64,000 nucleotides of DNA from Thiothrix subterranea (GTDB taxonomy: Bacteria > Pseudomonadota > Gammaproteobacteria > Thiotrichales > Thiotrichaceae). Made by a program: the position numbers and the translations under genes. Position 1 is the stretch's first letter, and each line of letters opens with the position of its first letter. Under the pieces are notes generated by a model. That model was not told the origin of the DNA. It worked only from the letters and a program-made list of their open reading frames with translations, and made no database searches. Positions 1-64,000 of this stretch are shown here, one piece after another. The stretch lies in assembly GCF_030930995.1 (NCBI RefSeq), contig NZ_CP133217.1, forward strand, positions 434,001 to 498,000, in the 5' to 3' direction.

Positions 1-2
1 AT

Positions 3-455
3 TTTGCCCTGCAAAAAGCCGTGGAACTCGGTGCAAATACCATCCAGCCACTGATCACGCAGCGCAGCGTAGTCCGCATCGGCAAAGAACAGGTGGACAA
101 GAAATTGCAGCATTGGGAAGGCATTGTCGTGGCTGCGTGCGAACAATCGGGGCGTACCCGAATGCCAATCGTGCAAGCCCCGTTAACGCTGGAACGCTGG
201 CTGGCAACGCCATTTGCAGGCACACGAATGATTCTTGCGCCCGGTGATTTCCCCCGCATTAACGCCCTACCGTCTGATTTATCCACACCGATTGCGCTTT
301 TGATTGGTCCCGAAGGTGGGTTTACCGATGCGGAAGTGGAAACCTGTGTGCAAGCTGGGGTAATGCCCGTCTCGTTAGGGCCACGAATATTGCGGGCAGA
401 AACGGCGAGTAGCGCGGCACTGGCATTGCTCCAGCACCGCTTTGGCGATCTTTGA
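3..455 (+). CDS. rsmE: 16S rRNA (uracil1498-N3)-methyltransferase RsmE, C-terminal part
   Basis: The frame is open from the left edge, so this is the C-terminal 150 residues of a protein that starts outside the window. The SPOUT-fold signature is clear: GPEGGFTDAEV, then LGPRILRAETASSAAL, which form the knotted S-adenosylmethionine-binding region of the RsmE family, and the upstream KAVELGAN stretch also fits. RsmE methylates N3 of U1498 in 16S rRNA in the cytoplasm. The stop TGA lies just before the converging FHA gene, 2 nt away. The identification rests on sequence motifs and is firm; the N-terminal PUA-like domain cannot be seen. Confidence 0.95.
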   Translation, partial: FALQKAVELGANTIQPLITQRSVVRIGKEQVDKKLQHWEGIVVAACEQSGRTRMPIVQAPLTLERWLATPFAGTRMILAPGDFPRINALPSDLSTPIALLIGPEGGFTDAEVETCVQAGVMPVSLGPRILRAETASSAALALLQHRFGDL

Positions 456-457
456 AC

Positions 458-1417
458 TTATTCGTCGGCTAACTGCGACAGCAAAGCATCTGCGGCGCGT
501 TGCAAATACGTATCCAATGACAACGGCGGATTCGCATGGATATTCAGCGAACTCAGTTCTTGATGGTAATACGGCTCGCTGGAAAACTCATTCGCCATCG
601 TTACCTGATCCAACACGCTAATTGCTCGCAAGCCTAGCGGCAGCGCACTCAAGACCAAGGCAAGACCCAAAGCGGGCAAACGTTTCTGACTCAACACCCA
701 ATGCAGATAGGCATACAACAACGCGGGTATCAGCACAAAACCACTGAAGCCGGTCATGAGCCAAGTAAACGGCGCATCCGATGTCAGGAAATAACTCAGC
801 CAGCCGCTTATTTCTTCCAATACCATTGGCACCAAGTTAAACAATGACACCACACTCAACGCCGGAGCAAACTCCCAACGGTGCGTGAACAGCCGCGTAA
901 TGCCACTGATCACCAAAGTCGCAAACAGCATCCACACCAAGGTCGGCAGTATCCCGCTGATGTAATAGAGCGGTTCTTTAGCGACCGCCACATTCAAATA
1001 GTCATTCAGCAACAGTGATACCACCGTCAACAAGAACAGTAACGCTGCCCACAACGGCTTACAAAAAGGGGTAAACAAACCCGCACAACGACTCACGTAT
1101 GTGGTTTCTACCGGCATTTCCGTCGATGCCAAACGCAACTTACGGTTGCCCAGCAATAACTGACTGGGAATCGGCACCTGTACCGGCTGCACCCCAAGCT
1201 GGTGATTATTCAGGCGCGTACCGTTTTCACTCGACAAATTGTGGGCAAAGACTTGTCCCTCTGCATCTTGCTCCAAACACAAATGGTAAGGCGACACCGA
1301 GTTATCGGACAAAATCACATCATTATCCAGCGCCCGCCCAATCGTTACCGGAAACTGCTCCAAACGGTGGTACTGATTCAAACCGCGTGTCTGGATCTCC
1401 AAAATCATTTTTGCCAT
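458..1417 (-). CDS. FHA-domain membrane protein
   Basis: A 319-residue protein. Residues about 20-95 form a forkhead-associated domain (VTIGRALDNDVILSD, then SVSPYHL and SENGTRLNN), which binds phosphothreonine peptides in this family. Residues about 115-270 hold several hydrophobic segments, probably five membrane helices, so the FHA domain would face the cytoplasm. Its start overlaps the stop of the upstream protease gene by 13 nt, suggesting co-transcription and coupled translation. No kinase or phosphatase gene lies nearby, so the phosphopartner is unknown. The FHA assignment is secure; the role is not. Confidence 0.8.
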   Translation of the reverse strand: MAKMILEIQTRGLNQYHRLEQFPVTIGRALDNDVILSDNSVSPYHLCLEQDAEGQVFAHNLSSENGTRLNNHQLGVQPVQVPIPSQLLLGNRKLRLASTEMPVETTYVSRCAGLFTPFCKPLWAALLFLLTVVSLLLNDYLNVAVAKEPLYYISGILPTLVWMLFATLVISGITRLFTHRWEFAPALSVVSLFNLVPMVLEEISGWLSYFLTSDAPFTWLMTGFSGFVLIPALLYAYLHWVLSQKRLPALGLALVLSALPLGLRAISVLDQVTMANEFSSEPYYHQELSSLNIHANPPLSLDTYLQRAADALLSQLADE

Positions 1418-2670
1418 TTGAAATCCCCCAACATGCGCTGCAACAACGCCATGCCACTTTCAAAGGTCGTGCCCGTCATATCCAAGTTGAACAGCATTCC
1501 CTGACGCTTATGCCCCACTAACGCCGCCGTCACCAGCAAATCACTCAGCCCGGTGTAATTGAGGTAATCACGCCGACACACCGTCATCTTGAACTCCTGT
1601 CCCGCAATCAGCGTAAAATCGGTAAAACACTCGAAATTGGTTACATCTTGTTTACCAGCCCCACTTGCGGAAACGCTGACATTCATCGCCTCATAGTGAC
1701 GGTAAAAGCGTGCCGGAGTCATTTCCCCCGCATCCAACCACACATACTCGTAATCTAACGTCCCCACTTCCAGATCATCATCCAGATAAACGCTGCTCTC
1801 ATTGCGGCATTGGGTGAAATACGAGCGCATTAAATTGCCTGGTATGGGTTTATCACTGTTATCCCAGCAACGCACCACGCCAGTGACATCCATTGGCACT
1901 TTGAAGTTTCCCAGTTGCTGAAACGTCCATTCCCGCTTCTGCAAATTTTGCACGTATTTATCAGCATGGTTTTGCAATTGCTCGGTAATGCGCTGCCCAA
2001 TATCCGCATCCGCCTGAAACCCGGTCAATTTCAGACGCTCCAGAATGATTGCCAAATATTCAGCAGGCACAAGGTAACTCAAGCCATTGCCCGACGTCGC
2101 CACATTGATCCCCACCACATTCTTATTTTCATCTAAGGTAGGGCCACCGCTCATCCCGGAATTAAGGCTGCCAGAAAACAGAATATTGTTATCATCGCTG
2201 GATTTCATTATTCCGTTATTCGTACCTTCCACAATCGAAAAGCCTTTATCCATCGGATTACCCAAGGAATATAATCGCGCCCCCTTGGGTGGAATCTTCG
2301 CAATTTGCAAAGGTACCCCCAAGTTAGTATCGGCTTTCAACACCGCCAAGTCGTGCAACACATCCACCGCCAGCAATTCTAAACGCCCGGTATTGCCGGA
2401 AGTCGATAAATAATCCAGTGAAAAATCGCCTTCCGGGTTGTTGATGTAGGTGCTGACCACGTGATAATTGGTCGCAATAATATCTGGGCGCATCACCACA
2501 AACGCCGAACCAATCGCGGTTTTCTTACCGGTTTGCTGATTGATCACCCGCACCTGATACACCGATGCTTCCACATCAGAATAAATGGAAGACGAACTAT
2601 TTTCCGCAAACGACGACGCGGCAACCCCTAACCACAGGGTCGCCAACACAAGCAAAAGTCTTAACGACAC
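1405..2670 (-). CDS. Secreted trypsin-like serine protease
   Basis: A 421-residue protein with an N-terminal signal peptide (hydrophobic RLLLVLATLWLGVAASSF, cleavage near residue 22). The chymotrypsin-fold triad can be read: His in ATNYHVV, Asp in HDLAVLKAD, and Ser in NSGMSGGP. The protease domain covers roughly residues 30-220 and resembles the S1C/HtrA-like group, but no PDZ domain follows. The C-terminal 200 residues are unassigned and contain cysteines that may pair. It is expected in the periplasm. It overlaps the FHA membrane protein gene, so the two probably work together in envelope signalling or proteolysis; that link is inference. Confidence 0.8.
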   Translation of the reverse strand: MSLRLLLVLATLWLGVAASSFAENSSSSIYSDVEASVYQVRVINQQTGKKTAIGSAFVVMRPDIIATNYHVVSTYINNPEGDFSLDYLSTSGNTGRLELLAVDVLHDLAVLKADTNLGVPLQIAKIPPKGARLYSLGNPMDKGFSIVEGTNNGIMKSSDDNNILFSGSLNSGMSGGPTLDENKNVVGINVATSGNGLSYLVPAEYLAIILERLKLTGFQADADIGQRITEQLQNHADKYVQNLQKREWTFQQLGNFKVPMDVTGVVRCWDNSDKPIPGNLMRSYFTQCRNESSVYLDDDLEVGTLDYEYVWLDAGEMTPARFYRHYEAMNVSVSASGAGKQDVTNFECFTDFTLIAGQEFKMTVCRRDYLNYTGLSDLLVTAALVGHKRQGMLFNLDMTGTTFESGMALLQRMLGDFKWQK

Positions 2671-2688
2671 GTAGGCATTCCTTAGCGC

Positions 2689-3978
2689 TTATAAGCTGGC
2701 AAATACATCTTTAGCAATGGCGATGGTTTCATCCAAATCGGCTTGGGTATGGGCGTTGGATACAAATCCTGCCTCATACGCGGATGGCGCGAGATACACA
2801 CCCCGGTCTAACATGCCGTGGAAAAAGCGGTTGAATTGTTGAATATTGCATTGCGTCACTTGCGCGTAAGTGTCAATGCGCGATTCAGTGGTAAAGAACA
2901 AACCGAACATGCCCCCCACTTGCTGGGTAATAAACGGCACACCAGCAGCGTCGGCGACTTGCTGCAAACCTTCGAGCAAGTACGTGGTTTTGCTGGTCAG
3001 TTCTGGGTAAAAATCATCACGGGAAATGATTTCCAGCATTTTCAACCCTGCCGTCATCGCAATCGGATTGCCGGATAACGTACCCGCTTGATACACCGCA
3101 CCCAACGGTGACAGATGTTCCATAATATCGCGTCTGCCGCCGAACGCACCGACCGGCATTCCGCCACCGATGATTTTACCCAACGTGGTAATGTCAGGTT
3201 TCACGCCATACACCTGCTGCGCCCCGCCCAATGCCACCCGAAAGCCCGTCATGACTTCATCGAAAATCAGTACCGCACCCGACTGATCACAGACGTCACG
3301 CAAGGTTTCGAGGAAACCGTCGACAGGCGGGATGCAATTCATATTGCCGGAAACCGGTTCAACGATAATGCAGGCAATTTCATGCCCCCGCGCCGCGAAC
3401 ACTTCGCGCACCTGTGTGCTATTGTTATAGTCAAGCGTCAGGGTGTATTGCGCCAATTCCGCTGGCACACCGGGGGAACTCGGTTGTCCAAACGTCAATG
3501 CACCCGAACCGGCTTTCACCAGCAACGAGTCGCCATGACCATGATAGCCCCCTTCAAACTTGACCAAGAAGTTACGCCCGGTAAAACCGCGTGCCAAGCG
3601 AATCGCCGACATGGTGGCTTCCGTACCCGAACTGGTCATGCGCACCATTTCAATCGACGGCATAATGGCGCAAATGCGCTCTGCCATCGTGATTTCCAAC
3701 TCGGTGGGCGCTCCGTAGCTCAAACCATCCACCGCAGCAGCTTGCACAGCAGCGACCACCTCGGGGTGCGCGTGACCGGCGACCATTGGCCCCCACGAAC
3801 CGACGTAATCAATCAGACGATTGCCGTCTGCATCCCACATATACGCCCCTTGAGCGCGGGCAATAAAACGGGGCGTGCCGCCGACACTGCGAAAGGCTCG
3901 TACCGGGGAATTGACCCCACCGGGAATAGAGTGTTTAGCTTGCTCAAATAACGTTTCAGAACGGGTCACGGCTGGCAT
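2689..3978 (-). CDS. hemL: Glutamate-1-semialdehyde 2,1-aminomutase
   Basis: A 429-residue PLP enzyme of the C5 tetrapyrrole pathway that converts glutamate-1-semialdehyde to 5-aminolevulinate. The N-terminal [12 protein letters not shown] is diagnostic of HemL. ValIleuPheAspGlu-type motif [13 protein letters not shown] gives the PLP-ring Asp, and [18 protein letters not shown] carries the Schiff-base lysine. Its length matches the family. It is convergent with nothing and divergent from the 499-residue unknown at 4037; the 58-bp gap must hold both promoters. It supplies heme for the c-type cytochromes of the Sox system among others. Confidence 0.97.
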
Positions 3979-4036
3979 CCTTGGCAGAGTTGACGATAAC
4001 AGGGAAGATTTATAATCTTACGCGAGAGGTTTACGC

Positions 4037-5536
4037 TTGAACAGTTACAAACTGGGTTTCAGCTTATTGGTAGCCATTGCTATCACCTTAGCTTACTGGT
4101 ATGGCAAGCCCGATACACCGGCTACACCCTCGCAATCTGTCGCCACAGTAGCACACCTTGACGCCCCGAATACAGCCACACACTTACCTTTTGCAGCAAG
4201 TACACCGTTAACAGCAACTCCGCAGAAGGCTACCCAAGGCATTGCCCCGCCAACGCCAACAGCAATCACTGGATTGCTCGCCAAACTTGACCCCTTGCTC
4301 AGTGAAATCCACACCATTTTGCTGGAAATTTCCAGCTTGCAACAACTGCTCTACAACCCCTACGACCCTTATCAACAAGCTGATGAAGCAATGCGCGAAG
4401 CTTACCAACCTCGGCTTGATGCGTTATCCGAACGCCTCGACACACTCTTTCTGCAAGCTAAAAATATTTCCATTCCGCTGGCACAACGGGCAGTGTGGAA
4501 GCAAGTGCTCAATCTGGGGCTAGACGACCCCGCGAGTTCACAAGCATTGAGCATCATGAGTAACACACTGGATGATGCGTTATTTAAAGACATGCTCAGC
4601 GTATTAGCCGCCGCCGGTGAACATTCTGGGCTGGCGCGTGCCAGCTTAGCCTTCAGCATCTTGCTACCACCGGAAACCCGTTACTACGATGGCAATGTGA
4701 ACGCCGCAACCGTGCAACGCGCCACACCCCGCCAGCAATACATCAAAGATTTTCTGGAAATGCAATTCCCCCGCGAAACCGACCCCGAAGTACTCCGCGC
4801 CTATTTAGAGATTTACCGCACCATGTCACAAGATTCGCACGGCTTGGTTTCCGCCGAACAATTCGCCCAACAACTGGAAAATTTACGGGTTCATCTCAAC
4901 CCCGACTACTATTTTAACTTCCGCTTACAGCAACAGAAATTGACTGATCCGAACACCGATGTCGCCGCCTTATTGCGCGACATTAACAGCACCGCCATGC
5001 CCCCAGAAGAGCGGCGCAGCATAATAACCCTGTTCAGCAATAGCATTTTCATGGAACTCTCCCCCAATGCGGCGGAAGCCAACGTCAACAAAGTGATCCC
5101 CGAACAACACCGGCAACTACTGTTGCAATACCTCGACAATGCCTTAGCGCAACCCACCTTGCAAGACCGCTACGCACTCTCCGAATACGGGACACAGCGC
5201 TATGCCATGGAATTGCTCAAATACCGTGAACAAGCCGATGCGGTGTACTACCAACGCATTGTCGACAGCAAAACCTTAGCCGAACAGGTGGGCTTGATTT
5301 TGGGCGCACAAATGGCAGGCGTTCCAGTCATGGATAAACTGCAAAACAATACGGCATTGCGCCAACGCCTCACCGCTCAATTGCAACAACCCAACTTAAG
5401 CGCGGATGCACGCTCGGCATTACAGGACGCGCTTAGCATGATCACGCTAGAAACGCCTATGCCGACCGAGCCAGACTATGTTTCCGAACCAGTGCCTGAT
5501 AGCGGCTCGCCTGTTCTGCAATCGCCGGGCTATTGA
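4037..5536 (+). CDS. Membrane-anchored protein of unknown function
   Basis: A 499-residue protein read from a TTG start with a good Shine-Dalgarno sequence (GAGAGG at 4023-4028). Residues 4-22 form one hydrophobic helix (LGFSLLVAIAITLAYWYG), followed by a Pro/Thr/Ala-rich linker and a long, mostly helical, Gln- and Leu-rich domain, so it is probably periplasmic and anchored at the N terminus. I recognise no family. Its last 80 bp overlap the convergent thiE gene on the other strand, which is unusual. An ATG start cannot be found near the helix, which supports the TTG. Confidence 0.6.
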   Translation: MNSYKLGFSLLVAIAITLAYWYGKPDTPATPSQSVATVAHLDAPNTATHLPFAASTPLTATPQKATQGIAPPTPTAITGLLAKLDPLLSEIHTILLEISSLQQLLYNPYDPYQQADEAMREAYQPRLDALSERLDTLFLQAKNISIPLAQRAVWKQVLNLGLDDPASSQALSIMSNTLDDALFKDMLSVLAAAGEHSGLARASLAFSILLPPETRYYDGNVNAATVQRATPRQQYIKDFLEMQFPRETDPEVLRAYLEIYRTMSQDSHGLVSAEQFAQQLENLRVHLNPDYYFNFRLQQQKLTDPNTDVAALLRDINSTAMPPEERRSIITLFSNSIFMELSPNAAEANVNKVIPEQHRQLLLQYLDNALAQPTLQDRYALSEYGTQRYAMELLKYREQADAVYYQRIVDSKTLAEQVGLILGAQMAGVPVMDKLQNNTALRQRLTAQLQQPNLSADARSALQDALSMITLETPMPTEPDYVSEPVPDSGSPVLQSPGY

Positions 5537-6086
5537 ATACATCGGTGATGACCGCCAGCATGTCTGCGCCGTTTGCCAGCAAATCAGGAGCATTTTCCAG
5601 CGTAATACCACCGATAGCACAAATGGGTAGCGTGAGTTGCTGACGCGCTTGGTGTAACAATTCCAGCGTAGCGCGGGGCGCATTCGGTTTGGTGGGTGAA
5701 GGGAAAAAGCTGCCGAAGGCGATGTAATCTGCACCCTGCTCCGGTGCATTCAGTGCAAGCTCTAGCTGGTTGTAGCAGGATACGCCGATGATCGCGGCTG
5801 TTCCCAAAGCTTCCCTTGCAGCAGTTAAAGCGGAATCGTCACGACCGACGTGTACGCCGTCGGCTTGCACGGCTTTTACTAAGGCCACATCGTCGTTGAT
5901 GATAAAAAGTGCGTGGTGTTGCTGGCAAAGTGAGCGCAAAGCAGCGGCTTCTTGTTCGCGCCGTGCTTGATCGGTGGTTTTGTCACGGTATTGCACGATA
6001 GCTGCACCGCCGCGCAGGGCTTGTTCGACTTTGCTTAACAATATCTCGCCGGTTGAACCGTCGGTGATGACGTAGAGTCCTTGCAT
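5457..6086 (-). CDS. thiE: Thiamine-phosphate synthase
   Basis: A 209-residue TIM-barrel enzyme that joins HMP-PP and thiazole phosphate to give thiamine monophosphate. Recognised from LYVITDG at the N terminus, QYRDKT, FIINDDVALVKAVQADGVHVGRDD, and the phosphate-binding PICAIGGITLENAPDLLANGADMLAV region near the C terminus. Length is normal. The 3' end overlaps the opposing gene ending at 5536 by 80 bp. thiD lies upstream on the same strand, but a toxin-antitoxin pair on the other strand separates the two. Confidence 0.95.
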   Translation of the reverse strand: MQGLYVITDGSTGEILLSKVEQALRGGAAIVQYRDKTTDQARREQEAAALRSLCQQHHALFIINDDVALVKAVQADGVHVGRDDSALTAAREALGTAAIIGVSCYNQLELALNAPEQGADYIAFGSFFPSPTKPNAPRATLELLHQARQQLTLPICAIGGITLENAPDLLANGADMLAVITDVFNSPAIAEQASRYQALVRKHSLARSA

Positions 6087-6105
6087 GATTTTTCCTTTGC
6101 TTGTC

Positions 6106-6202
6106 TTGAACTGGGATTTACAAGATTAAAAGATTTTCAGGATTAAGAGGAGGATGGCATCTTCATCAAGCGAATCCTTGAATCCTAAAAATCCTAGTTC
6201 AG
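6106..6202. repeat. Interspersed imperfect palindromic repeat element
   Basis: A roughly 97-bp AT-rich element whose ends are inverted copies: TTGAACTGGGATTTA at the left and the reverse complement of CTGAACTAGGATTTT at the right. Between them GGATT-type words recur (AAGATT, GGATTAAG, AATCC). From memory, similar elements with GGGATTT...AAATCC ends are scattered through many proteobacterial genomes, but I cannot count copies here because only one is in the window. It lies in the gap between thiE and the toxin-antitoxin pair. Confidence 0.5.
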
Positions 6203-6294
6203 ATGTAATCGCTATTTAGCTATTGCCACCCGTTTGCGTTATTCAGTGCCCTGCGCTAATCTGACCCCGTACAACACAACCGTAGGATAACACC

Positions 6295-6480
6295 ATGCAA
6301 GTACTGCATCTGGATACGCTACCCGAATTTGCCCGCCGCGAATTGGTGGATTTTTATCAATTTTTATTACAAAAATACACCGTTCAGCCACTCCAAACCA
6401 GCACCCGAAAAGTGTCTATCGCACCTAGATTGGTGAAGCCATTTAAACCGCTCAGCCGCGAAGAACTGTATGAACGTTGA
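6295..6480 (+). CDS. Small antitoxin-like protein (DUF2281-like)
   Basis: A 61-residue protein with LHLDTLPEFARRELVDFYQF, typical of the short DUF2281/VapB-type partners that precede PIN-domain toxins, and a basic, Pro-rich tail that would wrap the toxin. A Shine-Dalgarno-like TAGGATAA precedes the ATG. It overlaps the following PIN gene by 11 nt, the usual coupled arrangement of toxin-antitoxin operons. The antitoxin role is inferred from position and size. Confidence 0.7.
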   Translation: MQVLHLDTLPEFARRELVDFYQFLLQKYTVQPLQTSTRKVSIAPRLVKPFKPLSREELYER

Positions 6481-6886
6481 GTATTTCGTTGACTCCAACG
6501 TCTGGCTATATGCGTTTATGGACGAAACCGAGCCAAAACATGCGACAGCCAATGCATTGATTGCACAGGCTGGCATTGTGCTAAGCACTCAAGTCGTCAA
6601 CGAGGTTTGTAGCAACCTTATCCGTAAATCAGGTTACAACGAGCAGGAAATTCAGCAAACCATCGAAAATCTACGGACAAACCATACTATTCTGGATGTA
6701 TCGCTGGCTATTATCCAGCGAGCATCCTCATTGCGGGAAGCTTATCGTTTGTCCTATTGGGACAGTTTGATCATTGCCACAGCACAAGATGCAAGCTGTT
6801 CAATCGTCTATTCTGAAGACATGCAACACGGCTTGAAAATTGGTAGCCTGACTATTCTCAACCCCTTCAAGCCTCTCAATCCGTAA
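6470..6886 (+). CDS. PIN-domain toxin (VapC-like)
   Basis: A 138-residue PIN-domain protein. The acidic metal-binding residues are present: Asp in FVDSNVWLYAF, Glu in VVNEVCSNL, Asp in SYWDSLIIATA, and a final Asp in YSEDMQHG. PIN toxins of this type are Mg-dependent RNases that cut tRNA or rRNA when the antitoxin is lost. It is cotranscribed with the 61-residue upstream gene. The pair sits on the plus strand between thiD and thiE, which both read on the minus strand, and so looks like an insertion into a former thi gene cluster. Confidence 0.85.
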   Translation: MNVEYFVDSNVWLYAFMDETEPKHATANALIAQAGIVLSTQVVNEVCSNLIRKSGYNEQEIQQTIENLRTNHTILDVSLAIIQRASSLREAYRLSYWDSLIIATAQDASCSIVYSEDMQHGLKIGSLTILNPFKPLNP

Positions 6887-6897
6887 GGTGATGTACC

Positions 6898-7701
6898 CTA
6901 CTTCGTCCAATAAAACCGATCCGGCATCCACTGCCCGCGCCCGATCTTCCGCCCCGCCTGCAAACTACCCCACGTATACGCCTGCGCCGCCGCCACCGCT
7001 TTGCTCATCTCCATCCCCTTCGCCAGATTCGCCGCGCAAGCCGAAGTCAACGTACACCCCGAACCGTGGTAAGTTTCCGGCAGCCGTTCCCACAACCAAG
7101 TGCGCAAGCGCTTACCATCGCCATACAGCGCATTTTCCACGCGCTCGGTTGCGGCATGAGTCCCGGTCAGCAACACGTATTCACAACCCTGATCCAGCAA
7201 GGAAAAGGCTTGCTCATCCAGCGTTGCACCCCTTACCGCCAGTTGGGTAGCTTCCGGCACATTCGGCGTCAGTAACGTGGTAAGGGGCAACAAATACTCA
7301 CGGATTGCCCCCAATAATTGCGCATTGGCGAAGTCCTTGCCGCCCCCAGCCGCTAACACCGGGTCAAGAATCACCGGCACATCCGGCGCTTGCAACAGAA
7401 TACGATGCACCGCGTGCACCACCTCCACACTGCCCAGCAAGCCGATTTTGAACGCCGCAATCGGCATATCCGCCAACAACGCCTCTGCTTGCTGCTCGAT
7501 CAAATAATCCGCCAGCGGCTCAATGCGTTGCACATTGCGCGTATCTTGTACGGTCAAACAGGTAATCACACTCACCGCATGACAGCCTTGACTCGCAATC
7601 GCCTCACTATCCGCCTGAATGCCTGCCCCACCCGTGGGGTCATGCCCCGCCAAGGTCATTACCACCGGTACTGCCGATGCAACGCTATGCTCTGTTAGCA
7701 A
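6898..7701 (-). CDS. thiD: Hydroxymethylpyrimidine/phosphomethylpyrimidine kinase
   Basis: A 267-residue ribokinase-fold enzyme that phosphorylates HMP and HMP-P for thiamine synthesis. Family motifs: MTLAGHDPTGGAGIQADSEA near the N terminus (substrate site), VILDPVLAAGGGKDF in the middle, and YHGSGCTLTSACAANLAKG near the C terminus with the anion hole and catalytic Cys/Asp-type loop. The start overlaps the 3' end of the acetyltransferase gene upstream by 7 nt, so the two are probably translated together. Confidence 0.95.
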   Translation of the reverse strand: MLTEHSVASAVPVVMTLAGHDPTGGAGIQADSEAIASQGCHAVSVITCLTVQDTRNVQRIEPLADYLIEQQAEALLADMPIAAFKIGLLGSVEVVHAVHRILLQAPDVPVILDPVLAAGGGKDFANAQLLGAIREYLLPLTTLLTPNVPEATQLAVRGATLDEQAFSLLDQGCEYVLLTGTHAATERVENALYGDGKRLRTWLWERLPETYHGSGCTLTSACAANLAKGMEMSKAVAAAQAYTWGSLQAGRKIGRGQWMPDRFYWTK

Positions 7702-10406
7702 CAGGAATCTCCTAAACGTTTACTCACCATCACGACACCATCGTCCATCCCATCCTGATGACGGGTGAACCCCAAACGCTGCATCAATTTCAGCATCCCG
7801 TGGTTATGCGGCAATACCTCGCCCTCAATGGTGCGCAAGCCTTTTGCCCGTGCCGCATCAATCAAGGTTTGCATCATCAAGCCACCCAAGCCCCGGTTCT
7901 GCCAGCCATCGGCAATCACCAGCGCAAATTCGCAGCTCATTTTATCGGGGTTAATCGCATACCGCGCCACCCCCATTTCCACTTCCTGCCCGTCTTGGCG
8001 GGTCAGTGCCAGAAACGCCATTTCACGGTCATAATCAATTTGCGTAAGACGCACCAGCATGTCGGGCGTGAGTTCGCGCAATGCCTGCATAAAGCGCATG
8101 TAGCGCGATTCTTTCGACAGATTACGCACGAATTCTTGCTCCATTTCCGCGTCTTCGGGGCGAATCGGGCGAATCACAATGTCCGTGCCATCCGGCAACT
8201 GCTGCCGCTTCACCAAATCATTCGGGTAGGGGTGAATCGCCATGTGATCATAGCGCCGCGCCGTGGTCGGCGGGTAGTTGATAATGAAACGCGCATCCAC
8301 CGCCATTACCCCATTAGCATCCGCCATCAGTGGATTGATGTCCATTTCCACTATTTCCGGTAATTCACACACCATTTCCGAGACGCGCTGCATCACTTTC
8401 CACAAGGAATCGAAATGAATCGGCGGCATATTGCGGAATTTACCCAGCAAACGCGCCACGCGGGTACGGCACACGGTTTTCTTAATCATGTAATCGTTCA
8501 AGGGTGGCAATGCCACGGCGCGGTCACGGTGAATTTCCACCGAAGTCCCGCCCATGCCGAAACTGATCACCGGGCCGAATACCGGGTCACGCACCACGCC
8601 GATCATCAGTTCACGCGATGAGTTGCTGTGATACATGCTTTCCACGGTCACGCCATCAATCCGCGCTTCTGGTAAATTGCGGCGGGTGGTTTCCAACAGC
8701 TCTTGGTAAACGCTGCGTACCGCGTGAGCGCTGGCAACGTTGAGGCGCACGCCATCCACATCCGACTTGTGGTGAATATCGGGGGAACTGATTTTCAGCA
8801 CCACCGGATAACCCAAGGATTCCGCCGCCACCAAAGCTTCCGCTGGACTGCGCACTAAAATGGTGGGTAACGCGGGAATACGAAACGCCGACAAAATCGC
8901 GCGGGATTCGGTGGTGGACAGCGCTCGCCGCCCTTCTGCCAACACGCTTTCGATGATTAATCGCGCCCCGTCCACGTCCGGTTCGGTTTTTTGCTCTTGC
9001 ACCGATGGCGGCACTTGCATCAGCAACTTCTGATTACTGCGGTATTGGGTGAGGTAAGCAAACGCCTCCACCGCTGCTTCCGGGGTACGGAAATGCGGCA
9101 CACCAGCTTCTGCCAATAGCTTGCGCCCTGCTGCCACTTGTTGCTCACCCATCCAACAGGTGAGAATCGGCTTGCAATGCTTGCCTTTTTTGCTAGTGTC
9201 ACAAATGTTGATCACCGTGGCGGCGACTCCGGCGGGGTCTGTCATGGCTTGCGGAGTCAACATCACCAGAATACCGTCGAGATTGTCATCCTGCATACAG
9301 ATTTTCAGCGCCGCCGCGTAACGTTCCGGGTCAGCATCACCGAGAATATCCACCGGATTGCCGTGCGACCACGTGAATGGCAATACTTTATTCAATTCTG
9401 CCAAAGTAGTGGGGGAAACCTCTGCCATGCGCAAGCCCATTTCCACCGCCCGATCCGTTGCCATCACACCGGGGCCGCCGCCATTGGTGATAATCAGCAA
9501 GCGGTCTTGCTGCACCCGAATGCCGGAAGAGAGGATTTGTGCCGCCGAAAACAATTGCGCAATGGTATTAGCGCGTACCACACCGGCACGTTCCAGCGCA
9601 GCATCAAAGGCATCATCGCCGCCTACAATTGCGCCCGTGTGCGACATGACCGCGCGCGAACCTTCTTCATAGCGCCCCGCTTTCAACACAATCACCGGCT
9701 TCATGCGCGAAGCGGTGCGCAAGCCGCTCATGAAACCGCGTGCATCGTGAATCCCTTCCACATACAACAAAATGCTGTCAGTTTTGGGATCAAGCGCCAG
9801 ATAATCGAGCGTATCGCCGAAATCCACATCCGCCGTATCGCCCAAGGTAATCACGGTGGAAAAGCCAATACCTTGCGTGGCGGCCCAATCCAAAATCGCG
9901 GTACACATTGCGCCGGATTGCGACACCAACGCCAGATTACCGGCTTGCGCCTGATTACGGCTAAACGTGGCATTCAAACCGACGGAGGGGCGCATAATCC
10001 CCAAACAATTCGGGCCAATGATGTGCATCGCGTATTGGCGGGCAATATCGGTAATGTCTTTTTGCAAACGCTGCCCGCGATTGCCCGCTTCAGCAAAGCC
10101 AGCGGACAGTACCACCACACCTTTCACCCCGTGTTCACCGCATTGGCGAATAATACTAGGGACAGTCGCAGCAGGCGTTGCCACTACTGCTAGGTCAACT
10201 GGCTTGTTCAACGCCACTAAAGTCGGATAAGCTGCTTGACCTTGAATCTCAGTATGCTTGGGGTTGATGGGGTACAACGCCCCTTTGAAGCCAGCGGACA
10301 ATAAGTTTTGGAACACCACAGTGCCCACGGCTTTTTCCCGCTCACTCGCACCGAATACCGCGACGCTTTGCGGGGCAAATAATTGATTTAAGTAATGGTG
10401 GCTCAT
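7695..10406 (-). CDS. Pat-type protein lysine acetyltransferase (NDP-forming acyl-CoA synthetase-like plus GNAT)
   Basis: A 903-residue protein. I chose the ATG at 10406 because AGAGG precedes it, it begins with the family's CoA-binding start (MSHHYLNQLFAPQSVAVFGA), and a longer reading would run into the divergent gene. Domain order: CoA-binding Rossmann domain (1-140), succinyl-CoA ligase-like domain (150-450), ATP-grasp domain (about 500-720), GNAT acetyltransferase (about 740-900, with NRGLGGLMMQTLI as the acetyl-CoA site). Such proteins (YfiQ/Pat) acetylate lysines, for example in acetyl-CoA synthetase. SHTGAIVGG retains a His where acyl-CoA synthetases carry the phosphohistidine. It stands back to back with a deacetylase-family gene. 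Confidence 0.88.
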   Translation of the reverse strand: MSHHYLNQLFAPQSVAVFGASEREKAVGTVVFQNLLSAGFKGALYPINPKHTEIQGQAAYPTLVALNKPVDLAVVATPAATVPSIIRQCGEHGVKGVVVLSAGFAEAGNRGQRLQKDITDIARQYAMHIIGPNCLGIMRPSVGLNATFSRNQAQAGNLALVSQSGAMCTAILDWAATQGIGFSTVITLGDTADVDFGDTLDYLALDPKTDSILLYVEGIHDARGFMSGLRTASRMKPVIVLKAGRYEEGSRAVMSHTGAIVGGDDAFDAALERAGVVRANTIAQLFSAAQILSSGIRVQQDRLLIITNGGGPGVMATDRAVEMGLRMAEVSPTTLAELNKVLPFTWSHGNPVDILGDADPERYAAALKICMQDDNLDGILVMLTPQAMTDPAGVAATVINICDTSKKGKHCKPILTCWMGEQQVAAGRKLLAEAGVPHFRTPEAAVEAFAYLTQYRSNQKLLMQVPPSVQEQKTEPDVDGARLIIESVLAEGRRALSTTESRAILSAFRIPALPTILVRSPAEALVAAESLGYPVVLKISSPDIHHKSDVDGVRLNVASAHAVRSVYQELLETTRRNLPEARIDGVTVESMYHSNSSRELMIGVVRDPVFGPVISFGMGGTSVEIHRDRAVALPPLNDYMIKKTVCRTRVARLLGKFRNMPPIHFDSLWKVMQRVSEMVCELPEIVEMDINPLMADANGVMAVDARFIINYPPTTARRYDHMAIHPYPNDLVKRQQLPDGTDIVIRPIRPEDAEMEQEFVRNLSKESRYMRFMQALRELTPDMLVRLTQIDYDREMAFLALTRQDGQEVEMGVARYAINPDKMSCEFALVIADGWQNRGLGGLMMQTLIDAARAKGLRTIEGEVLPHNHGMLKLMQRLGFTRHQDGMDDGVVMVSKRLGDSCC

Positions 10407-10499
10407 GGCCAAAACCTCTATGATGAACAGTTGCAAAAGCACGAAAACCGGCTTTTGTTGCATTGCAACATATCTTACTCTGATTTGTGTGAAAAGAAT

Positions 10500-11429
10500 A
10501 TGACCGTCGCTGTAATTACCCATTCCCATTGCCATTTGCACGATAATGGCTCACCTCACCATCCCGAATGTGCGGAACGTCTGGATGCCATTAACAACCG
10601 CATGATTATGTCGGGTGTGGACTGGATTTCACGCCATTACGATTCACATTGTGCCGAGCGCGAACACCTGTTGCGGGTGCATGATGCGGAATACGTGGAG
10701 CGCGTGTTTGCTACCGCGCCTGCCACAGGGCATACCATGTTGGATGGCGATACAGGCATGAATCCGCATTCGCTGGATGCTGCTTTGCACGCAGCGGGTG
10801 CTGCGGTCATGGCGGTCGATTTGGTAATGGCAGGCTCGCACAAACACACGTTTTGCGCGATTCGCCCGCCCGGTCATCATGCTGGGCGCAACCGTGCGGC
10901 AGGCTTTTGCATTTTCAACAATGTCGCGGTTGGCGCTGCTCATGCCATTGAGGTGTATGGCATTGAACGGGTGGCGATTATTGATTTCGACGTACACCAC
11001 GGTGACGGCACGGAAGAAATTTTCAGCGGCAATGACAAGGTAATGTTTTTTTCATCTTTCCAGCATCCGTTCTACCCGTTTAGCGGCGCGGATACTGATG
11101 TTCCCAATATTCGCAACCTGCCGCTGCCTGCCGGAACGGGGGGGGCTGCGTGGCGTGAAGCGGTGGAAGCCAGTTGGCTGCCCGCTTTGCGTGAGTTTAA
11201 GCCAGAATTGGTGATGATTTCAGCCGGGTTTGATTCGCATCTGGAAGACGATATGGGCGGCTTTAATCTGGTGGAACGCGATTATATTTGGATCACCAAA
11301 GAGTTGTGCCAGATTGCCAAGGAATTTGCCGCAGGGCGCGTGGTGTCATGCTTGGAAGGTGGCTATGAATTGTCACCGCTAGGGCGGGCGGTAACGGCGC
11401 ATATCAAAGAATTGGCAGAATTTCACTAA
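10500..11429 (+). CDS. Class II histone deacetylase-family amidohydrolase
   Basis: A 309-residue Zn-dependent deacetylase-fold protein (acetoin utilisation/acetylpolyamine amidohydrolase group). The active-site parts are present: RPPGHHAGR (His pair), DFDVHHGDGT (Zn ligands Asp and His), and SAGFDSHLEDDMGG (second Zn Asp). The ATG at 10500 begins MTVAVITHSHC in line with relatives; an upstream in-frame start at 10395 would overlap the divergent gene. It is divergent, with 93 bp between, from the Pat-type acetyltransferase, so one may write and the other erase the same acetyl marks. The natural substrate cannot be told from sequence. Confidence 0.9.
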   Translation: MTVAVITHSHCHLHDNGSPHHPECAERLDAINNRMIMSGVDWISRHYDSHCAEREHLLRVHDAEYVERVFATAPATGHTMLDGDTGMNPHSLDAALHAAGAAVMAVDLVMAGSHKHTFCAIRPPGHHAGRNRAAGFCIFNNVAVGAAHAIEVYGIERVAIIDFDVHHGDGTEEIFSGNDKVMFFSSFQHPFYPFSGADTDVPNIRNLPLPAGTGGAAWREAVEASWLPALREFKPELVMISAGFDSHLEDDMGGFNLVERDYIWITKELCQIAKEFAAGRVVSCLEGGYELSPLGRAVTAHIKELAEFH

Positions 11430-11522
11430 GCCAAGTACATGAGAATATGGGAATATAACGAATAATTGATATTTATCACGCTTTCACTATTTCATAGATT
11501 TATTTGATTTGCAAATCAATAA

Positions 11523-11550
11523 AAGCGCGTATCCCTATCAGGGTACACGC
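11523..11550. terminator. Possible stem-loop in the leader region of the qmo operon
   Basis: In the 253-bp AT-rich gap between the deacetylase and qmoA, AGCGCGTATCCCT and AGGGTACACGCT can pair with a small loop, broken by a mismatch. No T run follows, so it may be a weak terminator of the upstream gene or an mRNA leader structure. Apart from this and an AT-rich stretch (CATAAAATATAGTATG near 11563) that could hold the qmo promoter, I see nothing else in the gap. Confidence 0.3.
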
Positions 11551-11682
11551 TGGAATCAGGCGCATAAAATATAGTATGCTGCTTGCCACTTCAGGAGTGC
11601 ACCACCGTCCAATTCGTACACCTTGGGCTAAACAACGGTGCATCTCATAGGATTCCAAAATGTCTTTGACGGAGGAGCCTCA

Positions 11683-12963
11683 ATGACGGATGTCGTTGCA
11701 ACCAACCAGACCATTATCGTCGTCGGCGGCGGTATCAGTGGCATGACCACTGCACTCGAAGCAGCCGAAACGGGTAAGCAGGTCATTTTGCTAGAAAAAC
11801 GCCCTTACTTAGGGGGACGTGTTTCCCAGCTTTACAAATACTTCCCTAAAATGTGTCACCCGACCTGCGGTCAAGAAATCAATCAACGCCGCATCAAGAT
11901 GAACAAAAATCTCACGGTGATTACCCAAGCGGAAGTCTCTAACATCAGCGGTGAAAAGGGTGATTACACGGTTTCCGTGACCATTACCCCGCGTTACGTC
12001 AACAGCAATTGCACCGCGTGCGGCGACTGCGCCAAGGTCGCAACGACTGAATTTGACGACGAATTCAACTACAACATGGGCAAGCGCAAGAGCGTTTACC
12101 TGCCCAACGCGATGGCATTCCCGCAGCAATACGTGATTGACCAGCGCATCATTGGCACTGCCGAAGCCGACGCTGCCAAAGCGGCTTGCAAATACGGCGC
12201 AATCGAGCTGGATCAGCAAATCGAAACCCTCGACCTGAAAGCCGGTGCGGTGGTGTTTGCGACAGGTTGGAAACCTTACGACGCAAACAAGATTCAAGCT
12301 TACGGCTACGACCGTTTTGCTAACGTCATTACCAACGTCGAATTTGAACGCTTGATGGATCCACACGGCCCCACCAACGGCAAATTGCTGCGCCCTTCCG
12401 ACGGCAAAGAAGCGAAAAACATCGCCTTCATCCAGTGCGCGGGTTCGCGGGACAAAAACCATCTGGCACATTGCTCCCGCATTTGCTGCATGGCTTCCCT
12501 CAAGCAAACCAACTACGTGCAAGAAAAGTTTGGTGACGACGGCAAATCCACGATTTACTACATCGACATGCGGGCGATTGACCGTTTTGACGATTTCTAC
12601 CAAAACGTGCAGAACAACCCGAACGTCAGCTTCATCAAGTCCAAAGTGGCAAAGGTTGAAGAAGACAAAGCGACTGGCAACCCTGTGTTGCACGGCGTGG
12701 ATACTGAAGGTTACAAGCGTTACGCCAACCAGCACGATCTGGTGGTATTGGCAACGGGTATGGAACCGAGCGTGGATTTCAAAGGTTTCCCGATCAAGAT
12801 TCTGGTCAACGATGAAGGCTTCATCGAACATGACGACAGCAACGGCGGCATCTTTGCGGCTGGGGTTGCCTCCGACGCGCTGGACGTAAACCGCGCAGTG
12901 CAACACGCTACGGCTGCGGCCTTGCGTGCGGTGCAAGTCGTCAATCAGGTAGCAGGAGCATAA
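11683..12963 (+). CDS. qmoA: QmoA, HdrA-like FAD subunit of the quinone-interacting oxidoreductase
   Basis: A 426-residue flavoprotein. The ATG at 11683 follows a strong GGAGGAG and leads into the FAD-binding TIIVVGGGISGMTTAL at residues 10-25. KRPYLGGRVSQ, CHPTCGQEINQRR and a C-x2-C-x2-C set (NCTACGDC) are typical of HdrA/QmoA. QmoA and QmoB exchange electrons with APS reductase; here the reaction would run in the oxidative direction, passing electrons from sulfite oxidation toward quinone. It is the first gene of a tight four-gene operon, 1 nt from qmoB. The apr genes lie 6 kb away. Confidence 0.9.
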   Translation: MTDVVATNQTIIVVGGGISGMTTALEAAETGKQVILLEKRPYLGGRVSQLYKYFPKMCHPTCGQEINQRRIKMNKNLTVITQAEVSNISGEKGDYTVSVTITPRYVNSNCTACGDCAKVATTEFDDEFNYNMGKRKSVYLPNAMAFPQQYVIDQRIIGTAEADAAKAACKYGAIELDQQIETLDLKAGAVVFATGWKPYDANKIQAYGYDRFANVITNVEFERLMDPHGPTNGKLLRPSDGKEAKNIAFIQCAGSRDKNHLAHCSRICCMASLKQTNYVQEKFGDDGKSTIYYIDMRAIDRFDDFYQNVQNNPNVSFIKSKVAKVEEDKATGNPVLHGVDTEGYKRYANQHDLVVLATGMEPSVDFKGFPIKILVNDEGFIEHDDSNGGIFAAGVASDALDVNRAVQHATAAALRAVQVVNQVAGA

Positions 12964-12964
12964 G

Positions 12965-15181
12965 ATGAAAATTGGTGGTTATCTGTGTACGGGTTGCGGT
13001 ATTGGCGACCGTCTTGACACTAAATCCCTCGAATCAGTAGCCGTGCGCGAAGGTCGGATTGGCTTCTGCAAAACCCACGACTTCCTGTGCAGTCAGGCAG
13101 GCGTGGACATGATCAAAGCCGACATGGCGTTAGAAGGCGACGACCAAGTGACCAAAGCGGTCATTATGGCGTGTTCGCGCCGTGCCAAAACCGAAAGCTT
13201 CAACTTCGGTGCAGTGCCGGTTTCCCGTGTGAATTTACGTGAAGGTGTCATCTGGATTCGTCCCGAAGGCAGCGAACACGACGAAACCACGCAGGAAATG
13301 GCAGCCGACTACATCCGCATGGGTTGCGCCGAAGTCAAAGCGATGCAACAAGCCGATGCCAGTGGTGAACAAGGCAAAAACAACCACATTATGGTGGTCG
13401 GCGGCGGTATTACCGGCATGACGGCGGCACTCGAAGCCTCTAAAGCCGGTTACTACGCCAGCATTATCGAAAAGTCCGACCGTTTGGGCGGTGTCATGGG
13501 GCAACTCAAGCAACGCCAGCCGGAACATTCCCCGTTCCAAAACCCGCAAGATACCGGCGTTGCAGCCTTGATCGCTGCGGTGGAAGCGGATGACAAAATC
13601 ACCGTTTACCTGAATTCCAGCATCGCCAAAACCGCTGGTGCACCGGGTCGTTTCGAGGTGGATATTGCCTCTACCGTAGGCGCAGGTACGCACGCTGAGT
13701 TTGGCGCGATTGTGCAAGCCACTGGCTTCACCCCTTACGATGCCAATAACCTGCCAGAATTCAGCTACGGCAAATCGCCGAACGTTGTCACTCAACTGGA
13801 ACTGGAAGCACTGGCTCGCGCCGCAGGCGATGGCCCAATCAAACGTGCTGACGGTAAAGTGGTCGAGAACGTGGTATTCGTGCAATGCGCGGGTCAACGC
13901 AGTACCAAGGAAGGGCATTTGTCCTACTGTTCGGGTCATTGCTGCGCTACCAGCATCAAGCAGGCGATGTATTTCAAAGACACTAACCCTGACATTGAAA
14001 CCACCGTGTTGTTTGACGACATCCGTACACCGGGTGCAGGCGGCGAAAACTTCTACCGCAGTGCGCAAGACAAGTTTGTGACCTTCCGTAAAGGTAAAGT
14101 CTCCACAGTCGACGTTAAGGGCAATGAGCTGCAAGTCAATTTCAAAGACTTGATCCTTGACGAAGACGCGCACATGGGTGCTGATCTGGTGGTATTGGCG
14201 ACGGGCATGTTACCCAACTCCGGTACTGACATCGACACCATGAAGGACAAGGACGAAAGCGGCGAAGTGAAAGTCTCCGTCCAATCCATCCTCAACCTGA
14301 ACTACCGCCAAGGCCCGGATATGCCGCAATTGGTGAATGGTTTCACCGATTCGCATTTCATCTGCTTCCCGTATGAAACCCGCCGCACGGGTATCTACAG
14401 TGCAGGCCCGGTACGCCGCCCGATGGATGCCGCGCAAGCGCAAACCGACGCGATGGGCGCGGTGATGAAAGCGATTCAGGCGATTGAAAACTCTGCGATT
14501 GGTCGCGCTGCACACCCACGTTCCGGTGACTTGAGCTTCCCGTCATTCCGCAAAGAAGGCTGTACCCAGTGCAAACGCTGCACCGTGGAATGCCCGTTCG
14601 GTGCGATTGACGAAGACGAAAAAGGCTACCCGAAATACAACGAAGCGCGTTGCCGCCGTTGCGGGACGTGCATGGGTGCTTGCCCGGTACAGGTTATTTC
14701 CTTCAAGAACTACTCCATTGAAACCGTCGGGGCGCAATTGAAAGCCGTCGATGTGCCGGATGAGTTCCAAGAAAAGCCGCGTATTTTAGTACTGGCGTGT
14801 GAAAATGATGCCTACCCTGCGCTCGACATGGCTGCGATGAAACGTAACGAATCCAGCGCGTTTATCCGCGTGATTCCAGTACGTTGCCTCGGCTCTACCA
14901 ACACCATCTGGATCAAGGATGCGTTGGGTAGCGGTTACGACGGCGTAGTCATGATGGGCTGCAAAAAAGGCGCAGATTATCAGTGCCATTTTGTCAAAGG
15001 CTCGGAAATGGCGCATGTTAGGATGGCGAAAATCGGCGACACCCTGTCGACCATGAACCTCGAATCCGAACGGGTGGCGGTACATGAAGTGGCAATTACC
15101 GACATTGACCGCGCACCGAAGCTGCTGGATGAGATGGTTGAAGTGATTAACCGTGTCGGCCTCAGCCCGTTCAAGTTCTAA
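12965..15181 (+). CDS. qmoB: QmoB, HdrA-like flavoprotein with ferredoxin and MvhD-like domains
   Basis: A 738-residue protein. It starts with CTGCGIGDRLD, has a central FAD Rossmann motif (HIMVVGGGITGMTAAL near residue 140), a second HdrA-type cysteine cluster (CSGHCCATS), two 4Fe-4S motifs near 535-575 (CTQCKRCTVECPFGAID and CRRCGTCMGACPVQV), and a C-terminal MvhD-like domain (VLACENDAYPALDM, later MMGCKKGADYQC). This architecture is that of QmoB. It forms the electron-transfer core with QmoA. The gene starts 1 nt after qmoA and is followed after 13 nt by hdrC. Confidence 0.9.
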   Translation: MKIGGYLCTGCGIGDRLDTKSLESVAVREGRIGFCKTHDFLCSQAGVDMIKADMALEGDDQVTKAVIMACSRRAKTESFNFGAVPVSRVNLREGVIWIRPEGSEHDETTQEMAADYIRMGCAEVKAMQQADASGEQGKNNHIMVVGGGITGMTAALEASKAGYYASIIEKSDRLGGVMGQLKQRQPEHSPFQNPQDTGVAALIAAVEADDKITVYLNSSIAKTAGAPGRFEVDIASTVGAGTHAEFGAIVQATGFTPYDANNLPEFSYGKSPNVVTQLELEALARAAGDGPIKRADGKVVENVVFVQCAGQRSTKEGHLSYCSGHCCATSIKQAMYFKDTNPDIETTVLFDDIRTPGAGGENFYRSAQDKFVTFRKGKVSTVDVKGNELQVNFKDLILDEDAHMGADLVVLATGMLPNSGTDIDTMKDKDESGEVKVSVQSILNLNYRQGPDMPQLVNGFTDSHFICFPYETRRTGIYSAGPVRRPMDAAQAQTDAMGAVMKAIQAIENSAIGRAAHPRSGDLSFPSFRKEGCTQCKRCTVECPFGAIDEDEKGYPKYNEARCRRCGTCMGACPVQVISFKNYSIETVGAQLKAVDVPDEFQEKPRILVLACENDAYPALDMAAMKRNESSAFIRVIPVRCLGSTNTIWIKDALGSGYDGVVMMGCKKGADYQCHFVKGSEMAHVRMAKIGDTLSTMNLESERVAVHEVAITDIDRAPKLLDEMVEVINRVGLSPFKF

Positions 15182-15194
15182 GGAGGATGCTGGA

Positions 15195-15830
15195 ATGACT
15201 ACTGCTGTCAATCAAGCGATGGTTGAAAAATACAAAGGCAACTTCCTCAAAGAAGTGACGGATAACGTCGAGGAAGGCAACTGGGTCAAAATGTGTATGC
15301 AATGTGGCGTGTGTTCCGGTTCGTGCCCGCTGGGGCCGCACTGGGATCACCCGCCGCAAGAATTATTCATGATGATCCGCGCCAACAAACGTGACGAAGT
15401 ACTGTCGTCCACCTCGATGTGGATGTGTACCTCATGCTACAACTGCGTGGCACGTTGCCCGCGTGGTCTGCCGATTACGCACATCATGCACGGCTTGGCG
15501 CACTACGGTAAGCGCATGGGCATGAAACCCAAGAACCAGCCGACCGAAAAATTCGGGCAAATGTTCTGGGATAACCTGATCAAGAAAGGCCGTGTCAACG
15601 AGCTGAAACTGGGTCTGGGCTTGTACTTCAAAGACGGTTTCGCGGAAGGCGTGAAAGTGTCGATGGGCAAGCAAAAGCTAGGGTTAAACATGATGAAAGC
15701 CAAGCGTATGTCACCGATGGAAATGCTCGGTGGTCATGGCGTTAAGGATCTTTCTGGCTTCCACGCCATGCTGAAAAAAGCCGAAGAGCTGGAAGCAGCA
15801 CGTGTCGGCACCAACACTGACGCGAAATGA
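15195..15830 (+). CDS. hdrC: HdrC-like 4Fe-4S ferredoxin subunit
   Basis: A 211-residue protein starting at the ATG after AGGAGGATG. Two complete 4Fe-4S binding motifs are visible: CMQCGVCSGSCPLG and CTSCYNCVARCPRG. The C-terminal half is basic and helical with no clear membrane helices. In heterodisulfide reductases HdrC carries electrons to HdrB. Here it replaces the iron-sulfur part of QmoC; the cytochrome b-like membrane part of QmoC is not fused and is not found next door. It lies between qmoB and hdrB with short gaps, so it belongs to the same complex. Confidence 0.88.
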   Translation: MTTAVNQAMVEKYKGNFLKEVTDNVEEGNWVKMCMQCGVCSGSCPLGPHWDHPPQELFMMIRANKRDEVLSSTSMWMCTSCYNCVARCPRGLPITHIMHGLAHYGKRMGMKPKNQPTEKFGQMFWDNLIKKGRVNELKLGLGLYFKDGFAEGVKVSMGKQKLGLNMMKAKRMSPMEMLGGHGVKDLSGFHAMLKKAEELEAARVGTNTDAK

Positions 15831-15846
15831 GGAGGATGAGGTAACA

Positions 15847-16746
15847 ATGGCAAAGCATGAATATTCTTACTACCCCGGCTGTTCTTCCCAGAAGGGAGCA
15901 TCGTCTTCCAACTTGGAAAAGTCGGTGGAAACCCTGTGCGAAGAGCTGGACATCAAGCTGAATCCAATCCCGGATTGGAACTGCTGCGGCGCATCCATCG
16001 GCTATGCGGGCGGTGGCGAACTGCCGCGCATGACGCTTTCCGCACGTAATTTGGCGTTGTCCGAAAAGCATCACCCGGATCAGGACGTGGTAGCCACTTG
16101 CGCCGCTTGCTGGTTAAATACCCGCGAAGTGCAGGAACGCTTGAACCACAACCCTGCGCTGAAAGCCGAAACCAATATTGCACTGCAATCGGTCAAGCTG
16201 GAATACAAGGGCAACAAAAAAGTCCGCCACATGGTGGAAGTGTTGATCGAAGACATTGGCTATGACGTGCTGGGTTCTAAGGTTAAAAAGCCGCTGGAAG
16301 GTCTGAAAATCGCCGGTTACGTCGGTTGCCAAACCAACCGCCCGTTCGGGATTGACGGCGAATCGTTCGAGAACCCAATGTATCTGGATAAGATGGTCGA
16401 AACCCTCGGCGCAGAAGCCCTCACCAAGTACGACAAAAAAGTCGCTTGCTGTAGCGGTGCGCTGATGTTCTCCGAACCCGAAAAAGGTCAGGCATTGGTC
16501 AAAGACATCATCGAATCCGCTTACGACAGCGGTGCGAACATGATCGTCACCCCTTGCCCACTGTGCCAAGCCAACGTTGAAATCTACCAAGATGACATCA
16601 ATGCGCGTTACAAGACCAAGTTCGATATGCCGGTCATGTACTACAGCCAGTTGATGGACGTAGCGTTTGGGCGTTCCGCACTGGATGCGGCGTTGAATGG
16701 CAATATCATCCAGTCCAAGCGACTGCGTGAAATTGCTGACAAATAA
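15847..16746 (+). CDS. hdrB: HdrB-like subunit with two CCG domains
   Basis: A 299-residue protein with both cysteine-rich CCG domains: YYPGCSSQKG, NCCGAS and CAACW in the first, GCQTNRP, CCSGAL and TPCPLC in the second. In HdrB these hold noncubane iron-sulfur clusters. With HdrC it completes a QmoAB-HdrCB complex as described for Gram-positive sulfate reducers and some sulfur oxidisers. Its electron partner (quinone or a soluble thiol/disulfide) cannot be told from sequence. Start chosen at the ATG after GAGGATGAGG. It is the last gene before the terminator at 16779. Confidence 0.9.
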   Translation: MAKHEYSYYPGCSSQKGASSSNLEKSVETLCEELDIKLNPIPDWNCCGASIGYAGGGELPRMTLSARNLALSEKHHPDQDVVATCAACWLNTREVQERLNHNPALKAETNIALQSVKLEYKGNKKVRHMVEVLIEDIGYDVLGSKVKKPLEGLKIAGYVGCQTNRPFGIDGESFENPMYLDKMVETLGAEALTKYDKKVACCSGALMFSEPEKGQALVKDIIESAYDSGANMIVTPCPLCQANVEIYQDDINARYKTKFDMPVMYYSQLMDVAFGRSALDAALNGNIIQSKRLREIADK

Positions 16747-16778
16747 GCGCTAACTAACCGTTTATCGCACGTTTAGGG

Positions 16779-16805
16779 AAAAGGGGGCATAATGCCCCTT
16801 TTTTC
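16779..16805 (+). terminator. Rho-independent terminator after hdrB
   Basis: AAAAGGGGGCAT pairs with ATGCCCCTTTTTT to give a GC-rich hairpin with a short loop and a run of six T. It ends 32 nt after the hdrB stop and so closes the qmoAB-hdrCB operon. Confidence 0.85.
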
Positions 16806-16825
16806 TTGCCAAGGAATTGATAAAC

Positions 16826-17302
16826 ATGAAAACAACCACATTATTAGCACTGGCTGTGGCACTCTCCGGCAGCGTTTTTATGAGCGCGTGTTCAGATAAA
16901 ACCGCCACGACGAGTACCACTGGCACTTCTTCCCCACAAGCAACGGATATTAAAATGGTCGATTTAGTTAAAACGGATGTAAAAGTAGGCGACGGCACGG
17001 AAGCGACCGCTGGCAAGATGGTTTCTGTGCATTACACAGGCTGGTTGTATGACGAAAAAGCCGCCGACAAGCACGGCACGAAATTCGATAGCTCCCGTGA
17101 TCGCGGTCAGCCTTTTGAATTCCCACTCGGCGGTGGGCGTGTTATCAAAGGCTGGGATGACGGCGTACAAGGCATGAAAATCGGCGGGCAACGCACTTTA
17201 GTCATTCCTGCGGAAATGGGCTACGGTGCGCGTGGCGCGGGCGGCGTGATTCCACCTAACGCCACCCTGATCTTTGACGTTGAGCTGCTCGGCGTTAACT
17301 AA
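16826..17302 (+). CDS. Lipoprotein FKBP-type peptidyl-prolyl isomerase
   Basis: A 158-residue protein. The ATG at 16826 follows AAGGA; the signal peptide ends in a lipobox (FMSAC) and so predicts a lipid-anchored periplasmic protein. The C-terminal 105 residues are a complete FKBP domain: [72 protein letters not shown]. It would speed proline isomerisation during folding of envelope proteins. Its stop overlaps the stop region of the converging phosphoesterase gene by 4 nt. Confidence 0.93.
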
Positions 17303-17790
17303 TCGGCGAAGCGGATTTCCCGCACATCCCACGCTTGATCGTTCGCGGTCAGGACTAAACAGGATGGCCCGCCGTGATTGCGGGTCAGCCCTGCTGCACC
17401 GGGGTTCACCACCCACGGCAAGGCGCTTTTATCTTGCACCATTTTGTGGGTATGCCCGTACACGATCATTCGCGCATCAGGGTGTTGCGCCCTTAAGGAA
17501 TCGTGGCAAGGGGTGTGATGCCCGTGCTCATGCCCATGCTCAATGCAAATTTTGCCACCCGGCAATTCCAGCTCGCTAATGGATGGCAGTGGGAAATCGA
17601 CCATGCAGCGCGGCTCATTGTTACCCGCCACCGCAATCACCATCGCGCTTTTCGGCTGCATTGCCGCGAGAACATTTTCCCCGCAAATATCCCCCGCATG
17701 AATGGCGTAATCGCACTCGCGGATAATGTCGATGATACGCTGATCAAGATGACCGTGCGTATCGGAAATAATAGCGACAGAAACAGTCAT
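17299..17790 (-). CDS. YfcE/MJ0936-family metallophosphoesterase
   Basis: A 163-residue calcineurin-fold phosphodiesterase. The metal-binding blocks can be read in order: [34 protein letters not shown] and VYGHTHKM. Members hydrolyse phosphodiesters with Mn; the natural substrate is often unknown. Length is normal. It converges with the FKBP gene and lies downstream of the RRM gene, from which a terminator hairpin separates it. Confidence 0.88.
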
Positions 17791-17843
17791 GGTTATACAC
17801 CCTATGCCCTAGAACAAAAATTCTATTAAATTATCACAACAAC

Positions 17844-17871
17844 AAAAACCCGGCACAAGGCCGGGTTTTTT
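17844..17871 (-). terminator. Terminator after the RRM gene
   Basis: AAAACCCGGC and GCCGGGTTTT form a perfect hairpin with the loop ACAAG, flanked by A and T runs on the two strands, so it can work in both directions. It lies 27 nt after the stop of the minus-strand RRM gene. Confidence 0.85.
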
Positions 17872-17898
17872 GGAATGCTTGGTTAAGCCGAAGGCTTA

Positions 17899-18225
17899 TT
17901 ACCAGCGACCACCGCGTGAACCACCACCGTTGCCGCCGCCAAAACCACCACCACCGCTGCGATTGTTATCGCGTGGCGCTTGTGGTTTTGCTTCGTTAAC
18001 TTTCATACCGCGACCGCCCATATCAGCGCCGTTCAGACCGTCGATAGCTTTTTGAGCTTCGCCGCTGTTGGACATTTCTACGAACGCAAAGCCTTTGTTT
18101 TGCCCGGTATCACGGTCAGTGATAACGCTAACAGAAGTCACTTCGCCGTATGCAGCGAACTTTTCTTCCAGACCTTGTTGAGTAACAGAATAAGGCAAAT
18201 TGCCAACGTAAAGTTTAGTAGCCAT
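17899..18225 (-). CDS. RRM-type RNA-binding protein with Gly/Arg tail
   Basis: A 108-residue protein. The ATG at 18225 follows GGAGG with 5 nt spacing. A single RNA recognition motif spans residues 1-78, with RNP2 (LYVGNLPYSV) and RNP1 (NKGFAFVEM). The C-terminal 25 residues are Gly/Arg/Asn-rich. Such small RRM proteins are typical of cyanobacteria and many proteobacteria, where they bind mRNA and often respond to cold. A larger relative lies at 43420. The 167-bp upstream gap may hold a long leader. Confidence 0.9.
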   Translation of the reverse strand: MATKLYVGNLPYSVTQQGLEEKFAAYGEVTSVSVITDRDTGQNKGFAFVEMSNSGEAQKAIDGLNGADMGGRGMKVNEAKPQAPRDNNRSGGGGFGGGNGGGSRGGRW

Positions 18226-18404
18226 GATAACCTCCATAAGGTTTTCGTAAACCGTTCAAGAGGATGTAGACAGGATGCCCGCAGACTCGAAAGAAACGAT
18301 GTAAATTGAAGTGCTAAGTATACAGGTTTTCCGGCGGGTAGATAGCCCGCCAGTCGGATAAAACCGAAATAACCCAGAAATTTATGCGCGAAGCCTAGTA
18401 CTCA

Positions 18405-19322
18405 CTAAACCGCGCCGGGTTCTAAGCCACTGTTCAAGGCGGCTTGGCGTTCTTCTTCAGCACGTTTTAAATGCAATTCAACAGCAGCTTTGTGGCGCAG
18501 TTCGATAATGTCCTTGCGCTCTTCCCAACGTTTTTCGAGTACATTTTCATGCGTCGGAATGGTTTGCTCATCAAACAACACTTGGCGCAGCAAACGGAAC
18601 GCGAATTTTTGCAAGATCACGTCATCTTGAAACGCAGCACGCTCGTCGTCACTGATCATGTAAGCCTTGGCAAATGACGGGCTTTCCACAAAACGGCGGA
18701 AACGATCAATGTCGAAACTTGCCATGAAATACAACTGAAAACTCAGCGGATCAGGCTTGCCAATCGCAGGGCCTGCTGATTTCTTTTTCAACATCAACTG
18801 CATCCATTCGCGGTTGATTTCGTCGTATTCCGGTACGCCTTGCTGCTCACGGTAATCGCGCACGGTGATCACCTGTTCGCTTTTCCAGCCTTCGCAATGC
18901 GCTTCCTTGTTGCGGAAATAGTATTGCTTGTCTTCTGACGAACCAGATGCGCGATGCGACAACAGCCCCAGCCCATAATAACGGCAGGCGGCGGGGCGAT
19001 CTTCGTACACGCTACAACCTTCTTCACGCACGAACAGACAGGTTTTGTTGTCATCGGTACGCAATTTAATGCCGGGTGTACCGTGTCCATCCGTCTCAAA
19101 CGGCACGGTATGCTTGTCGAGGAACTCGCTGGATGTCATCCCCAAACGCTTTTTCAGGCGCAAAATATCATACGGTGCAAGCGTCACATCCGCCGCTTTG
19201 CAGCAACTGTTGAAACACGAAACACCGGGGTGGCAGTTAAACTGAATGGTGGTGTCATCCGTCAGCAGTTCGGGGACAAGGGAGCTTTGGAATTCCTCAG
19301 GAATGTCGAGTTTTTCAGCCAT
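18405..19322 (-). CDS. YkgJ-family cysteine-cluster protein
   Basis: A 305-residue protein with the cysteine cluster of the YkgJ/FliB group: FNCHPGVSCFNSCC near residue 30, then CLFVREEGCSVYEDRPAACRYYG near residue 95, which are predicted to bind Zn or an Fe-S cluster. The C-terminal half is helical and unassigned, ending in a charged coil (LKRAEEERQAAL). The molecular role of the family is unclear; it has been linked to flagellin lysine methylation in some bacteria, but no flagellar gene is nearby. It lies downstream of pfp, after that gene's terminator. Confidence 0.75.
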   Translation of the reverse strand: MAEKLDIPEEFQSSLVPELLTDDTTIQFNCHPGVSCFNSCCKAADVTLAPYDILRLKKRLGMTSSEFLDKHTVPFETDGHGTPGIKLRTDDNKTCLFVREEGCSVYEDRPAACRYYGLGLLSHRASGSSEDKQYYFRNKEAHCEGWKSEQVITVRDYREQQGVPEYDEINREWMQLMLKKKSAGPAIGKPDPLSFQLYFMASFDIDRFRRFVESPSFAKAYMISDDERAAFQDDVILQKFAFRLLRQVLFDEQTIPTHENVLEKRWEERKDIIELRHKAAVELHLKRAEEERQAALNSGLEPGAV

Positions 19323-19372
19323 GATCTTTATTACCGGGGTATGTACTGTGAAGGAATCAGTATAAAAAGAAC

Positions 19373-19402
19373 GCCCCTGTTGTGCAAACAGGGGCAGTTT
19401 TT
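19373..19402 (-). terminator. Terminator after pfp
   Basis: GCCCCTGTT and AACAGGGGC form a perfect 9-bp stem with a short loop (GTGCA region). On the minus strand a T-rich tract (GTTCTTTTT) follows. It lies 18 nt after the pfp stop and before the YkgJ gene. Confidence 0.8.
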
Positions 19403-19419
19403 ATAGGGTGGGCGGGGTG

Positions 19420-20679
19420 TTACAGCTCGAACGCTGGCAATTTCTTATCCAGCAATACGTGCTTCAATGTCACGTATTTTGGCATACCGTTTTCATAAGG
19501 CGGATAGTCTTCACCTTCGATCAACGGCAGCAAGTATTCGCGGCAAGCGTCGGTAATGCCGTAGCCGTCTTCAGAAATGTATTCCAGCGGCATCATTTTT
19601 TCGACATTGGCAATGTCTTTCAACTCGCCCGAACCAATGTGCCAAGTGTACGGATTGTTGGAATCACGGATAACTGCTGGCATGACGGAGTTTTTGCCTT
19701 CCAACGCCAGCTCAACCGCCGCCTTACCCAGTGCGTAGGCTTGTTCCACGTCAGACTTAGACGACAAGTGACGCGCCGCACGTTGCAGATAATCCGCAAC
19801 CGCCCAGTGGAATTTATACCCCAGCGCATCTTTGATCATATTGGCAACAACCGGAGCAGCACCACCCAATTGCGCATGACCGAACGAGTCGCGCGTACCT
19901 TGTTCTGCCAAGAACGTACCATCTGGATAATGGCAACCTTCGGACACCACGATGCTGCAATAGCCGTACTGTTTCACTTTCGCATCGACGGTCGCGAGGA
20001 ATTTTTCTTGATTGAACTCGATTTCCGGGAACAGGATAACGACCGGAATATCGTTGTTGGCATCTGTCGCCAAACCACCCGCTGCGGCAATCCAGCCCGC
20101 GTGACGACCCATGACTTCCAACACGAAAATTTTGGTGGAGGTGGCACACATGGAGGCTACATCGTAGCTCGCTTCACGGGTAGACACCGCGATGTATTTC
20201 GCGACTGAACCAAAACCGGGGCAGTTATCGGTCACAGGCAAATCGTTATCCACGGTTTTGGGGACATGGATTGCTTGGATCGGGAAGCCCATTGAGTCCG
20301 CCAACTGCGAAACTTTCAAACAAGTGTCCGCCGAATCGCCGCCGCCGTTGTAGAAGAAGTAGCCGATGTTATGCGCTTTGAAGACTTCGATCAGACGATC
20401 GTATTCACGCTTGTTCTTTTCCAGACTTTTCATCTTGTAGCGGCAAGAACCGAATGCACCGGATGGGGTGTGACGCAAGGCTGCAACATCCGCATCGGAA
20501 ACCTTGCTGGTATCAATCAGATTTTCCAGCAATGCGCCGATAATGCCGTTTTGACCCGCGTATACCGTGCCGATCTTGTCGCTGTGCTGGCGGGCGGTTT
20601 CAATCACGCCGCAGGCTGAAGCGTTGATGACGGCGGTAACACCACCGGACTGTGCGTAAAAAGCATTCTTAACGGTCAT
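19420..20679 (-). CDS. pfp: Pyrophosphate-dependent 6-phosphofructokinase
   Basis: A 419-residue phosphofructokinase. The ATG at 20679 follows GAGGAG and begins MTVKNAFYAQSGGVTAVIN. PPi specificity is read from two places: GGGDS puts Asp where ATP enzymes have Gly, and PKTVDNDL has Lys where they have Gly. Both are hallmarks of PPi-PFK. The enzyme works reversibly between fructose-6-P plus PPi and fructose-1,6-bisphosphate plus Pi. It lies downstream of sat, aprBA and adk on the same strand, which may tie it to PPi balance during sulfite oxidation and autotrophic growth. Confidence 0.92.
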   Translation of the reverse strand: MTVKNAFYAQSGGVTAVINASACGVIETARQHSDKIGTVYAGQNGIIGALLENLIDTSKVSDADVAALRHTPSGAFGSCRYKMKSLEKNKREYDRLIEVFKAHNIGYFFYNGGGDSADTCLKVSQLADSMGFPIQAIHVPKTVDNDLPVTDNCPGFGSVAKYIAVSTREASYDVASMCATSTKIFVLEVMGRHAGWIAAAGGLATDANNDIPVVILFPEIEFNQEKFLATVDAKVKQYGYCSIVVSEGCHYPDGTFLAEQGTRDSFGHAQLGGAAPVVANMIKDALGYKFHWAVADYLQRAARHLSSKSDVEQAYALGKAAVELALEGKNSVMPAVIRDSNNPYTWHIGSGELKDIANVEKMMPLEYISEDGYGITDACREYLLPLIEGEDYPPYENGMPKYVTLKHVLLDKKLPAFEL

Positions 20680-20725
20680 AACACAAACTCCTCTATGCAA
20701 TCTCTCAAACTAACGTGTGGATTCT

Positions 20726-21079
20726 TCAAGCTGTGGGAAAATTTTTCTTGCGCTCGCTCTCATGATCCGCCTGCAAACGCAGCAGGAAGAGAACGCAGTC
20801 GCCTAAATCGGTGTATTCTTCAATACCGGTGCTGAATTGTTCTTTGGCAGAGTAGAAAAATTGAGAACGGTAGCGGTTCTCGCCGGTCTTGGCGACGAGG
20901 AAAGTACAGCCGTCATGTTCCCAATACAGCGCGGGGCAAGCAGTGACTTCGCGGTCGCCTTTGAACAGTCGCAGTTCGACTTCAACTTCTTCAGCGACGA
21001 TACCGCCTTTGCGCCAACGCTCATTAATGCTTTGTTGGATAATGGATTTTTCGAGGGCGGTCAGATCAGGAATAGCCAT
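20726..21079 (-). CDS. Conserved-looking small protein, function unknown
   Basis: A 117-residue soluble protein between slyD-like and pfp on the same strand, with gaps of 18 and 46 nt. It has a charged N-terminal helix (ALEKSIIQQSINERWRKGG), a beta-rich centre (VEVELRLFKGDREVTACPALYW), and a C-terminal DCVLFLLRLQADHESER. I do not recognise the family. Its codon use matches its neighbours and it probably belongs to the same transcript. Confidence 0.6.
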   Translation of the reverse strand: MAIPDLTALEKSIIQQSINERWRKGGIVAEEVEVELRLFKGDREVTACPALYWEHDGCTFLVAKTGENRYRSQFFYSAKEQFSTGIEEYTDLGDCVLFLLRLQADHESERKKNFPTA

Positions 21080-21097
21080 AACGTGCTGCCTCTGTTA

Positions 21098-21610
21098 TTA
21101 GTGAATGGTAGTGCTGCCAAAATCGGTCGGTGCGCCGGATTCAATGCCGTGCAATAACTCATCCTTGCTGGCATCGCGGATCGCAATCACTTTGACGTGG
21201 AACGTCATGGTTTGCCCAGCAAACGGGTGATTGCCATCCAAGGTCACGGATTCGTCAGTCACACTGGTCACGCGGAAGGCTTTGATTTCGCCGTTTTCGG
21301 CTTGAAACTGCGCTTCCGCACCGATTTTGCGGTAAGGCGGTGGCACATGCTCAATGTCTTGCACCAAAATCAGGTCAGCATCGGCTTCGCCCCATGCGCC
21401 ATCAACGGCCGGAACATCAACGGACACTTCATCACCCACACGGCAACCGACCAAGGCTTTTTCCACCACGTCATACAAGCGGTTATGGCGCATGAATACC
21501 ATACTCAAGGGTAAATCCACTTGCTCCATAATCTCACCATGACGGTCAGCGATGCGGTAAGTGAACTGGACTACCTTGCCAGCAGCCACTTTTTCGGGAG
21601 ATGCAGTCAT
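21098..21610 (-). CDS. SlyD-like FKBP peptidyl-prolyl isomerase
   Basis: A 170-residue protein of the SlyD/FKBP type with inserted flap: VVQFTYRIADRHGEIMEQ at the N terminus, YDVVEKALVGCRVGDEVSVDVPAVDGAWGEAD in the middle, and DGNHPFAGQTMTFHVKVIAIRDAS, the classic SlyD strand-turn, near residue 140. The His/Cys-rich metal-binding tail of E. coli SlyD is missing. It should act as a cytoplasmic folding helper. adk is upstream on the same strand, with a 28-bp palindrome in between. Confidence 0.9.
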   Translation of the reverse strand: MTASPEKVAAGKVVQFTYRIADRHGEIMEQVDLPLSMVFMRHNRLYDVVEKALVGCRVGDEVSVDVPAVDGAWGEADADLILVQDIEHVPPPYRKIGAEAQFQAENGEIKAFRVTSVTDESVTLDGNHPFAGQTMTFHVKVIAIRDASKDELLHGIESGAPTDFGSTTIH

Positions 21611-21647
21611 TGTTGCTCCTGATATTTTACGTTTAGTGATGCAGGAC

Positions 21648-21675
21648 GTAGAGACGCAAAATCTTGCGTCTCTAC
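21648..21675. repeat. 28-bp palindromic repeat, copy 1
   Basis: GTAGAGACGCAAA followed by its near-perfect reverse complement (one mismatch at the centre). It lies 21 nt past the adk stop codon, ahead of slyD-like on the same strand. Copies of the same palindrome occur at 50615 and 56237. No T run follows, so a terminator role is unproven, although a strong hairpin would form in RNA. Confidence 0.8.
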
Positions 21676-21696
21676 TCCCACCCCAACACTACCGAT

Positions 21697-22437
<741 letters not shown>

Positions 22438-22464
22438 TTAGCGCTGTAGTCAAGCAACCCCTTC

Positions 22465-24492
22465 TTAGTGGGCAGCGGCTTTAAACAGCTTGGACTTATC
22501 AACCAAGTCTTTGTGAGCGCGTTTGAACACGTTCCAAGTCTTGGTTTCTTTGTCGTAAACAGAGTTTACGAAGCAATGCCAGTTTTCTTCGTCCACGTAG
22601 TTGTGGTCCATACGGTAGTAGAAACCAGGGTAACGGCTTTCTTGACGGAACTGGATGTGCTTCATGTGCGCTTCCGCCGTCAGGATACGGTGATAGTTTT
22701 CCCATGCGCGGAGCAATTCGTGCAGGTCTTTTGCACGCATTTTCATCGCATCTTCTTTCAACATACCCAGTTTTTCTTCCGCTACTGCCAACATGTGACC
22801 GTTGGTAGTGTAGTAAGTCGCAACACCTGCAACATACTCGTCCATGATTTTCTGGAGACGGAACTGCAACATGCGTGGAGTGATGTAGTGTGGGTTTACA
22901 TCAATCGCCGTGGTGTAGTCTTTGTGTTCCAAGAAAGTACGAACTGGGCGGTAGATTTCTTCAACCAGTGACTCAACAGAAGTGTCCAGCGTAGGCACCC
23001 AGTCTTTGTTGTCCATAACGAACTTAACCATAGACTGTGCACACATACGGCCTTCAGTGTGTGAACCAGAAGAGAACTTGTGACCAGAAGCACCAACACC
23101 GTCACCCGCTGTGAACAAACCACGTACCGTGGTCATGGAGCGGTAGCCCCAGTTCCAGCCTTGTGGCAGGTGAGCAGGAATTTTGTCTGCTTCAGGATGC
23201 TCTTCAGTGGTCGGAGCGCCAACGTCTTCTGGACCAGAAGCCCAGATACCGCAGCAGCCTGAGTGTGAACCCAGCAGGTACGGTTCGGTAGGCATCAGTT
23301 CGGAGTTTTTCTTTTCTGGTTCGATGTTTTCACCAACCCAGATACCGCACTGACCGATACACATGTCAAGGAAGTCTTCCCACGCTTCTGCTTCCAAGTG
23401 CTTTACTTCACGAGGAGACAGTGTTTCACGCAGTTTTGCCAAAGCGGTAACGGTATCCATATAGATTGGACCGCGACCTTCTTTCATTTCCTTGAGCATC
23501 AAGTGGTTACGCAAGCAAGATGCTGGAACCGCTGCTTGACCATACGGAGGATAGTCGTTCAGCAATTCTTTGTTCTTGGTCATGTAGACTTCGCCGTAGG
23601 CGTTAGTCGCTTGAGCTTTGAACAGCAGGAACCATGCGCCAACCGGACCGTAGCCGTCTTTGAAACGTGCTGGAACGAAACGGTTTTCCATCATGGTCAG
23701 TTCTGCACCGGCTTCAGCAGCCATGGTGTAGGTGGAACCTGCGTTCCATACTGGATACCATGCACGACCTTGGCCTTCACCAACGGAACGTGGACGGAAG
23801 ATGTTTACGCAACCACCAGCTACCAGCAGGCAAGCCTTGAATTTGTAAACGTATACTTTGTCTTCACGAGTAGAGAAGCCAACAGCACCGGCAACGCGGT
23901 TTTTGTCGTTAGCATCATTGACCAGCTTAACGATGAACACACGTTCCTGAATGTTGTCAGAACCCAGCGCTTTCTTAGCAGCTTCAGCAACGATCCACTT
24001 GTAGGATTCGCCGTTGATCATGATCTGCCATTTACCGGAACGGACTGGATCGCCGCCGTCTTTCAACAGCTTGCCGCCTTCTTTCGGCCAAGTAGCACCG
24101 TCAAAACGTTCGCCGTTTACCGTTTTCCAGATGGGGAGACCCCATTCTTCAAACAAATGCACGGAATCGTCAACGTTACGGCCTAAGTCGTAAGCCAAGT
24201 CGTCACGGGTGATACCCATCAGGTCATTGGAGACCATGCGAGCGTAGTCTGCTGGGTCTTGGTTTGGACCGATGTAAGTGTTGATCGCAGACAAACCTTG
24301 TGCAACTGCGCCGGAACGATCCATTGCTGCTTTGTCAACCAACTTAACGGTGATGTCAACGCCAGCGTCTTTCGCAGCGCCGATCCACGGCATGATTTCA
24401 TACGCTGCGCCACACGCAGCCATACCGCCACCGATGATCAGGATGTCCACTTCTTCTTGGACAACTTCTGGATTACCAAATGTACCTGCCAT
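22465..24492 (-). CDS. aprA: APS reductase alpha subunit (dissimilatory type)
   Basis: A 675-residue FAD protein. The N terminus has the FAD site (VDILIIGGGMAACGAAYEI), and GLSAINTYIGPNQDPADYARMVSND and HSGCCGIWASGP are typical of AprA. It oxidises sulfite and AMP to adenylyl sulfate (or the reverse in sulfate reducers) with AprB as electron partner. With Sat and Qmo genes nearby and Sox genes further on, the oxidative direction is inferred. It follows aprB after 56 nt. The gene is very well conserved and its length is normal. Confidence 0.97.
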   Translation of the reverse strand: MAGTFGNPEVVQEEVDILIIGGGMAACGAAYEIMPWIGAAKDAGVDITVKLVDKAAMDRSGAVAQGLSAINTYIGPNQDPADYARMVSNDLMGITRDDLAYDLGRNVDDSVHLFEEWGLPIWKTVNGERFDGATWPKEGGKLLKDGGDPVRSGKWQIMINGESYKWIVAEAAKKALGSDNIQERVFIVKLVNDANDKNRVAGAVGFSTREDKVYVYKFKACLLVAGGCVNIFRPRSVGEGQGRAWYPVWNAGSTYTMAAEAGAELTMMENRFVPARFKDGYGPVGAWFLLFKAQATNAYGEVYMTKNKELLNDYPPYGQAAVPASCLRNHLMLKEMKEGRGPIYMDTVTALAKLRETLSPREVKHLEAEAWEDFLDMCIGQCGIWVGENIEPEKKNSELMPTEPYLLGSHSGCCGIWASGPEDVGAPTTEEHPEADKIPAHLPQGWNWGYRSMTTVRGLFTAGDGVGASGHKFSSGSHTEGRMCAQSMVKFVMDNKDWVPTLDTSVESLVEEIYRPVRTFLEHKDYTTAIDVNPHYITPRMLQFRLQKIMDEYVAGVATYYTTNGHMLAVAEEKLGMLKEDAMKMRAKDLHELLRAWENYHRILTAEAHMKHIQFRQESRYPGFYYRMDHNYVDEENWHCFVNSVYDKETKTWNVFKRAHKDLVDKSKLFKAAAH

Positions 24493-24548
24493 TTGTGTTT
24501 CCTCAATGCTTAAATGTTAATAACGAAGCGTGTCTTGTAATTTACAAA

Positions 24549-25019
24549 TCACTTGCAGATCAGTTCAGCCGGGTTGCCAGCGCGGTAGCCGCCCATGACA
24601 TCACGCGTCAACAGTGCTTTACCCAAGTTAGCCAGATCCGCTTTAGGCTTGCCGCCGTAGCAGTCGATAGAGCCTTCTGGAGTCGTGCGGATTGGGAATT
24701 TGAAACGCTTCATTACGCCGTTACGGAATTTGATAGACCACATAATGGAGTCTTGACCGCGCAAAGGCTGTACAGAACCACCGAGTGGTACCACGTCAGC
24801 ATAGTGACGTGCTTCGATAGCGTTGGAAGGGCAGATTTTAACGCAGGAATAGCATTCCCAGCATTGATCCGGCTCTTGGTTATACGCTTTCATCGCGTGA
24901 CCTGTGGCAGAACCGTCAACGTCCAGCTTCATCAGGTTGTGCGGGCAGATGTACATGCAAGCGGTGCGGTCGCCGCCCTTGCAGCCATCACATTTGTCAG
25001 TACGTACAAACGTAGGCAT
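24549..25019 (-). CDS. aprB: APS reductase beta subunit
   Basis: A 156-residue ferredoxin-type subunit. Two 4Fe-4S motifs are seen: CDGCKGGDRTACMYICP and CWECYSCVKICPSNAIEAR, followed by the C-terminal tail that wraps around AprA. It carries electrons between the AprA flavin and the QmoAB-HdrCB complex. AGGAG precedes the ATG. Upstream, sat is read on the same strand with a 114-bp gap, which could hold a separate promoter. Confidence 0.97.
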   Translation of the reverse strand: MPTFVRTDKCDGCKGGDRTACMYICPHNLMKLDVDGSATGHAMKAYNQEPDQCWECYSCVKICPSNAIEARHYADVVPLGGSVQPLRGQDSIMWSIKFRNGVMKRFKFPIRTTPEGSIDCYGGKPKADLANLGKALLTRDVMGGYRAGNPAELICK

Positions 25020-25133
25020 GGTGTAACTCCTTCAAATTAATTGTATTGCTACATACGGTCACAGAACTCAACCGGTGAAGCCTATGCCCTTTCCTCAAAG
25101 CTCAGACTGCACCAGAGATACTTTTAAACAGAC

Positions 25134-26327
25134 TTAACTGTTTTCACTTTGATAATAATCGATCAGAATCTGGGCGACTTCAGGGCGCGAAAACTCTTTG
25201 GGTGGTGCAATGCCATTGCCAAGCATTTCACGCACTTTAGTACCAGACAGCAGTACGAAATCTTCTTTCTGATGATCCGGTGCTTCACACATCATCACCA
25301 CCTTATCCAGTTTTTTGGAGTAAGCGGTGTGGTCTGCGCGGAAAATTTCGATGGCAAGCGCATCCTTAGGCACTTCATTATCGAAAATTTCCTGAGCATC
25401 AAATGCACCGTAATGATCGCCAACACCTGCATGGTCACGACCAATAATGAAATGCGTCGCACCCATGTTTTGGCGGAATACGGCATGTAATACCGCTTCT
25501 TTGGGGCCCGCATACAACATGTCAAAACCGTAACCTGTTACCATCGCGCTATTCGCTGGGAAGTACAGTTCTACCATCTTGCGGATGGCGGCATCACGGA
25601 CTGGAGCGGGAATGTCGCCTTTCTTCAACTGACCCAGTAACATGTGGATGACCAAGCCATCACAGCCGAGACGATCCATTGCCATGTGGCACAGTTCTTC
25701 GTGCGCTAGGTGCATCGGATTACGGGTTTGGAAGGCAACGACCTTGTTCCAGCCGCGCTCGGTAATTTCGTTACGAATTTCAACCGCAGTACGGAAAGTA
25801 TCCGGGAATTCGCTTTGGAAGTAGGAGAAGTTCAGGACTTTGATCGGCCCTGACAGGCAAAACTTGCCTTGGGAATTGAATGTATCCGCGCCGATGTGCG
25901 CTTCACCTTCAGCAGGACGGTAAATCTGCTGGGTCATGGTCGCCATGTCTTCGGCGCTGAACTCTTCAACAGCTTCGACATCCATGACCGCAAGTACCGG
26001 ATGCCCTTCGACGTTAGGGTCTCTCAAGGCAATGCGATCACCCGCTTTGAGACTGCCAGCATCTTCAACCAGGTTCAGCACTGGCGTTGGCCAAAACAAG
26101 CCAGACGTGGTGTGCATCGTGGCAGCGACTGACAGTGCATCAGCCTTGTTCATGTAGCCAGTGAGCGGGTTGAAGTAGCCACCGCCAAGCATCACAGCAT
26201 TCGCTGCTGTCGCCGAGCTAACGACGATGGAAGGCAGACCTTCTGCTTCTTTTTGCAGCGCTTCGTTTTCAGCACTGTCGTATACGAATAATGGATTCAG
26301 TTCCTCAGAACCATGAGGCTTGATCAT
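25134..26327 (-). CDS. sat: ATP sulfurylase (dissimilatory Sat)
   Basis: A 397-residue monomeric-type ATP sulfurylase. The active site motifs QTRNPMHLAHEEL (the QxRN/HxGH-like region), IIGRDHAGVGDHYG and SGTKVREML are present. In sulfur oxidisers it converts APS and PPi to ATP and sulfate, a substrate-level phosphorylation step. It is the first gene of the minus-strand series sat, aprB, aprA, adk, slyD-like, unknown, pfp, though hairpins and gaps suggest more than one transcript. The 305-bp AT-rich region upstream should hold its promoter. Confidence 0.96.
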   Translation of the reverse strand: MIKPHGSEELNPLFVYDSAENEALQKEAEGLPSIVVSSATAANAVMLGGGYFNPLTGYMNKADALSVAATMHTTSGLFWPTPVLNLVEDAGSLKAGDRIALRDPNVEGHPVLAVMDVEAVEEFSAEDMATMTQQIYRPAEGEAHIGADTFNSQGKFCLSGPIKVLNFSYFQSEFPDTFRTAVEIRNEITERGWNKVVAFQTRNPMHLAHEELCHMAMDRLGCDGLVIHMLLGQLKKGDIPAPVRDAAIRKMVELYFPANSAMVTGYGFDMLYAGPKEAVLHAVFRQNMGATHFIIGRDHAGVGDHYGAFDAQEIFDNEVPKDALAIEIFRADHTAYSKKLDKVVMMCEAPDHQKEDFVLLSGTKVREMLGNGIAPPKEFSRPEVAQILIDYYQSENS

Positions 26328-26632
26328 GCCAATCTCCCGTAAGTGTGGTACTCGCCAAATCTTGTGTCGATTTTTAAGTGACCAACACCAATTCTATCTA
26401 GCATAGAAAAATTTCATTAGCCACTTGCTTGAAATTTTGAACCATGCACACTCTATACAATTTTAGTGCATAAACCAATGGGTTTGTTTCTTCGATACGA
26501 TAAGCAAAATCTATTAAATAAGCTTCTAAATGCTTATATTTAAAGAATATAATTATATTGTTATATAGCAATATGCTTACATTGAATTAGTTGATTTTAT
26601 TACTAGGTTATTCGCAATTACCTGAATATACA
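26328..26632. promoter_or_regulatory. AT-rich intergenic region upstream of sat
   Basis: A 305-bp stretch without a credible gene. It is much more AT-rich than its surroundings, with runs such as TAAAGAATATAATTATATTGTTATATAGCAATATG. It must contain the sat promoter on the minus strand and the end of the metallohydrolase transcript. I could not single out one promoter; several TATA-like words occur. No clear terminator hairpin was seen. Confidence 0.45.
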
Positions 26633-27592
26633 TCAGGTTTTGGCTTTTGCGAGCCGTTGCAACCACACATCCAGCCCCTGTGCATTCAGGGTAGCGTCAA
26701 CACGCAATAGCTCGCGAATATCCCCTTCGGGAAGGTTAACGCCGTGTATGGCTATCTCTTCAAGCCAGGTCAAAAAAATCTGTTCTTTGAGTGCGTCAAC
26801 GCGCCCTTCTGGTGCATTTTTCAGGGTTAACGCTAGGTTGCTCAAAGCTTCGATGCTGGCGCGTAGTTTGGGGAATAAACCAGCGACATCCGTCACCTGC
26901 CCGTAATGCGTTAGCAGCATCGCGCTGGGTTGCAACGCCTCCAATTTATCGAGGCTTTGTTGCCATTCGTTGGGTGAAAATGCCACCGGTGTTGTCGGGG
27001 CAAATATCCATGCGCCCTTAGCCGTTGCAAACTCGCGGTAACAAATCCCGAACGTGTCGCCAGTGAAACAATAGCGGCTGCTTGCATCAAAAATACAACC
27101 GTGGTGATTGGCGTGCCCCGGTGTGTCGTAAAACGTCAAGCACCGTCCATTGAGTTCCACCGCATAACCATCGGCGGCAGCGATAACGCGCTCAGCAGGA
27201 ACAGGGATTAATTTGCCATAATCTTTGGCAAAACCTTCCGCACCGTAAACCGCCGTAGCACCTGCTTGCAATTTGGAAGGATCAATCATGTGCAGTGCGC
27301 CCTTGGGATGCACAATCATCGTCGCATTCGGGCAACGCGCCATCAGCTCACCCGCCCCGCCCGCGTGATCCAAATGCACATGGGTAGGAATGACGTAACG
27401 CACATTGTCAGCACTCAAGCCCAGCTCAGCCAACACCGCCATCAACCACGGAATAGTGTGATAAGTGCCGGTATCGACAAACGCCACCGCGTCGCCCTCA
27501 CGGATCAAATAACACGCCGCCATCTGAGCGCGGTAAAGATCGGTATCAATGCAATAAACACCGTGACCCAAGTCTTCGTAACGTGCCGCCAT
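26633..27592 (-). CDS. MBL-fold metallohydrolase
   Basis: A 319-residue metallo-beta-lactamase-fold protein. The ATG at 27592 is preferred over one 6 nt upstream because GGAGGA is then correctly spaced. Zn-binding motifs: PTHVHLDHAGGAGEL, a later His in DTPGHANHHG, and FTGDTFG. The C-terminal 100 residues are helical. Relatives include glyoxalase II-like and quorum-lactone hydrolases; the substrate cannot be assigned. It reads toward sat but is separated from it by 305 bp. The thioredoxin-like gene at 27725 is divergent. Confidence 0.8.
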   Translation of the reverse strand: MAARYEDLGHGVYCIDTDLYRAQMAACYLIREGDAVAFVDTGTYHTIPWLMAVLAELGLSADNVRYVIPTHVHLDHAGGAGELMARCPNATMIVHPKGALHMIDPSKLQAGATAVYGAEGFAKDYGKLIPVPAERVIAAADGYAVELNGRCLTFYDTPGHANHHGCIFDASSRYCFTGDTFGICYREFATAKGAWIFAPTTPVAFSPNEWQQSLDKLEALQPSAMLLTHYGQVTDVAGLFPKLRASIEALSNLALTLKNAPEGRVDALKEQIFLTWLEEIAIHGVNLPEGDIRELLRVDATLNAQGLDVWLQRLAKAKT

Positions 27593-27724
27593 ACCCATTC
27601 CTCCAAGAAATTGCTGTTGCAGTGCAGCAGTATAAACTGAAATGCGCGGAATTTGTCACGTGCGGCAACAATTTGCGTATAATCGAAATGCCCTACCATT
27701 ACAGTCAGATTCAAGGAGGCGGCT

Positions 27725-28297
27725 ATGGCACGCACCCCATCCACCATGTTAGAACTTGGCACCGATGCACCTGATTTCACACTATTAGAGCCAGCCAGCG
27801 GCAATCTCATCAGTAAACAAGATTTTTCAGGCAAACCATTATTGGTTATTTTTATTTGTAACCATTGCCCCTACGTGATTTTAATCCGCGACGTTTTCAC
27901 GCAATTGGCAAAAGATTACCAAGAACGCGGCGTCGCCGTGGTCGCCATCAATGCTAACGATGTCGACAATTATCCCGATGATAGCCCCGAAAAAATGATC
28001 GAAGCCGTACACGCACACGGCTACACCTTTCCGTATTTGTATGACGACACTCAAGCGGTGGCTAAAGCATATAAAGCGGCTTGCACCCCTGACCTCTTCC
28101 TCTTCGACGAACACCACCAGTTGTTCTATCGTGGGCAATTTGATGATGCCCGACCGCGTGGGGATATACCCGTGACCGGCAATGATTTGCGCCATGCACT
28201 GGATCGCTTACTCGACAATATGTACCCGCCCGATGAGCAAAAACCCTCGCTAGGCTGCAATATTAAGTGGAAAGCGGGCAATGAACCGAATTACTAA
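27725..28297 (+). CDS. Thioredoxin-fold protein (AhpC/TSA-like)
   Basis: A 190-residue protein starting after AAGGAGG. The fold is that of the peroxiredoxin/thioredoxin-like family: APDFTLLEPASGN, then FICNHCPYVILIRDVF with a single Cys where thioredoxins have CxxC, VVAINANDVDNYPDDSPEKM, and CTPDLFLFD with a second Cys that may serve as partner. No signal peptide is seen, so it is probably cytoplasmic. A role in thiol redox or peroxide handling is inferred. It is divergent from the MBL-fold gene. Confidence 0.82.
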   Translation: MARTPSTMLELGTDAPDFTLLEPASGNLISKQDFSGKPLLVIFICNHCPYVILIRDVFTQLAKDYQERGVAVVAINANDVDNYPDDSPEKMIEAVHAHGYTFPYLYDDTQAVAKAYKAACTPDLFLFDEHHQLFYRGQFDDARPRGDIPVTGNDLRHALDRLLDNMYPPDEQKPSLGCNIKWKAGNEPNY

Positions 28298-28312
28298 TGT
28301 GGAAGAAAGCGT

Positions 28313-29140
28313 TCACGGGCTGAAACGGCCTGTGGAAGCACCATGACGCGCATTGGCGGAACTGACGGCATTGAGGCAATTGCGCCATTCCCGAATCTCT
28401 GGCGATTGCGACGCTGGCAATAATTCCCCGCTACGCAAACTGCGGGCTACCTCGTCTTGATGCAGGCGCAGGGCTGTCCACCATTCGACGAAATCGACCC
28501 ATACCGTACACAACAGGCGGTAAGTACGGGAACTGATAGACCCATCCAGCAAAGTGCGCAAATGGGATAACTCTGCTTTCAAGGTCGTGGTCGCCACCGG
28601 CACATCACCGTATAAGGCGGCATGACAGGCTTCCAAGGTTAGCCCGTCTGGGTTCAGCGCTAGGATGCAGAGGATTTCGACCATACGGGGAGTGACGTGC
28701 AAGATTTTACCGCGAAAACGTACCCAAGGCTGACCCAAGGCATGGATTTCCAATTGCGCACGCGGCAGATGGCGTGGCAAGTGTTGCGCAATGTCTTGCG
28801 CCAGTGAGCCAGCCATGAGTTCACCGGCGACAGAATGGCGTTCCAAATTCATGCCCAAACTTAACACGCCATGCAATTCACCGGATTGCGGATGGAGAAT
28901 CGGCGCTGAATAACACACCCAATCCGATAAAAGCGTCCAATTGGCTTTGCTGGCGTAAGTCCACAACAGCCGCCCATGCTGATCAGCCAGCGTAATCAGC
29001 AATTCGTTGGTATGCACCAATTGGCTGATTTTTTCCAACGATGGCGCGGCTGCCAATTGCAAAGGGGCGGAATCCCAAAGTTGCCAAGTGCCGTCATTTG
29101 GTGCGTAGCCCACCCTGTCATCGCCCATGTTCATGAGCAT
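28313..29140 (-). CDS. Shortened GAF-type transcriptional regulator paralog
   Basis: A 275-residue protein related to the regulator at 31941. Shared blocks include CYSAPILHPQSGELHGVL, EIHALGQ and ILCILALNPDGLTLE. Compared with its relative it lacks the N-terminal 80 residues and the GAF core with GTNGVG, so ligand binding may be lost; the C-terminal winged-helix-like and helical part remains. The start overlaps the stop of the split secreted-protein gene by 10 nt; an ATGA overlap at 29134 is an alternative start. A DNA-binding role is inferred from the relative. Confidence 0.6.
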   Translation of the reverse strand: MLMNMGDDRVGYAPNDGTWQLWDSAPLQLAAAPSLEKISQLVHTNELLITLADQHGRLLWTYASKANWTLLSDWVCYSAPILHPQSGELHGVLSLGMNLERHSVAGELMAGSLAQDIAQHLPRHLPRAQLEIHALGQPWVRFRGKILHVTPRMVEILCILALNPDGLTLEACHAALYGDVPVATTTLKAELSHLRTLLDGSISSRTYRLLCTVWVDFVEWWTALRLHQDEVARSLRSGELLPASQSPEIREWRNCLNAVSSANARHGASTGRFSP

Positions 29141-31808
29141 TTTAAGGCACTGCGTAGCGCATCCAACTGTTGTTGCAGATTGGTGCGTTGGGTGGAAACA
29201 CTCAGTCGGTTGAGCAAGGTAGACAAGATTTGAATTTGACGACTGATTCCGCCCAATTTAGCCGCATTCTTTTCACACGCTGGAATAGCGGAAATAATCG
29301 GCTCAGGTAAGGTAGCGGCGGTTTCACATTGCACCGCGCCACCATAGTTGCCGGTATAAGCATTGCCACCCAACCAGCCGACATTGGTAAATTCATTGCC
29401 GGGGTTGGTATTGACTGAATTGGGTAACTGGCTGAATGGGTCGCTATTCTCCAGCAAAGCCATTCCCGGCACGCACCCGGATGGGCTGGTGAAGGAAAAG
29501 ATGCGCTGCTCCTTGCCTGCCTGCCAACCGAATGCGGGCGGGCGACCACCGCTGTATAACAACCCGAATGACAAATAATCCGCTTGGCGGTTTTCGGTGG
29601 GGGCTTTTACCTGTGAATGGTTAACCCAGCTAATGCCCTTGACAGCGCTTTTCAGGCTATTGATAATCGGGTAGCCGGAGGTTTCTAACCCCCAGCCCCC
29701 ACACCACCCTGCGTGCGGCTCCGCACAGGGCGGTTCATCAGCCGTTGGGATAACGGCACTTGACCCATTGATCCTTGAGCGACACTAACCCTTGTTCCTT
29801 CAGCCAGCGATTCGACAGCCCCATTTGCATGGCCTTGGTCTTTGCCAGCCGGTAGTAGCCTTTGGAACTCAACCCGATGCTGACCGCCAACCGTTCCGGG
29901 ACGCCCAGCTTGATCAGGTTGCGGATGCGGGTGCGCGGTTTCCGCCATTGCTTGAGGTAGCACATGCGGATTCTGCGCCGTATCCAGTAGTCCAGCCGTT
30001 CCACCGGGTCAAAGATGACCAGAGCAAAGTAGTTCATCCAGCCGGTGAGGTATTCCTTCAGCTTCCGGTAGCGGTATTCCCAACTGACGCCCCACGAGCG
30101 GTTGGTCAGTTGGCGAATACGGTGCTTGAAGGCTGCCAGACTCGCAGGACTCCAGATAAGGTGGAGTCCCCGGAACTGGTAGCCGAGGAAGCAGAGTTCG
30201 TTCATCGGCAGGACGCTGCTTTTGTCGGCGTTGACCGGCAACTTGAGGGTTTGCAGAAAGGTTTCGACTTCAGTTTTGATGCGCTGCCCTTCTGCAAGGG
30301 TTTTTGCGCCAATCACGAAGTCGTCGGCGTAACGGGCGAACCGGTAGCCTTTACGTTCCAGAAACCGGTCAAGGTCGTCGAGCAGGATGTTTGCCAACAG
30401 TGGCGACAGTGGACCACCTTGGGGGACACCCCGTGGGTGGCTTCGATGTTGCCGTGGTGGCTGACACCTGCCCGCAGGTATTTGCCGATCAGGGTAAGAA
30501 CATGCGGGTCGTTGACCCGTTTGCCCAGCCGGTGCATCAGCAGGTCGTGGTCTACGTTGTCGAAGAATTTCGACAGGACGATGTCCACGGCGTAACGGTC
30601 GCCGCGCCGGATGAAGCCTTGTACCGCCCTGATGGCGTGGTGGGCTGAACGGTGCGGACGGAAGCCGTAGCTGTGTTCCGAGAAGCTGGGGTCAACCAAC
30701 GGTTGCAGGCGTTGTACGATGGCTTGCTGGATCAGCCGGTCGTTGACGGTGGGAATACCCAGCAAACGGACACCGCCGTTCGGTTTGGGAATCTCTACCC
30801 GTCTGACTGGCTGCGGGCAATAATAACCCGCCAGCAACCCGCGCCGGATGTTTGCCAGTGGGCTTTCGCCCAGTCCGGGTAGGCGTCCAGCGTGATGCCG
30901 TCGATGCCTGCGCTGCCCTTGTTCTGCCGCACATGTTTCCATGCCGGGTGCAGGTTGGTGGGCAACAAAATGTCATTCAGTAAGGTTTGTTCCATGTTCA
31001 TGGTTGCTCAATGGATGTTGTGGGAGGCTCGCTGCCACGTTGACCGCCTTTGGCATCGCTGCCGCCAAGGTCAGGTGGGCTGCTCCTCCCCTGATGTTCC
31101 GGCCTTCACCGTGTCCCCGCCATTACGCCGGGCGTTGGGCTACTATGCCGTCTGCTGACTTCTGCTTAATCACGGTGAAGATTGCTCCCGCCGCGCTGCC
31201 GTTTGTCATCCGGTTCGCTCGCTGCTGGCGGATGACATGCCAGAACGCCCAGACCTTTTCTATACCCGCGCCTGTACGGGTTCACGACGACCGCTGGTTA
31301 AGCAGATCTCCCCGAATAAGAACATGAACTGTCACTGCACAACCCCGTCATTTACTGTATCTCGCGAACCACTGGATTTCGTGACCTTGTGCCCACTCAT
31401 CCCTGAGACTCAGCCTTGTATGACGTTTCTGTCCGTAGGCTCGCAGTTTTGCGCTTCGGCTTCCTTCCCACCAGCCCTCGCGGGGTGGCAGTTGCCGTCG
31501 GCTAGTAGTTATGCCGCTCTGAAAGCCAGAACGGTGGGTTCTCCTACAGGGGACTTGCACCCCATGAGTTCATGCCCATGTCGGGCGTACACAAAACCGT
31601 TGCCATCCGTCGAGCGCGGCACGACCAAGCTGACTTGCGCTGACAATGCCATGTCGGGCGTGGGTACGGTGTCTGGGGTCATGTAGACCACGTATTCATT
31701 GCTGCTGGTTTCATGGCTAATACGGAACTGGACACCCGCAGCCGCTGGTGCGCTTGCTGTTAAAGCCAGTGTGATGAGGGTGGCATGGATGGATGTTAGG
31801 GGTTTCAT
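29131..31808 (-). CDS. Secreted protein gene split by a group II intron
   Basis: Exon 1 is 31591-31808 and exon 2 is 29131-29665. Joined, they give an uninterrupted 250-residue frame across the junction (NGFV then INSLKSAVKG). The product has a signal peptide (LITLALTASAPAAAG) and would be exported. Exon 2 contains a Gly/Asn-rich stretch (GNEFTNVGWLGGNAYTGNYG), several Cys, and a C-terminal helical segment (ILSTLLNRLSVSTQRTNLQQ). I recognise no family. It lies between two related regulator genes on the same strand and overlaps the second. If the intron is not removed, the product stops after 99 residues. Confidence 0.6.
29666..31590 (-). mobile_element. Group II intron
   Basis: A 1,925-bp element on the minus strand. 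The 5' end reads GTACGCCCGACATGGG, close to the GUGYG start and following stem of bacterial group II introns. Near the 3' end GAACCGCCCTGTGCGGAGCC followed by its pairing partner GCACGCAGGGTGGT looks like domain V, then a domain VI-like hairpin with GGGGGTT and AACCTCC, ending ...CCCGAT (AY rule). The boundaries were placed by these signals and by restoration of the host reading frame. About 590 nt between the 5' end and the reverse transcriptase start hold the ribozyme domains I-III. Confidence 0.8.
29738..31001 (-). pseudogene. ltrA-like: Group II intron reverse transcriptase/maturase, inactivated
   Basis: The protein begins MEQTLLNDILLPTNLHPAWK and runs through NKGSAGIDGITLDAYPDWAKAHW, then changes frame near 30860 (continuing ANIRRGLLAGYYCPQPVRR), and again near 30415 (continuing LLANILLDDLDRFLERKGYR). 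YADD, the catalytic motif, is intact (RFARYADDFVIG) and a maturase domain follows (WMNYFALVIFDPVERLDYW). In motif A the expected catalytic Asp is Val (VDIVLSKFFD, codon GTC for GAC). Two frameshifts plus this change make activity very unlikely. No endonuclease domain is present. Confidence 0.88.
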
Positions 31809-31878
31809 GGCATTGCTCCTTGCGACTTTATTAGGGCTTGTTATCGGTTGCCGACAGTGCCTAATTTACCGGAAAAGG

Positions 31879-31930
31879 GGTTTAACAAAGGTTGGTAATG
31901 GGCGTTTTGTTCACCAACCTTTGTTAAACC
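31879..31930. repeat. Perfect 18-bp inverted repeat
   Basis: GGTTTAACAAAGGTTGGT and ACCAACCTTTGTTAAACC are exact reverse complements separated by 16 nt. It lies 10 nt past the stop of the regulator gene at 31941 and 70 nt upstream of the start of the split secreted-protein gene. It could be a terminator (on the minus strand only CCCCTTTTCC follows) or an operator or attenuator between the two genes. Confidence 0.7.
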
Positions 31931-31940
31931 TTGGTGGTCA

Positions 31941-33134
31941 TCAGCAGGCCAGCAATTCGAGTAAGCGTTCCCGTACCAACGGGTTACACAGCAGGTTGTT
32001 GGCGTGATCGAGCAAGGTTTGAGCATCCTGACAGCGGTATAACAACGCCTCCATACCCGCTTCAAGGTGGTTTCGTGCGTCCTCCAATGCCGGAGCGGTG
32101 GAATTCGGTAACAGCGAGCCGTGATACAGCTTGAGCGCGTCTGCAATACGGTTGTTCTGCTGGAGCACCTGTGACAATTCCACGAAATCCGCCCATACGG
32201 ACATGCCCAAGCGGTAAGGATGGCTACTGATTTCCCCCTTCAATAAATGGCGTAATGAGGTGAGAATGGTCTTGATGGTAGCGGGATGGGTGTGCGCATG
32301 AGGGCACAACGCTTGATGCAAGGTTTCTAGGGTGATGCCTTGTGGGTTCAGGGCGAGGATGCAGAGGATTTCAAGCTGACGCTGGTTAAGGTGCAAGCAT
32401 TGCCCCTGAAACAAGACTTTGGCTTGCCCCAAAGCGTGAATTTCGAGGTCGGCTCTGGGCAAGTAAATCGGCAAACGCCGCGCAATATCGTTGGCTATGT
32501 GCGCCACTACGCTTTCCGCAAAGGGAACATGCCGCTGCCAGTGCGTTGTCAAGTCCAACACACCCAGCAATTGCCCGGATTGCGGGTGAATAATCGGGGC
32601 GGCGTAGCACACAATGTCGTGGCAAGCAGGCCAATAATGCTCGGTCGCAAACACGGTACAAGGTCGGCACAAGCTCAATGCCAAACCGACCCCATTCGTG
32701 CCGCTGATGGATTCTGCCCATTGACCACCCGGAATGAAGTTAATGGTTTCGGTAAAGGGTCGCAGGGATGGGTGTTCGGCAGTCCAGAGCAATTTGCCAT
32801 TGGGGTCAGCGATGGCGGCGACAAAGGTATCTTCCTGCACCAGCCGGTTGAGTTTATCCAGCTCAGGGGATACGGCTTGACGCAAGGGGGATGCTTCCCA
32901 CGTCGCTAAAATATTGTGTTCATCGTCACGGGGTGTAGCGATGGGCTGGGATTGCAAGGCGGCAGGGCTGCGCTGCCAAGAGGCAACCGTCGTGGCGTTG
33001 ACCTGTTGGGCAGATTGCCCTTGGCAAGTTGATTTGCCATGACACAAGGGCAAACCCTGAACAAAGCGCTCTTTTTGTATTTCAGCTTGGTCGCGGCGCG
33101 AACGCAACGCTGCTTGGTGCTTGGTAAGGGACAT
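31941..33134 (-). CDS. GAF-domain transcriptional regulator
   Basis: A 397-residue regulator. Residues about 95-250 resemble the GAF sensor of AcoR-type activators (FIPGGQWAESISGTNGVG, FATEHYWPAC, CYAAPIIHPQSGQLLGVLDL). The C-terminal 150 residues hold a winged-helix-like region (LNQRQLEILCILALNPQGIT) and a helical tail. No sigma-54 AAA domain is present. The N-terminal 60 residues contain a Cys-containing HGKSTCQG stretch. It is the first gene of a minus-strand set with the split secreted protein and a shortened copy of itself. Effector and targets are unknown. Confidence 0.7.
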   Translation of the reverse strand: MSLTKHQAALRSRRDQAEIQKERFVQGLPLCHGKSTCQGQSAQQVNATTVASWQRSPAALQSQPIATPRDDEHNILATWEASPLRQAVSPELDKLNRLVQEDTFVAAIADPNGKLLWTAEHPSLRPFTETINFIPGGQWAESISGTNGVGLALSLCRPCTVFATEHYWPACHDIVCYAAPIIHPQSGQLLGVLDLTTHWQRHVPFAESVVAHIANDIARRLPIYLPRADLEIHALGQAKVLFQGQCLHLNQRQLEILCILALNPQGITLETLHQALCPHAHTHPATIKTILTSLRHLLKGEISSHPYRLGMSVWADFVELSQVLQQNNRIADALKLYHGSLLPNSTAPALEDARNHLEAGMEALLYRCQDAQTLLDHANNLLCNPLVRERLLELLAC

Positions 33135-33311
33135 GGGGTTATCTCACCATTTATCAGTGTTTTTTATAATTGACGTGTATGCAGCTTAGTGTTTCTCCTT
33201 TGGCTATGCAAGGGTTTTGGCGGTGTCATTCGTGCGTGGCGTTTAGTTGAGGAAGATCGGGCGGCTTGGTCTATAATGCGCGGCTCTCCCACTCAGACAA
33301 GTACCCCACGC

Positions 33312-34040
33312 ATGAATGCCGAACAGCTCAAACAGCTTGAAACCGACCTTTGGTCTGCCGCCGACAACCTCCGTGCCAATACCGGGCTGAAGTCCAGCGA
33401 ATACGCCACCCCGGTGCTGGGGCTGATTTTCCTCAAGTTTGCCGACAATAAATACCGCCATGCAGAGGCCGAGATTGTGGCGGAACATAAACGTTTGCAA
33501 GGCGGGCGGCGCGAGAAATCGCTGGCGGAGATTGCGCGGGAAAAATGCGGCTTTTACTTGCCAGAACAGGCGCGTTACGCGCATTTGCTAAACTTGCCGG
33601 GGCAGGACGACATTGCCAAGGCAATCAAGCTGGCGATGGAGGCGATGGAGCAATACAAGCCGGAACTGGAAGGCGTGTTGCCCAAGGAAGAATATTTTTC
33701 CTTCAACCGCACCCCGGAAAGCCGCACGGTATTGTTTGATCTGGTGAAAAGTTTTTCCAACATTCCGCTGGATGCCAGTGGCGATGTGTTTGGCAAAATC
33801 TACGAGTTTTTCCTCGGCAAGTTTGCCTTGCGTGAGGGGCAAAAGGGCGGCGAGTTCTTCACCCCAACTTCGGTGGTCAAGCTGATGGTGGAAATCATCG
33901 AGCCGCATCATGGTTCGGTGTATGACCCGGCGTGTGGGTCGGGCGGGATGTTTGTGCAGTCCCAGCATTTTGTGCAACACCGTAGGGGCGGTTCGCGAAC
34001 CGCCCTTACAACTGCCCGTAAGCGTTCACGCCATTTGTAG
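33312..34040 (+). pseudogene. hsdM: Truncated type I modification methyltransferase
   Basis: The first 220 residues or so are a good Hsd[21 protein letters not shown] (N-terminal helical domain), [30 protein letters not shown], and the SAM-binding [14 protein letters not shown]. It then breaks off at 33981 into a palindrome and the IS66 end, and stops within the IS at 34040. The NPPF catalytic motif and the rest of the protein are missing and are not found on the far side of the IS, nor is any hsdS. It cannot be a working methyltransferase. ATG chosen by family N terminus. Confidence 0.9.
33982..34009. repeat. 28-bp palindrome, variant copy at the hsdM break
   Basis: GTAGGGGCGGTTCG followed by CGAACCGCCCTTAC, a near-perfect palindrome of the same length and end pattern (GTAG...TAC) as the copies at 21648, 50615 and 56237 but with a different core. 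It begins exactly where the HsdM similarity ends and lies 8 bp from the left end of the IS66 element. Confidence 0.65.
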
Positions 34041-35603
34041 CGGTTTACAAGCAGAGGTTTGAGCCAAGGGAAAGCGCACCGAGACGGGCTTATGAGCCAA
34101 ACCTTGAGAGCACACATCGCGCATCAATGTCGCCATATTCATCCCCAATTGACGGGCAGTCCCCAACACCGTCAGCACCATCGGACGGAATTGATCACCT
34201 TGTGCGGACTGGCTGGCAAAACTGGTTTTACGCCATTGCACATAGGGTCTGATGACGCGCTCGGCCCGGTTATTGGTGAGGGGAATCCGGGTGTCCTTAA
34301 GGAAGGTCCAGCACATAGGCTCATCCTTGAGCAGATGTTTGCATTGGTTGGTGGTGCGTTTGCAATCGTCCAACGCGAGCCCCTTCTGAAGCGTGGCTTG
34401 GAAGCTGCGGCGCAAGCGCAGTAGCCGCCGTCGGTAGCGTTCCGCCTCATCGGGTTGTTGTTGCCAGCGGTGATGAGTGCGGACAGTGGTATAGGCGATT
34501 AATAACAGGCGCTTGCCGATTATCCCCCCTTCGCCGCCGCGCTCGGCTATTTTGCGGAAGTGGCGAATCAAATGCGCCCAACACAGTTGTCGCCGTTCGG
34601 GTGGGACATTGCCGTAACCGCTGAAGTGGTCAGTGACCAAATAACCGGTAAAATTACCCAACAACGCATCGGCGGCAGCCTTGCCGCGTGAGTAATGGGT
34701 CATGAAGTAACTCACGGTGTTATCCGCCAATGCCCATAACCAGTAGGTGTTCGTGCCGCGATAATGACGGGTCTCATCAGCGTGGCACACCGCCTGTTCG
34801 CGTACATACTGCCCGACTTGACGGTATAGCGGCCTCATCCACGGAATGGCTTTCCCTTGGGCATGGCTGATCGCGCCCGTGCTGAAGCACACGTTGCACA
34901 TTTCTGATAACAGCACCTGGATCTGGCGCATCGACAGACGAAACTGACCACTCAAAATCACTATCCAGGCAATCACGCCCGCACCCATTTGGCCACTGGG
35001 AACCCAGTCCGGCCACGTGCTGGTGTGCTTGACCCCGCAGGATTGGCAAATACCGTGATAAAACTGATGCTCCGTCACATCCGGCGGTGGCGGTGGGGCA
35101 ATGTCCGTGACCTGATGGCAGTAAGGGTTTCCCCAATCAATCGCCACTGCCCCGCCACAAGCGCAGGTGCTTGCTGGGAAATACTGTTCGGTGCGGGTCA
35201 CTCGTTCGGGAGGAAATAACGCCCGTTCGTGACGCGGATGCCCCGGTTGCCCGCCGTGTGGGCGGCCACTCCCCTTGCGCTTGGGGCGCAACGCCCGTTG
35301 TTCCGGGCTGTCGGAGGACGGTGCTTTGGAGCTGTTGCGCGAACTGCTGCCCAGTTTGGCTGCCAGTTCTTCGAGTTGTTTTTGCAGCGTTTCGACTTGT
35401 TGCTCCAGCACCGCTACCCGTGCCACTTGATTCTCCAACTCAGCTATCCGTTCCTGTTGGCGCACGATCACCTCATGGGCTTCTGCCAATGTTGTCGGTA
35501 AGGTAGAAATCGGGGCTAACAAAGGAAAAATGACTCGCTGTTGGGATGGGGGGAATTTACTACAAAATCGCTGGAATTCCTAATGCAGGGCGTGAACGCT
35601 TGC
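34018..35603 (-). mobile_element. IS66-family insertion sequence
   Basis: Ends: GTAAGCGTTCACGCC at 34018-34032 and its inverted copy GGCGTGAACGCTTGC at 35589-35603 (14 of 15 match). Only the large transposase is present, without tnpA or tnpB, as in the ISBst12-like subgroup. IS66 elements make 8-bp target duplications; the flanks AACTGCCC and CAGTCTTC do not match, so this copy probably suffered a deletion or recombination next to one end, which fits the loss of the hsdM remainder. Confidence 0.8.
34026..35522 (-). CDS. tnpC: IS66-family transposase
   Basis: A 498-residue transposase. An N-terminal coiled coil ([20 protein letters not shown]) is followed by a Gly/Pro-rich basic linker ([20 protein letters not shown]), a zinc-finger-like region with Cys pairs (CACGG and CQSCG), and the DDE core: Asp in [11 protein letters not shown], Asp in [10 protein letters not shown], Glu in [11 protein letters not shown]. 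All three catalytic acids are kept and the frame is open, so it may still be active. The stop codon lies inside the left terminal inverted repeat. Confidence 0.93.
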
Positions 35604-35617
35604 CAGTCTTCTCTACT

Positions 35618-36109
35618 TCAGCTTTGTTTAATCAACTCATTCCGCACCTGTTGCTGCAACGCAGATGACAAGCGCAAACCATTAGCTATCGCCCATTCCA
35701 ACAGCTCAAGGGCGGCACTGGCGGTCATAATTTGGCTGCGCGTCGCTTGAATCAGCAAGCCCGCAAACCCCGTGACCCTCAAGCCCAATTGCTGTGCAAC
35801 CTGCCGCCCTTTACGTTCGTCAATAATGAGAGGCAACTGACGGCAAGCAGCCAATTCAATCGCATTAGCTTCACCGGCATCCAGCAGCAGCAACAGCGAG
35901 GCCAGCCGTTTTGAGGGTAATACTTCGACCGTTTCTAGGCAGGGCAAGGTTTGTAAGGTTTGTTTAATGTGCGGTGAACCCACCTGTATTTCAGCCACGA
36001 CCACCGCAGGTATTAGCACGCGATCAAACAGCTTGCACAACAAATCCATTGCCTGAAGTTTTTCCAGCACAATCAAGCTGGTGGTATCACTGACAATCAC
36101 GGTTTTCAT
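35618..36109 (-). CDS. PIN-domain protein of the DUF3368 type (toxin-like)
   Basis: A 163-residue protein: VSDTTSLIVLEKL at the N terminus carries the first PIN Asp, VAEIQVG the Glu, DAGEANAIELA the DxGE signature typical of DUF3368, and LIIDERKGRQVAQQLGL the last acidic site. It is thought to be an RNase toxin. The gene overlaps its upstream partner by 4 nt. It ends 15 bp from the right end of the IS66 element, so it may have been near the deletion that removed the hsdM remainder. Confidence 0.83.
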   Translation of the reverse strand: MKTVIVSDTTSLIVLEKLQAMDLLCKLFDRVLIPAVVVAEIQVGSPHIKQTLQTLPCLETVEVLPSKRLASLLLLLDAGEANAIELAACRQLPLIIDERKGRQVAQQLGLRVTGFAGLLIQATRSQIMTASAALELLEWAIANGLRLSSALQQQVRNELIKQS

Positions 36110-36435
36110 GCGTTAAACAGAGCCTCCAGCGTTTGCAAATCCTCCTGCAAATCATAATCGGCAAAGGGAATGTTCAACTCACCGAGTAACGCCAGTGTAT
36201 CGTGCTTATTTTTTCCCAGAACCTTACCGAGTTGCCCAAGGCTAATGTCACCTGCTTGAAACGCCTTGAGTGCCACCCAGTTTTTCATGCCATTTTCCAG
36301 CAAGGGCAAGCCAAATGGCAGGGCAACCCCCAGCGGTTCGCCGCGACGGGTAATGAGTAGGTATTCATTATGCAACAAGGCATGGCTAAGTTTGCCGGGG
36401 TTGGTTTGTAATTCTTTGATGCCGATGGTATTCAT
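36106..36435 (-). CDS. Antitoxin-like protein with Phd-like and UPF0175-like parts
   Basis: A 109-residue protein. The ATG at 36435 follows GGAGG. Residues 1-45 look like a Phd/YefM DNA-binding domain (IGIKELQTNPGKLSHALL, then LLITRRGEPLGVALP). Residues 50-105 match the UPF0175 pattern (ALKAFQAGDISLGQLGKVLG, then ELNIPFADYDLQEDLQ). UPF0175 genes commonly precede DUF3368 PIN genes, as here. The Phd-like part could give autoregulation at the shared promoter region with the divergent hsdR. Confidence 0.78.
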   Translation of the reverse strand: MNTIGIKELQTNPGKLSHALLHNEYLLITRRGEPLGVALPFGLPLLENGMKNWVALKAFQAGDISLGQLGKVLGKNKHDTLALLGELNIPFADYDLQEDLQTLEALFNA

Positions 36436-36559
36436 GATGCCTCCAAATACTGCGTTGGCGTAGTACCTGATCTTAACACAATACTTATTTTTTGTATTCC
36501 TATGCATCATATCTGCGCTAAACTTCCCCAAATCCGCGCAAATAAACGGGGCATGACAA

Positions 36560-39500
36560 GTGGCAAGAAATTTTATATCCGAAGATGACATTGAGCAGGC
36601 ATTGCTGCAAAAGCTGCAACACTTGCACGGTTTCGATGTACTGGATTGCCACACCGCCAACCCCTACGATCTGAATGACGGTTCGCAACGCCGTGACAAG
36701 CGCGATGTAATTCTCGCCGAGCGTTTACGGGAAGCCTGCGAACGCTTGAACCCGCACATTCCCGCCAGCGTTATCACCGAGGTGGTGGCAAAGCTGATGG
36801 ATCGCCGCATCGCGCTTTCCCCGCTCAAAGCCAATCAGGAACTCGACCAGTTTATCCGCGATGGCGTACCCGTCACTTTTGAGGATGCCAAGGGCGTGAA
36901 GCAACACGATTTCGTGCGCCTGATTGATTTCAACACGCCCGCCAATAACCGCTACCTCGCCGTGGCGCAATTGTGGATCAAGTCGCTGGGGCAAGCCCCG
37001 AAAGCTGCATACCGCCGCCCGGATGTGATTTTGTACGTCAACGGTTTGCCGCTGGTGTTTATCGAGCTGAAAAATTCTAACGTCAAATTGCGCAGTGCCT
37101 TTGATGGCAACCTGACGGATTACCTGCACGATATTCCGCAACTGTTCCACTGCAATGCGTTTTGCATTCTCTCCAACGCGCTGGAAACCCGCGTGGGCAG
37201 CTTTACCGCCGGTTGGGAACATTTCTTCCATTGGTTGCGGGTGGCAGATGAAAAAGAAGTGGTCAATCGCCCGCAAATCGAAGCGCAAGGCACATCCTTG
37301 GAATACGCCATCGCGGGTTTGTGTGAGCGCAGCCGCTTGCTGGATTACGTGGAAAATTTCATGATCTACCACAAGGGCAGCACCAAAATCATTGCGCAAA
37401 ACCACCAGTTTCTGGGGGTGAACAGTGCCTACCAGCGTTTCCTGCAACGCGAGCAGCACGACGGCAAGCTGGGGGTGTTTTGGCATACCCAAGGGTCGGG
37501 CAAAAGTTTCTCGATGATTTTTTACGTGCGCAAAATTTTCCGTAAGGTCAGCGGCAATTTCAGCTTTGTGGTGGTGACGGATCGCCAGGATTTGGACGGG
37601 CAGATTTACCGCAATTTCCTGAATACGGGCACGGTACAAAAAGAAGATGCGGCGCAACCCAGTAACGCTGAAGAGATGCGCAAGTTTCTGGGGCAAAACA
37701 AAAAGGTGATGTTCACCCTGATCCAGAAATTCCGCTACGACAAGGGCAAAGCCTACCCGCGCCTGTTTGACCCCAACGGCGGGCGCGAAGTCATTGTGAT
37801 GGTGGATGAAGCGCACCGCACCCAATACCAAAATCTGGCGGAAAACATGCGTGCCGGACTCAAGGGCGCACATTTCCTCGCTTTCACGGGTACACCATTG
37901 TTGGGTAAGGAGCGTAAAACCAGCGCGTGGTTCGGCGGTTACGTCTCGGAATACAACTTCCAACAAGCGATGGATGATAAAGCCACCGTGCCACTGTTTT
38001 ACGAAAAGCGCGTCCCCAAGGTGTTGATTCAGAATGAGGATTTGAGCGAAGAATTCTGTGCCTTGCTGGAGGATGAAAATCTGGATGCGGCGCAACAGGA
38101 CAAGCTGGAACGCAAATTCGCCACTGAAATGGAGGTGATCAAACGCGACGACCGGCTAGATACGATTGCACAAGACATCGTGTACCACTTCCCGCAGCGT
38201 GGTTATCTCGGCAAGGGCATGGTGATTACCGTCGACAAATTCACCGCCGTGACCATGTACGACAAGGTGCAGCAGCATTGGAAAGCCGAACTGAAAAACC
38301 TGCGCGGGCGCATCAATACCACCACCAATGAAGTTGAAAAAGCCCGCCTGAAAAAACGGCTGGAATGGATGAAGTCGGTAGAAATGGCGGTCGTGATCAG
38401 CGACCCAAAAGCCGATGAAGCGCGTTTCGCCCAGCAAAAGCTTGACATCAAGCCGCACATTACGCGGCTCGACCAGTTGGATGCCAACGGTCACGACATT
38501 GAACACAATTTCAAAGACCCCGAACACCCGCTACAACTGGTATTTGTGTGCGCCATGTGGCTGACTGGCTTTGATGCGCCCACCGTTTCGACGCTGTATC
38601 TCGACAAGCCGATGAAAGGCCACACCCTGATGCAAACCATCGCCCGCGCCAACCGCGTCGCGTCTTACAGCATCCAAGGTTACAGCGGCAAACCCGTGGA
38701 AAAGCAGCACGGTGAAATCGTCGATTACTACAACGTATTCCGCAATATGAAAAAGGCGTTGAAAGATTACGCGCAAGGCGACACTGGCGAAACCGTGCCG
38801 GTGCAGGAAAAAACCGAATTGCTGGTGTTGTTGGATGATGCGGTTGCCCAAACGCTGGCCTTTTGCCGTGAGCGTGACATTGACCTGAATGCCGTACTAG
38901 GTACGCAAGACACTTTTAAAAATATTGCGAAATTCAACGCTTTTGCCGACATTTTGCTGGGCAATGAGGAATGGCGCAAAGCCTTCAACGTCTACGACAA
39001 CACCGTGGCTGCCTTGTACGAAGCCTGCAAACCAGAGATTTATCAGCAAGCACCACGGCTGGACATTGCCGCCATTCAATACTTGCGCGGGGTAGTGGAT
39101 AGCTTGGTAGAAGGTGCAGATATTGAAGCCGTCAGCCAGCGCATTGCCGAATTGCTGGATGAAAGCGTGGTGGTGGATGATGCCGACGAGTTTCACCAGC
39201 GTGAATACAGCGCGGAATACCGCATTATCCAAAAAGGGCGCACATGGGATTTAAGCAAGATTGATTTCGACAAGCTGCGCGAAGATTTCACGGTGGCGCA
39301 GTACAAAAATATCGAGATTGCGGACATGCGAGCGTTCATTGAAGCCAAATTGCACAATATGATGACGCAAAACGTGACACGGGTGGCGTTTGCGGCACGC
39401 TTGCAGGCGATTATCGAGCGTTACAATGCAGGCAGTTCATCCGCCGACAACTATTTTGAGGATTTAGTGCGTTTCACCCAAGCGATGCAAACCGAGGATG

Positions 39501-39829
39501 AACGCCATGTGCGCGAAGGTTTGAGCGAGGATGAGCTGGAACTTTACGACCTGCTGAAAAAAGACAAGCTCACCCAGGCCGAAGAACAGCGTGTGAAACT
39601 GGCGGCGAAAGACCTGCTGATTCGCTTGTTACAGGAACACCCCAAAGTGTTGATACAAGATTGGTGGAAAGACAGCCAAACGCAACTGGCGGTGAAAAAC
39701 GCGATTGAGGGCGTGCTGGATAAGGATTTACCCGACAGCTATGACCGCGTGACCTTTAAAACCAAATGCGACAACGTGTTTGCGTTGGTGCTGGACTTTG
39801 CGGCTAATCGGCGTAAGTGGGCAGCCTAA
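36560..39829 (+). CDS. hsdR: Type I restriction enzyme R subunit
   Basis: A 1,089-residue protein from a GTG start (MARNFISEDDIEQALLQKL). The N-terminal nuclease core is present (RRPDVILYVNGLPLVFIELK, a D...ExK type). Helicase motifs follow: I (HTQGSGKSFSM), II (VMVDEAHRTQY), III (LAFTGTPLL), and VI-like QTIARANRV. The C-terminal coupling domain appears complete. The frame is intact although hsdM is truncated and hsdS is absent. HsdR cannot cut without HsdM/HsdS, so it is orphaned unless partners are supplied from elsewhere in the genome. Confidence 0.95.
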   Translation: MARNFISEDDIEQALLQKLQHLHGFDVLDCHTANPYDLNDGSQRRDKRDVILAERLREACERLNPHIPASVITEVVAKLMDRRIALSPLKANQELDQFIRDGVPVTFEDAKGVKQHDFVRLIDFNTPANNRYLAVAQLWIKSLGQAPKAAYRRPDVILYVNGLPLVFIELKNSNVKLRSAFDGNLTDYLHDIPQLFHCNAFCILSNALETRVGSFTAGWEHFFHWLRVADEKEVVNRPQIEAQGTSLEYAIAGLCERSRLLDYVENFMIYHKGSTKIIAQNHQFLGVNSAYQRFLQREQHDGKLGVFWHTQGSGKSFSMIFYVRKIFRKVSGNFSFVVVTDRQDLDGQIYRNFLNTGTVQKEDAAQPSNAEEMRKFLGQNKKVMFTLIQKFRYDKGKAYPRLFDPNGGREVIVMVDEAHRTQYQNLAENMRAGLKGAHFLAFTGTPLLGKERKTSAWFGGYVSEYNFQQAMDDKATVPLFYEKRVPKVLIQNEDLSEEFCALLEDENLDAAQQDKLERKFATEMEVIKRDDRLDTIAQDIVYHFPQRGYLGKGMVITVDKFTAVTMYDKVQQHWKAELKNLRGRINTTTNEVEKARLKKRLEWMKSVEMAVVISDPKADEARFAQQKLDIKPHITRLDQLDANGHDIEHNFKDPEHPLQLVFVCAMWLTGFDAPTVSTLYLDKPMKGHTLMQTIARANRVASYSIQGYSGKPVEKQHGEIVDYYNVFRNMKKALKDYAQGDTGETVPVQEKTELLVLLDDAVAQTLAFCRERDIDLNAVLGTQDTFKNIAKFNAFADILLGNEEWRKAFNVYDNTVAALYEACKPEIYQQAPRLDIAAIQYLRGVVDSLVEGADIEAVSQRIAELLDESVVVDDADEFHQREYSAEYRIIQKGRTWDLSKIDFDKLREDFTVAQYKNIEIADMRAFIEAKLHNMMTQNVTRVAFAARLQAIIERYNAGSSSADNYFEDLVRFTQAMQTEDERHVREGLSEDELELYDLLKKDKLTQAEEQRVKLAAKDLLIRLLQEHPKVLIQDWWKDSQTQLAVKNAIEGVLDKDLPDSYDRVTFKTKCDNVFALVLDFAANRRKWAA

Positions 39830-39915
39830 ACCGCCCTACCCTCGCAGTAAATTAGCCTAGTGCCACACTTGGGAATATAATCCCCGCTTGAACTTACACA
39901 CAGCGGATACTCCCC

Positions 39916-41271
39916 ATGAAACGCCTTGAACTGCTTGCCCCTGCGGGTACACTCAAATCCATGCGCCACGCCTTCGCCTACGGTGCGGATGCGGTCTACG
40001 CCGGTCAACCGCGCTACTCGCTGCGGGTGCGCAATAACGAATTCAAAAACGACAACCTCGCGTTAGGCATTGCCGAAGCGCATTCGTTGGGCAAGCAATT
40101 TTTCGTCGCCGCCAACATTTCCCCGCACAACAGCAAGATCAAAACCTTCATGGAAGACCTTGCCCCGGTGATCGCGATGAACCCCGACGCGCTGATCATG
40201 GCAGACCCCGGCTTGATTATGTTGGTACGCGAAAAATGGCCAGAAATGCCCATCCACCTTTCCGTTCAAGCCAACACCGTCAACTACGCCACGGTGAAAT
40301 TCTGGCAAAGTCTCGGCTTGACCCGCGTGATTTTATCGCGGGAATTATCGCTGGATGAAATCGCCGAAATCCGCCAAGAATGCCCCGATATGGAGCTGGA
40401 AGTCTTCGTCCACGGCGCATTGTGCATTGCCTATTCCGGGCGTTGTCTGCTCTCCGGCTACTTCAACCACCGCGACCCGAATCAAGGTACATGTACCAAT
40501 GCCTGCCGCTGGGAATACAAAACCACCGAAGCGGTTGAAGCGGCAGAAGGCAAATTTGTTCCCAAAGAAGCAGTGTTGTCGATGGATTTGTTCAACCAAG
40601 CGCAAAGCATGGGCAGTTGCGGCAATCAGGAACGTCACCCACTCGCGGACAAGGTGTATTTCCTCGAAGAAACCAATCGCCCCGGCGAATTGATGCCCGT
40701 CATGGAAGACGAACACGGCACGTATATCATGAATTCCAAGGATTTACGCGCCGTCGAACACGTCCAAAAACTCACCGAAATCGGTGTGGATTGCTTGAAA
40801 ATCGAAGGGCGCACCAAATCGCATTATTACGTGGCGCGGACTGCACAGACGTATAAGCAAGCGATTGACGACGCAATGGCGGGGCGCAGCTTCGACCCCA
40901 AATTGCTGGGCGTATTGGAAAATCTCGCGAATCGCGGTTACACCGACGGCTTTTACGAACGCCACCATACCCACGAATACCAAAACTACATGCAAGGCGC
41001 GTCGATGGGGCATCAGCAGCAATTCGTTGCCGAAGCCATGCGCGTTGACCGTGAAAATGGCTGGATTGAGCTGGATGTGAAAAACCGTTTCAGCGTTGGG
41101 GATCGGCTGGAATTGGTGTTACCGGAAGGCAACCGCGAACTGGTACTGGAACGCATGGAAACGATGGATGGTATTCCCGTCACCACCGCGCCGGGGAGCG
41201 GGCATAAAATGCGTATTCCGCTGCCGGACGGGGTAGATGGGAATATGATTTTGGTCAGCCGGTTTTTATAA
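39916..41271 (+). CDS. trhP: tRNA uridine-34 hydroxylation protein TrhP (U32 peptidase family)
   Basis: A 451-residue protein formerly called YegQ. LELLAPAGTLKSMRHAFAYG at the N terminus, the family signature ELEVFVHGALCIAYSGRCLL, and LKIEGRTKSHYYVA identify it. The cysteines of the Fe-S site are in CIAYSGRCLLSG and CTNACRW. TrhP makes 5-hydroxyuridine at tRNA position 34 using prephenate-derived chemistry. Start after CTCCCC is at ATG 39916. The 3' end overlaps the convergent DUF3301 gene by 6 nt. Confidence 0.93.
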   Translation: MKRLELLAPAGTLKSMRHAFAYGADAVYAGQPRYSLRVRNNEFKNDNLALGIAEAHSLGKQFFVAANISPHNSKIKTFMEDLAPVIAMNPDALIMADPGLIMLVREKWPEMPIHLSVQANTVNYATVKFWQSLGLTRVILSRELSLDEIAEIRQECPDMELEVFVHGALCIAYSGRCLLSGYFNHRDPNQGTCTNACRWEYKTTEAVEAAEGKFVPKEAVLSMDLFNQAQSMGSCGNQERHPLADKVYFLEETNRPGELMPVMEDEHGTYIMNSKDLRAVEHVQKLTEIGVDCLKIEGRTKSHYYVARTAQTYKQAIDDAMAGRSFDPKLLGVLENLANRGYTDGFYERHHTHEYQNYMQGASMGHQQQFVAEAMRVDRENGWIELDVKNRFSVGDRLELVLPEGNRELVLERMETMDGIPVTTAPGSGHKMRIPLPDGVDGNMILVSRFL

Positions 41272-41595
41272 TTCGTGCTGCTCGATCGTTGTGCCATCAT
41301 CTTGATCCAACTGCACCTGCTCCAACACGCGCCCGCGCAAGATGGCACGACCATGCCGCCGTTCCACCCCTTGCGCACTGAATTCAAACCCGTAAATGCG
41401 TCGCCACACCAAATGCCCCTGGCGATTACGGGTAGGTTTCATGCTTTCCAAGGATACGGTTTGATCTAAAAGCTGCACATCAATCTCCCGACAGGCCCGC
41501 ATCGCTGCCGTTATCGCACGTTCGCGGGCATTCATTGAATCAATCCAGAACCAAAGACCCAGCCCTAACAACCCCAATAGCAGCAAATTTTCCAT
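41266..41595 (-). CDS. DUF3301-like small membrane protein
   Basis: A 109-residue protein. The ATG at 41595 follows AAGGA. One N-terminal membrane helix (LLLLGLLGLGLWFWI) is followed by a soluble part with the family pattern AMRACREIDVQLLDQTVSL and RRIYGFEFSAQG. Function of the family is unknown. It is divergent from proC and converges on trhP. Confidence 0.75.
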   Translation of the reverse strand: MENLLLLGLLGLGLWFWIDSMNARERAITAAMRACREIDVQLLDQTVSLESMKPTRNRQGHLVWRRIYGFEFSAQGVERRHGRAILRGRVLEQVQLDQDDGTTIEQHEL

Positions 41596-41669
41596 TTTTG
41601 TCCTTGAAAATAGTAGAATGCACCCATTATTACGGAAATCTGCTAACGGATACACAGTAAAGAGCTTTT

Positions 41670-42512
41670 ATGGACACACCTAAACTCGCCCAAAAACCTA
41701 CCACCATTACCTTCATCGGCGCTGGCAATATGGCACGCAGCCTCATCGTCGGCCTATTGCAAGACCAAGCGAATGTCGTATTGCGCGTTGCTGACCCTGA
41801 CGAACACCAACTCGATGCCATCCGCAAACATTGGCCGGAAGTCACCACCACCACCGACAATCTTGAGGCCATGCAAGGCGCTGACCTGGTAGTACTCGCT
41901 GTCAAACCGCAAATTATGCGCAATGTGACCGAAAACCTTGCCAGCCATGCGCAACTCAGCCGCCCGCTGTTTGTTTCCATCGCCGCCGGAATTCGCGAGG
42001 AAGCGCTCAACCGCTGGTTGGGTGGCAATCAAGCGATTGTGCGTTGTATGCCCAACACCCCCGCTTTGGTGCAAGCCGGTGCAACGGGTTTGTATGCGAA
42101 TCAGCACGTATCTGACTCGCAACGCAGTGCAGCCGAAAGCCTGTTACGTGCTGTTGGCATTACAGTCTGGTTCGATGATGAAACCAAGCTGGATGCCGTC
42201 ACCGCCATTTCTGGCAGTGGCCCCGCCTACTTCTTTTTGGTCATGGAAGCCATGCAAGCCGCCGCTGAACAGCTCGGTTTACGCCCCGAAGAAGCGCACT
42301 TGCTGATTGTGCAAACCGCTCTCGGTGCCGCAAAACTGGCACTGGAAAGTGATGATTTACCCGGTGAATTGCGCCAAAAAGTCACCTCCAAAGGCGGCAC
42401 GACCGAAGCTGCTTTGAACGTGTTAACCACGGGTGGTTTGCACGATTTGTTTGCGCAAGCCTTGCAAGCCGCCGCCAGCCGTTCACGCGAATTAGCAGCC
42501 GCTAACAGCTAA
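41670..42512 (+). CDS. proC: Pyrroline-5-carboxylate reductase
   Basis: A 280-residue NADP-dependent enzyme for the last step of proline synthesis. ITFIGAGNMARSLIVGLL is the dinucleotide-binding motif, VLAVKPQIM and RCMPNTPALVQAGATGLYAN the core, and the C-terminal AVTAISGSGPAYFFLVMEAM with SKGGTTEAALNVL the substrate site. It starts the proC-yggT-yggU set, a common gammaproteobacterial order. Confidence 0.96.
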   Translation: MDTPKLAQKPTTITFIGAGNMARSLIVGLLQDQANVVLRVADPDEHQLDAIRKHWPEVTTTTDNLEAMQGADLVVLAVKPQIMRNVTENLASHAQLSRPLFVSIAAGIREEALNRWLGGNQAIVRCMPNTPALVQAGATGLYANQHVSDSQRSAAESLLRAVGITVWFDDETKLDAVTAISGSGPAYFFLVMEAMQAAAEQLGLRPEEAHLLIVQTALGAAKLALESDDLPGELRQKVTSKGGTTEAALNVLTTGGLHDLFAQALQAAASRSRELAAANS

Positions 42513-42540
42513 ATACACACCAAACAGGGGACAGTGGCTC

Positions 42541-43089
42541 ATGGAAGCACTTCAAAATATCGGCATTCTTTTGGTCGAGGTCTTATTTTCGTTCTATATT
42601 GGCGCAATACTGATCCGTTTTTTGCTGGCATTATCGCGGGCTAATTTTTACAACCCACTTTCACAATCGTTAGTGAAAATTACCAACCCGGTACTAGTCC
42701 CGCTGCGGCGAATGATTCCGGCGATTGGCAAACTGGATACAGCCTCGATTGTATTAGCGCTGAGTTTGAAAATTATTCAAACCCTACTGCTTGTCGCCTT
42801 GCAAGGCAGTGAAGCCAATTTACCGGTGGTGTTTGTGTACGCGATCATTGATTTGTTACGCACAGTGATCTACATCTACATAGCCGCCCTCATCATTCAA
42901 GCCGTACTCAGTTGGGTGGGCAATAGCCAAGGCAATCCACTGGCTGACCTACTGCACAGCTTAACCGAACCATTGTTGCGCCCTGTGCGCCAATTTGTAC
43001 CCGTGGTAGGCATGATGGACTTCGCGCCGATGGTGGCGATGTTGCTACTGTATATTGTATTGATTGTGCTGCAATCGTTCGGATTGTAA
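42541..43089 (+). CDS. yggT: YggT-family membrane protein
   Basis: A 182-residue protein with two similar halves, each with a pair of hydrophobic segments and the family's NPLSQSLVKITNPVLVPLRR or LADLLHSLTEPLLRPVRQF motif. Members are linked to osmotic shock and cell shape. It follows proC by 28 nt and precedes yggU by 4 nt, so the three are one operon. Confidence 0.92.
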   Translation: MEALQNIGILLVEVLFSFYIGAILIRFLLALSRANFYNPLSQSLVKITNPVLVPLRRMIPAIGKLDTASIVLALSLKIIQTLLLVALQGSEANLPVVFVYAIIDLLRTVIYIYIAALIIQAVLSWVGNSQGNPLADLLHSLTEPLLRPVRQFVPVVGMMDFAPMVAMLLLYIVLIVLQSFGL

Positions 43090-43093
43090 TGCA

Positions 43094-43384
43094 ATGACTG
43101 CGTTTTACCGCTGGGAAGACGATGTGTTGCACCTGTTTGTACGGGTGCAGCCAAAAGCAAGCAAAGATGAATTTGCAGAAGTGCAGGAAGACCGCATTCG
43201 CATAAGAATTACTGCCCCGCCCGTGGATGGCAAAGCCAATGCACATCTGCTGAAATTCGTGGCAAAAGCTTGTGGCGTTGCCAAATCCAATGTGCAGATT
43301 AAGAACGGCGAAACCGGCAGGAACAAACACTTGTGTATTGAATCCCCGGTTTGCTTACCGGCAGGTATTGAAAGAGCAGGCTGA
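43094..43384 (+). CDS. yggU: DUF167 (YggU) family protein
   Basis: A 96-residue protein starting at ATG 43094. VRVQPKASKDEFAEV, RIRITAPPVDGKANAHLLKFVAK and SNVQIKNGETGRNKHLCIE are the DUF167 signature. Function unknown; the family is broadly conserved and often next to yggT. Confidence 0.92.
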   Translation: MTAFYRWEDDVLHLFVRVQPKASKDEFAEVQEDRIRIRITAPPVDGKANAHLLKFVAKACGVAKSNVQIKNGETGRNKHLCIESPVCLPAGIERAG

Positions 43385-43419
43385 TACAGCATCAACCTGC
43401 TCCACACAACCGCTAGAGA

Positions 43420-43926
43420 TTAACGGTAGCCGCCGCCGCTATTGCCGCCACGATCACCACCGCGACCGCCGCGATCACCGCCGCCGAAGCCGCCACGATC
43501 ACCACCGCGACCGCCGCCGAAGCCACCACGATCACCGCCGCCGCTGTTGCCGCCGCCGAAGCCACCGCGATCACCGCCGCCGCCGAAGCCGCCACGATCA
43601 CCACCGCCACCGAAGCCGCCACGACCACCGCCGCTGCCGCCACCGAAGCCGCCACGACCGCCGCCACCTTCACGTGGACGATCTTCGCGTGGTTTTGCTT
43701 CGTTAACTTTGATGTTACGGCCTTGAACGGCTTGCTCGTTCAAACCTTGAATAGCTGCATTGCCTTCAGCACCGTCTGGCATGTCAACAAAACCGAAGCC
43801 CTTGGATTGCCCCGTCATTTTGTCTTTGATCATGCTAACGCTAGTTACTTCGCCATAAGCGGAGAACAGGTCGCGCAAGTCGTTTTCGGTAATTTTATAG
43901 GGCAGGTTGCCAACGTAAATATTCAC
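43420..43926 (-). CDS. RRM RNA-binding protein with long RGG-type Gly-rich tail
   Basis: A 168-residue protein. The RRM (residues 1-80) has RNP2 (IYVGNLPYKI) and RNP1 (SKGFGFVDM). From residue 85 the tail is almost pure Gly/Arg/Asp/Phe in a repeat close to GGGGDRGGFG, ending NSGGGYR. The DNA of the tail is a GC-rich, short-period repeat at 43435-43680 and may vary in length. RGG tails bind RNA loosely and can promote condensation. It is related to the RRM gene at 17899 but longer. Confidence 0.92.
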   Translation of the reverse strand: MNIYVGNLPYKITENDLRDLFSAYGEVTSVSMIKDKMTGQSKGFGFVDMPDGAEGNAAIQGLNEQAVQGRNIKVNEAKPREDRPREGGGGRGGFGGGSGGGRGGFGGGGDRGGFGGGGDRGGFGGGNSGGGDRGGFGGGRGGDRGGFGGGDRGGRGGDRGGNSGGGYR

Positions 43927-44165
43927 TGTATGTCATCTCATAAAAGCGTGTGCTGCTTGGGAATTTACGTTATAGATAATCAGTCACACCAAATTACCTG
44001 ATAACGATCGACCACTGTGGTCAATAGGTTATGCACTGTGAAACCTGTAAGTAAAAACGTGGCATCAAACTAACAAGGCTCACGGAACTTTCAAGTATCA
44101 GGCAAGTTATTTGGAGTGTACCCCAGTTTTTCACTGCGGGTAACAAAAATCGGATAATTGTCCGG

Positions 44166-45791
44166 TTAATTTTTCACATCAGCCAAAGTCCCTGAAAGAT
44201 AAGCCTTTAGGAAGCTGTCAAAATCCATTTTTTCACCGGCTTCAAGCACTTGCTGGCGGGCTAATGAGGCTTTAGCCTGCTGCTGGAACTCACCCGTCAA
44301 AGCCGGGTCAAGCGCCCGTTGCAGAAAATACTCACGGTGTTCTAAGGATTTACGCTGTGCAAACGCGAAAAAGCTCTCGTGGTTAGCCTGCATCTCTTCC
44401 AGCATCCGTGCCGATGGGGTGATGTCGGGGTTGTAGGCAAGCTGAATCTGGCTATCCAAACAATCGGTGTAACAGTCTTCCGCGTGTACCGTGTTCAGCA
44501 TTTCTGCCACGGGGCGCATCGCTTGTAGCAAATCTCTGGCTTGATCGCGCAACAATACGCTCTTACCCAAACAGCTTAAACGCACCTCAGGGTCACGCCC
44601 GCGATGCGCCGTCAACATCTGATTCTGATTGATGGCGTGAAACTCATCCGCAGACACCAGCGGGCTTTCCTGCAACAAGCAGAAATGCATAAAGACTTCG
44701 AGGAAAAAGAGCTGACGGCGCGTTAAACCGGCGGGATGGAAGGCATTCACATCAATCGAGCGCAATTCCACATACGCAATGCCGCGCCGATCCAATGCAT
44801 CGGTTGGTTTCTCAAAGCCTTGCAGTGGCTGTTTGGGGCGTACTGTGCTGTAATATTCGTTCTCGATTTGCAGGATATTGGCGTTTAATTGGCGGTATTG
44901 ACCTGCTACTTTCACCCCGATATTGGCGTATTCCGGGCAAGGTGTGTTAATCGCTTGCCGCAAGCTGCTCACGTAACTGTCAAGATCGTTGTAACACACG
45001 CTCACGCCGGTTTTGTTTTCCTTGCTATTGGTATAACCAATATTGCCCATGCGCAACGACGTGCCAAAAGGCTCATACAGCGTGTATTCGTTGAACTCCT
45101 CCATGCCTTCGGGCGCTTTTCTGCCACCGAGAAAGCTTTTGCAAATCGCAGGCGACGTACCAAACAGGTAAATAATCAGCCAGCCATAACGCTGCAAATT
45201 GCGCACTAAGCCCATGTATTGCGCATCACGGAACGTTCGCAATTCCCTCGCATCCCCCTGTACTTGCTGCCAAGGCTGCCAAAAAGCCTCGTCGATGGAA
45301 TAGTTGAAGTGAATTCCGGCAATGACTTGCATCGCCTTGCCGTAGCGCCAAGCCAGCCCTTCGCGGTAAATGTGTTTCATGCGCCCCGCATTGGAGCTGC
45401 CGTATTCAGCAATCCGAATATCGCGTTCTCCGCTTAGCACACACGGCATACTGGTTGTCCACAACAATTCATCGTTAAGTTGCTGGTACACAAACGTTTC
45501 GATATTGAGCAGAAAATCCAATGCCTCTGCCGCACGTTCCTGCGGTGGGGTAATTAACTCCAGCAACGATTCGGCGTAATCGGTGGTAATCCACGGGTGG
45601 GTTAAGGCAGACCCCAGCACTGCCGGATGATCCCGCTGCGATAAGCGCCCCTCAGACGACACTCGCAGGCTTTCTTTTTCCAGCCCGGTACGGGCATTGC
45701 GCAGGTAAGGGTGCAAATGGTGGGCATCAATCTCACGTAGGCGTTGTTCCAACAGGTGGTACACAGCGGTCTCCCGATTCAAACGAAACAC
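44166..45791 (-). CDS. gshA: Glutamate-cysteine ligase (proteobacterial type)
   Basis: A 541-residue enzyme that makes gamma-glutamylcysteine, the first step of glutathione synthesis. LRNARTGLEKESLRV, ITTDYAESLLELITPPQ, WTTSMPCVL, IAGIHFNYSID and YVELRSIDVNAFHPAG mark the GshA group I family. Length is slightly above that of E. coli GshA. Glutathione-type thiols are relevant to sulfane-sulfur handling in sulfur oxidisers, but no link is seen in the sequence. The 239-bp gap on its 3' side toward the RRM gene shows no clear feature beyond AT-rich sequence. Confidence 0.95.
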   Translation of the reverse strand: MFRLNRETAVYHLLEQRLREIDAHHLHPYLRNARTGLEKESLRVSSEGRLSQRDHPAVLGSALTHPWITTDYAESLLELITPPQERAAEALDFLLNIETFVYQQLNDELLWTTSMPCVLSGERDIRIAEYGSSNAGRMKHIYREGLAWRYGKAMQVIAGIHFNYSIDEAFWQPWQQVQGDARELRTFRDAQYMGLVRNLQRYGWLIIYLFGTSPAICKSFLGGRKAPEGMEEFNEYTLYEPFGTSLRMGNIGYTNSKENKTGVSVCYNDLDSYVSSLRQAINTPCPEYANIGVKVAGQYRQLNANILQIENEYYSTVRPKQPLQGFEKPTDALDRRGIAYVELRSIDVNAFHPAGLTRRQLFFLEVFMHFCLLQESPLVSADEFHAINQNQMLTAHRGRDPEVRLSCLGKSVLLRDQARDLLQAMRPVAEMLNTVHAEDCYTDCLDSQIQLAYNPDITPSARMLEEMQANHESFFAFAQRKSLEHREYFLQRALDPALTGEFQQQAKASLARQQVLEAGEKMDFDSFLKAYLSGTLADVKN

Positions 45792-45930
45792 CGATTACAG
45801 CATACAATCGCCAGAATACAAATTTCCTGAGCCTAACGTTGCCCCGCAACGCCAAATACTGGGGGAAAGCATACTTTCGCCCGCATTCCGATTATAGTTA
45901 AGCCTTCACACCCACAAACCGACTTGATGA

Positions 45931-47352
45931 ATGAAATACCTGATACACGCCAGCCTGATTGCCCTTAGCTTGAGCCTGACGGCTGCCAGCCACGCCGGGC
46001 TGGATCTGGAAGTTCCCAGCATCAATATCCCCGACTTGGGTAATCCTGCCAACAATACGCTCAGCAGCACGCAAGAATCCTTACTTGGCACTAAGCTCAT
46101 CCGCGAATTGCGTGGCAATGACCCGATAGTGGAAGACCCCGAACTCAGCGGTTGGTTACGCGCCCTTGGCAACCGCCTCGCAACCCACGCCCCCGGTGGC
46201 GGCAATTATTACTTTCTGATTGTCAAAAACCCGGAAATCAACGCCTACGCCATGCCCGGTGGCGTTATCGTCATTCACTCTGGGTTGATTTTGAATACGC
46301 GCTCAGAAAGTGAATTAGCCGCTGTCGTCGCACACGAAATTGCCCACGTTTCCCAGCGCCACATTGCGCGAATGTTAGCCGAACGCAAAGGCAATCCGCT
46401 CATGACCGGGCTGGGCGTACTCGCCGGAGCCGCCGCCGCCAGCAAAAGCCCAGAAGCCGCTCAAGCCATTATCACCAGCACCATTGCCACGCAATTGCAC
46501 CGCCAACTGAGTTTCAGCCGCCAGATGGAAACCGAAGCGGATCGTACCGGCTTACGCATTCTCGCGGGTGCTGGGCTTGACCCGCAAGCCATGCCCTTGT
46601 TCATGGAAAAACTGGATCGGCGCACCTCGGATTTGCACGGTGACATTACCCAATATTTGCGCACGCACCCGCCGAGCATCGACCGCTTAAGTGACACCCG
46701 CGCTCAAGCCAATCAAATGGGCAAACGCGGTGTCCGTGAAGACAGCGATTACGCCTATGCTCGTGAAAAACTTCGCGCCCTCACCGCCCCGAATTCACCC
46801 GCCATTACCGATGGCAATGCCCAACTCACGCAATACGCCCAAGCGGTGAGCCAATTGCGGCGCGGCAACCCCAATGCCGCCCTGCAAACCCTTGGCACAC
46901 AATCCCGCCAATTGCCGCTTGCCCTCACGATTGCGGCGGCATTGAATGCGACACGCCGTTACGCTGAAACCGAAGCGCTGCTGACGCCACTGGCAGACGC
47001 CTACCCCGGTCAGGAGGACATTCTCAGTGTGTTGGCGGAAGCCTTGCTTGCCAACCAAAAAGCGTCACAAGCTTGGCAACTGCTGAGCCGTACCCAATTA
47101 ACCGAACAAACCAGCCTAGAATTCCTCGAAATCCGCCAACGGGTAGCCGAGCAAGCGGGACAAGCGGCTGAAGCTTACCGTTCCGCCGCCGAACGCAGCA
47201 TTCGCATGGGCGAATACAAACACGCCCGCGCTATTCTTGAACAAGCCGCCCGACTTCCGAGCAATCCCGCGACGACCAGCGCCCGTTTGCAAGCCATGGC
47301 ACGCGAAATTGAGCAAATGGAAACCAAAGAAAAACAACTGGATAAATTTTGA
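45931..47352 (+). CDS. bepA: BepA/YfgC-type M48 metalloprotease with TPR region
   Basis: A 473-residue periplasmic protease. A signal peptide (LIHASLIALSLSLTAASHAG) is followed by the M48 domain with zinc motif VVAHEIAHVSQRH and a third ligand Glu in METEADRTGL. From about residue 290 helical repeats of TPR type follow (ALTIAAALNATRRYAETEAL, AYPGQEDILSVLAEALL). In E. coli BepA degrades stalled LptD and helps outer-membrane assembly. Length matches. Confidence 0.93.
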   Translation: MKYLIHASLIALSLSLTAASHAGLDLEVPSINIPDLGNPANNTLSSTQESLLGTKLIRELRGNDPIVEDPELSGWLRALGNRLATHAPGGGNYYFLIVKNPEINAYAMPGGVIVIHSGLILNTRSESELAAVVAHEIAHVSQRHIARMLAERKGNPLMTGLGVLAGAAAASKSPEAAQAIITSTIATQLHRQLSFSRQMETEADRTGLRILAGAGLDPQAMPLFMEKLDRRTSDLHGDITQYLRTHPPSIDRLSDTRAQANQMGKRGVREDSDYAYAREKLRALTAPNSPAITDGNAQLTQYAQAVSQLRRGNPNAALQTLGTQSRQLPLALTIAAALNATRRYAETEALLTPLADAYPGQEDILSVLAEALLANQKASQAWQLLSRTQLTEQTSLEFLEIRQRVAEQAGQAAEAYRSAAERSIRMGEYKHARAILEQAARLPSNPATTSARLQAMAREIEQMETKEKQLDKF

Positions 47353-47567
47353 CATGAATCAAACCTATAAAATAAGCATATAATAATATACTTATATAAG
47401 CTGTTGGTTTTATTAAAGTTTTTTTGCGTGTTTTACCACAATCAGTTAAGCTCCCACTCCGAATGTTGATATTTCTCAATGTTTAGTTAGATATGTTATA
47501 TCAATCATCTAACAAGCACAGAGAAGCACGTTTCATTGAAATGTTTCGTTTAGGAGAGGAGGTAGTT
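47353..47567. promoter_or_regulatory. Intergenic region upstream of soxX
   Basis: A 215-bp AT-rich region that should hold the promoter of soxXYZA. It contains a TTGACA overlapping the end of bepA (47350), an imperfect AT-rich dyad AAGCATATAATAATATACTT near 47375, and a T run at 47417-47424. It lacks the GGAATATTTY motif found at soxB and the second soxYZ, so this operon may be controlled differently. No gene is seen in it. Confidence 0.4.
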
Positions 47568-47978
47568 ATGCGGAAACTTTTTCGCACTTTAGCAATGTCA
47601 GCAGCGGTTTCCGTGTTGGCTCTAACCACTGGTTTCACATCGGCTTATGCCGCCGATGACAAAAAAGCAGAGGCTGCAAAGCCTGACGCAAAACCCGCTG
47701 AAGCTAAAAAAGAAATGACAGGTAAAGACTTGGCATTTGATCGGGCTATCGGCAACTGTCTGGCCTGCCACATGATCGCAGGCGGCGAATTGCCTGGTAA
47801 CATTGGCCCACCATTGATTGCCATGGCAGCGCGTTTTCCCGATAAAGAAAAACTCAAAGCCCAAATCTATGATGCACGGGTCGCAAACCCCGACACCATT
47901 ATGATTCCATTTGGTCCAATGGGAATTTTGAACGACGAACAACTCGATAAAGTTGTCGAATTCATTTCAGGTCTGTAA
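47568..47978 (+). CDS. soxX: SoxX, c-type cytochrome of the SoxAX complex
   Basis: A 136-residue periplasmic monoheme cytochrome. The ATG at 47568 follows GAGAGGAGG. A signal peptide (SAAVSVLALTTGFTSAYAAD) is followed by an Ala/Lys/Pro-rich linker and the heme motif NCLACHMIAGG, then GNIGPPLIAMAARFPD typical of SoxX and a Met ligand in the IMIPFGPMGIL region. SoxAX joins thiosulfate to the SoxY cysteine. It starts the soxXYZA operon. Confidence 0.93.
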   Translation: MRKLFRTLAMSAAVSVLALTTGFTSAYAADDKKAEAAKPDAKPAEAKKEMTGKDLAFDRAIGNCLACHMIAGGELPGNIGPPLIAMAARFPDKEKLKAQIYDARVANPDTIMIPFGPMGILNDEQLDKVVEFISGL

Positions 47979-48013
47979 TACCTAGATTTGCTGAATTTTG
48001 GAGAGAGGAACTT

Positions 48014-48469
48014 ATGAAACGTAGAACATTTTTGCAAGGCACTTTAGCCGCCAGTGCCGCTGGCCTTGCGGTTAGCGCTGGCCTGCTGACACCCAGCATG
48101 GTTATGGCAGAAGGCGGCGGCGCATTTGACGCCAAAACCATGGAAGATGCCCTGAAAACCATGGCATTGACCCCGGAAGATTCCGCTGACATTAAAATCA
48201 AAGCCCCTGAAATTGCTGAAAACGGTGCAGTTGTCCCTGTCACTGTCACCTCCGGCGTTGCTGGCACGACTGAAATCAGCATTCTGGTAGATGGCAACCC
48301 TACCCCACTGGCGGCAACGTTCATCATGGGTGAAGGCACGCAACCGGAAGCCTCTACCCGTATCAAAATGGGCAAGACCGCTAACGTCGTGGCAATTGCT
48401 AAAGCCGGTGACAAATCGTACACCGCCAAGCAAGAAGTTAAAGTCACTATCGGCGGCTGCGGCGGCTAA
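48014..48469 (+). CDS. soxY: SoxY sulfur-carrier protein, copy 1
   Basis: A 151-residue periplasmic carrier. The N terminus is a Tat signal (MKRRTFLQGTLAASAAGLAV), and the protein ends in the swinging-arm sequence VTIGGCGG whose Cys carries the sulfur substrate. It forms a dimer with SoxZ. The protein sequence is identical to that of the second copy at 49820; the DNA differs at only a few silent positions. Confidence 0.96.
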   Translation: MKRRTFLQGTLAASAAGLAVSAGLLTPSMVMAEGGGAFDAKTMEDALKTMALTPEDSADIKIKAPEIAENGAVVPVTVTSGVAGTTEISILVDGNPTPLAATFIMGEGTQPEASTRIKMGKTANVVAIAKAGDKSYTAKQEVKVTIGGCGG

Positions 48470-48486
48470 TTCAGAGGAGCACACAC

Positions 48487-48795
48487 ATGTCTAGTATTAA
48501 ACTTAAAGCTGCGGTGAAAGACGGCACTGTCGAAGTCAAAGCACTGATGACACACCCGATGGAAACCGGGCAGCGCAAAGACAAGAAAACCGGCGAACTG
48601 GTTCCGGCGCATTTCATTCAGGACATCATCGTCACAGCGGGTGACAAGACTATCCTGACCGCCAAATGGGGCGGCTCTGTCTCCAAAAACCCTTACCTCG
48701 CGTTCAACTATGCGGGCAAGGCAGGCGACAAAGTGAAACTCGCTTGGACTGACAACAAAGGCGAGAAAGACTCTGCCGAAGCTGACGTTGCTTAA
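48487..48795 (+). CDS. soxZ: SoxZ, partner of SoxY, copy 1
   Basis: A 102-residue immunoglobulin-fold partner of SoxY: VEVKALMTHPMETGQRKD and AKWGGSVSKNPYLAFNYAGK are family hallmarks. No signal peptide; it is exported with SoxY through Tat. Product is identical to copy 2 at 50294. AGAGGAG precedes the ATG. Confidence 0.95.
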   Translation: MSSIKLKAAVKDGTVEVKALMTHPMETGQRKDKKTGELVPAHFIQDIIVTAGDKTILTAKWGGSVSKNPYLAFNYAGKAGDKVKLAWTDNKGEKDSAEADVA

Positions 48796-48807
48796 TTGGA
48801 GGTTTTC

Positions 48808-49665
48808 ATGAAAAAAGTATTGACCGCAGTAGCCGTTGCGATGTCTTTGTCCGTCGCCGCATTCAGCGCCGTACAAGCAGGCCCTGCCGAAGATTTGACT
48901 GCATTCCAAGACCATTTCAAGACCGCATTCAAAGACATACCGTTTGAAGATTTCAAAGACGGTGCTTATGCCTTGGATGCCAACTTGAAAGCCCAATGGG
49001 AAGAAATGGAATCGTCATTCCCTCCTTACGAGCCTGACATTGATGCGGGTAAAACCATTTGGGAAACGCCATTCAAAAATGGCAAAACCTACGCAGATTG
49101 CATGGGTGACATCAAATCCATCCGTACCAAATACCCTTACTATGATGCTGAGAAAGATACCATCGTCACGGCAGAAGGCGCATTAAACGCCTGTAAAACC
49201 GACGGTGATGGCGAAGGCTTCGTGGACAAGGAAGGCAAGCCACTGTTAAACAAAGGCAAAATTGCGCAACTGATGGCTTACATTGCGATGGAAAATCGCG
49301 GTAGCAAAATCAACGTCGCAACCCCTGAAGGCAAAGCCGTGGATTGGTACGAGAAAGGCAAAAACTACTACTACGCCAAGCGTGGTCAGTTGAATATGTC
49401 TTGTGCGGACTGCCATACCAATAATGCCGGTAAAATGATCCGTGCAGATATGCTTAGCCCAGCACTGGGTCATGTGACCCATTGGCCTACTTACCGTTCA
49501 GCCGATGGCGAAATTACTACGCTGCACAACCGTTTCATGGGCTGCAACACCATGGTGCGTGCGGCTAACGATAAAGCTCAAGCTGATAGCTATAAAGCAC
49601 TGGAATATTTCCTGACTTATATGTCTAACGGTCAAGAGTGGAACGGCCCTGGCTCACGTAAGTAA
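48808..49665 (+). CDS. soxA: SoxA, c-type cytochrome of the SoxAX complex (one heme motif)
   Basis: A 285-residue periplasmic cytochrome. The ATG at 48808 follows TTGGAGG; signal peptide VAVAMSLSVAAFSAVQA. The C-terminal heme motif is MSCADCHTNNAGK, and the heme-ligand cysteine is in FMGCNTMVRA. The N-terminal heme motif of diheme SoxA is absent: the corresponding region (YADCMGD) has a Cys but no CxxCH. Thus it is a monoheme SoxA. With SoxX it attaches thiosulfate to SoxY. Confidence 0.94.
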   Translation: MKKVLTAVAVAMSLSVAAFSAVQAGPAEDLTAFQDHFKTAFKDIPFEDFKDGAYALDANLKAQWEEMESSFPPYEPDIDAGKTIWETPFKNGKTYADCMGDIKSIRTKYPYYDAEKDTIVTAEGALNACKTDGDGEGFVDKEGKPLLNKGKIAQLMAYIAMENRGSKINVATPEGKAVDWYEKGKNYYYAKRGQLNMSCADCHTNNAGKMIRADMLSPALGHVTHWPTYRSADGEITTLHNRFMGCNTMVRAANDKAQADSYKALEYFLTYMSNGQEWNGPGSRK

Positions 49666-49698
49666 GCAAGCCTTACGTTCGATCTGACAATCGACTTG

Positions 49699-49723
49699 AA
49701 CCCGGCATTTCGCCGGGTTTTTT
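49699..49723 (+). terminator. Rho-independent terminator after soxA
   Basis: AACCCGGC and GCCGGGTT form a stem with a short ATTTC loop, followed by a T run. It lies 34 nt after the soxA stop and closes soxXYZA, so the second soxYZ needs its own promoter. Confidence 0.88.
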
Positions 49724-49744
49724 ATGCGAGTTCTTAAAAAAGAC

Positions 49745-49771
49745 GGAATATTTTTAGCGTTCAACACATCA
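49745..49771 (+). promoter_or_regulatory. Candidate ECF-sigma promoter of soxY2Z2
   Basis: GGAATATTTT (49745-49754), then 12 nt, then CATCA (49767-49771), starting 21 nt after the soxA terminator and about 48 nt before the soxY2 start. The motif and its flanks (AAAAAAGAYGGAATATTTT...ACCYCTG) recur before soxB, and a copy faces the sigma gene. GGAA-type -35 and C-TC-type -10 elements are the usual ECF promoter form. Confidence 0.6.
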
Positions 49772-49819
49772 TTACCTCTGAATGCTCACACTCACAACAC
49801 ATCTCTGGAGAGAGGAATT

Positions 49820-50275
49820 ATGAAACGCAGAACATTTTTGCAAGGCACTTTAGCCGCCAGTGCCGCTGGCCTTGCGGTTAGCGCTGGCCTGCTGACACCC
49901 AGCATGGTTATGGCAGAAGGCGGCGGCGCATTTGACGCCAAAACCATGGAAGATGCCCTGAAAACCATGGCATTGACCCCGGAAGATTCCGCTGACATTA
50001 AAATCAAAGCCCCTGAAATTGCTGAAAACGGTGCAGTTGTCCCTGTCACTGTCACTTCCGGCGTTGCTGGAACGACTGAAATCAGCATTCTGGTGGATGG
50101 CAACCCTACCCCACTGGCGGCAACGTTCATCATGGGTGAAGGCACGCAACCGGAAGCCTCTACCCGTATCAAAATGGGCAAGACCGCTAACGTGGTTGCG
50201 ATTGCTAAAGCCGGTGACAAATCGTACACCGCCAAGCAAGAAGTTAAAGTCACTATCGGCGGCTGCGGCGGCTAA
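49820..50275 (+). CDS. soxY: SoxY sulfur-carrier protein, copy 2
   Basis: A 151-residue protein identical in sequence to copy 1, with Tat signal and the C-terminal GGCGG. The ATG at 49820 follows GGAGAGAGGAA as in copy 1. It is transcribed separately, after the soxA terminator and from a candidate ECF promoter, and is followed by soxZ2. Near-identity at silent sites points to recent duplication or gene conversion. Confidence 0.95.
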   Translation: MKRRTFLQGTLAASAAGLAVSAGLLTPSMVMAEGGGAFDAKTMEDALKTMALTPEDSADIKIKAPEIAENGAVVPVTVTSGVAGTTEISILVDGNPTPLAATFIMGEGTQPEASTRIKMGKTANVVAIAKAGDKSYTAKQEVKVTIGGCGG

Positions 50276-50293
50276 TTCAGAGGAGAATCGATC

Positions 50294-50602
50294 ATGTCTA
50301 GTATTAAACTTAAAGCTGCGGTGAAAGACGGCACTGTCGAAGTCAAAGCACTGATGACACACCCAATGGAAACCGGGCAGCGCAAAGACAAGAAAACCGG
50401 CGAACTGGTTCCGGCGCATTTCATTCAGGACATCATCGTCACAGCGGGTGACAAGACTATCCTGACCGCCAAATGGGGCGGCTCTGTCTCCAAAAACCCT
50501 TACCTCGCGTTCAACTACGCGGGCAAAGCAGGCGACAAAGTGAAACTCGCTTGGACTGACAACAAAGGCGAGAAAGACTCTGCCGAAGCTGACGTAGCGT
50601 AA
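50294..50602 (+). CDS. soxZ: SoxZ, partner of SoxY, copy 2
   Basis: A 102-residue protein identical to copy 1. AGAGGAGA precedes the ATG. It ends 12 nt before a 28-bp palindrome, which may form the 3' end of the soxY2Z2 transcript. Confidence 0.95.
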   Translation: MSSIKLKAAVKDGTVEVKALMTHPMETGQRKDKKTGELVPAHFIQDIIVTAGDKTILTAKWGGSVSKNPYLAFNYAGKAGDKVKLAWTDNKGEKDSAEADVA

Positions 50603-50614
50603 TCTGCGCTGCCC

Positions 50615-50642
50615 GTAGAGACGCAAAATTTTGCGTCTCTGC
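50615..50642. repeat. 28-bp palindromic repeat, copy 2
   Basis: GTAGAGACGCAAAA followed by TTTTGCGTCTCT and GC in place of the final AC. It lies 12 nt past the soxZ2 stop. Same family as 21648 and 56237. It may act as a transcript-end hairpin, though no T run follows on the plus strand. Confidence 0.85.
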
Positions 50643-50711
50643 CACAACAATCATAACCACTGATCACTGCCCCACACACGCCCCCAACTGTCACGCTTTA
50701 CCGGAGGACTC

Positions 50712-51662
50712 ATGCGCGTTATCGCCGCATTCTTCACCCTTCTCTGTTTAACCATCGGGCTGAATGCCCGTGCTGACGACAAATTCCCTCCCGTCGTGAT
50801 GGAGCTGATCAATGTTTCCGAACACGTTTACTACGTGCAAGGCGCACCGGGTGCTGCCACCCAAAACCACGGTTTCATTTCCAACGCGGCGGTGATTATC
50901 ACGGACGAAGGCGTAATTTTATTCGATACCCTTGGCACACCAGCGTTAGCGCAATTATTCCTGCAAAAACTCAAAAAAGTGACTGACAAGCCGGTGAAAA
51001 AGGTGATTGTCAGCCATTATCACGCCGATCATATTTACGGTTTACAAGTATTCAAAGATTTGGGCGCGGAAATTATCGCCCCTGCCGGTGCTGAGGAATA
51101 TCTCAATTCTGAAAACGCCGAAACATTGCTGGCTTCGCGTCGCGCAGACCTTGCCCCGTGGGTCAATGCTGACACCCGCTTGGTTAAACCCGACCGTTAC
51201 GTCGATAGCAATGAAGAAATAACCCTTGGCGGTGTTACCCTCAAACTCATTTTCAACGGCAAAGCACATTCTGACGGCGACCAAAGTGTGCTGGTCGAGC
51301 CGGATGGCGTATTGCTGATTGGCGATTTGATTTTTGAAGGGCGCGTGCCTTTTGTCGGCGATGCCAATACCAAAATCTGGCTGGAACGCTTAAAAGACAT
51401 GGCGCAAGGCAAGCTCACTGCGATGGTTCCCGGTCACGGCCCGATGTCCAAAAAACCGCAGGAAGTGATTAAAACCACGGTGCAATACATCGAATTCCTG
51501 CGTGAAACCATGGACAAAGCCGTCGAAGACATGACCCCGTTTGACGAAGCTTATGCCGCCACCGACTGGGGCGATTTCATCCACCTGCCTGCATTTGAAG
51601 AAGCCAACCGCCGCAATGCTTATCAGGTCTACCTGTCGCTGGAACAGGAAGGAATGCAATAA
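50712..51662 (+). CDS. soxH: SoxH-like periplasmic MBL-fold hydrolase
   Basis: A 316-residue protein with a signal peptide (FFTLLCLTIGLNARAD) and the MBL-fold zinc motif SHYHADHIYGL, a later AHSDGDQSV with the Asp ligand region LIGDLIFEG, and VPGHGPMS. This is the form of SoxH and related quinoprotein-relay hydrolases found in sox clusters; SoxH is not essential for thiosulfate oxidation in model species and its substrate is unsettled. GGAGG precedes the ATG. It lies between soxZ2 and a secreted DsrE-family gene. Confidence 0.78.
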   Translation: MRVIAAFFTLLCLTIGLNARADDKFPPVVMELINVSEHVYYVQGAPGAATQNHGFISNAAVIITDEGVILFDTLGTPALAQLFLQKLKKVTDKPVKKVIVSHYHADHIYGLQVFKDLGAEIIAPAGAEEYLNSENAETLLASRRADLAPWVNADTRLVKPDRYVDSNEEITLGGVTLKLIFNGKAHSDGDQSVLVEPDGVLLIGDLIFEGRVPFVGDANTKIWLERLKDMAQGKLTAMVPGHGPMSKKPQEVIKTTVQYIEFLRETMDKAVEDMTPFDEAYAATDWGDFIHLPAFEEANRRNAYQVYLSLEQEGMQ

Positions 51663-51711
51663 ACACAATTTGAATTAGAACAATTTTATCAACCGTAGGA
51701 GGAGACGACCC

Positions 51712-52287
51712 ATGTTAAAACCAATCATACTGGGTTTATTGATGACTGCCAGCAGCGTTGCTGGTCTTGCAATCGCTGACGATGCCAAACCCGCTGAACC
51801 GAAAGCAGAAGCCGCCGCTGCTCCGGCTGCGGATGCTAAGCCCGCCGAAGCCAAGTTTGACCCCGGTGTGCCTGCGCCCAAAGTCGCTGACGACTATTAC
51901 GCCGGAGCTGAAAAAGTGGTAGTTCACGTCACAATGGAGGGTGACGAGAAGAAATACCTCGGCGTGCTGGGCAATGTCAGCAATTACATGAAAGCACTGG
52001 ATCAAACCGGCAAAAAAACCGATGCCGTCATTGTAATGAACGGCGATGGCTTAGGCTTGCTAACCACGGCTAAGCAAGTAGAAATGGACGCCGACGCTAA
52101 ACTGCCCGGCAAAATTTTGGAACTGAAGGAACAAGGCGTAAAATTCCAAATCTGCTACAACACGCTGACCGGGCGCAAAATCAAGTTTGCTGACTTGTAC
52201 GATGCCAAACCGGAAGACGTGATTCCCTCCGGTGTGGCGGAAGCAGGCCGCTTGCAATCGCAAGGCTATCAGCTACTGAAACCGTAA
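51712..52287 (+). CDS. Secreted DsrE/DsrF-family protein
   Basis: A 191-residue protein with a signal peptide (MTASSVAGLAIAD), an Ala/Pro/Lys/Glu-rich linker, and a DsrE-like domain from about residue 65. Conserved points are VVVHVTMEGDE, VIVMNGDGLGLL, FQICYNTLTGR with the family Cys, and the ending IPSGVAEAGRLQSQGYQLL. DsrE-type proteins carry sulfur on this Cys; secreted versions are found near sox genes. The linker resembles that of SoxX. It is probably cotranscribed with soxH, 49 nt away, and with the following DUF4395-like gene. Confidence 0.82.
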   Translation: MLKPIILGLLMTASSVAGLAIADDAKPAEPKAEAAAAPAADAKPAEAKFDPGVPAPKVADDYYAGAEKVVVHVTMEGDEKKYLGVLGNVSNYMKALDQTGKKTDAVIVMNGDGLGLLTTAKQVEMDADAKLPGKILELKEQGVKFQICYNTLTGRKIKFADLYDAKPEDVIPSGVAEAGRLQSQGYQLLKP

Positions 52288-52356
52288 TCGCAGCACAAGC
52301 ATGGAGCAGAAGTTATTCCGCTCCATGCTACCCTACCACGCTAGGAATTACCGCCC

Positions 52357-53076
52357 ATGGTCAATTGGATCATCACTTGCTGCAAGGATTTGTGGTTTCG
52401 CGACCGCAACGAAGTCAGCCCCTACATTAACGACACCGCCGTGCGTATTCGCGCCGGGCTGTTACTCGCGATTCCCATCTACATGGCGTTCACGCTGTTC
52501 GATGCCATCTTTGGTTCGGATTGGGTCATCACCGGCGAGGTCATTACCGACACGCTCGAAACCGATTTTGATGGGCGCATTATTTACAGCGTCGAAGCCG
52601 TCAAGCGCACGTTTGATTACAGCACGCAAACATGGGTGTTGTTTTATGCGTTGTTTGAAATGATTTCCGGCATGTTTGTAAGCACTTCGCGGCTTTCCCC
52701 CACCATTCTGCTCAGCAGCTTTCTGGCTAAAAATCTACGCCCGGTGTGGAAGCCGTTGCTGCCCAAACGTTTTGCTTGGTCGATTGGCGCAAGTTTTATT
52801 GTCACTTGCCTGATTTTCTTCAACCCCGAAATTTTCGCAGGCTGGGTGAATGCCATAGCAGGTAGCGAACAGTTGCCAGAAACGTACAACTACATGCCTT
52901 CATGGATTCCACTGGTGCTGGTGTGGGTGTGCTTTGGGTTTATGTGGATGGAAACAGTGCTGGGTTTCTGTGTGGGCTGCAAAATGCATTCCTTGCTGGT
53001 GCGGATGGGCTTATTGGAAGAGGAATGTGAGGCTTGCAATAATTTGGATTGGGGTGAGGCTGCTAACAAACGTTAA
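52357..53076 (+). CDS. DUF4395-like membrane protein
   Basis: A 239-residue protein with about four membrane segments (AGLLLAIPIYMAFTLFDAIF, WVLFYALFEMISGMF, FAWSIGASFIVTCLIFF, WIPLVLVWVCFGFMW). The C-terminal METVLGFCVGCKMHSLL with a C-x2-C pair is the pattern I associate with DUF4395; a second pair follows (CEAC). DUF4395 proteins occur with thiosulfate and sulfur-transfer genes in other bacteria, so a role in sulfur or thiol transport is possible. It lies between the secreted DsrE protein and the convergent anti-sigma gene. Confidence 0.6.
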   Translation: MVNWIITCCKDLWFRDRNEVSPYINDTAVRIRAGLLLAIPIYMAFTLFDAIFGSDWVITGEVITDTLETDFDGRIIYSVEAVKRTFDYSTQTWVLFYALFEMISGMFVSTSRLSPTILLSSFLAKNLRPVWKPLLPKRFAWSIGASFIVTCLIFFNPEIFAGWVNAIAGSEQLPETYNYMPSWIPLVLVWVCFGFMWMETVLGFCVGCKMHSLLVRMGLLEEECEACNNLDWGEAANKR

Positions 53077-53090
53077 CAGCATCGTAATCC

Positions 53091-53786
53091 CTAAATCGCA
53101 ATATAACGCCACCCATCGCGCATGTGGTTTACCACAAATTCCACGGCGGATGGGGCAACTTCGGTGTCATCGACCAGTTCGACGAATTCGTTACGTTGTT
53201 TGAACGAATACAAGGTATTGCTGCACGCCACAAATTTCAAATGCGGGTATTGCTCGCTCATTTGCAAAATACGCCCTTCGTGCCGGGTCGTACCAAGGCG
53301 CAATAAATCAATGCCTTCCGCACTGGTCACGACGTAAACACTGCCGTCCTTAGGAGCGACTTGCTGCGCTAGATTTTCGGCTTTCACCAAGGCTTTTTCC
53401 AGTTTGGCAGGCTCATGTGAGTCCAAAAACACGATGAAACGGTCGTCGTATGCCGCTGCATTTTCCAGTGTCAAACCTTCAGGTTGCCACAATTTCGGCG
53501 CGTAGTGGCTGCTGCCCGCGCCAGCAAGAAAGATCAGGCCGAACACCAATAAGTATATCGCCGCTTGTTGCCATACCTGCGTGCGACGCACGGGCTGACG
53601 GGTCAAAGCAGGCAAGGGGTAAGCCGATTTAACCAGATGTTTGATGCGCTGGATTTCACACAATTCTTTTTGCAGCTCAAGGTCAGTTTCCACTTGAGCT
53701 AACACGTAACGGGTTTGTTCAGCATCCAATTGCCCATCTGCCAATGCGTGCAGACGGTCGTGGATGGTTAGCTGATCGGGATTCAT
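53091..53786 (-). CDS. Anti-sigma factor with extracytoplasmic DsrE-like domain
   Basis: A 231-residue protein. Residues 1-70 are a helical cytoplasmic anti-sigma-like domain (LHALADGQLDAEQTRYVLAQ), residues 73-91 one membrane helix (QQAAIYLLVFGLIFLAGAG), and residues 115-231 a periplasmic domain resembling DsrE/DsrF (FIVFLDSHE, VYVVTSAEGIDLL, LKFVACSNTL with Cys188, then VAPSAVEFVVNHMRDGWRYI). The same block order is seen in the secreted DsrE protein at 51712. It overlaps the ECF sigma gene by 4 nt (ATGA), the usual sigma/anti-sigma pairing. It converges on the sox-linked DUF4395-like gene. The sensing role of the DsrE-like domain is inference. Confidence 0.78.
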   Translation of the reverse strand: MNPDQLTIHDRLHALADGQLDAEQTRYVLAQVETDLELQKELCEIQRIKHLVKSAYPLPALTRQPVRRTQVWQQAAIYLLVFGLIFLAGAGSSHYAPKLWQPEGLTLENAAAYDDRFIVFLDSHEPAKLEKALVKAENLAQQVAPKDGSVYVVTSAEGIDLLRLGTTRHEGRILQMSEQYPHLKFVACSNTLYSFKQRNEFVELVDDTEVAPSAVEFVVNHMRDGWRYIAI

Positions 53787-54322
53787 TTCACTCTCCGTAA
53801 ATAGTGAACGTTGTCAGTTTGACGGATACCTTGCAGGCGTTTTTTCATGGTTTCGCGGGCGCGGCTGAGGCGGCTCATCACCGTTCCTACCGGAATATCG
53901 AGGATCGCGGCAACTTGTTCGTAGCTGCATCCTTCCAAATCCACCAAGGTCATCACTTGGCATTGATTCACAGGAAGCGATTCCACAGCAGTACGCACTT
54001 GCGTGACCAGTTGGTCATCGGCGAAGTGTTTTTCGGGGCAATCCGTACAGGTTAGCTCCATGTCGTCGATGTCCAGCGTCGGCTTTTGGGTGCGCAAATG
54101 CTCCATCCAGCAGTTGTGGAGGATTTTGTACAGCCACGCGCCTAAACGCGCTTCATCTTTCAGTTGTTCTTGTTTTTCTAGGGCTTTTGCAAGGGTGTCT
54201 TGCACCAGATCGTCGGCTAACGCGCTATCGCCACACCATGCCACTGCCATGCGATGCAGCTTGGCGCGGTGTTCCGACAACTGCTGGTCGAGACGGTTAA
54301 AACGAAAATACTGACTAAACAT
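53783..54322 (-). CDS. ECF-family RNA polymerase sigma factor
   Basis: A 179-residue sigma factor. Region 2 (VAWCGDSALADDLVQDTLAKAL, then LGAWLYKILHNCWMEHLR) and region 4 (LPVNQCQVMTLVDLEGCSYE, then IPVGTVMSRLSRARETMKKR) are clear. The linker contains a C-x2-C (CTDCPEKHF), uncommon for ECF factors. It is divergent from soxB and followed directly by a membrane anti-sigma factor. A promoter-like site matching those at soxB and soxY2 faces this gene at 54360-54386, which suggests autoregulation. Confidence 0.93.
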   Translation of the reverse strand: MFSQYFRFNRLDQQLSEHRAKLHRMAVAWCGDSALADDLVQDTLAKALEKQEQLKDEARLGAWLYKILHNCWMEHLRTQKPTLDIDDMELTCTDCPEKHFADDQLVTQVRTAVESLPVNQCQVMTLVDLEGCSYEQVAAILDIPVGTVMSRLSRARETMKKRLQGIRQTDNVHYLRRVK

Positions 54323-54359
54323 GTGGTTTATAAGTTTCTCTTAGCGGCTCTATTGCACA

Positions 54360-54386
54360 TGATGCAGAAAATTGACGAAATATTCC
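54360..54386 (-). promoter_or_regulatory. Candidate ECF promoter of the sigma gene
   Basis: On the minus strand: GGAATATTTC (54386-54377), 12 nt, CATCA (54364-54360), ending 38 nt before the sigma start. It is the same form as at 49745 and 54396. Its -35-like part and that of the soxB site are inverted copies (AAATATTCC, 9 nt, GGAATATTT), so the pair could alternatively be an operator for another regulator. Confidence 0.5.
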
Positions 54387-54395
54387 AAAAAAGAT

Positions 54396-54421
54396 GGAAT
54401 ATTTTCACCTGCACCCCGTCA
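54396..54421 (+). promoter_or_regulatory. Candidate ECF promoter of soxB
   Basis: GGAATATTTT (54396-54405), 11 nt, CGTCA (54417-54421), ending 48 nt before the soxB GTG. It matches the soxY2 site in both elements and in flanking bases (AAAAAAGATGGAATATTTT and CACTACCCCTG). It overlaps a longer possible reading of soxB, which supports the GTG start. Confidence 0.6.
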
Positions 54422-54468
54422 CTACCCCTGTAGCTAGAATAACTTCAGCCCGTTTGAGGAGAGAAAAC

Positions 54469-56214
54469 GTGAGTTTAACCCGTCGTGAATTTATGCAAAT
54501 GTTGGCCGCCGCCAGCGTTGCCGGTTTCAGCCTGAATAACGCTTTTGCAGCAGATGCCAGCAAAGAAGGCGACAAAACCGCTGTCAAAGCCCCCAGCAAC
54601 CCGTATGAACTGCCCGCGTTCGGTAACGTATCGTTGATGCATTACACCGACTGCCACGCACAATTATTACCAATTTACTTCCGCGAGCCGAACGTGAATC
54701 TGGGTATCGGCAGTATGAAGGGTGCCGTGCCGCACTTGGTCGGCGAACACTTCCTGAAAAAGTACGGCATTGAAGCCGGTACGATGGATGCGCACGCTTT
54801 CACCTACATTGATTACGTTGAAGCCGCGAAAAAATACGGCAAAGTCGGTGGTTTTGCTCACCTGAAAACCTTGGTTGACCAAGTGCGTGCACAACGCCCC
54901 GGTTCATTGCTGCTCGACGGCGGCGATACATGGCAAGGTTCGTGGACAGCGTTGAAAACCAATGCGCAAGACATGGTAGACGCACAGCTTGCCTTGGGCG
55001 TGGATGTAATGACCCCGCACTGGGAAATGACCTTCGGCGCGGATCGCGTCAAAGAAATCGTCGAGAAAGATTTCGCGGGCAAAATTGATTTCGTTGCGCA
55101 AAACGTTTTCAGCAACGACTTTGATGAGCGCGTGTTTGAACCGTTCGTGATCAAAGAAATCAACGGCGTGCCGGTAGCGATTATTGGGCAGGCGTTCCCG
55201 TATGTGCCGGTTGCTAACCCCAAACACATGGTCGCAGACTGGAGCTTCGGTATCCGTGACGACGACATGCAGCAAGCGGTCGATGATGCGCGTAGCAAAG
55301 GCGCGAAAGTCGTCATTATGCTGTCGCACAACGGCATGGACGTTGACCTGAAAATGGCCAGCAAAGTCACCGGCATTGACGCGATCATGGGCGGTCATAC
55401 CCACGATGGCGTATTCCAGCCTGTGGTTGTTGAAAATTCAGGCGGCAAAACGCTAGTCACGAATGCAGGTTCCAACGGCAAATTCCTCGGCGTACTCGAT
55501 CTGGATGTGAAAGACGGCAAAGTGGCGGATTTCCGTTACAAATTACTGCCGGTATTCTCTAACTTGTTGGAAGCCAACAAGGATATGCAGGCACTCATCG
55601 ACAAAATCCGTGAACCGTACAAGAAAGAATTGGCGGAAGAACTCGCGGTGTGCGATGACGTGCTGTACCGCCGTGGCAATTTCAACGGCACTTTCGACCA
55701 ATTGATCTGCGACGCACTCATGGAAGGTTTGGACGCACCACTGGCATTCTCACCGGGCTTCCGTTGGGGTACGAGCGTACTGCCGGGTCAACCGATCACG
55801 TTTGAACACGTTGCTGACCAAACCGCGATTACTTACGGCACGGTCACACGTAACGAAATGACTGGCGAAACCATTAAAACCATCCTCGAAGACGTAGCCG
55901 ATAACCTCTTCAACGAAGACCCTTACTACCAGCAAGGCGGTGACATGGTGCGTGTGGGTGGTTTGAAGTTCACGTTTGATCCAACCGCGAAAATGGGCAA
56001 TCGCGTCTCTGACATGGAACTTGGCGGCAAACCCTTGGATGCGGCAAAAACCTACCCGGTCGCAGGCTGGGCAAGTGTCCAAGAAGAAGTAAAGCCTAAC
56101 AAGCAAATCTGGGAAGTCGTCGCCGACTACCTGCGCGACAAAAAGACCATTGGCAAGATCGAGCTGAATACGCCGAAACTCAAAAACGTGGACGGCAACG
56201 AAGGCTTAGCGTAA
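54469..56214 (+). CDS. soxB: SoxB, dimanganese thiosulfohydrolase
   Basis: A 581-residue protein. I chose the GTG at 54469 because GAGGAGAG precedes it and it gives a Tat signal (SLTRREFMQMLAAASVAGFS). The 5'-nucleotidase-fold metal site is seen in LMHYTDCHAQLLP, LLDGGDTWQGS, VIMLSHNGMDVDLK and IMGGHTHDGVF. SoxB releases sulfate from the SoxY-bound intermediate. It stands alone, divergent from the ECF sigma gene, 3.8 kb from soxY2Z2. Confidence 0.96.
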   Translation: MSLTRREFMQMLAAASVAGFSLNNAFAADASKEGDKTAVKAPSNPYELPAFGNVSLMHYTDCHAQLLPIYFREPNVNLGIGSMKGAVPHLVGEHFLKKYGIEAGTMDAHAFTYIDYVEAAKKYGKVGGFAHLKTLVDQVRAQRPGSLLLDGGDTWQGSWTALKTNAQDMVDAQLALGVDVMTPHWEMTFGADRVKEIVEKDFAGKIDFVAQNVFSNDFDERVFEPFVIKEINGVPVAIIGQAFPYVPVANPKHMVADWSFGIRDDDMQQAVDDARSKGAKVVIMLSHNGMDVDLKMASKVTGIDAIMGGHTHDGVFQPVVVENSGGKTLVTNAGSNGKFLGVLDLDVKDGKVADFRYKLLPVFSNLLEANKDMQALIDKIREPYKKELAEELAVCDDVLYRRGNFNGTFDQLICDALMEGLDAPLAFSPGFRWGTSVLPGQPITFEHVADQTAITYGTVTRNEMTGETIKTILEDVADNLFNEDPYYQQGGDMVRVGGLKFTFDPTAKMGNRVSDMELGGKPLDAAKTYPVAGWASVQEEVKPNKQIWEVVADYLRDKKTIGKIELNTPKLKNVDGNEGLA

Positions 56215-56236
56215 CCGTCAACCCATCACCACCACC

Positions 56237-56264
56237 GTAGAGACGCAAAATTTTGCGTCTCTAC
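56237..56264. repeat. 28-bp palindromic repeat, copy 3
   Basis: A perfect 28-bp palindrome (GTAGAGACGCAAAA and its reverse complement), 22 nt past the soxB stop and 21 nt past the end of the convergent lipoprotein gene. Same family as 21648 and 50615. Confidence 0.85.
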
Positions 56265-56285
56265 CCATACCATTGCCCAATGTGG

Positions 56286-56585
56286 TTACTGACATTGCCC
56301 CGGCACAAACCCTTGTACCTGCGGGTCAGCACACGCCTTACAATCGTTGACGTAAGTTGCCTGAAGCGTCGAAGGGCACGGCGCATTCACACAACGAGTC
56401 AGCGGGTCGCGCAACTGAGCGCACACTGGCGCAAACACTTCGTAACAAATTTCCGGGCGCGGCTCACGGCATTGTTGAAACGCTGCCATATTTGCCATGC
56501 CCTCGGCTGCATTGGAACGGCTACACCCCGATAGGGCTGTCATCAATAACATGCCCGCTAACAGCAGCATTCCCAAGCTTTTCAT
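56286..56585 (-). CDS. Kazal-like Cys-rich lipoprotein
   Basis: A 99-residue protein with a lipoprotein signal (MLLLAGMLLMTALSGC) and a C-terminal Kazal-like pattern: CYEVFAPVCAQ, TYVNDCKACAD, GFVPGQC. Kazal domains bind serine proteases; bacterial lipoprotein versions are often of unknown role. The window also has a secreted trypsin-like protease, but nothing links the two. It converges on soxB across a palindrome. Confidence 0.65.
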   Translation of the reverse strand: MKSLGMLLLAGMLLMTALSGCSRSNAAEGMANMAAFQQCREPRPEICYEVFAPVCAQLRDPLTRCVNAPCPSTLQATYVNDCKACADPQVQGFVPGQCQ

Positions 56586-56684
56586 AAAAACCTCGCCTTA
56601 GATTGATTTGGGCAGTACGCAATCACTTGCGACACACAGCGGTAATCCGTACTCTTATCCCATTCTTTGTCTGGAGCCTGCCGC

Positions 56685-57344
56685 ATGAATCTGGAACACG
56701 CCCGCTTTAATATGATCGAACAGCAAATACGCCCGTGGGACGTATTGGATCAGACCATTTTGGAAACGTTTGGTTTCATCCAACGTGAGTTGTTTGTGCC
56801 TAAAATTCACCAAGCACTGGCGTTTGCGGATGTGGAAATTCCCCTAGGCCATGGTGAACACATGATGTTCCCCCGTGTCGAAGCGCGTATGTTGCAAACA
56901 CTCAAGATTTCGCCCGATGACACTTGCCTAGAAATTGGCACAGGCAGCGGGTTTGTCACCGCCTGTCTTGCCCATCTTAGCAAACACGTCGACAGTGTGG
57001 ATATTCATGAAGACTTTACCCGACAAGCGGAAGAACGCCTGTTCAACCTCAAGCTGCGCAACCACACTTTGCATACCGCCGATGCCTTACGCGACAGCGC
57101 AAGCACCAAGCAATACGATGTAATTGCGGTAACAGGTTCTATCCCCCGTTATTTACCACACTTTGAAAATCAATTAGCACCCGGTGGACGGCTGTTCATC
57201 GTAGTGGGTCAAGGCGCGGCGATGCAAGCGATGCTAATCACCCGCGAAGCAGACGGTGAATTTACCCGCACCAAGCTGTTTGAAACCCATTTGAAAGCAT
57301 TGGCTGGTGCTAATAGCGACACTGATCGGACATTTATTTTTTAA
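56685..57344 (+). CDS. Protein-L-isoaspartate O-methyltransferase family protein
   Basis: A 219-residue methyltransferase. The ATG at 56685 follows CTGGAG. ARFNMIEQQIRPWDVLDQ, LEIGTGSGFVTACLAHL (SAM site) and APGGRLFIVVGQG identify the Pcm family, of the kind that is commonly found directly before tolC in proteobacteria. Pcm repairs isoaspartyl residues, but this branch may have another substrate. It is followed by the rhodanese gene after 2 nt. Confidence 0.85.
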   Translation: MNLEHARFNMIEQQIRPWDVLDQTILETFGFIQRELFVPKIHQALAFADVEIPLGHGEHMMFPRVEARMLQTLKISPDDTCLEIGTGSGFVTACLAHLSKHVDSVDIHEDFTRQAEERLFNLKLRNHTLHTADALRDSASTKQYDVIAVTGSIPRYLPHFENQLAPGGRLFIVVGQGAAMQAMLITREADGEFTRTKLFETHLKALAGANSDTDRTFIF

Positions 57345-57346
57345 TC

Positions 57347-57661
57347 ATGCGTCACTGGACACCTAATGAACTGGCAGCGCAATTCAGCGCATCATCCCCG
57401 CTGCATATACTGGATGTTAGGGAAGAATGGGAATACGATATTGCCCACTTTGAGCCATCAACCCTGATTCCCCTGGGGCAATTAGCGGGGAAAATGGCAC
57501 ACTTGGATAAAACGCACGAGTGGCTGGTGGTGTGCCATCACGGTATCCGCAGCGCCCATGCGTGCTATTATTTGGAACGAAATGGCTTTCAAGTGATCAA
57601 TCTAACCGGCGGGATTGACCGGTGGGCAAGAGAAATTGACCACGATATGTCACTCTATTAA
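57347..57661 (+). CDS. Single-domain rhodanese-like protein
   Basis: A 104-residue protein: ILDVREEWEYDIAHF at the N terminus and the active-site loop VVCHHGIRSAHACYYLE with catalytic Cys. No signal peptide, so cytoplasmic. Rhodaneses transfer sulfane sulfur from thiosulfate or persulfides; this one may take part in sulfur metabolism, but its position between pcm and tolC is common in other proteobacteria. Confidence 0.88.
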   Translation: MRHWTPNELAAQFSASSPLHILDVREEWEYDIAHFEPSTLIPLGQLAGKMAHLDKTHEWLVVCHHGIRSAHACYYLERNGFQVINLTGGIDRWAREIDHDMSLY

Positions 57662-57743
57662 CACGGATTAGGGCTATAATTCGCGTTTGACTAAAACATG
57701 CTTAACCCCCATGTGGCTAACAACATACTTGGAATCGTTTTTT

Positions 57744-59327
57744 ATGAAACAACACACACTGACATTCTTGATAGCAGCCTCCCTGACACTCATCACGCAG
57801 CAAGCACAGGCAGAAAACCTGCTTCAGGTTTACCAACAAGCCAAAGGCTACGATGCCCAATTCAAGGCGCTGGAAAGCGATTATCTGGCGATTCTGGAGC
57901 GCAAACCGCAAGCACTTGCTGCGCTCAAGCCACAAGCGGGTGTTTCGGGAGCCATTACCCAAAGCCGCCAGCGCACCACACGCGATGCATCGTTATTGGA
58001 CTCAGATGACGTAGGCAGCAGCACTGCCAGTAGTTACAGCGTGAACGTCAGCAAGTCACTGTATAACAAAGCTCTGAACGCCCAGGTTAACCAAGCCGAT
58101 TCAGTCATTGCACAAGCCAGTGCCGGTTTGGAAGCTGAACGCGAAGGACTAATCCTGCGCGTCGCAGAAGCCTACTTCAACTTCCTGTTAGCGCAAGATA
58201 ATCTCGAATTCGCCCGCACTGAAAAAGATGCCATCAGCCGCCAACTGGAACAAACCCGCGCTTATTTTGATGCTGGTCGTTCCGCGATTACCGACGTGAA
58301 AGAAGCCGAGTCGCGCTACGATCTCGCGGTTGCTCAGGAAATCAATGCCGTCAACCAGCTTGACCTCGGTCGTGAACAATTGCGGGTGCTCACGGGTGGT
58401 TTCTACCAAACGCTGAATGCGCCAGCAGCCAATCTCCCGCTGACGGTACCGACCCCAGCCGATATTGAACAATGGGTCAAAACCGCCAAAGCCAATAACA
58501 AACGACTCATTGCCAGCCAACACGCGATTCAGTCAGCGCAAACGGCGATTGATATTCAGCGTGCGGCGAAAAAGCCAGTCGTGGATCTGGTTGCCAGACA
58601 AACCGGTAGCGACACCCAAAGCAGCGCTGAAATAGACCCGCAAAACTACGGCGCCAGCGTGGGCGTGCAAGTGAGTATGCCGCTGTATACCGGCGGCAGC
58701 ACGGATTCAAAAATCCGCGAAGCGCAACACAACTTCCGTCAGGCGCAACAGCAATTTGAGTTCCAAAATCGCACCACCGAACAACAAGCTCGAAATGCAT
58801 TTTTGACCGTGCAATCCAGTATCAGCCAAGTAAAGGCCAACCAACGTGCCTTAGCTTCTGCTGAAACAGCGGCTGAAGCCACCCAAGCAGGCTTTGAAGT
58901 TGGCACCCGCACAGCGGTGGACGTACTGACCTCACTGCGCAATGTGTTCAGCGCTCGCCGCGATTATTCACAAACGCGCTACACCTATTTGCTGAATACA
59001 CTGAAACTGCGCCAAGCCGCCGGGATTCTGACCGACGCCGACATTGCTAATATGAACACTTTCATGACTTCAACGCCTAAGCAATTGGCGGCAGCATTGC
59101 AACCCAGCGCCCCCGCTGCGGATATTGAAGACAATGGCAGTTTTGAAAGCTACAGCGCTGCACCAACAGCAGCGGACACCGCCAAAGCCGAAGCGGAGAC
59201 GCCACCGGTAGCGCAAGCAGCAATGCCTGTGGAACAAATTGCACCTGCCAAACCAGCTCCCGTACAACAAGCCCCCGCTGCTGCGCCGCCATATTTCATC
59301 ATCCCGCAAGATGTTGGCAAAAAATAA
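57744..59327 (+). CDS. tolC: TolC-family outer-membrane protein
   Basis: A 527-residue outer-membrane efflux protein. Start at ATG 57744; signal peptide LTFLIAASLTLITQQAQA. The two OEP repeats are visible: NLLQVYQQAKGYDAQFKALE, ALNAQVNQADSVIAQASAGL, and AQHNFRQAQQQFEFQNRTTE, GTRTAVDVLTSLRNVFSARR. The C-terminal 80 residues are an extra Pro/Ala-rich tail not needed for the barrel. It is the last gene of the pcm-rhodanese-tolC set. Confidence 0.93.
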   Translation: MKQHTLTFLIAASLTLITQQAQAENLLQVYQQAKGYDAQFKALESDYLAILERKPQALAALKPQAGVSGAITQSRQRTTRDASLLDSDDVGSSTASSYSVNVSKSLYNKALNAQVNQADSVIAQASAGLEAEREGLILRVAEAYFNFLLAQDNLEFARTEKDAISRQLEQTRAYFDAGRSAITDVKEAESRYDLAVAQEINAVNQLDLGREQLRVLTGGFYQTLNAPAANLPLTVPTPADIEQWVKTAKANNKRLIASQHAIQSAQTAIDIQRAAKKPVVDLVARQTGSDTQSSAEIDPQNYGASVGVQVSMPLYTGGSTDSKIREAQHNFRQAQQQFEFQNRTTEQQARNAFLTVQSSISQVKANQRALASAETAAEATQAGFEVGTRTAVDVLTSLRNVFSARRDYSQTRYTYLLNTLKLRQAAGILTDADIANMNTFMTSTPKQLAAALQPSAPAADIEDNGSFESYSAAPTAADTAKAEAETPPVAQAAMPVEQIAPAKPAPVQQAPAAAPPYFIIPQDVGKK

Positions 59328-59330
59328 GCC

Positions 59331-59735
59331 TCAACGCCGGTAAGCGTATTTCCAGCGACACCCCGATGCAGCCTCTAACACACTCAGCAAGGCGGCATCG
59401 GGGACGGCTTCCGCCTCATGAATATTGCCAATAATCACCCACTCGCGCACCTGCACCAGCGGCTTACGAATCAATTGAAAATCCACCATTGCTGCACTGC
59501 AAGGTAATTGTATGTAACAAAATGGCTTGTTTTCCTGCGGCACTAATTCAATATCCGGCGAACATCCCAAAAAACACACCAACGACAAAAACCCTTCACC
59601 CACCGCAAAATGCCCTGCCCCCAAGCGCTCACCTAGCAACCCTAGCGTTTGTAAGCACAGTTCTAAAGAGATGACGGCAGGCGTATCAACCGTAGCGACA
59701 GGGAACAACACCAACTGATGCGTAGAATACTGCAT
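59331..59735 (-). CDS. Unknown protein
   Basis: A 134-residue soluble protein: QLVLFPVATVDTPAVISLEL at the N terminus, GEGFLSLVCFLGCSPDIELV in the middle, and CGRW-like SGCRWKYAYRR at the C terminus. I recognise no family. It converges on tolC with 3 nt between and is divergent from the dab genes; the 126-bp gap holds both promoters. Confidence 0.55.
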   Translation of the reverse strand: MQYSTHQLVLFPVATVDTPAVISLELCLQTLGLLGERLGAGHFAVGEGFLSLVCFLGCSPDIELVPQENKPFCYIQLPCSAAMVDFQLIRKPLVQVREWVIIGNIHEAEAVPDAALLSVLEAASGCRWKYAYRR

Positions 59736-59861
59736 TTATTTACCTCAAAATCCTGTAAAACAGTGTGGGTAAACGGCTTGACACCTACCCACAGATACGA
59801 AACTTATGTATCATCGCCTGCTTATATTCCCCTGACCACCCCTTTTTAAGGCGCATTGGAT

Positions 59862-61364
59862 ATGATGGATCACCCGCTCATCCTGCTCTTGCTTCTGCCT
59901 GCGGTAGGTGCGTTTATCTTGGCATTATTACCCAGTGGGCGACCGGGCTTAATCCGCAACACCGCTATTGGGGTGGCAGCCGTTACGCTGGCCTATGCCG
60001 TAAGCCTCACCCAACAAATCGACTTTAGCAACCCCGCGATTCAATTGGCGACCAGTATGGTCTGGAATCCTAAACTGGGCACGTCGTTTTCCTTAGGCGT
60101 GGATGGGTTAGCGTTCCCGATGGTGTTGCTCACCACCGTGCTGGTGCTGATGGCATTGCTGGCTTCACACATGATCACGCACCACGTCAAAGGCTATTAC
60201 CTGCTGATGCTCTTGCTGGAAGCCGCCACCATGGGCGTGTTTATGGCGCAAGATTGGGGCTTATTCTACGTCTTTTGGGAACTGGTGCTGATTCCGTTGT
60301 TTTTCTTGATTGACCGTTGGGGCGGCAAAAATCGGCAAACGGCGGCATTGAATTTCGTGTTGTATACCATGGGTGGCTCAATTTTCATGCTGCTGGCGCT
60401 GTTGGTGCTGTTTGATGCGACTCCTGCACACTCTTTCACCTTTGCGGCCATAGCAGAAGGTGCACGGCAACTGAGTACAACAGAACAAATCCTGATTTTC
60501 AGCGGCTTACTGATTGGTTTTGGGGTAAAAATGCCCTTGTTTCCACTGCATGGCTGGCTACCGTTGGCGCACGTCGAAGCGCCTAGCCCCGTGAGTATTT
60601 TGCTCTCCGGCATCCTGTTGAAAATGGGGTCGTATGGCTTATTACGCGCCATTGATATTTTACCCGCCGCCGCGCAAGCGATGCAGGGCTTATTGTTTAC
60701 TTTGGGTGTGATTGGCTTGTTGTACGGCGGCTTATTGGCGTGGCGGCAAAGCGATATGAAAAAGATGATCGCGTACTCTTCCGTCAGTCACATGGGCGTG
60801 GTGCTGATTGGGATTTCCACACTGAACGTGATCGGCATGACCGGCGCGGTATACCAAATGGTGGCGCATGGGCTGGTGGCGGGTGCAACGTTCATGCTGA
60901 TAGGCTTGTTGTATGAACGTACCCATACCCGCGACATCAACGATTACGGCTCGCTGATTAGGGTTACGCCACGTTTCGCTTTCCTGATTATTTTGGCGTT
61001 CGTCGGTGGCGTAGGCTTGCCGAGTACCGCAGGTTTTGTGGCGGAATTGCACGTTTTGATCGGCGGCTTTGAGGCGTGGGGGTGGAGCATTGTCTTGCTG
61101 TCGCTGGGCGTGTTGATCACCGCCACTTACAGCATTCGCACCGTCAAACAGCTTTACACCGGCCCGATGCGGCTGGATATGCAGCAAGTCGAAGACATGC
61201 GCCCGCTGGAAATGGTTGCGGCGGGTAGCCTGATTATTGGCACGTTGCTGTTAGGTTTTTATCCAGCGCCTTTGCTGACGATGATGGATACCTCGGTGCA
61301 ACAACTCATTAGCCATTTTGTGCTGCCCATCGTAGCACCCATATCGGGGGGAGCGATGCCGTGA
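59862..61364 (+). CDS. dabB: NuoM-like proton-conducting membrane subunit of a DAB-type carbon pump
   Basis: A 500-residue membrane protein with about 13-14 helices of the proton-antiporter family. The closest motifs are those of NuoM: FYVFWELVLIPLFFLIDRWG, GFGVKMPLFPLHGWLPLAHV, APSPVSILLSGILLKMGSYG, AYSSVSHMGVVLIGIS. No other complex I gene is nearby; instead it overlaps dabA (GTGA at 61361), so it is read as the proton-translocating partner DabB that powers CO2 hydration. ATG at 59862 chosen for AAGG spacing. Usual DabB is described as NuoL-like. Confidence 0.85.
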   Translation: MMDHPLILLLLLPAVGAFILALLPSGRPGLIRNTAIGVAAVTLAYAVSLTQQIDFSNPAIQLATSMVWNPKLGTSFSLGVDGLAFPMVLLTTVLVLMALLASHMITHHVKGYYLLMLLLEAATMGVFMAQDWGLFYVFWELVLIPLFFLIDRWGGKNRQTAALNFVLYTMGGSIFMLLALLVLFDATPAHSFTFAAIAEGARQLSTTEQILIFSGLLIGFGVKMPLFPLHGWLPLAHVEAPSPVSILLSGILLKMGSYGLLRAIDILPAAAQAMQGLLFTLGVIGLLYGGLLAWRQSDMKKMIAYSSVSHMGVVLIGISTLNVIGMTGAVYQMVAHGLVAGATFMLIGLLYERTHTRDINDYGSLIRVTPRFAFLIILAFVGGVGLPSTAGFVAELHVLIGGFEAWGWSIVLLSLGVLITATYSIRTVKQLYTGPMRLDMQQVEDMRPLEMVAAGSLIIGTLLLGFYPAPLLTMMDTSVQQLISHFVLPIVAPISGGAMP

Positions 61365-64000
61365 GTGGGGGTATTTTCCAGCACTTACTGGAACATCTGG
61401 AACACGTCTTACCCGGTCAAGCACCCCTGCGGGATTTCGTGCACCACAATACCCTGCACGGTTTTCAACACCTCCCTTTCCCAGCAGCGCTCAAAGCGGC
61501 GCATGACATTACCGGCGCTTACGGCTATTTACCCAGCGAAAAATTCCGCGAGTATTTTCAGCAGGGTCGCATTGCCGCTGATGATCTGGACGCGGTATTG
61601 CAAGCCGATTCCCGCCTGAATAGCGCAGAAACTGTATTCAATCGCGCCGCTAACGGCGATGCCATTACACGCGGCGATATTTACCGCACTGCCTTGATTC
61701 ACCCCATTAAACCCATTAGCCCCAGCGAATTTGTGTGGCAAGTGGAAGAAAACCGGGTGCTGGAACGTGACGGTGAATTGTGGTCAGCGTGCCTGAGTGC
61801 ATTGCAACTGGATCATCATCTGCTGCATTCCGAAGACTTACTCAACTTTTCCCCCGAACGTGCCGCCCGTTTGTTTGCCGCCGAACTCGATGCGCAAGGC
61901 ACGAGCATTCACGAGCGCGTCGCCCAAGACGCGCAGCAGCAATTACTCACTCTCACCCGGCAAGTTGGTGAAACGCTGAGCTTACGCGACTTATTGCAAG
62001 CGGTGACGGGGGAAGACATCCTCCACGACATCCGCCCCTTATTCCTCCGGCAAGTCGCCTCTTGGCTGGATCAAGGCATGGCGGCTTGGCACAACGGCAC
62101 TGCGGGCAGCAGCTTTTTCACGGCATGGCGCAATACCAGTGAAGACGACCTTACCAGCACCTTGGAAGGGTTAACCGATTGGAGCGAACACCTCAATTCC
62201 CTCCCTGATAGCGCTGAAGCCGCCATTATTGCCGAATTGCAACGCATCGGTATTCCCAAAGAACACTGGGAAAGCTACCTAGAACGCCTTGCCTTGGAAT
62301 TGCCCGGTTGGTCGGGCATGTTCCTGTGGCGCGATCAGCACCCCGGTTACGCGGGCATCACCACGCCACACGTCCACATGCTCGACTATTTGGCGGTGCG
62401 TTTGAGCATGGAACACCTGTTTGCGCGGCGCTTGTGCCGTCAAATTTGGTGGATGGAAGCCAGCCTTAGCGATATTCGCGGGCGATTTCGGCGACATCCC
62501 ACCGAATTTTGGGTGCGTTACTACACCTTTAACCACCGCCTGCCCGAATATTTGCTCACCCCGGCACAACAATTGATTCGTCACAGCCGCCCGCGTATCA
62601 ACGAAGAAGCGCAGTGGCAACAACTGGCGCACCAAATCTGGACGTGGGCGCACAGCCCCGCGAATGCCACCCTGCAAGGTTGGAACGCTTACGCGCACGG
62701 CTGGCGCTTATTCCGCTTGGCACAACATCTGGCGTTGGATGCGGCAACGCTACACCAACTGAACCACACGCAACTGGAAACTATTTTCACCTGTCTCGAT
62801 GCGCTGGATGCCGAACACAGCGGTTTTCTGTGGCTGCAAGCCTACGAACGCCATTACCGCGAGCAAATCTTCAACGCTATCATCAACAACCACGGACGCG
62901 GCACTTGGCAGCAACGCCACCAACGCCCGCAAGCGCAATTGGTGTTTTGCATGGATGAGCGCGAAGAAGGCATTCGCCGCCATCTGGAAGAACTCAACCC
63001 GCACATCGAAACGCTGGGCGCGGCGGCATTTTTCAACCTGCCCATGAACTGGCAAGGGCTGGACGACAAAACCGTCACCAAACTCTGCCCTGTACCCGTT
63101 ACCCCGGTGCATTTGGTGCGCGAAGTGCCAGCGGATGCAGCAGCAGAACTGCAACGCCAACACGCGCGACGGGTCGGGTGGCGTAAACGGCTGTTTGCGC
63201 ATTTGCAACACGTTACCCGGCATAACTTGCTGCTTGGCACCGTGAGTCAAATGGCACTCGCCCCCGCCTCGTTGGGTGTCATGCTAGGCAAATCTTACCT
63301 GCCGCTGGGGTTTGGGCAATGGGTAAAAAGTTTGCGCCGCAAAGCCGATCTGCCGATTCCGACCAAGCTAGAGTTTATTGCTTTGCAGCCGGAGCTGACC
63401 CGTTCCAGCCAGCAAAACCAGATGGGCTTCACCGACGCGGAACAAACCGAAAAAGTCGGCGGGTTCTTGCGCATGATCGGGCTAACCGATGGCTTTGCAC
63501 CGCTGGTGGTGATTATGGGACACGGCTCTACCAGCCAAAACAATCCCCATGCGGCGGCATATGAATGCGGCGCGTGCAGTGGTCGCCACAGCGGGCCGAA
63601 TGCGCGGGTGTTTGCGGCAATGGCGAATCGCGCTGAAATCCGCACGCTATTGGCAGCGCAAGGCATTCACATCCCCGCCGATACTTGGTTTGTGGGCGCG
63701 GAACACGATACCTGCGACGAACACATTCCTTGGTTTGATACCGACAAAGTGCCCGCCGCGTTGCAGGATGCGTTGCACACCTTGCAAGCCAGTTTGACCG
63801 AAGCGGCACGGCATTCGGCGCACGAACGTTGCCGCAAACTGGCCTCTGCCCCGCGCAAACCAACACTGGCACAAGCAGCAGCACACATTGCCAGCCGTGC
63901 CGTCGATTACAGCCAAGCCCGCCCGGAATTGGGTCATGCCACCAATGCTTGCGCCTTGATCGGGCGACGCGCCGTGACGCGGGGCAGTTTTCTGGATCGG
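61361..64000 (+). CDS. dabA: DabA (DUF2309) inorganic-carbon pump subunit, C terminus cut by window edge
   Basis: 880 codons are open from a GTG at 61361 to the right edge. GGGGGAGCG precedes the start, and the stop of dabB overlaps it. N-terminal FQHLLEHLEHVLPGQAPLRD and FVHHNTLHGFQ fit the family. The zinc-site residues known from DabA can be placed: Cys530 and Asp532 (VFCMDEREEG), His721 (VIMGHGSTSQ) and Cys736 (YECGACSGRHSG). The family works as a vectorial carbonic anhydrase coupled to DabB. The motif CMDEREEG differs from the usual CIDVRSE-type form, so this may be a separate branch. Confidence 0.92.
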   Translation, partial: MSGGIFQHLLEHLEHVLPGQAPLRDFVHHNTLHGFQHLPFPAALKAAHDITGAYGYLPSEKFREYFQQGRIAADDLDAVLQADSRLNSAETVFNRAANGDAITRGDIYRTALIHPIKPISPSEFVWQVEENRVLERDGELWSACLSALQLDHHLLHSEDLLNFSPERAARLFAAELDAQGTSIHERVAQDAQQQLLTLTRQVGETLSLRDLLQAVTGEDILHDIRPLFLRQVASWLDQGMAAWHNGTAGSSFFTAWRNTSEDDLTSTLEGLTDWSEHLNSLPDSAEAAIIAELQRIGIPKEHWESYLERLALELPGWSGMFLWRDQHPGYAGITTPHVHMLDYLAVRLSMEHLFARRLCRQIWWMEASLSDIRGRFRRHPTEFWVRYYTFNHRLPEYLLTPAQQLIRHSRPRINEEAQWQQLAHQIWTWAHSPANATLQGWNAYAHGWRLFRLAQHLALDAATLHQLNHTQLETIFTCLDALDAEHSGFLWLQAYERHYREQIFNAIINNHGRGTWQQRHQRPQAQLVFCMDEREEGIRRHLEELNPHIETLGAAAFFNLPMNWQGLDDKTVTKLCPVPVTPVHLVREVPADAAAELQRQHARRVGWRKRLFAHLQHVTRHNLLLGTVSQMALAPASLGVMLGKSYLPLGFGQWVKSLRRKADLPIPTKLEFIALQPELTRSSQQNQMGFTDAEQTEKVGGFLRMIGLTDGFAPLVVIMGHGSTSQNNPHAAAYECGACSGRHSGPNARVFAAMANRAEIRTLLAAQGIHIPADTWFVGAEHDTCDEHIPWFDTDKVPAALQDALHTLQASLTEAARHSAHERCRKLASAPRKPTLAQAAAHIASRAVDYSQARPELGHATNACALIGRRAVTRGSFLDR

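Follow-up and report, generated by a model that had tools for sequence, protein, structure and literature searches.

A candidate sulfur-responsive ECF sigma/anti-sigma pair with a DsrE-fold outer domain beside sox genes in Thiothrix

How sulfur oxidizers sense and respond to thiosulfate-like compounds is little known, according to the available part of PMC10451225. A 64-kb stretch of the Thiothrix subterranea genome (hereafter, the window) raises this question at a single locus: what would an ECF sigma factor and its membrane-anchored partner, encoded next to soxB, respond to, and which genes would they control? The gene pair and the parts of the second protein are as follows.

53783..54322, minus strand: ECF sigma factor gene, 179 aa (Sigma70_r2 and Sigma70_r4_2, TIGR02937)
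53091..53786, minus strand: 231-aa putative anti-sigma factor whose DsrE domain is extracytoplasmic (from the ORF, gene position, and fold)
53607..53786, minus strand: helical N-terminal domain, presumed sigma-binding, residues 1-60 (predicted helices, weak anti-sigma profile matches)
53508..53570, minus strand: single membrane helix, residues ~73-93 (hydropathy 1.95)
53094..53447, minus strand: DsrE-fold domain, residues 114-231 (1l1s, E 9e-5; with profile, 7.6e-22; Z 15.3)
53223..53225, minus strand: codon of Cys188, the conserved lone outer Cys

The gene pair and the outer domain of the anti-sigma protein

The sigma protein matches Sigma70_r2 (PF04542, 5e-13) and Sigma70_r4_2 (PF08281, 2e-15), both above the Pfam cut-offs, and TIGR02937 for sigma70-ECF (82.6 bits, cut-off 42.9); its best-scoring NCBIfam model, PRK12511, falls below its own cut-off. 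The ends of the sigma gene (54322-53783) and the anti-sigma gene (53786-53091), both on the minus strand, share 4 bp. Neither Pfam nor NCBIfam puts a name on the 231-aa protein. Anti-sigma factors of the RseA and MucA type consist of an N-terminal helical domain, one membrane helix, and a C-terminal periplasmic domain, and their genes follow the sigma gene. The window protein shares this layout, with marginal sequence similarity (MucA-type chain, E 0.21; RseA chain, E 0.3; profile positions 5-52). To our knowledge, the outer parts of RseA and MucA are not DsrE proteins.

Relatives were collected with a 16-row profile from 370 sampled gammaproteobacterial genomes (E ≤ 1e-10). Matches are present in 95 of these genomes, and in 73 of them, from 42 families, the match covers the N-terminal as well as the DsrE domain; "full-length fusion" was judged by these match coordinates. 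Surroundings were examined in 58 of the 73 genomes (the window's own included) and in two genomes of a phylum-wide sample. With the window and five named Thiothrix loci added, these 60 stretches give 66 loci with 68 fusions. The five named loci (four Thiothrix and one Candidatus Thiothrix) encode relatives at 68-88% identity, and the protein is found at full or nearly full length in 15 of 16 Thiothrix genomes, the window's own among them. As read, a sigma gene lies directly upstream of every fusion (68/68). An automatic rule placed it within 200 bp in 61 cases; in the other 7 the start was called too early, and the sigma ORF is at the expected place. The sigma frame of one locus (L003) has a lower score and stops 165 bp short.

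Among 54 relatives of the anti-sigma protein, zf-HC2 matches 15 and RseA_N matches one (E ≤ 0.01); the zf-HC2 score of the window protein is under the cut-off. Neither in sequence nor in fold does the N-terminal domain significantly match an anti-sigma domain with a solved structure, and a model of this domain by itself, compared with solved structures, gave no row above Z 4.4. Binding and inhibition of the sigma factor by this domain are presumed. Cys43 (codon 53658-53660), in this presumed cytoplasmic part, is kept in 55 of the 68 fusions. As judged from hydropathy alone, the protein is predicted to have one membrane helix, with its N-terminus inside. The top 19-residue hydropathy window (mean 1.95) begins at residue 75, close to the helix that the earlier note had placed at 73-91. 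Values of at least 1.6 over 19 residues are reached in 55 of the 68 fusions, 54 of which have a single such segment; the remaining 13 have lower maxima, 12 of which are listed, with values of 1.14-1.59 near residues 71-82. The N-terminal flank of the helix is the more positive one in 63/68 fusions.

Beyond the helix, a search of PDB sequences (E ≤ 10) returned one match, 1l1s (MTH1491), at E 9e-5 over residues 116-229 and with ACSNTL aligned. A profile of the 54 relatives strengthens this match to 7.6e-22. An AlphaFold model built on six Thiothrix sequences is of low quality as a whole (mean pLDDT 62.9; residues 54-112 below 50), with pLDDT of 56-89 in ten-residue blocks from residue 111 onward. 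In this model, residues 114-231 are predicted to form an alternating alpha/beta domain that matches 1l1s (Z 15.3, rmsd 2.1 over 109 residues), 2pd2 (Z 15.1), YchN (Z 12.4), DsrE (2hy5, Z 11.1), and a TusBCD chain (2d1p, Z 10.7). The ten best solved matches span Z 15.3 to 9.9 and are separated by a gap from the first unrelated row at Z 7.0. Six of the ten bear DsrE-, DrsE-, or Tus-type names, and the other four, whose titles read as unknown or give a gene name (1l1s, 2pd2, YchN, and BT1422), we take to be DsrE-fold proteins as well. Pfam DsrE (PF02635) detects 17 of the 54 relatives (E ≤ 0.01) and has no match in the window protein, which we therefore class as DsrE-fold rather than as a member of the Pfam family. 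MTH1491 (1l1s), ST0148 (2pd2), YchN, and DsrE/TusD share the fold of the outer domain, and 1l1s also shares the position of the Cys; these proteins are titled as separate proteins, and no membrane anti-sigma fusion is among the matches seen.

Cys188, which the earlier note had singled out as the family Cys, is at that position, is kept in all 68 fusions, and is in each of them the sole Cys after residue 100. It aligns with the Cys of 1l1s. Only three residues are invariant among 54 aligned fusions: Asp17, Cys188, and Trp226. The gene pair and the fold match thus bear out the earlier reading of an ECF sigma factor with an anti-sigma factor whose outer domain is DsrE-like, and the outcome that the note had set as refuting, a C-terminal region unlike DsrE in fold, did not occur in the predicted structure.

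Co-occurrence with soxB and neighboring genes

Full-length fusions co-occur with soxB: TIGR04486 detects soxB in 72 of the 73 fusion-bearing genomes versus 90 of the other 297 (kinship is ignored in these statistics). The single fusion-bearing genome without soxB (G113) is 93% complete. In a phylum-wide sample of 397 genomes, the four full-length matches (E ≤ 1e-18, the window's genome included) are all from Gammaproteobacteria. Of 12 partial rows from other classes, the six examined all proved to be DsrE proteins that stand alone and begin with a hydrophobic stretch. A plasmid search returned no relative of the fusion protein. Two loci (L090 and L098) each carry two complete sigma/anti-sigma-DsrE pairs in tandem, and in L071 a second ECF sigma-like gene (7303-7812) immediately follows those for sigma, anti-sigma, and DsrE.

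In the window, the pair lies between soxB on one side and a run of plus-strand genes on the other.

54469..56214, plus strand: soxB, divergent (TIGR04486, 866.8 bits, cut-off 550)
52357..53076, plus strand: DUF4395 protein, the run's last gene and convergent with the anti-sigma gene (PF14340, 1.5e-15)
51712..52287, plus strand: secreted DsrE-family protein, presumed partner (PF02635, 5e-7, above cut-off)
50712..51662, plus strand: SoxH-like metallohydrolase (Lactamase_B; TIGR04559, 185.7 bits, below the cut-off of 280)
50294..50602, plus strand: soxZ, second copy (PF08770, 4e-37)
49820..50275, plus strand: soxY, second copy (PF13501, 7e-32)

The divergent soxB of the earlier note is confirmed by its position and by a score above the TIGR04486 cut-off. 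The secreted DsrE gene is indeed a neighbor, at a corrected distance: its end lies 803 bp from the anti-sigma gene rather than 1 kb. The hydrolase gene begins about 110 bp past the second soxZ, with a palindrome in between, and possibly shares a transcript with the second soxYZ. The palindrome (50617-50640) is perfect, 24 nt long, and without a T run; it may influence transcription that reads on into dsrE.

A stand-alone dsrE gene is present in 43 of the 66 loci, a gene of a porin-like family in 28, and both in 25, and the link of the fusion to a secreted DsrE protein is supported by these counts. Both the family Cys and an N-terminal hydrophobic stretch are found in 44/46 stand-alone DsrE proteins. 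Among 45 copies that could be placed relative to a sigma gene, 44 lie within 2.5 kb of it; 23 of these sit upstream in the opposite orientation, and 16 follow downstream in the same orientation. The commonest order has the porin and dsrE genes on one strand and the sigma and anti-sigma genes divergent from them. In many loci the porin-like family accompanies secreted DsrE (e.g., L078, 8158-9498). Two members of this family were scanned: one scores 33.6 bits against the Porin_4 cut-off of 27, and the other, a fragment, fails. One member is weakly similar to the selenite/tellurite operon porin ExtI (21 bits, cut-off 150). Members of the sox cluster are near the pair in 12 loci; two of these loci (L108 and L115) have a larger gene in the soxB group (724 and 710 aa), whose SoxB identity is putative.

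An ECF-type promoter motif at sigma, dsrE, and sox genes

Counts of 5-mer/4-mer pairs in 64 sequences upstream of sigma genes, with four of six Thiothrix loci excluded, revealed GGAAT-N17-CGTC in 31 of the 64, whereas no pair exceeded 5 occurrences in a single resampled set. The pattern GGAATA-N15..17-C(G/A)TC precedes 53 of 68 sigma genes (L003 left out and the additional L071 gene included), versus a mean of 0.09 over 200 resampled sets; the spacer is 16 nt in 43 of these matches and 15 nt in 10. The same motif is found upstream of 20 of 46 secreted dsrE genes (mean of 0.085 over 200 resampled sets), with 19/29 on the opposite strand and 1/16 on the strand of the sigma gene. Because an opposite-strand dsrE needs its own promoter and a same-strand copy could use that of the sigma gene, such a strand bias is expected. 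The pattern is as expected if the ECF sigma factor activates both its own gene and dsrE; the sigma factor would be the protein that recognizes the motif. From the placement of the motif, the sigma gene and secreted dsrE appear to be the most constant targets.

The 64-kb window holds three matches, versus 0.44 expected.

54361..54386, minus strand: motif of the sigma/anti-sigma operon, GGAATA-N16-CATC
54396..54420, plus strand: motif of soxB, GGAATA-N15-CGTC
49745..49770, plus strand: motif of the second soxYZ, GGAATA-N16-CATC

They stand before the sigma gene, soxB, and the second soxY, the first two back to back. In fusion-bearing Thiothrix loci (L006-L020), the soxB-side motif is present in 15/15 and the sigma-side motif in 14/15, with variable spacers. 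The window's soxYZ copies (48012-48785 and 49818-50592) are 1.8 kb apart, with 99% DNA identity over 300-nt repeats and both SoxY proteins 100% identical to the query; the motif stands at the second copy only. Of 13 Thiothrix genomes with two syntenic soxY copies, 12 carry the motif at one copy and not at the other, and the remaining one (G059) has it at neither under the strict pattern; the soxY tests leave out L237 (a contig-end fragment) and second copies lacking a locus. A hairpin with a T run, read by eye at about 49700-49724 and absent from the scan listing, lies ahead of the second soxYZ, which therefore probably has its own promoter.

In a Thiothrix genome without the fusion (G050), soxXYZAB is contiguous. 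The 18 kb read there contain neither the motif nor the block that lies between soxA and soxB in the window (second soxYZ, hydrolase, dsrE, DUF4395, anti-sigma, and sigma genes). The block at 49745-54420 looks like a cassette between soxA and soxB. Such a genome fits a model of sigma-driven sox genes, and, since it misses the whole block, it is a control that cannot part loss of the sigma gene from loss of the block.

An excess of the motif across the window's own genome (80 matches versus 29 for the reversed pattern) was rejected as regulon evidence, as most matches are inside reading frames: 67 of 79 analyzed in the fetched stretches overlap frames of at least 130 aa by a crude rule, which also rejects the soxB and second soxY sites, whose frames start too early. 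Eight rows passed this filter, two of them being the same sigma site from two loci. The ratio of motif to reversed pattern is about 1 in G050 and in five further relatives without the pair. One match in the window's genome (contig C2, 1314992-1315017; L153) stands 84 bp before a long frame, which presumably encodes a protein resembling the carboxysome protein CsoS2.

Outside Thiothrix, we compared the 600 bp that precede soxB between 30 genomes with the fusion and 30 without it. The motif is present in 11/30 versus 0/30 (Fisher's test, P = 3e-4, kinship ignored; resampled means, 0.06 and 0.07). Four genomes had been seen before the choice was made (G418, G166, and G130, with the motif, and G176, without it), and without them the counts are 8/26 versus 0/30 (P = 0.001). 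The motif is absent before soxB in 19 of the 30 fusion-bearing genomes, and also in four fusion-bearing genomes of the window's own family (G008, G012, G014, and G018). Within 1,100 bp upstream of soxY, in stretches some of which are shortened by contig ends, the difference is not significant (5/29 fusion-bearing versus 1/29 fusion-lacking, P = 0.19). Among 20 sox loci, which were partly picked for known matches and serve as illustration only, a match also stands at the soxX gene that heads soxXYZAB in eight, and at soxX and/or soxB in 13. The link of the sigma pair to sox is supported by the back-to-back motifs, the co-occurrence with soxB, and the motif before soxB elsewhere. From these upstream sequences, sox genes appear to belong to the sigma regulon in Thiothrix and in some, not all, other lineages.

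A proposed sulfur switch and its alternatives

We propose that a sulfur-loaded Cys188 on the periplasmic DsrE domain frees the sigma factor, which would then transcribe its own operon, dsrE, and sox genes; we give this proposal an even chance of being correct. The single-pass anti-sigma protein would keep the ECF sigma factor at the inner membrane and would present a DsrE-type fold with one invariant Cys to the periplasm. During periplasmic processing of reduced sulfur compounds, a sulfur group would be transferred onto Cys188, either directly or via the secreted DsrE protein, a donor that would itself be induced by the sigma factor. The earlier note had proposed persulfidation of Cys188, perhaps by the secreted DsrE protein or SoxY, as the step that would free the sigma factor. 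The loaded anti-sigma factor would be inactivated, probably by regulated proteolysis, which we assume by analogy to other membrane anti-sigma factors (introduction of PMC3445524, in part). The freed sigma factor would act on its own operon and on secreted dsrE (in many lineages, on the porin gene too). In Thiothrix and some of the other lineages, soxB and soxYZ, or a soxX-led cluster, would be further targets. Transcription would start from GGAATA-N15/16-C(G/A)TC promoters. We infer the sulfur chemistry on Cys188 from the DsrE fold with its invariant Cys, the motif-bearing secreted DsrE genes, and the near-exclusive occurrence of the fusion in genomes with SoxB.

A more specific form of this proposal is a transmembrane sulfur-relay receptor, in which secreted DsrE passes sulfane or thiosulfonate sulfur to the anti-sigma factor and so sets sox transcription, with positive feedback on dsrE. 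We hold this form tentatively, as somewhat more probably wrong than right. The same switch and regulon could also respond to a different adduct, namely, a thiosulfonate from tetrathionate or a product of S-sulfonate, sulfite, or oxidant chemistry, so that polythionates or oxidized sulfur intermediates, instead of sulfane sulfur, are sensed. Such an adduct has a precedent in a DsrE relative whose Cys bears a thiosulfonate from tetrathionate (PMC4175335, in part), and ECF26 sigma factors of Sinorhizobium answer compounds that generate sulfite (PMC3511301, in part). However, DsrE3A has two conserved Cys according to the available part of PMC4175335, whereas the domain here has one, and in the experiments described in the portion of PMC3511301 at hand, added sulfite gave no significant induction of the reporter. 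We consider this variant unlikely.

Comparably unlikely, in our view, is that the DsrE domain is a protein-binding module for secreted DsrE or the porin, with a structural or modulating Cys188, and that envelope state or substrate uptake is sensed instead of sulfur chemistry on the anti-sigma factor. DsrE-type proteins do oligomerize, DsrE3A as homotrimers (PMC4175335, in part), ligand-binding outer domains exist in anti-sigma factors, as in RsiV with lysozyme (PMC4183432 and PMC5014341, both in part), and the two candidate ligands are frequent neighbors (43 and 28 of 66 loci, with both in 25). Nevertheless, chemistry fits better with a Cys188 that is among three invariant residues in 54 fusions and is the lone outer Cys in 68/68, and the secreted partner also retains its Cys (44/46). 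An envelope-stress ECF pair of the usual kind, its outer domain derived from DsrE and its link to sox confined to Thiothrix and otherwise incidental, would account for the porin-like neighbors, the weak RseA/MucA similarity, and the many fusion-bearing genomes without a sox motif, but it is very improbable given soxB in 72/73 fusion genomes and the soxB motif in 11/30 versus 0/30.

The proposed sulfur switch would resemble known systems in part. In Sinorhizobium meliloti, the ECF26 sigma factors RpoE1 and RpoE4 govern sulfite oxidation with COG5662 anti-sigma factors (PMC3511301, in part). Like the pair described here, these are ECF sigma/anti-sigma systems, active in thiosulfate and taurine metabolism and controlling SorT and themselves; unlike it, they are alphaproteobacterial and target sulfite dehydrogenase rather than sox, and the available part of PMC3511301 mentions no DsrE domain (a text match to "dsre" in it is DsRed). 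In Arcobacter, too, ECF sigma factors control sox, up or down (PMC3445524, in part). In contrast, Arcobacter is an epsilonproteobacterium, and "DsrE" does not occur in the main text of PMC3445524 as far as available. SoxR, a sulfane-sulfur-responsive repressor of sox, also acts through cysteine, but it is a DNA-binding protein with two conserved Cys (PMC10451225, in part), whereas we propose a switch across the membrane with one outer Cys.

Thus, ECF sigma/anti-sigma pairs are known, and a sensor domain of the DsrE type was not found described. Our literature search, with most subscription journals outside its range, found no DsrE-domain anti-sigma factor among the papers listed, in agreement with the earlier note, which knew of none, and text searches of the available parts of a survey of class I anti-sigma factors (PMC7406223) and of a 2021 ECF review (PMC8103513) did not find "DsrE". 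The pair is a candidate receptor for sulfur compounds that comes with a single Cys, a promoter motif, and candidate target genes, and strains that carry it include Thiothrix caldifontis DSM 21228 and T. lacustris DSM 21227. If the proposal is true, sulfur-carrier chemistry would join the signals read by ECF anti-sigma factors. If the relay is true as well, a metabolic sulfur carrier would directly set sox transcription in many families of sulfur-oxidizing Gammaproteobacteria.
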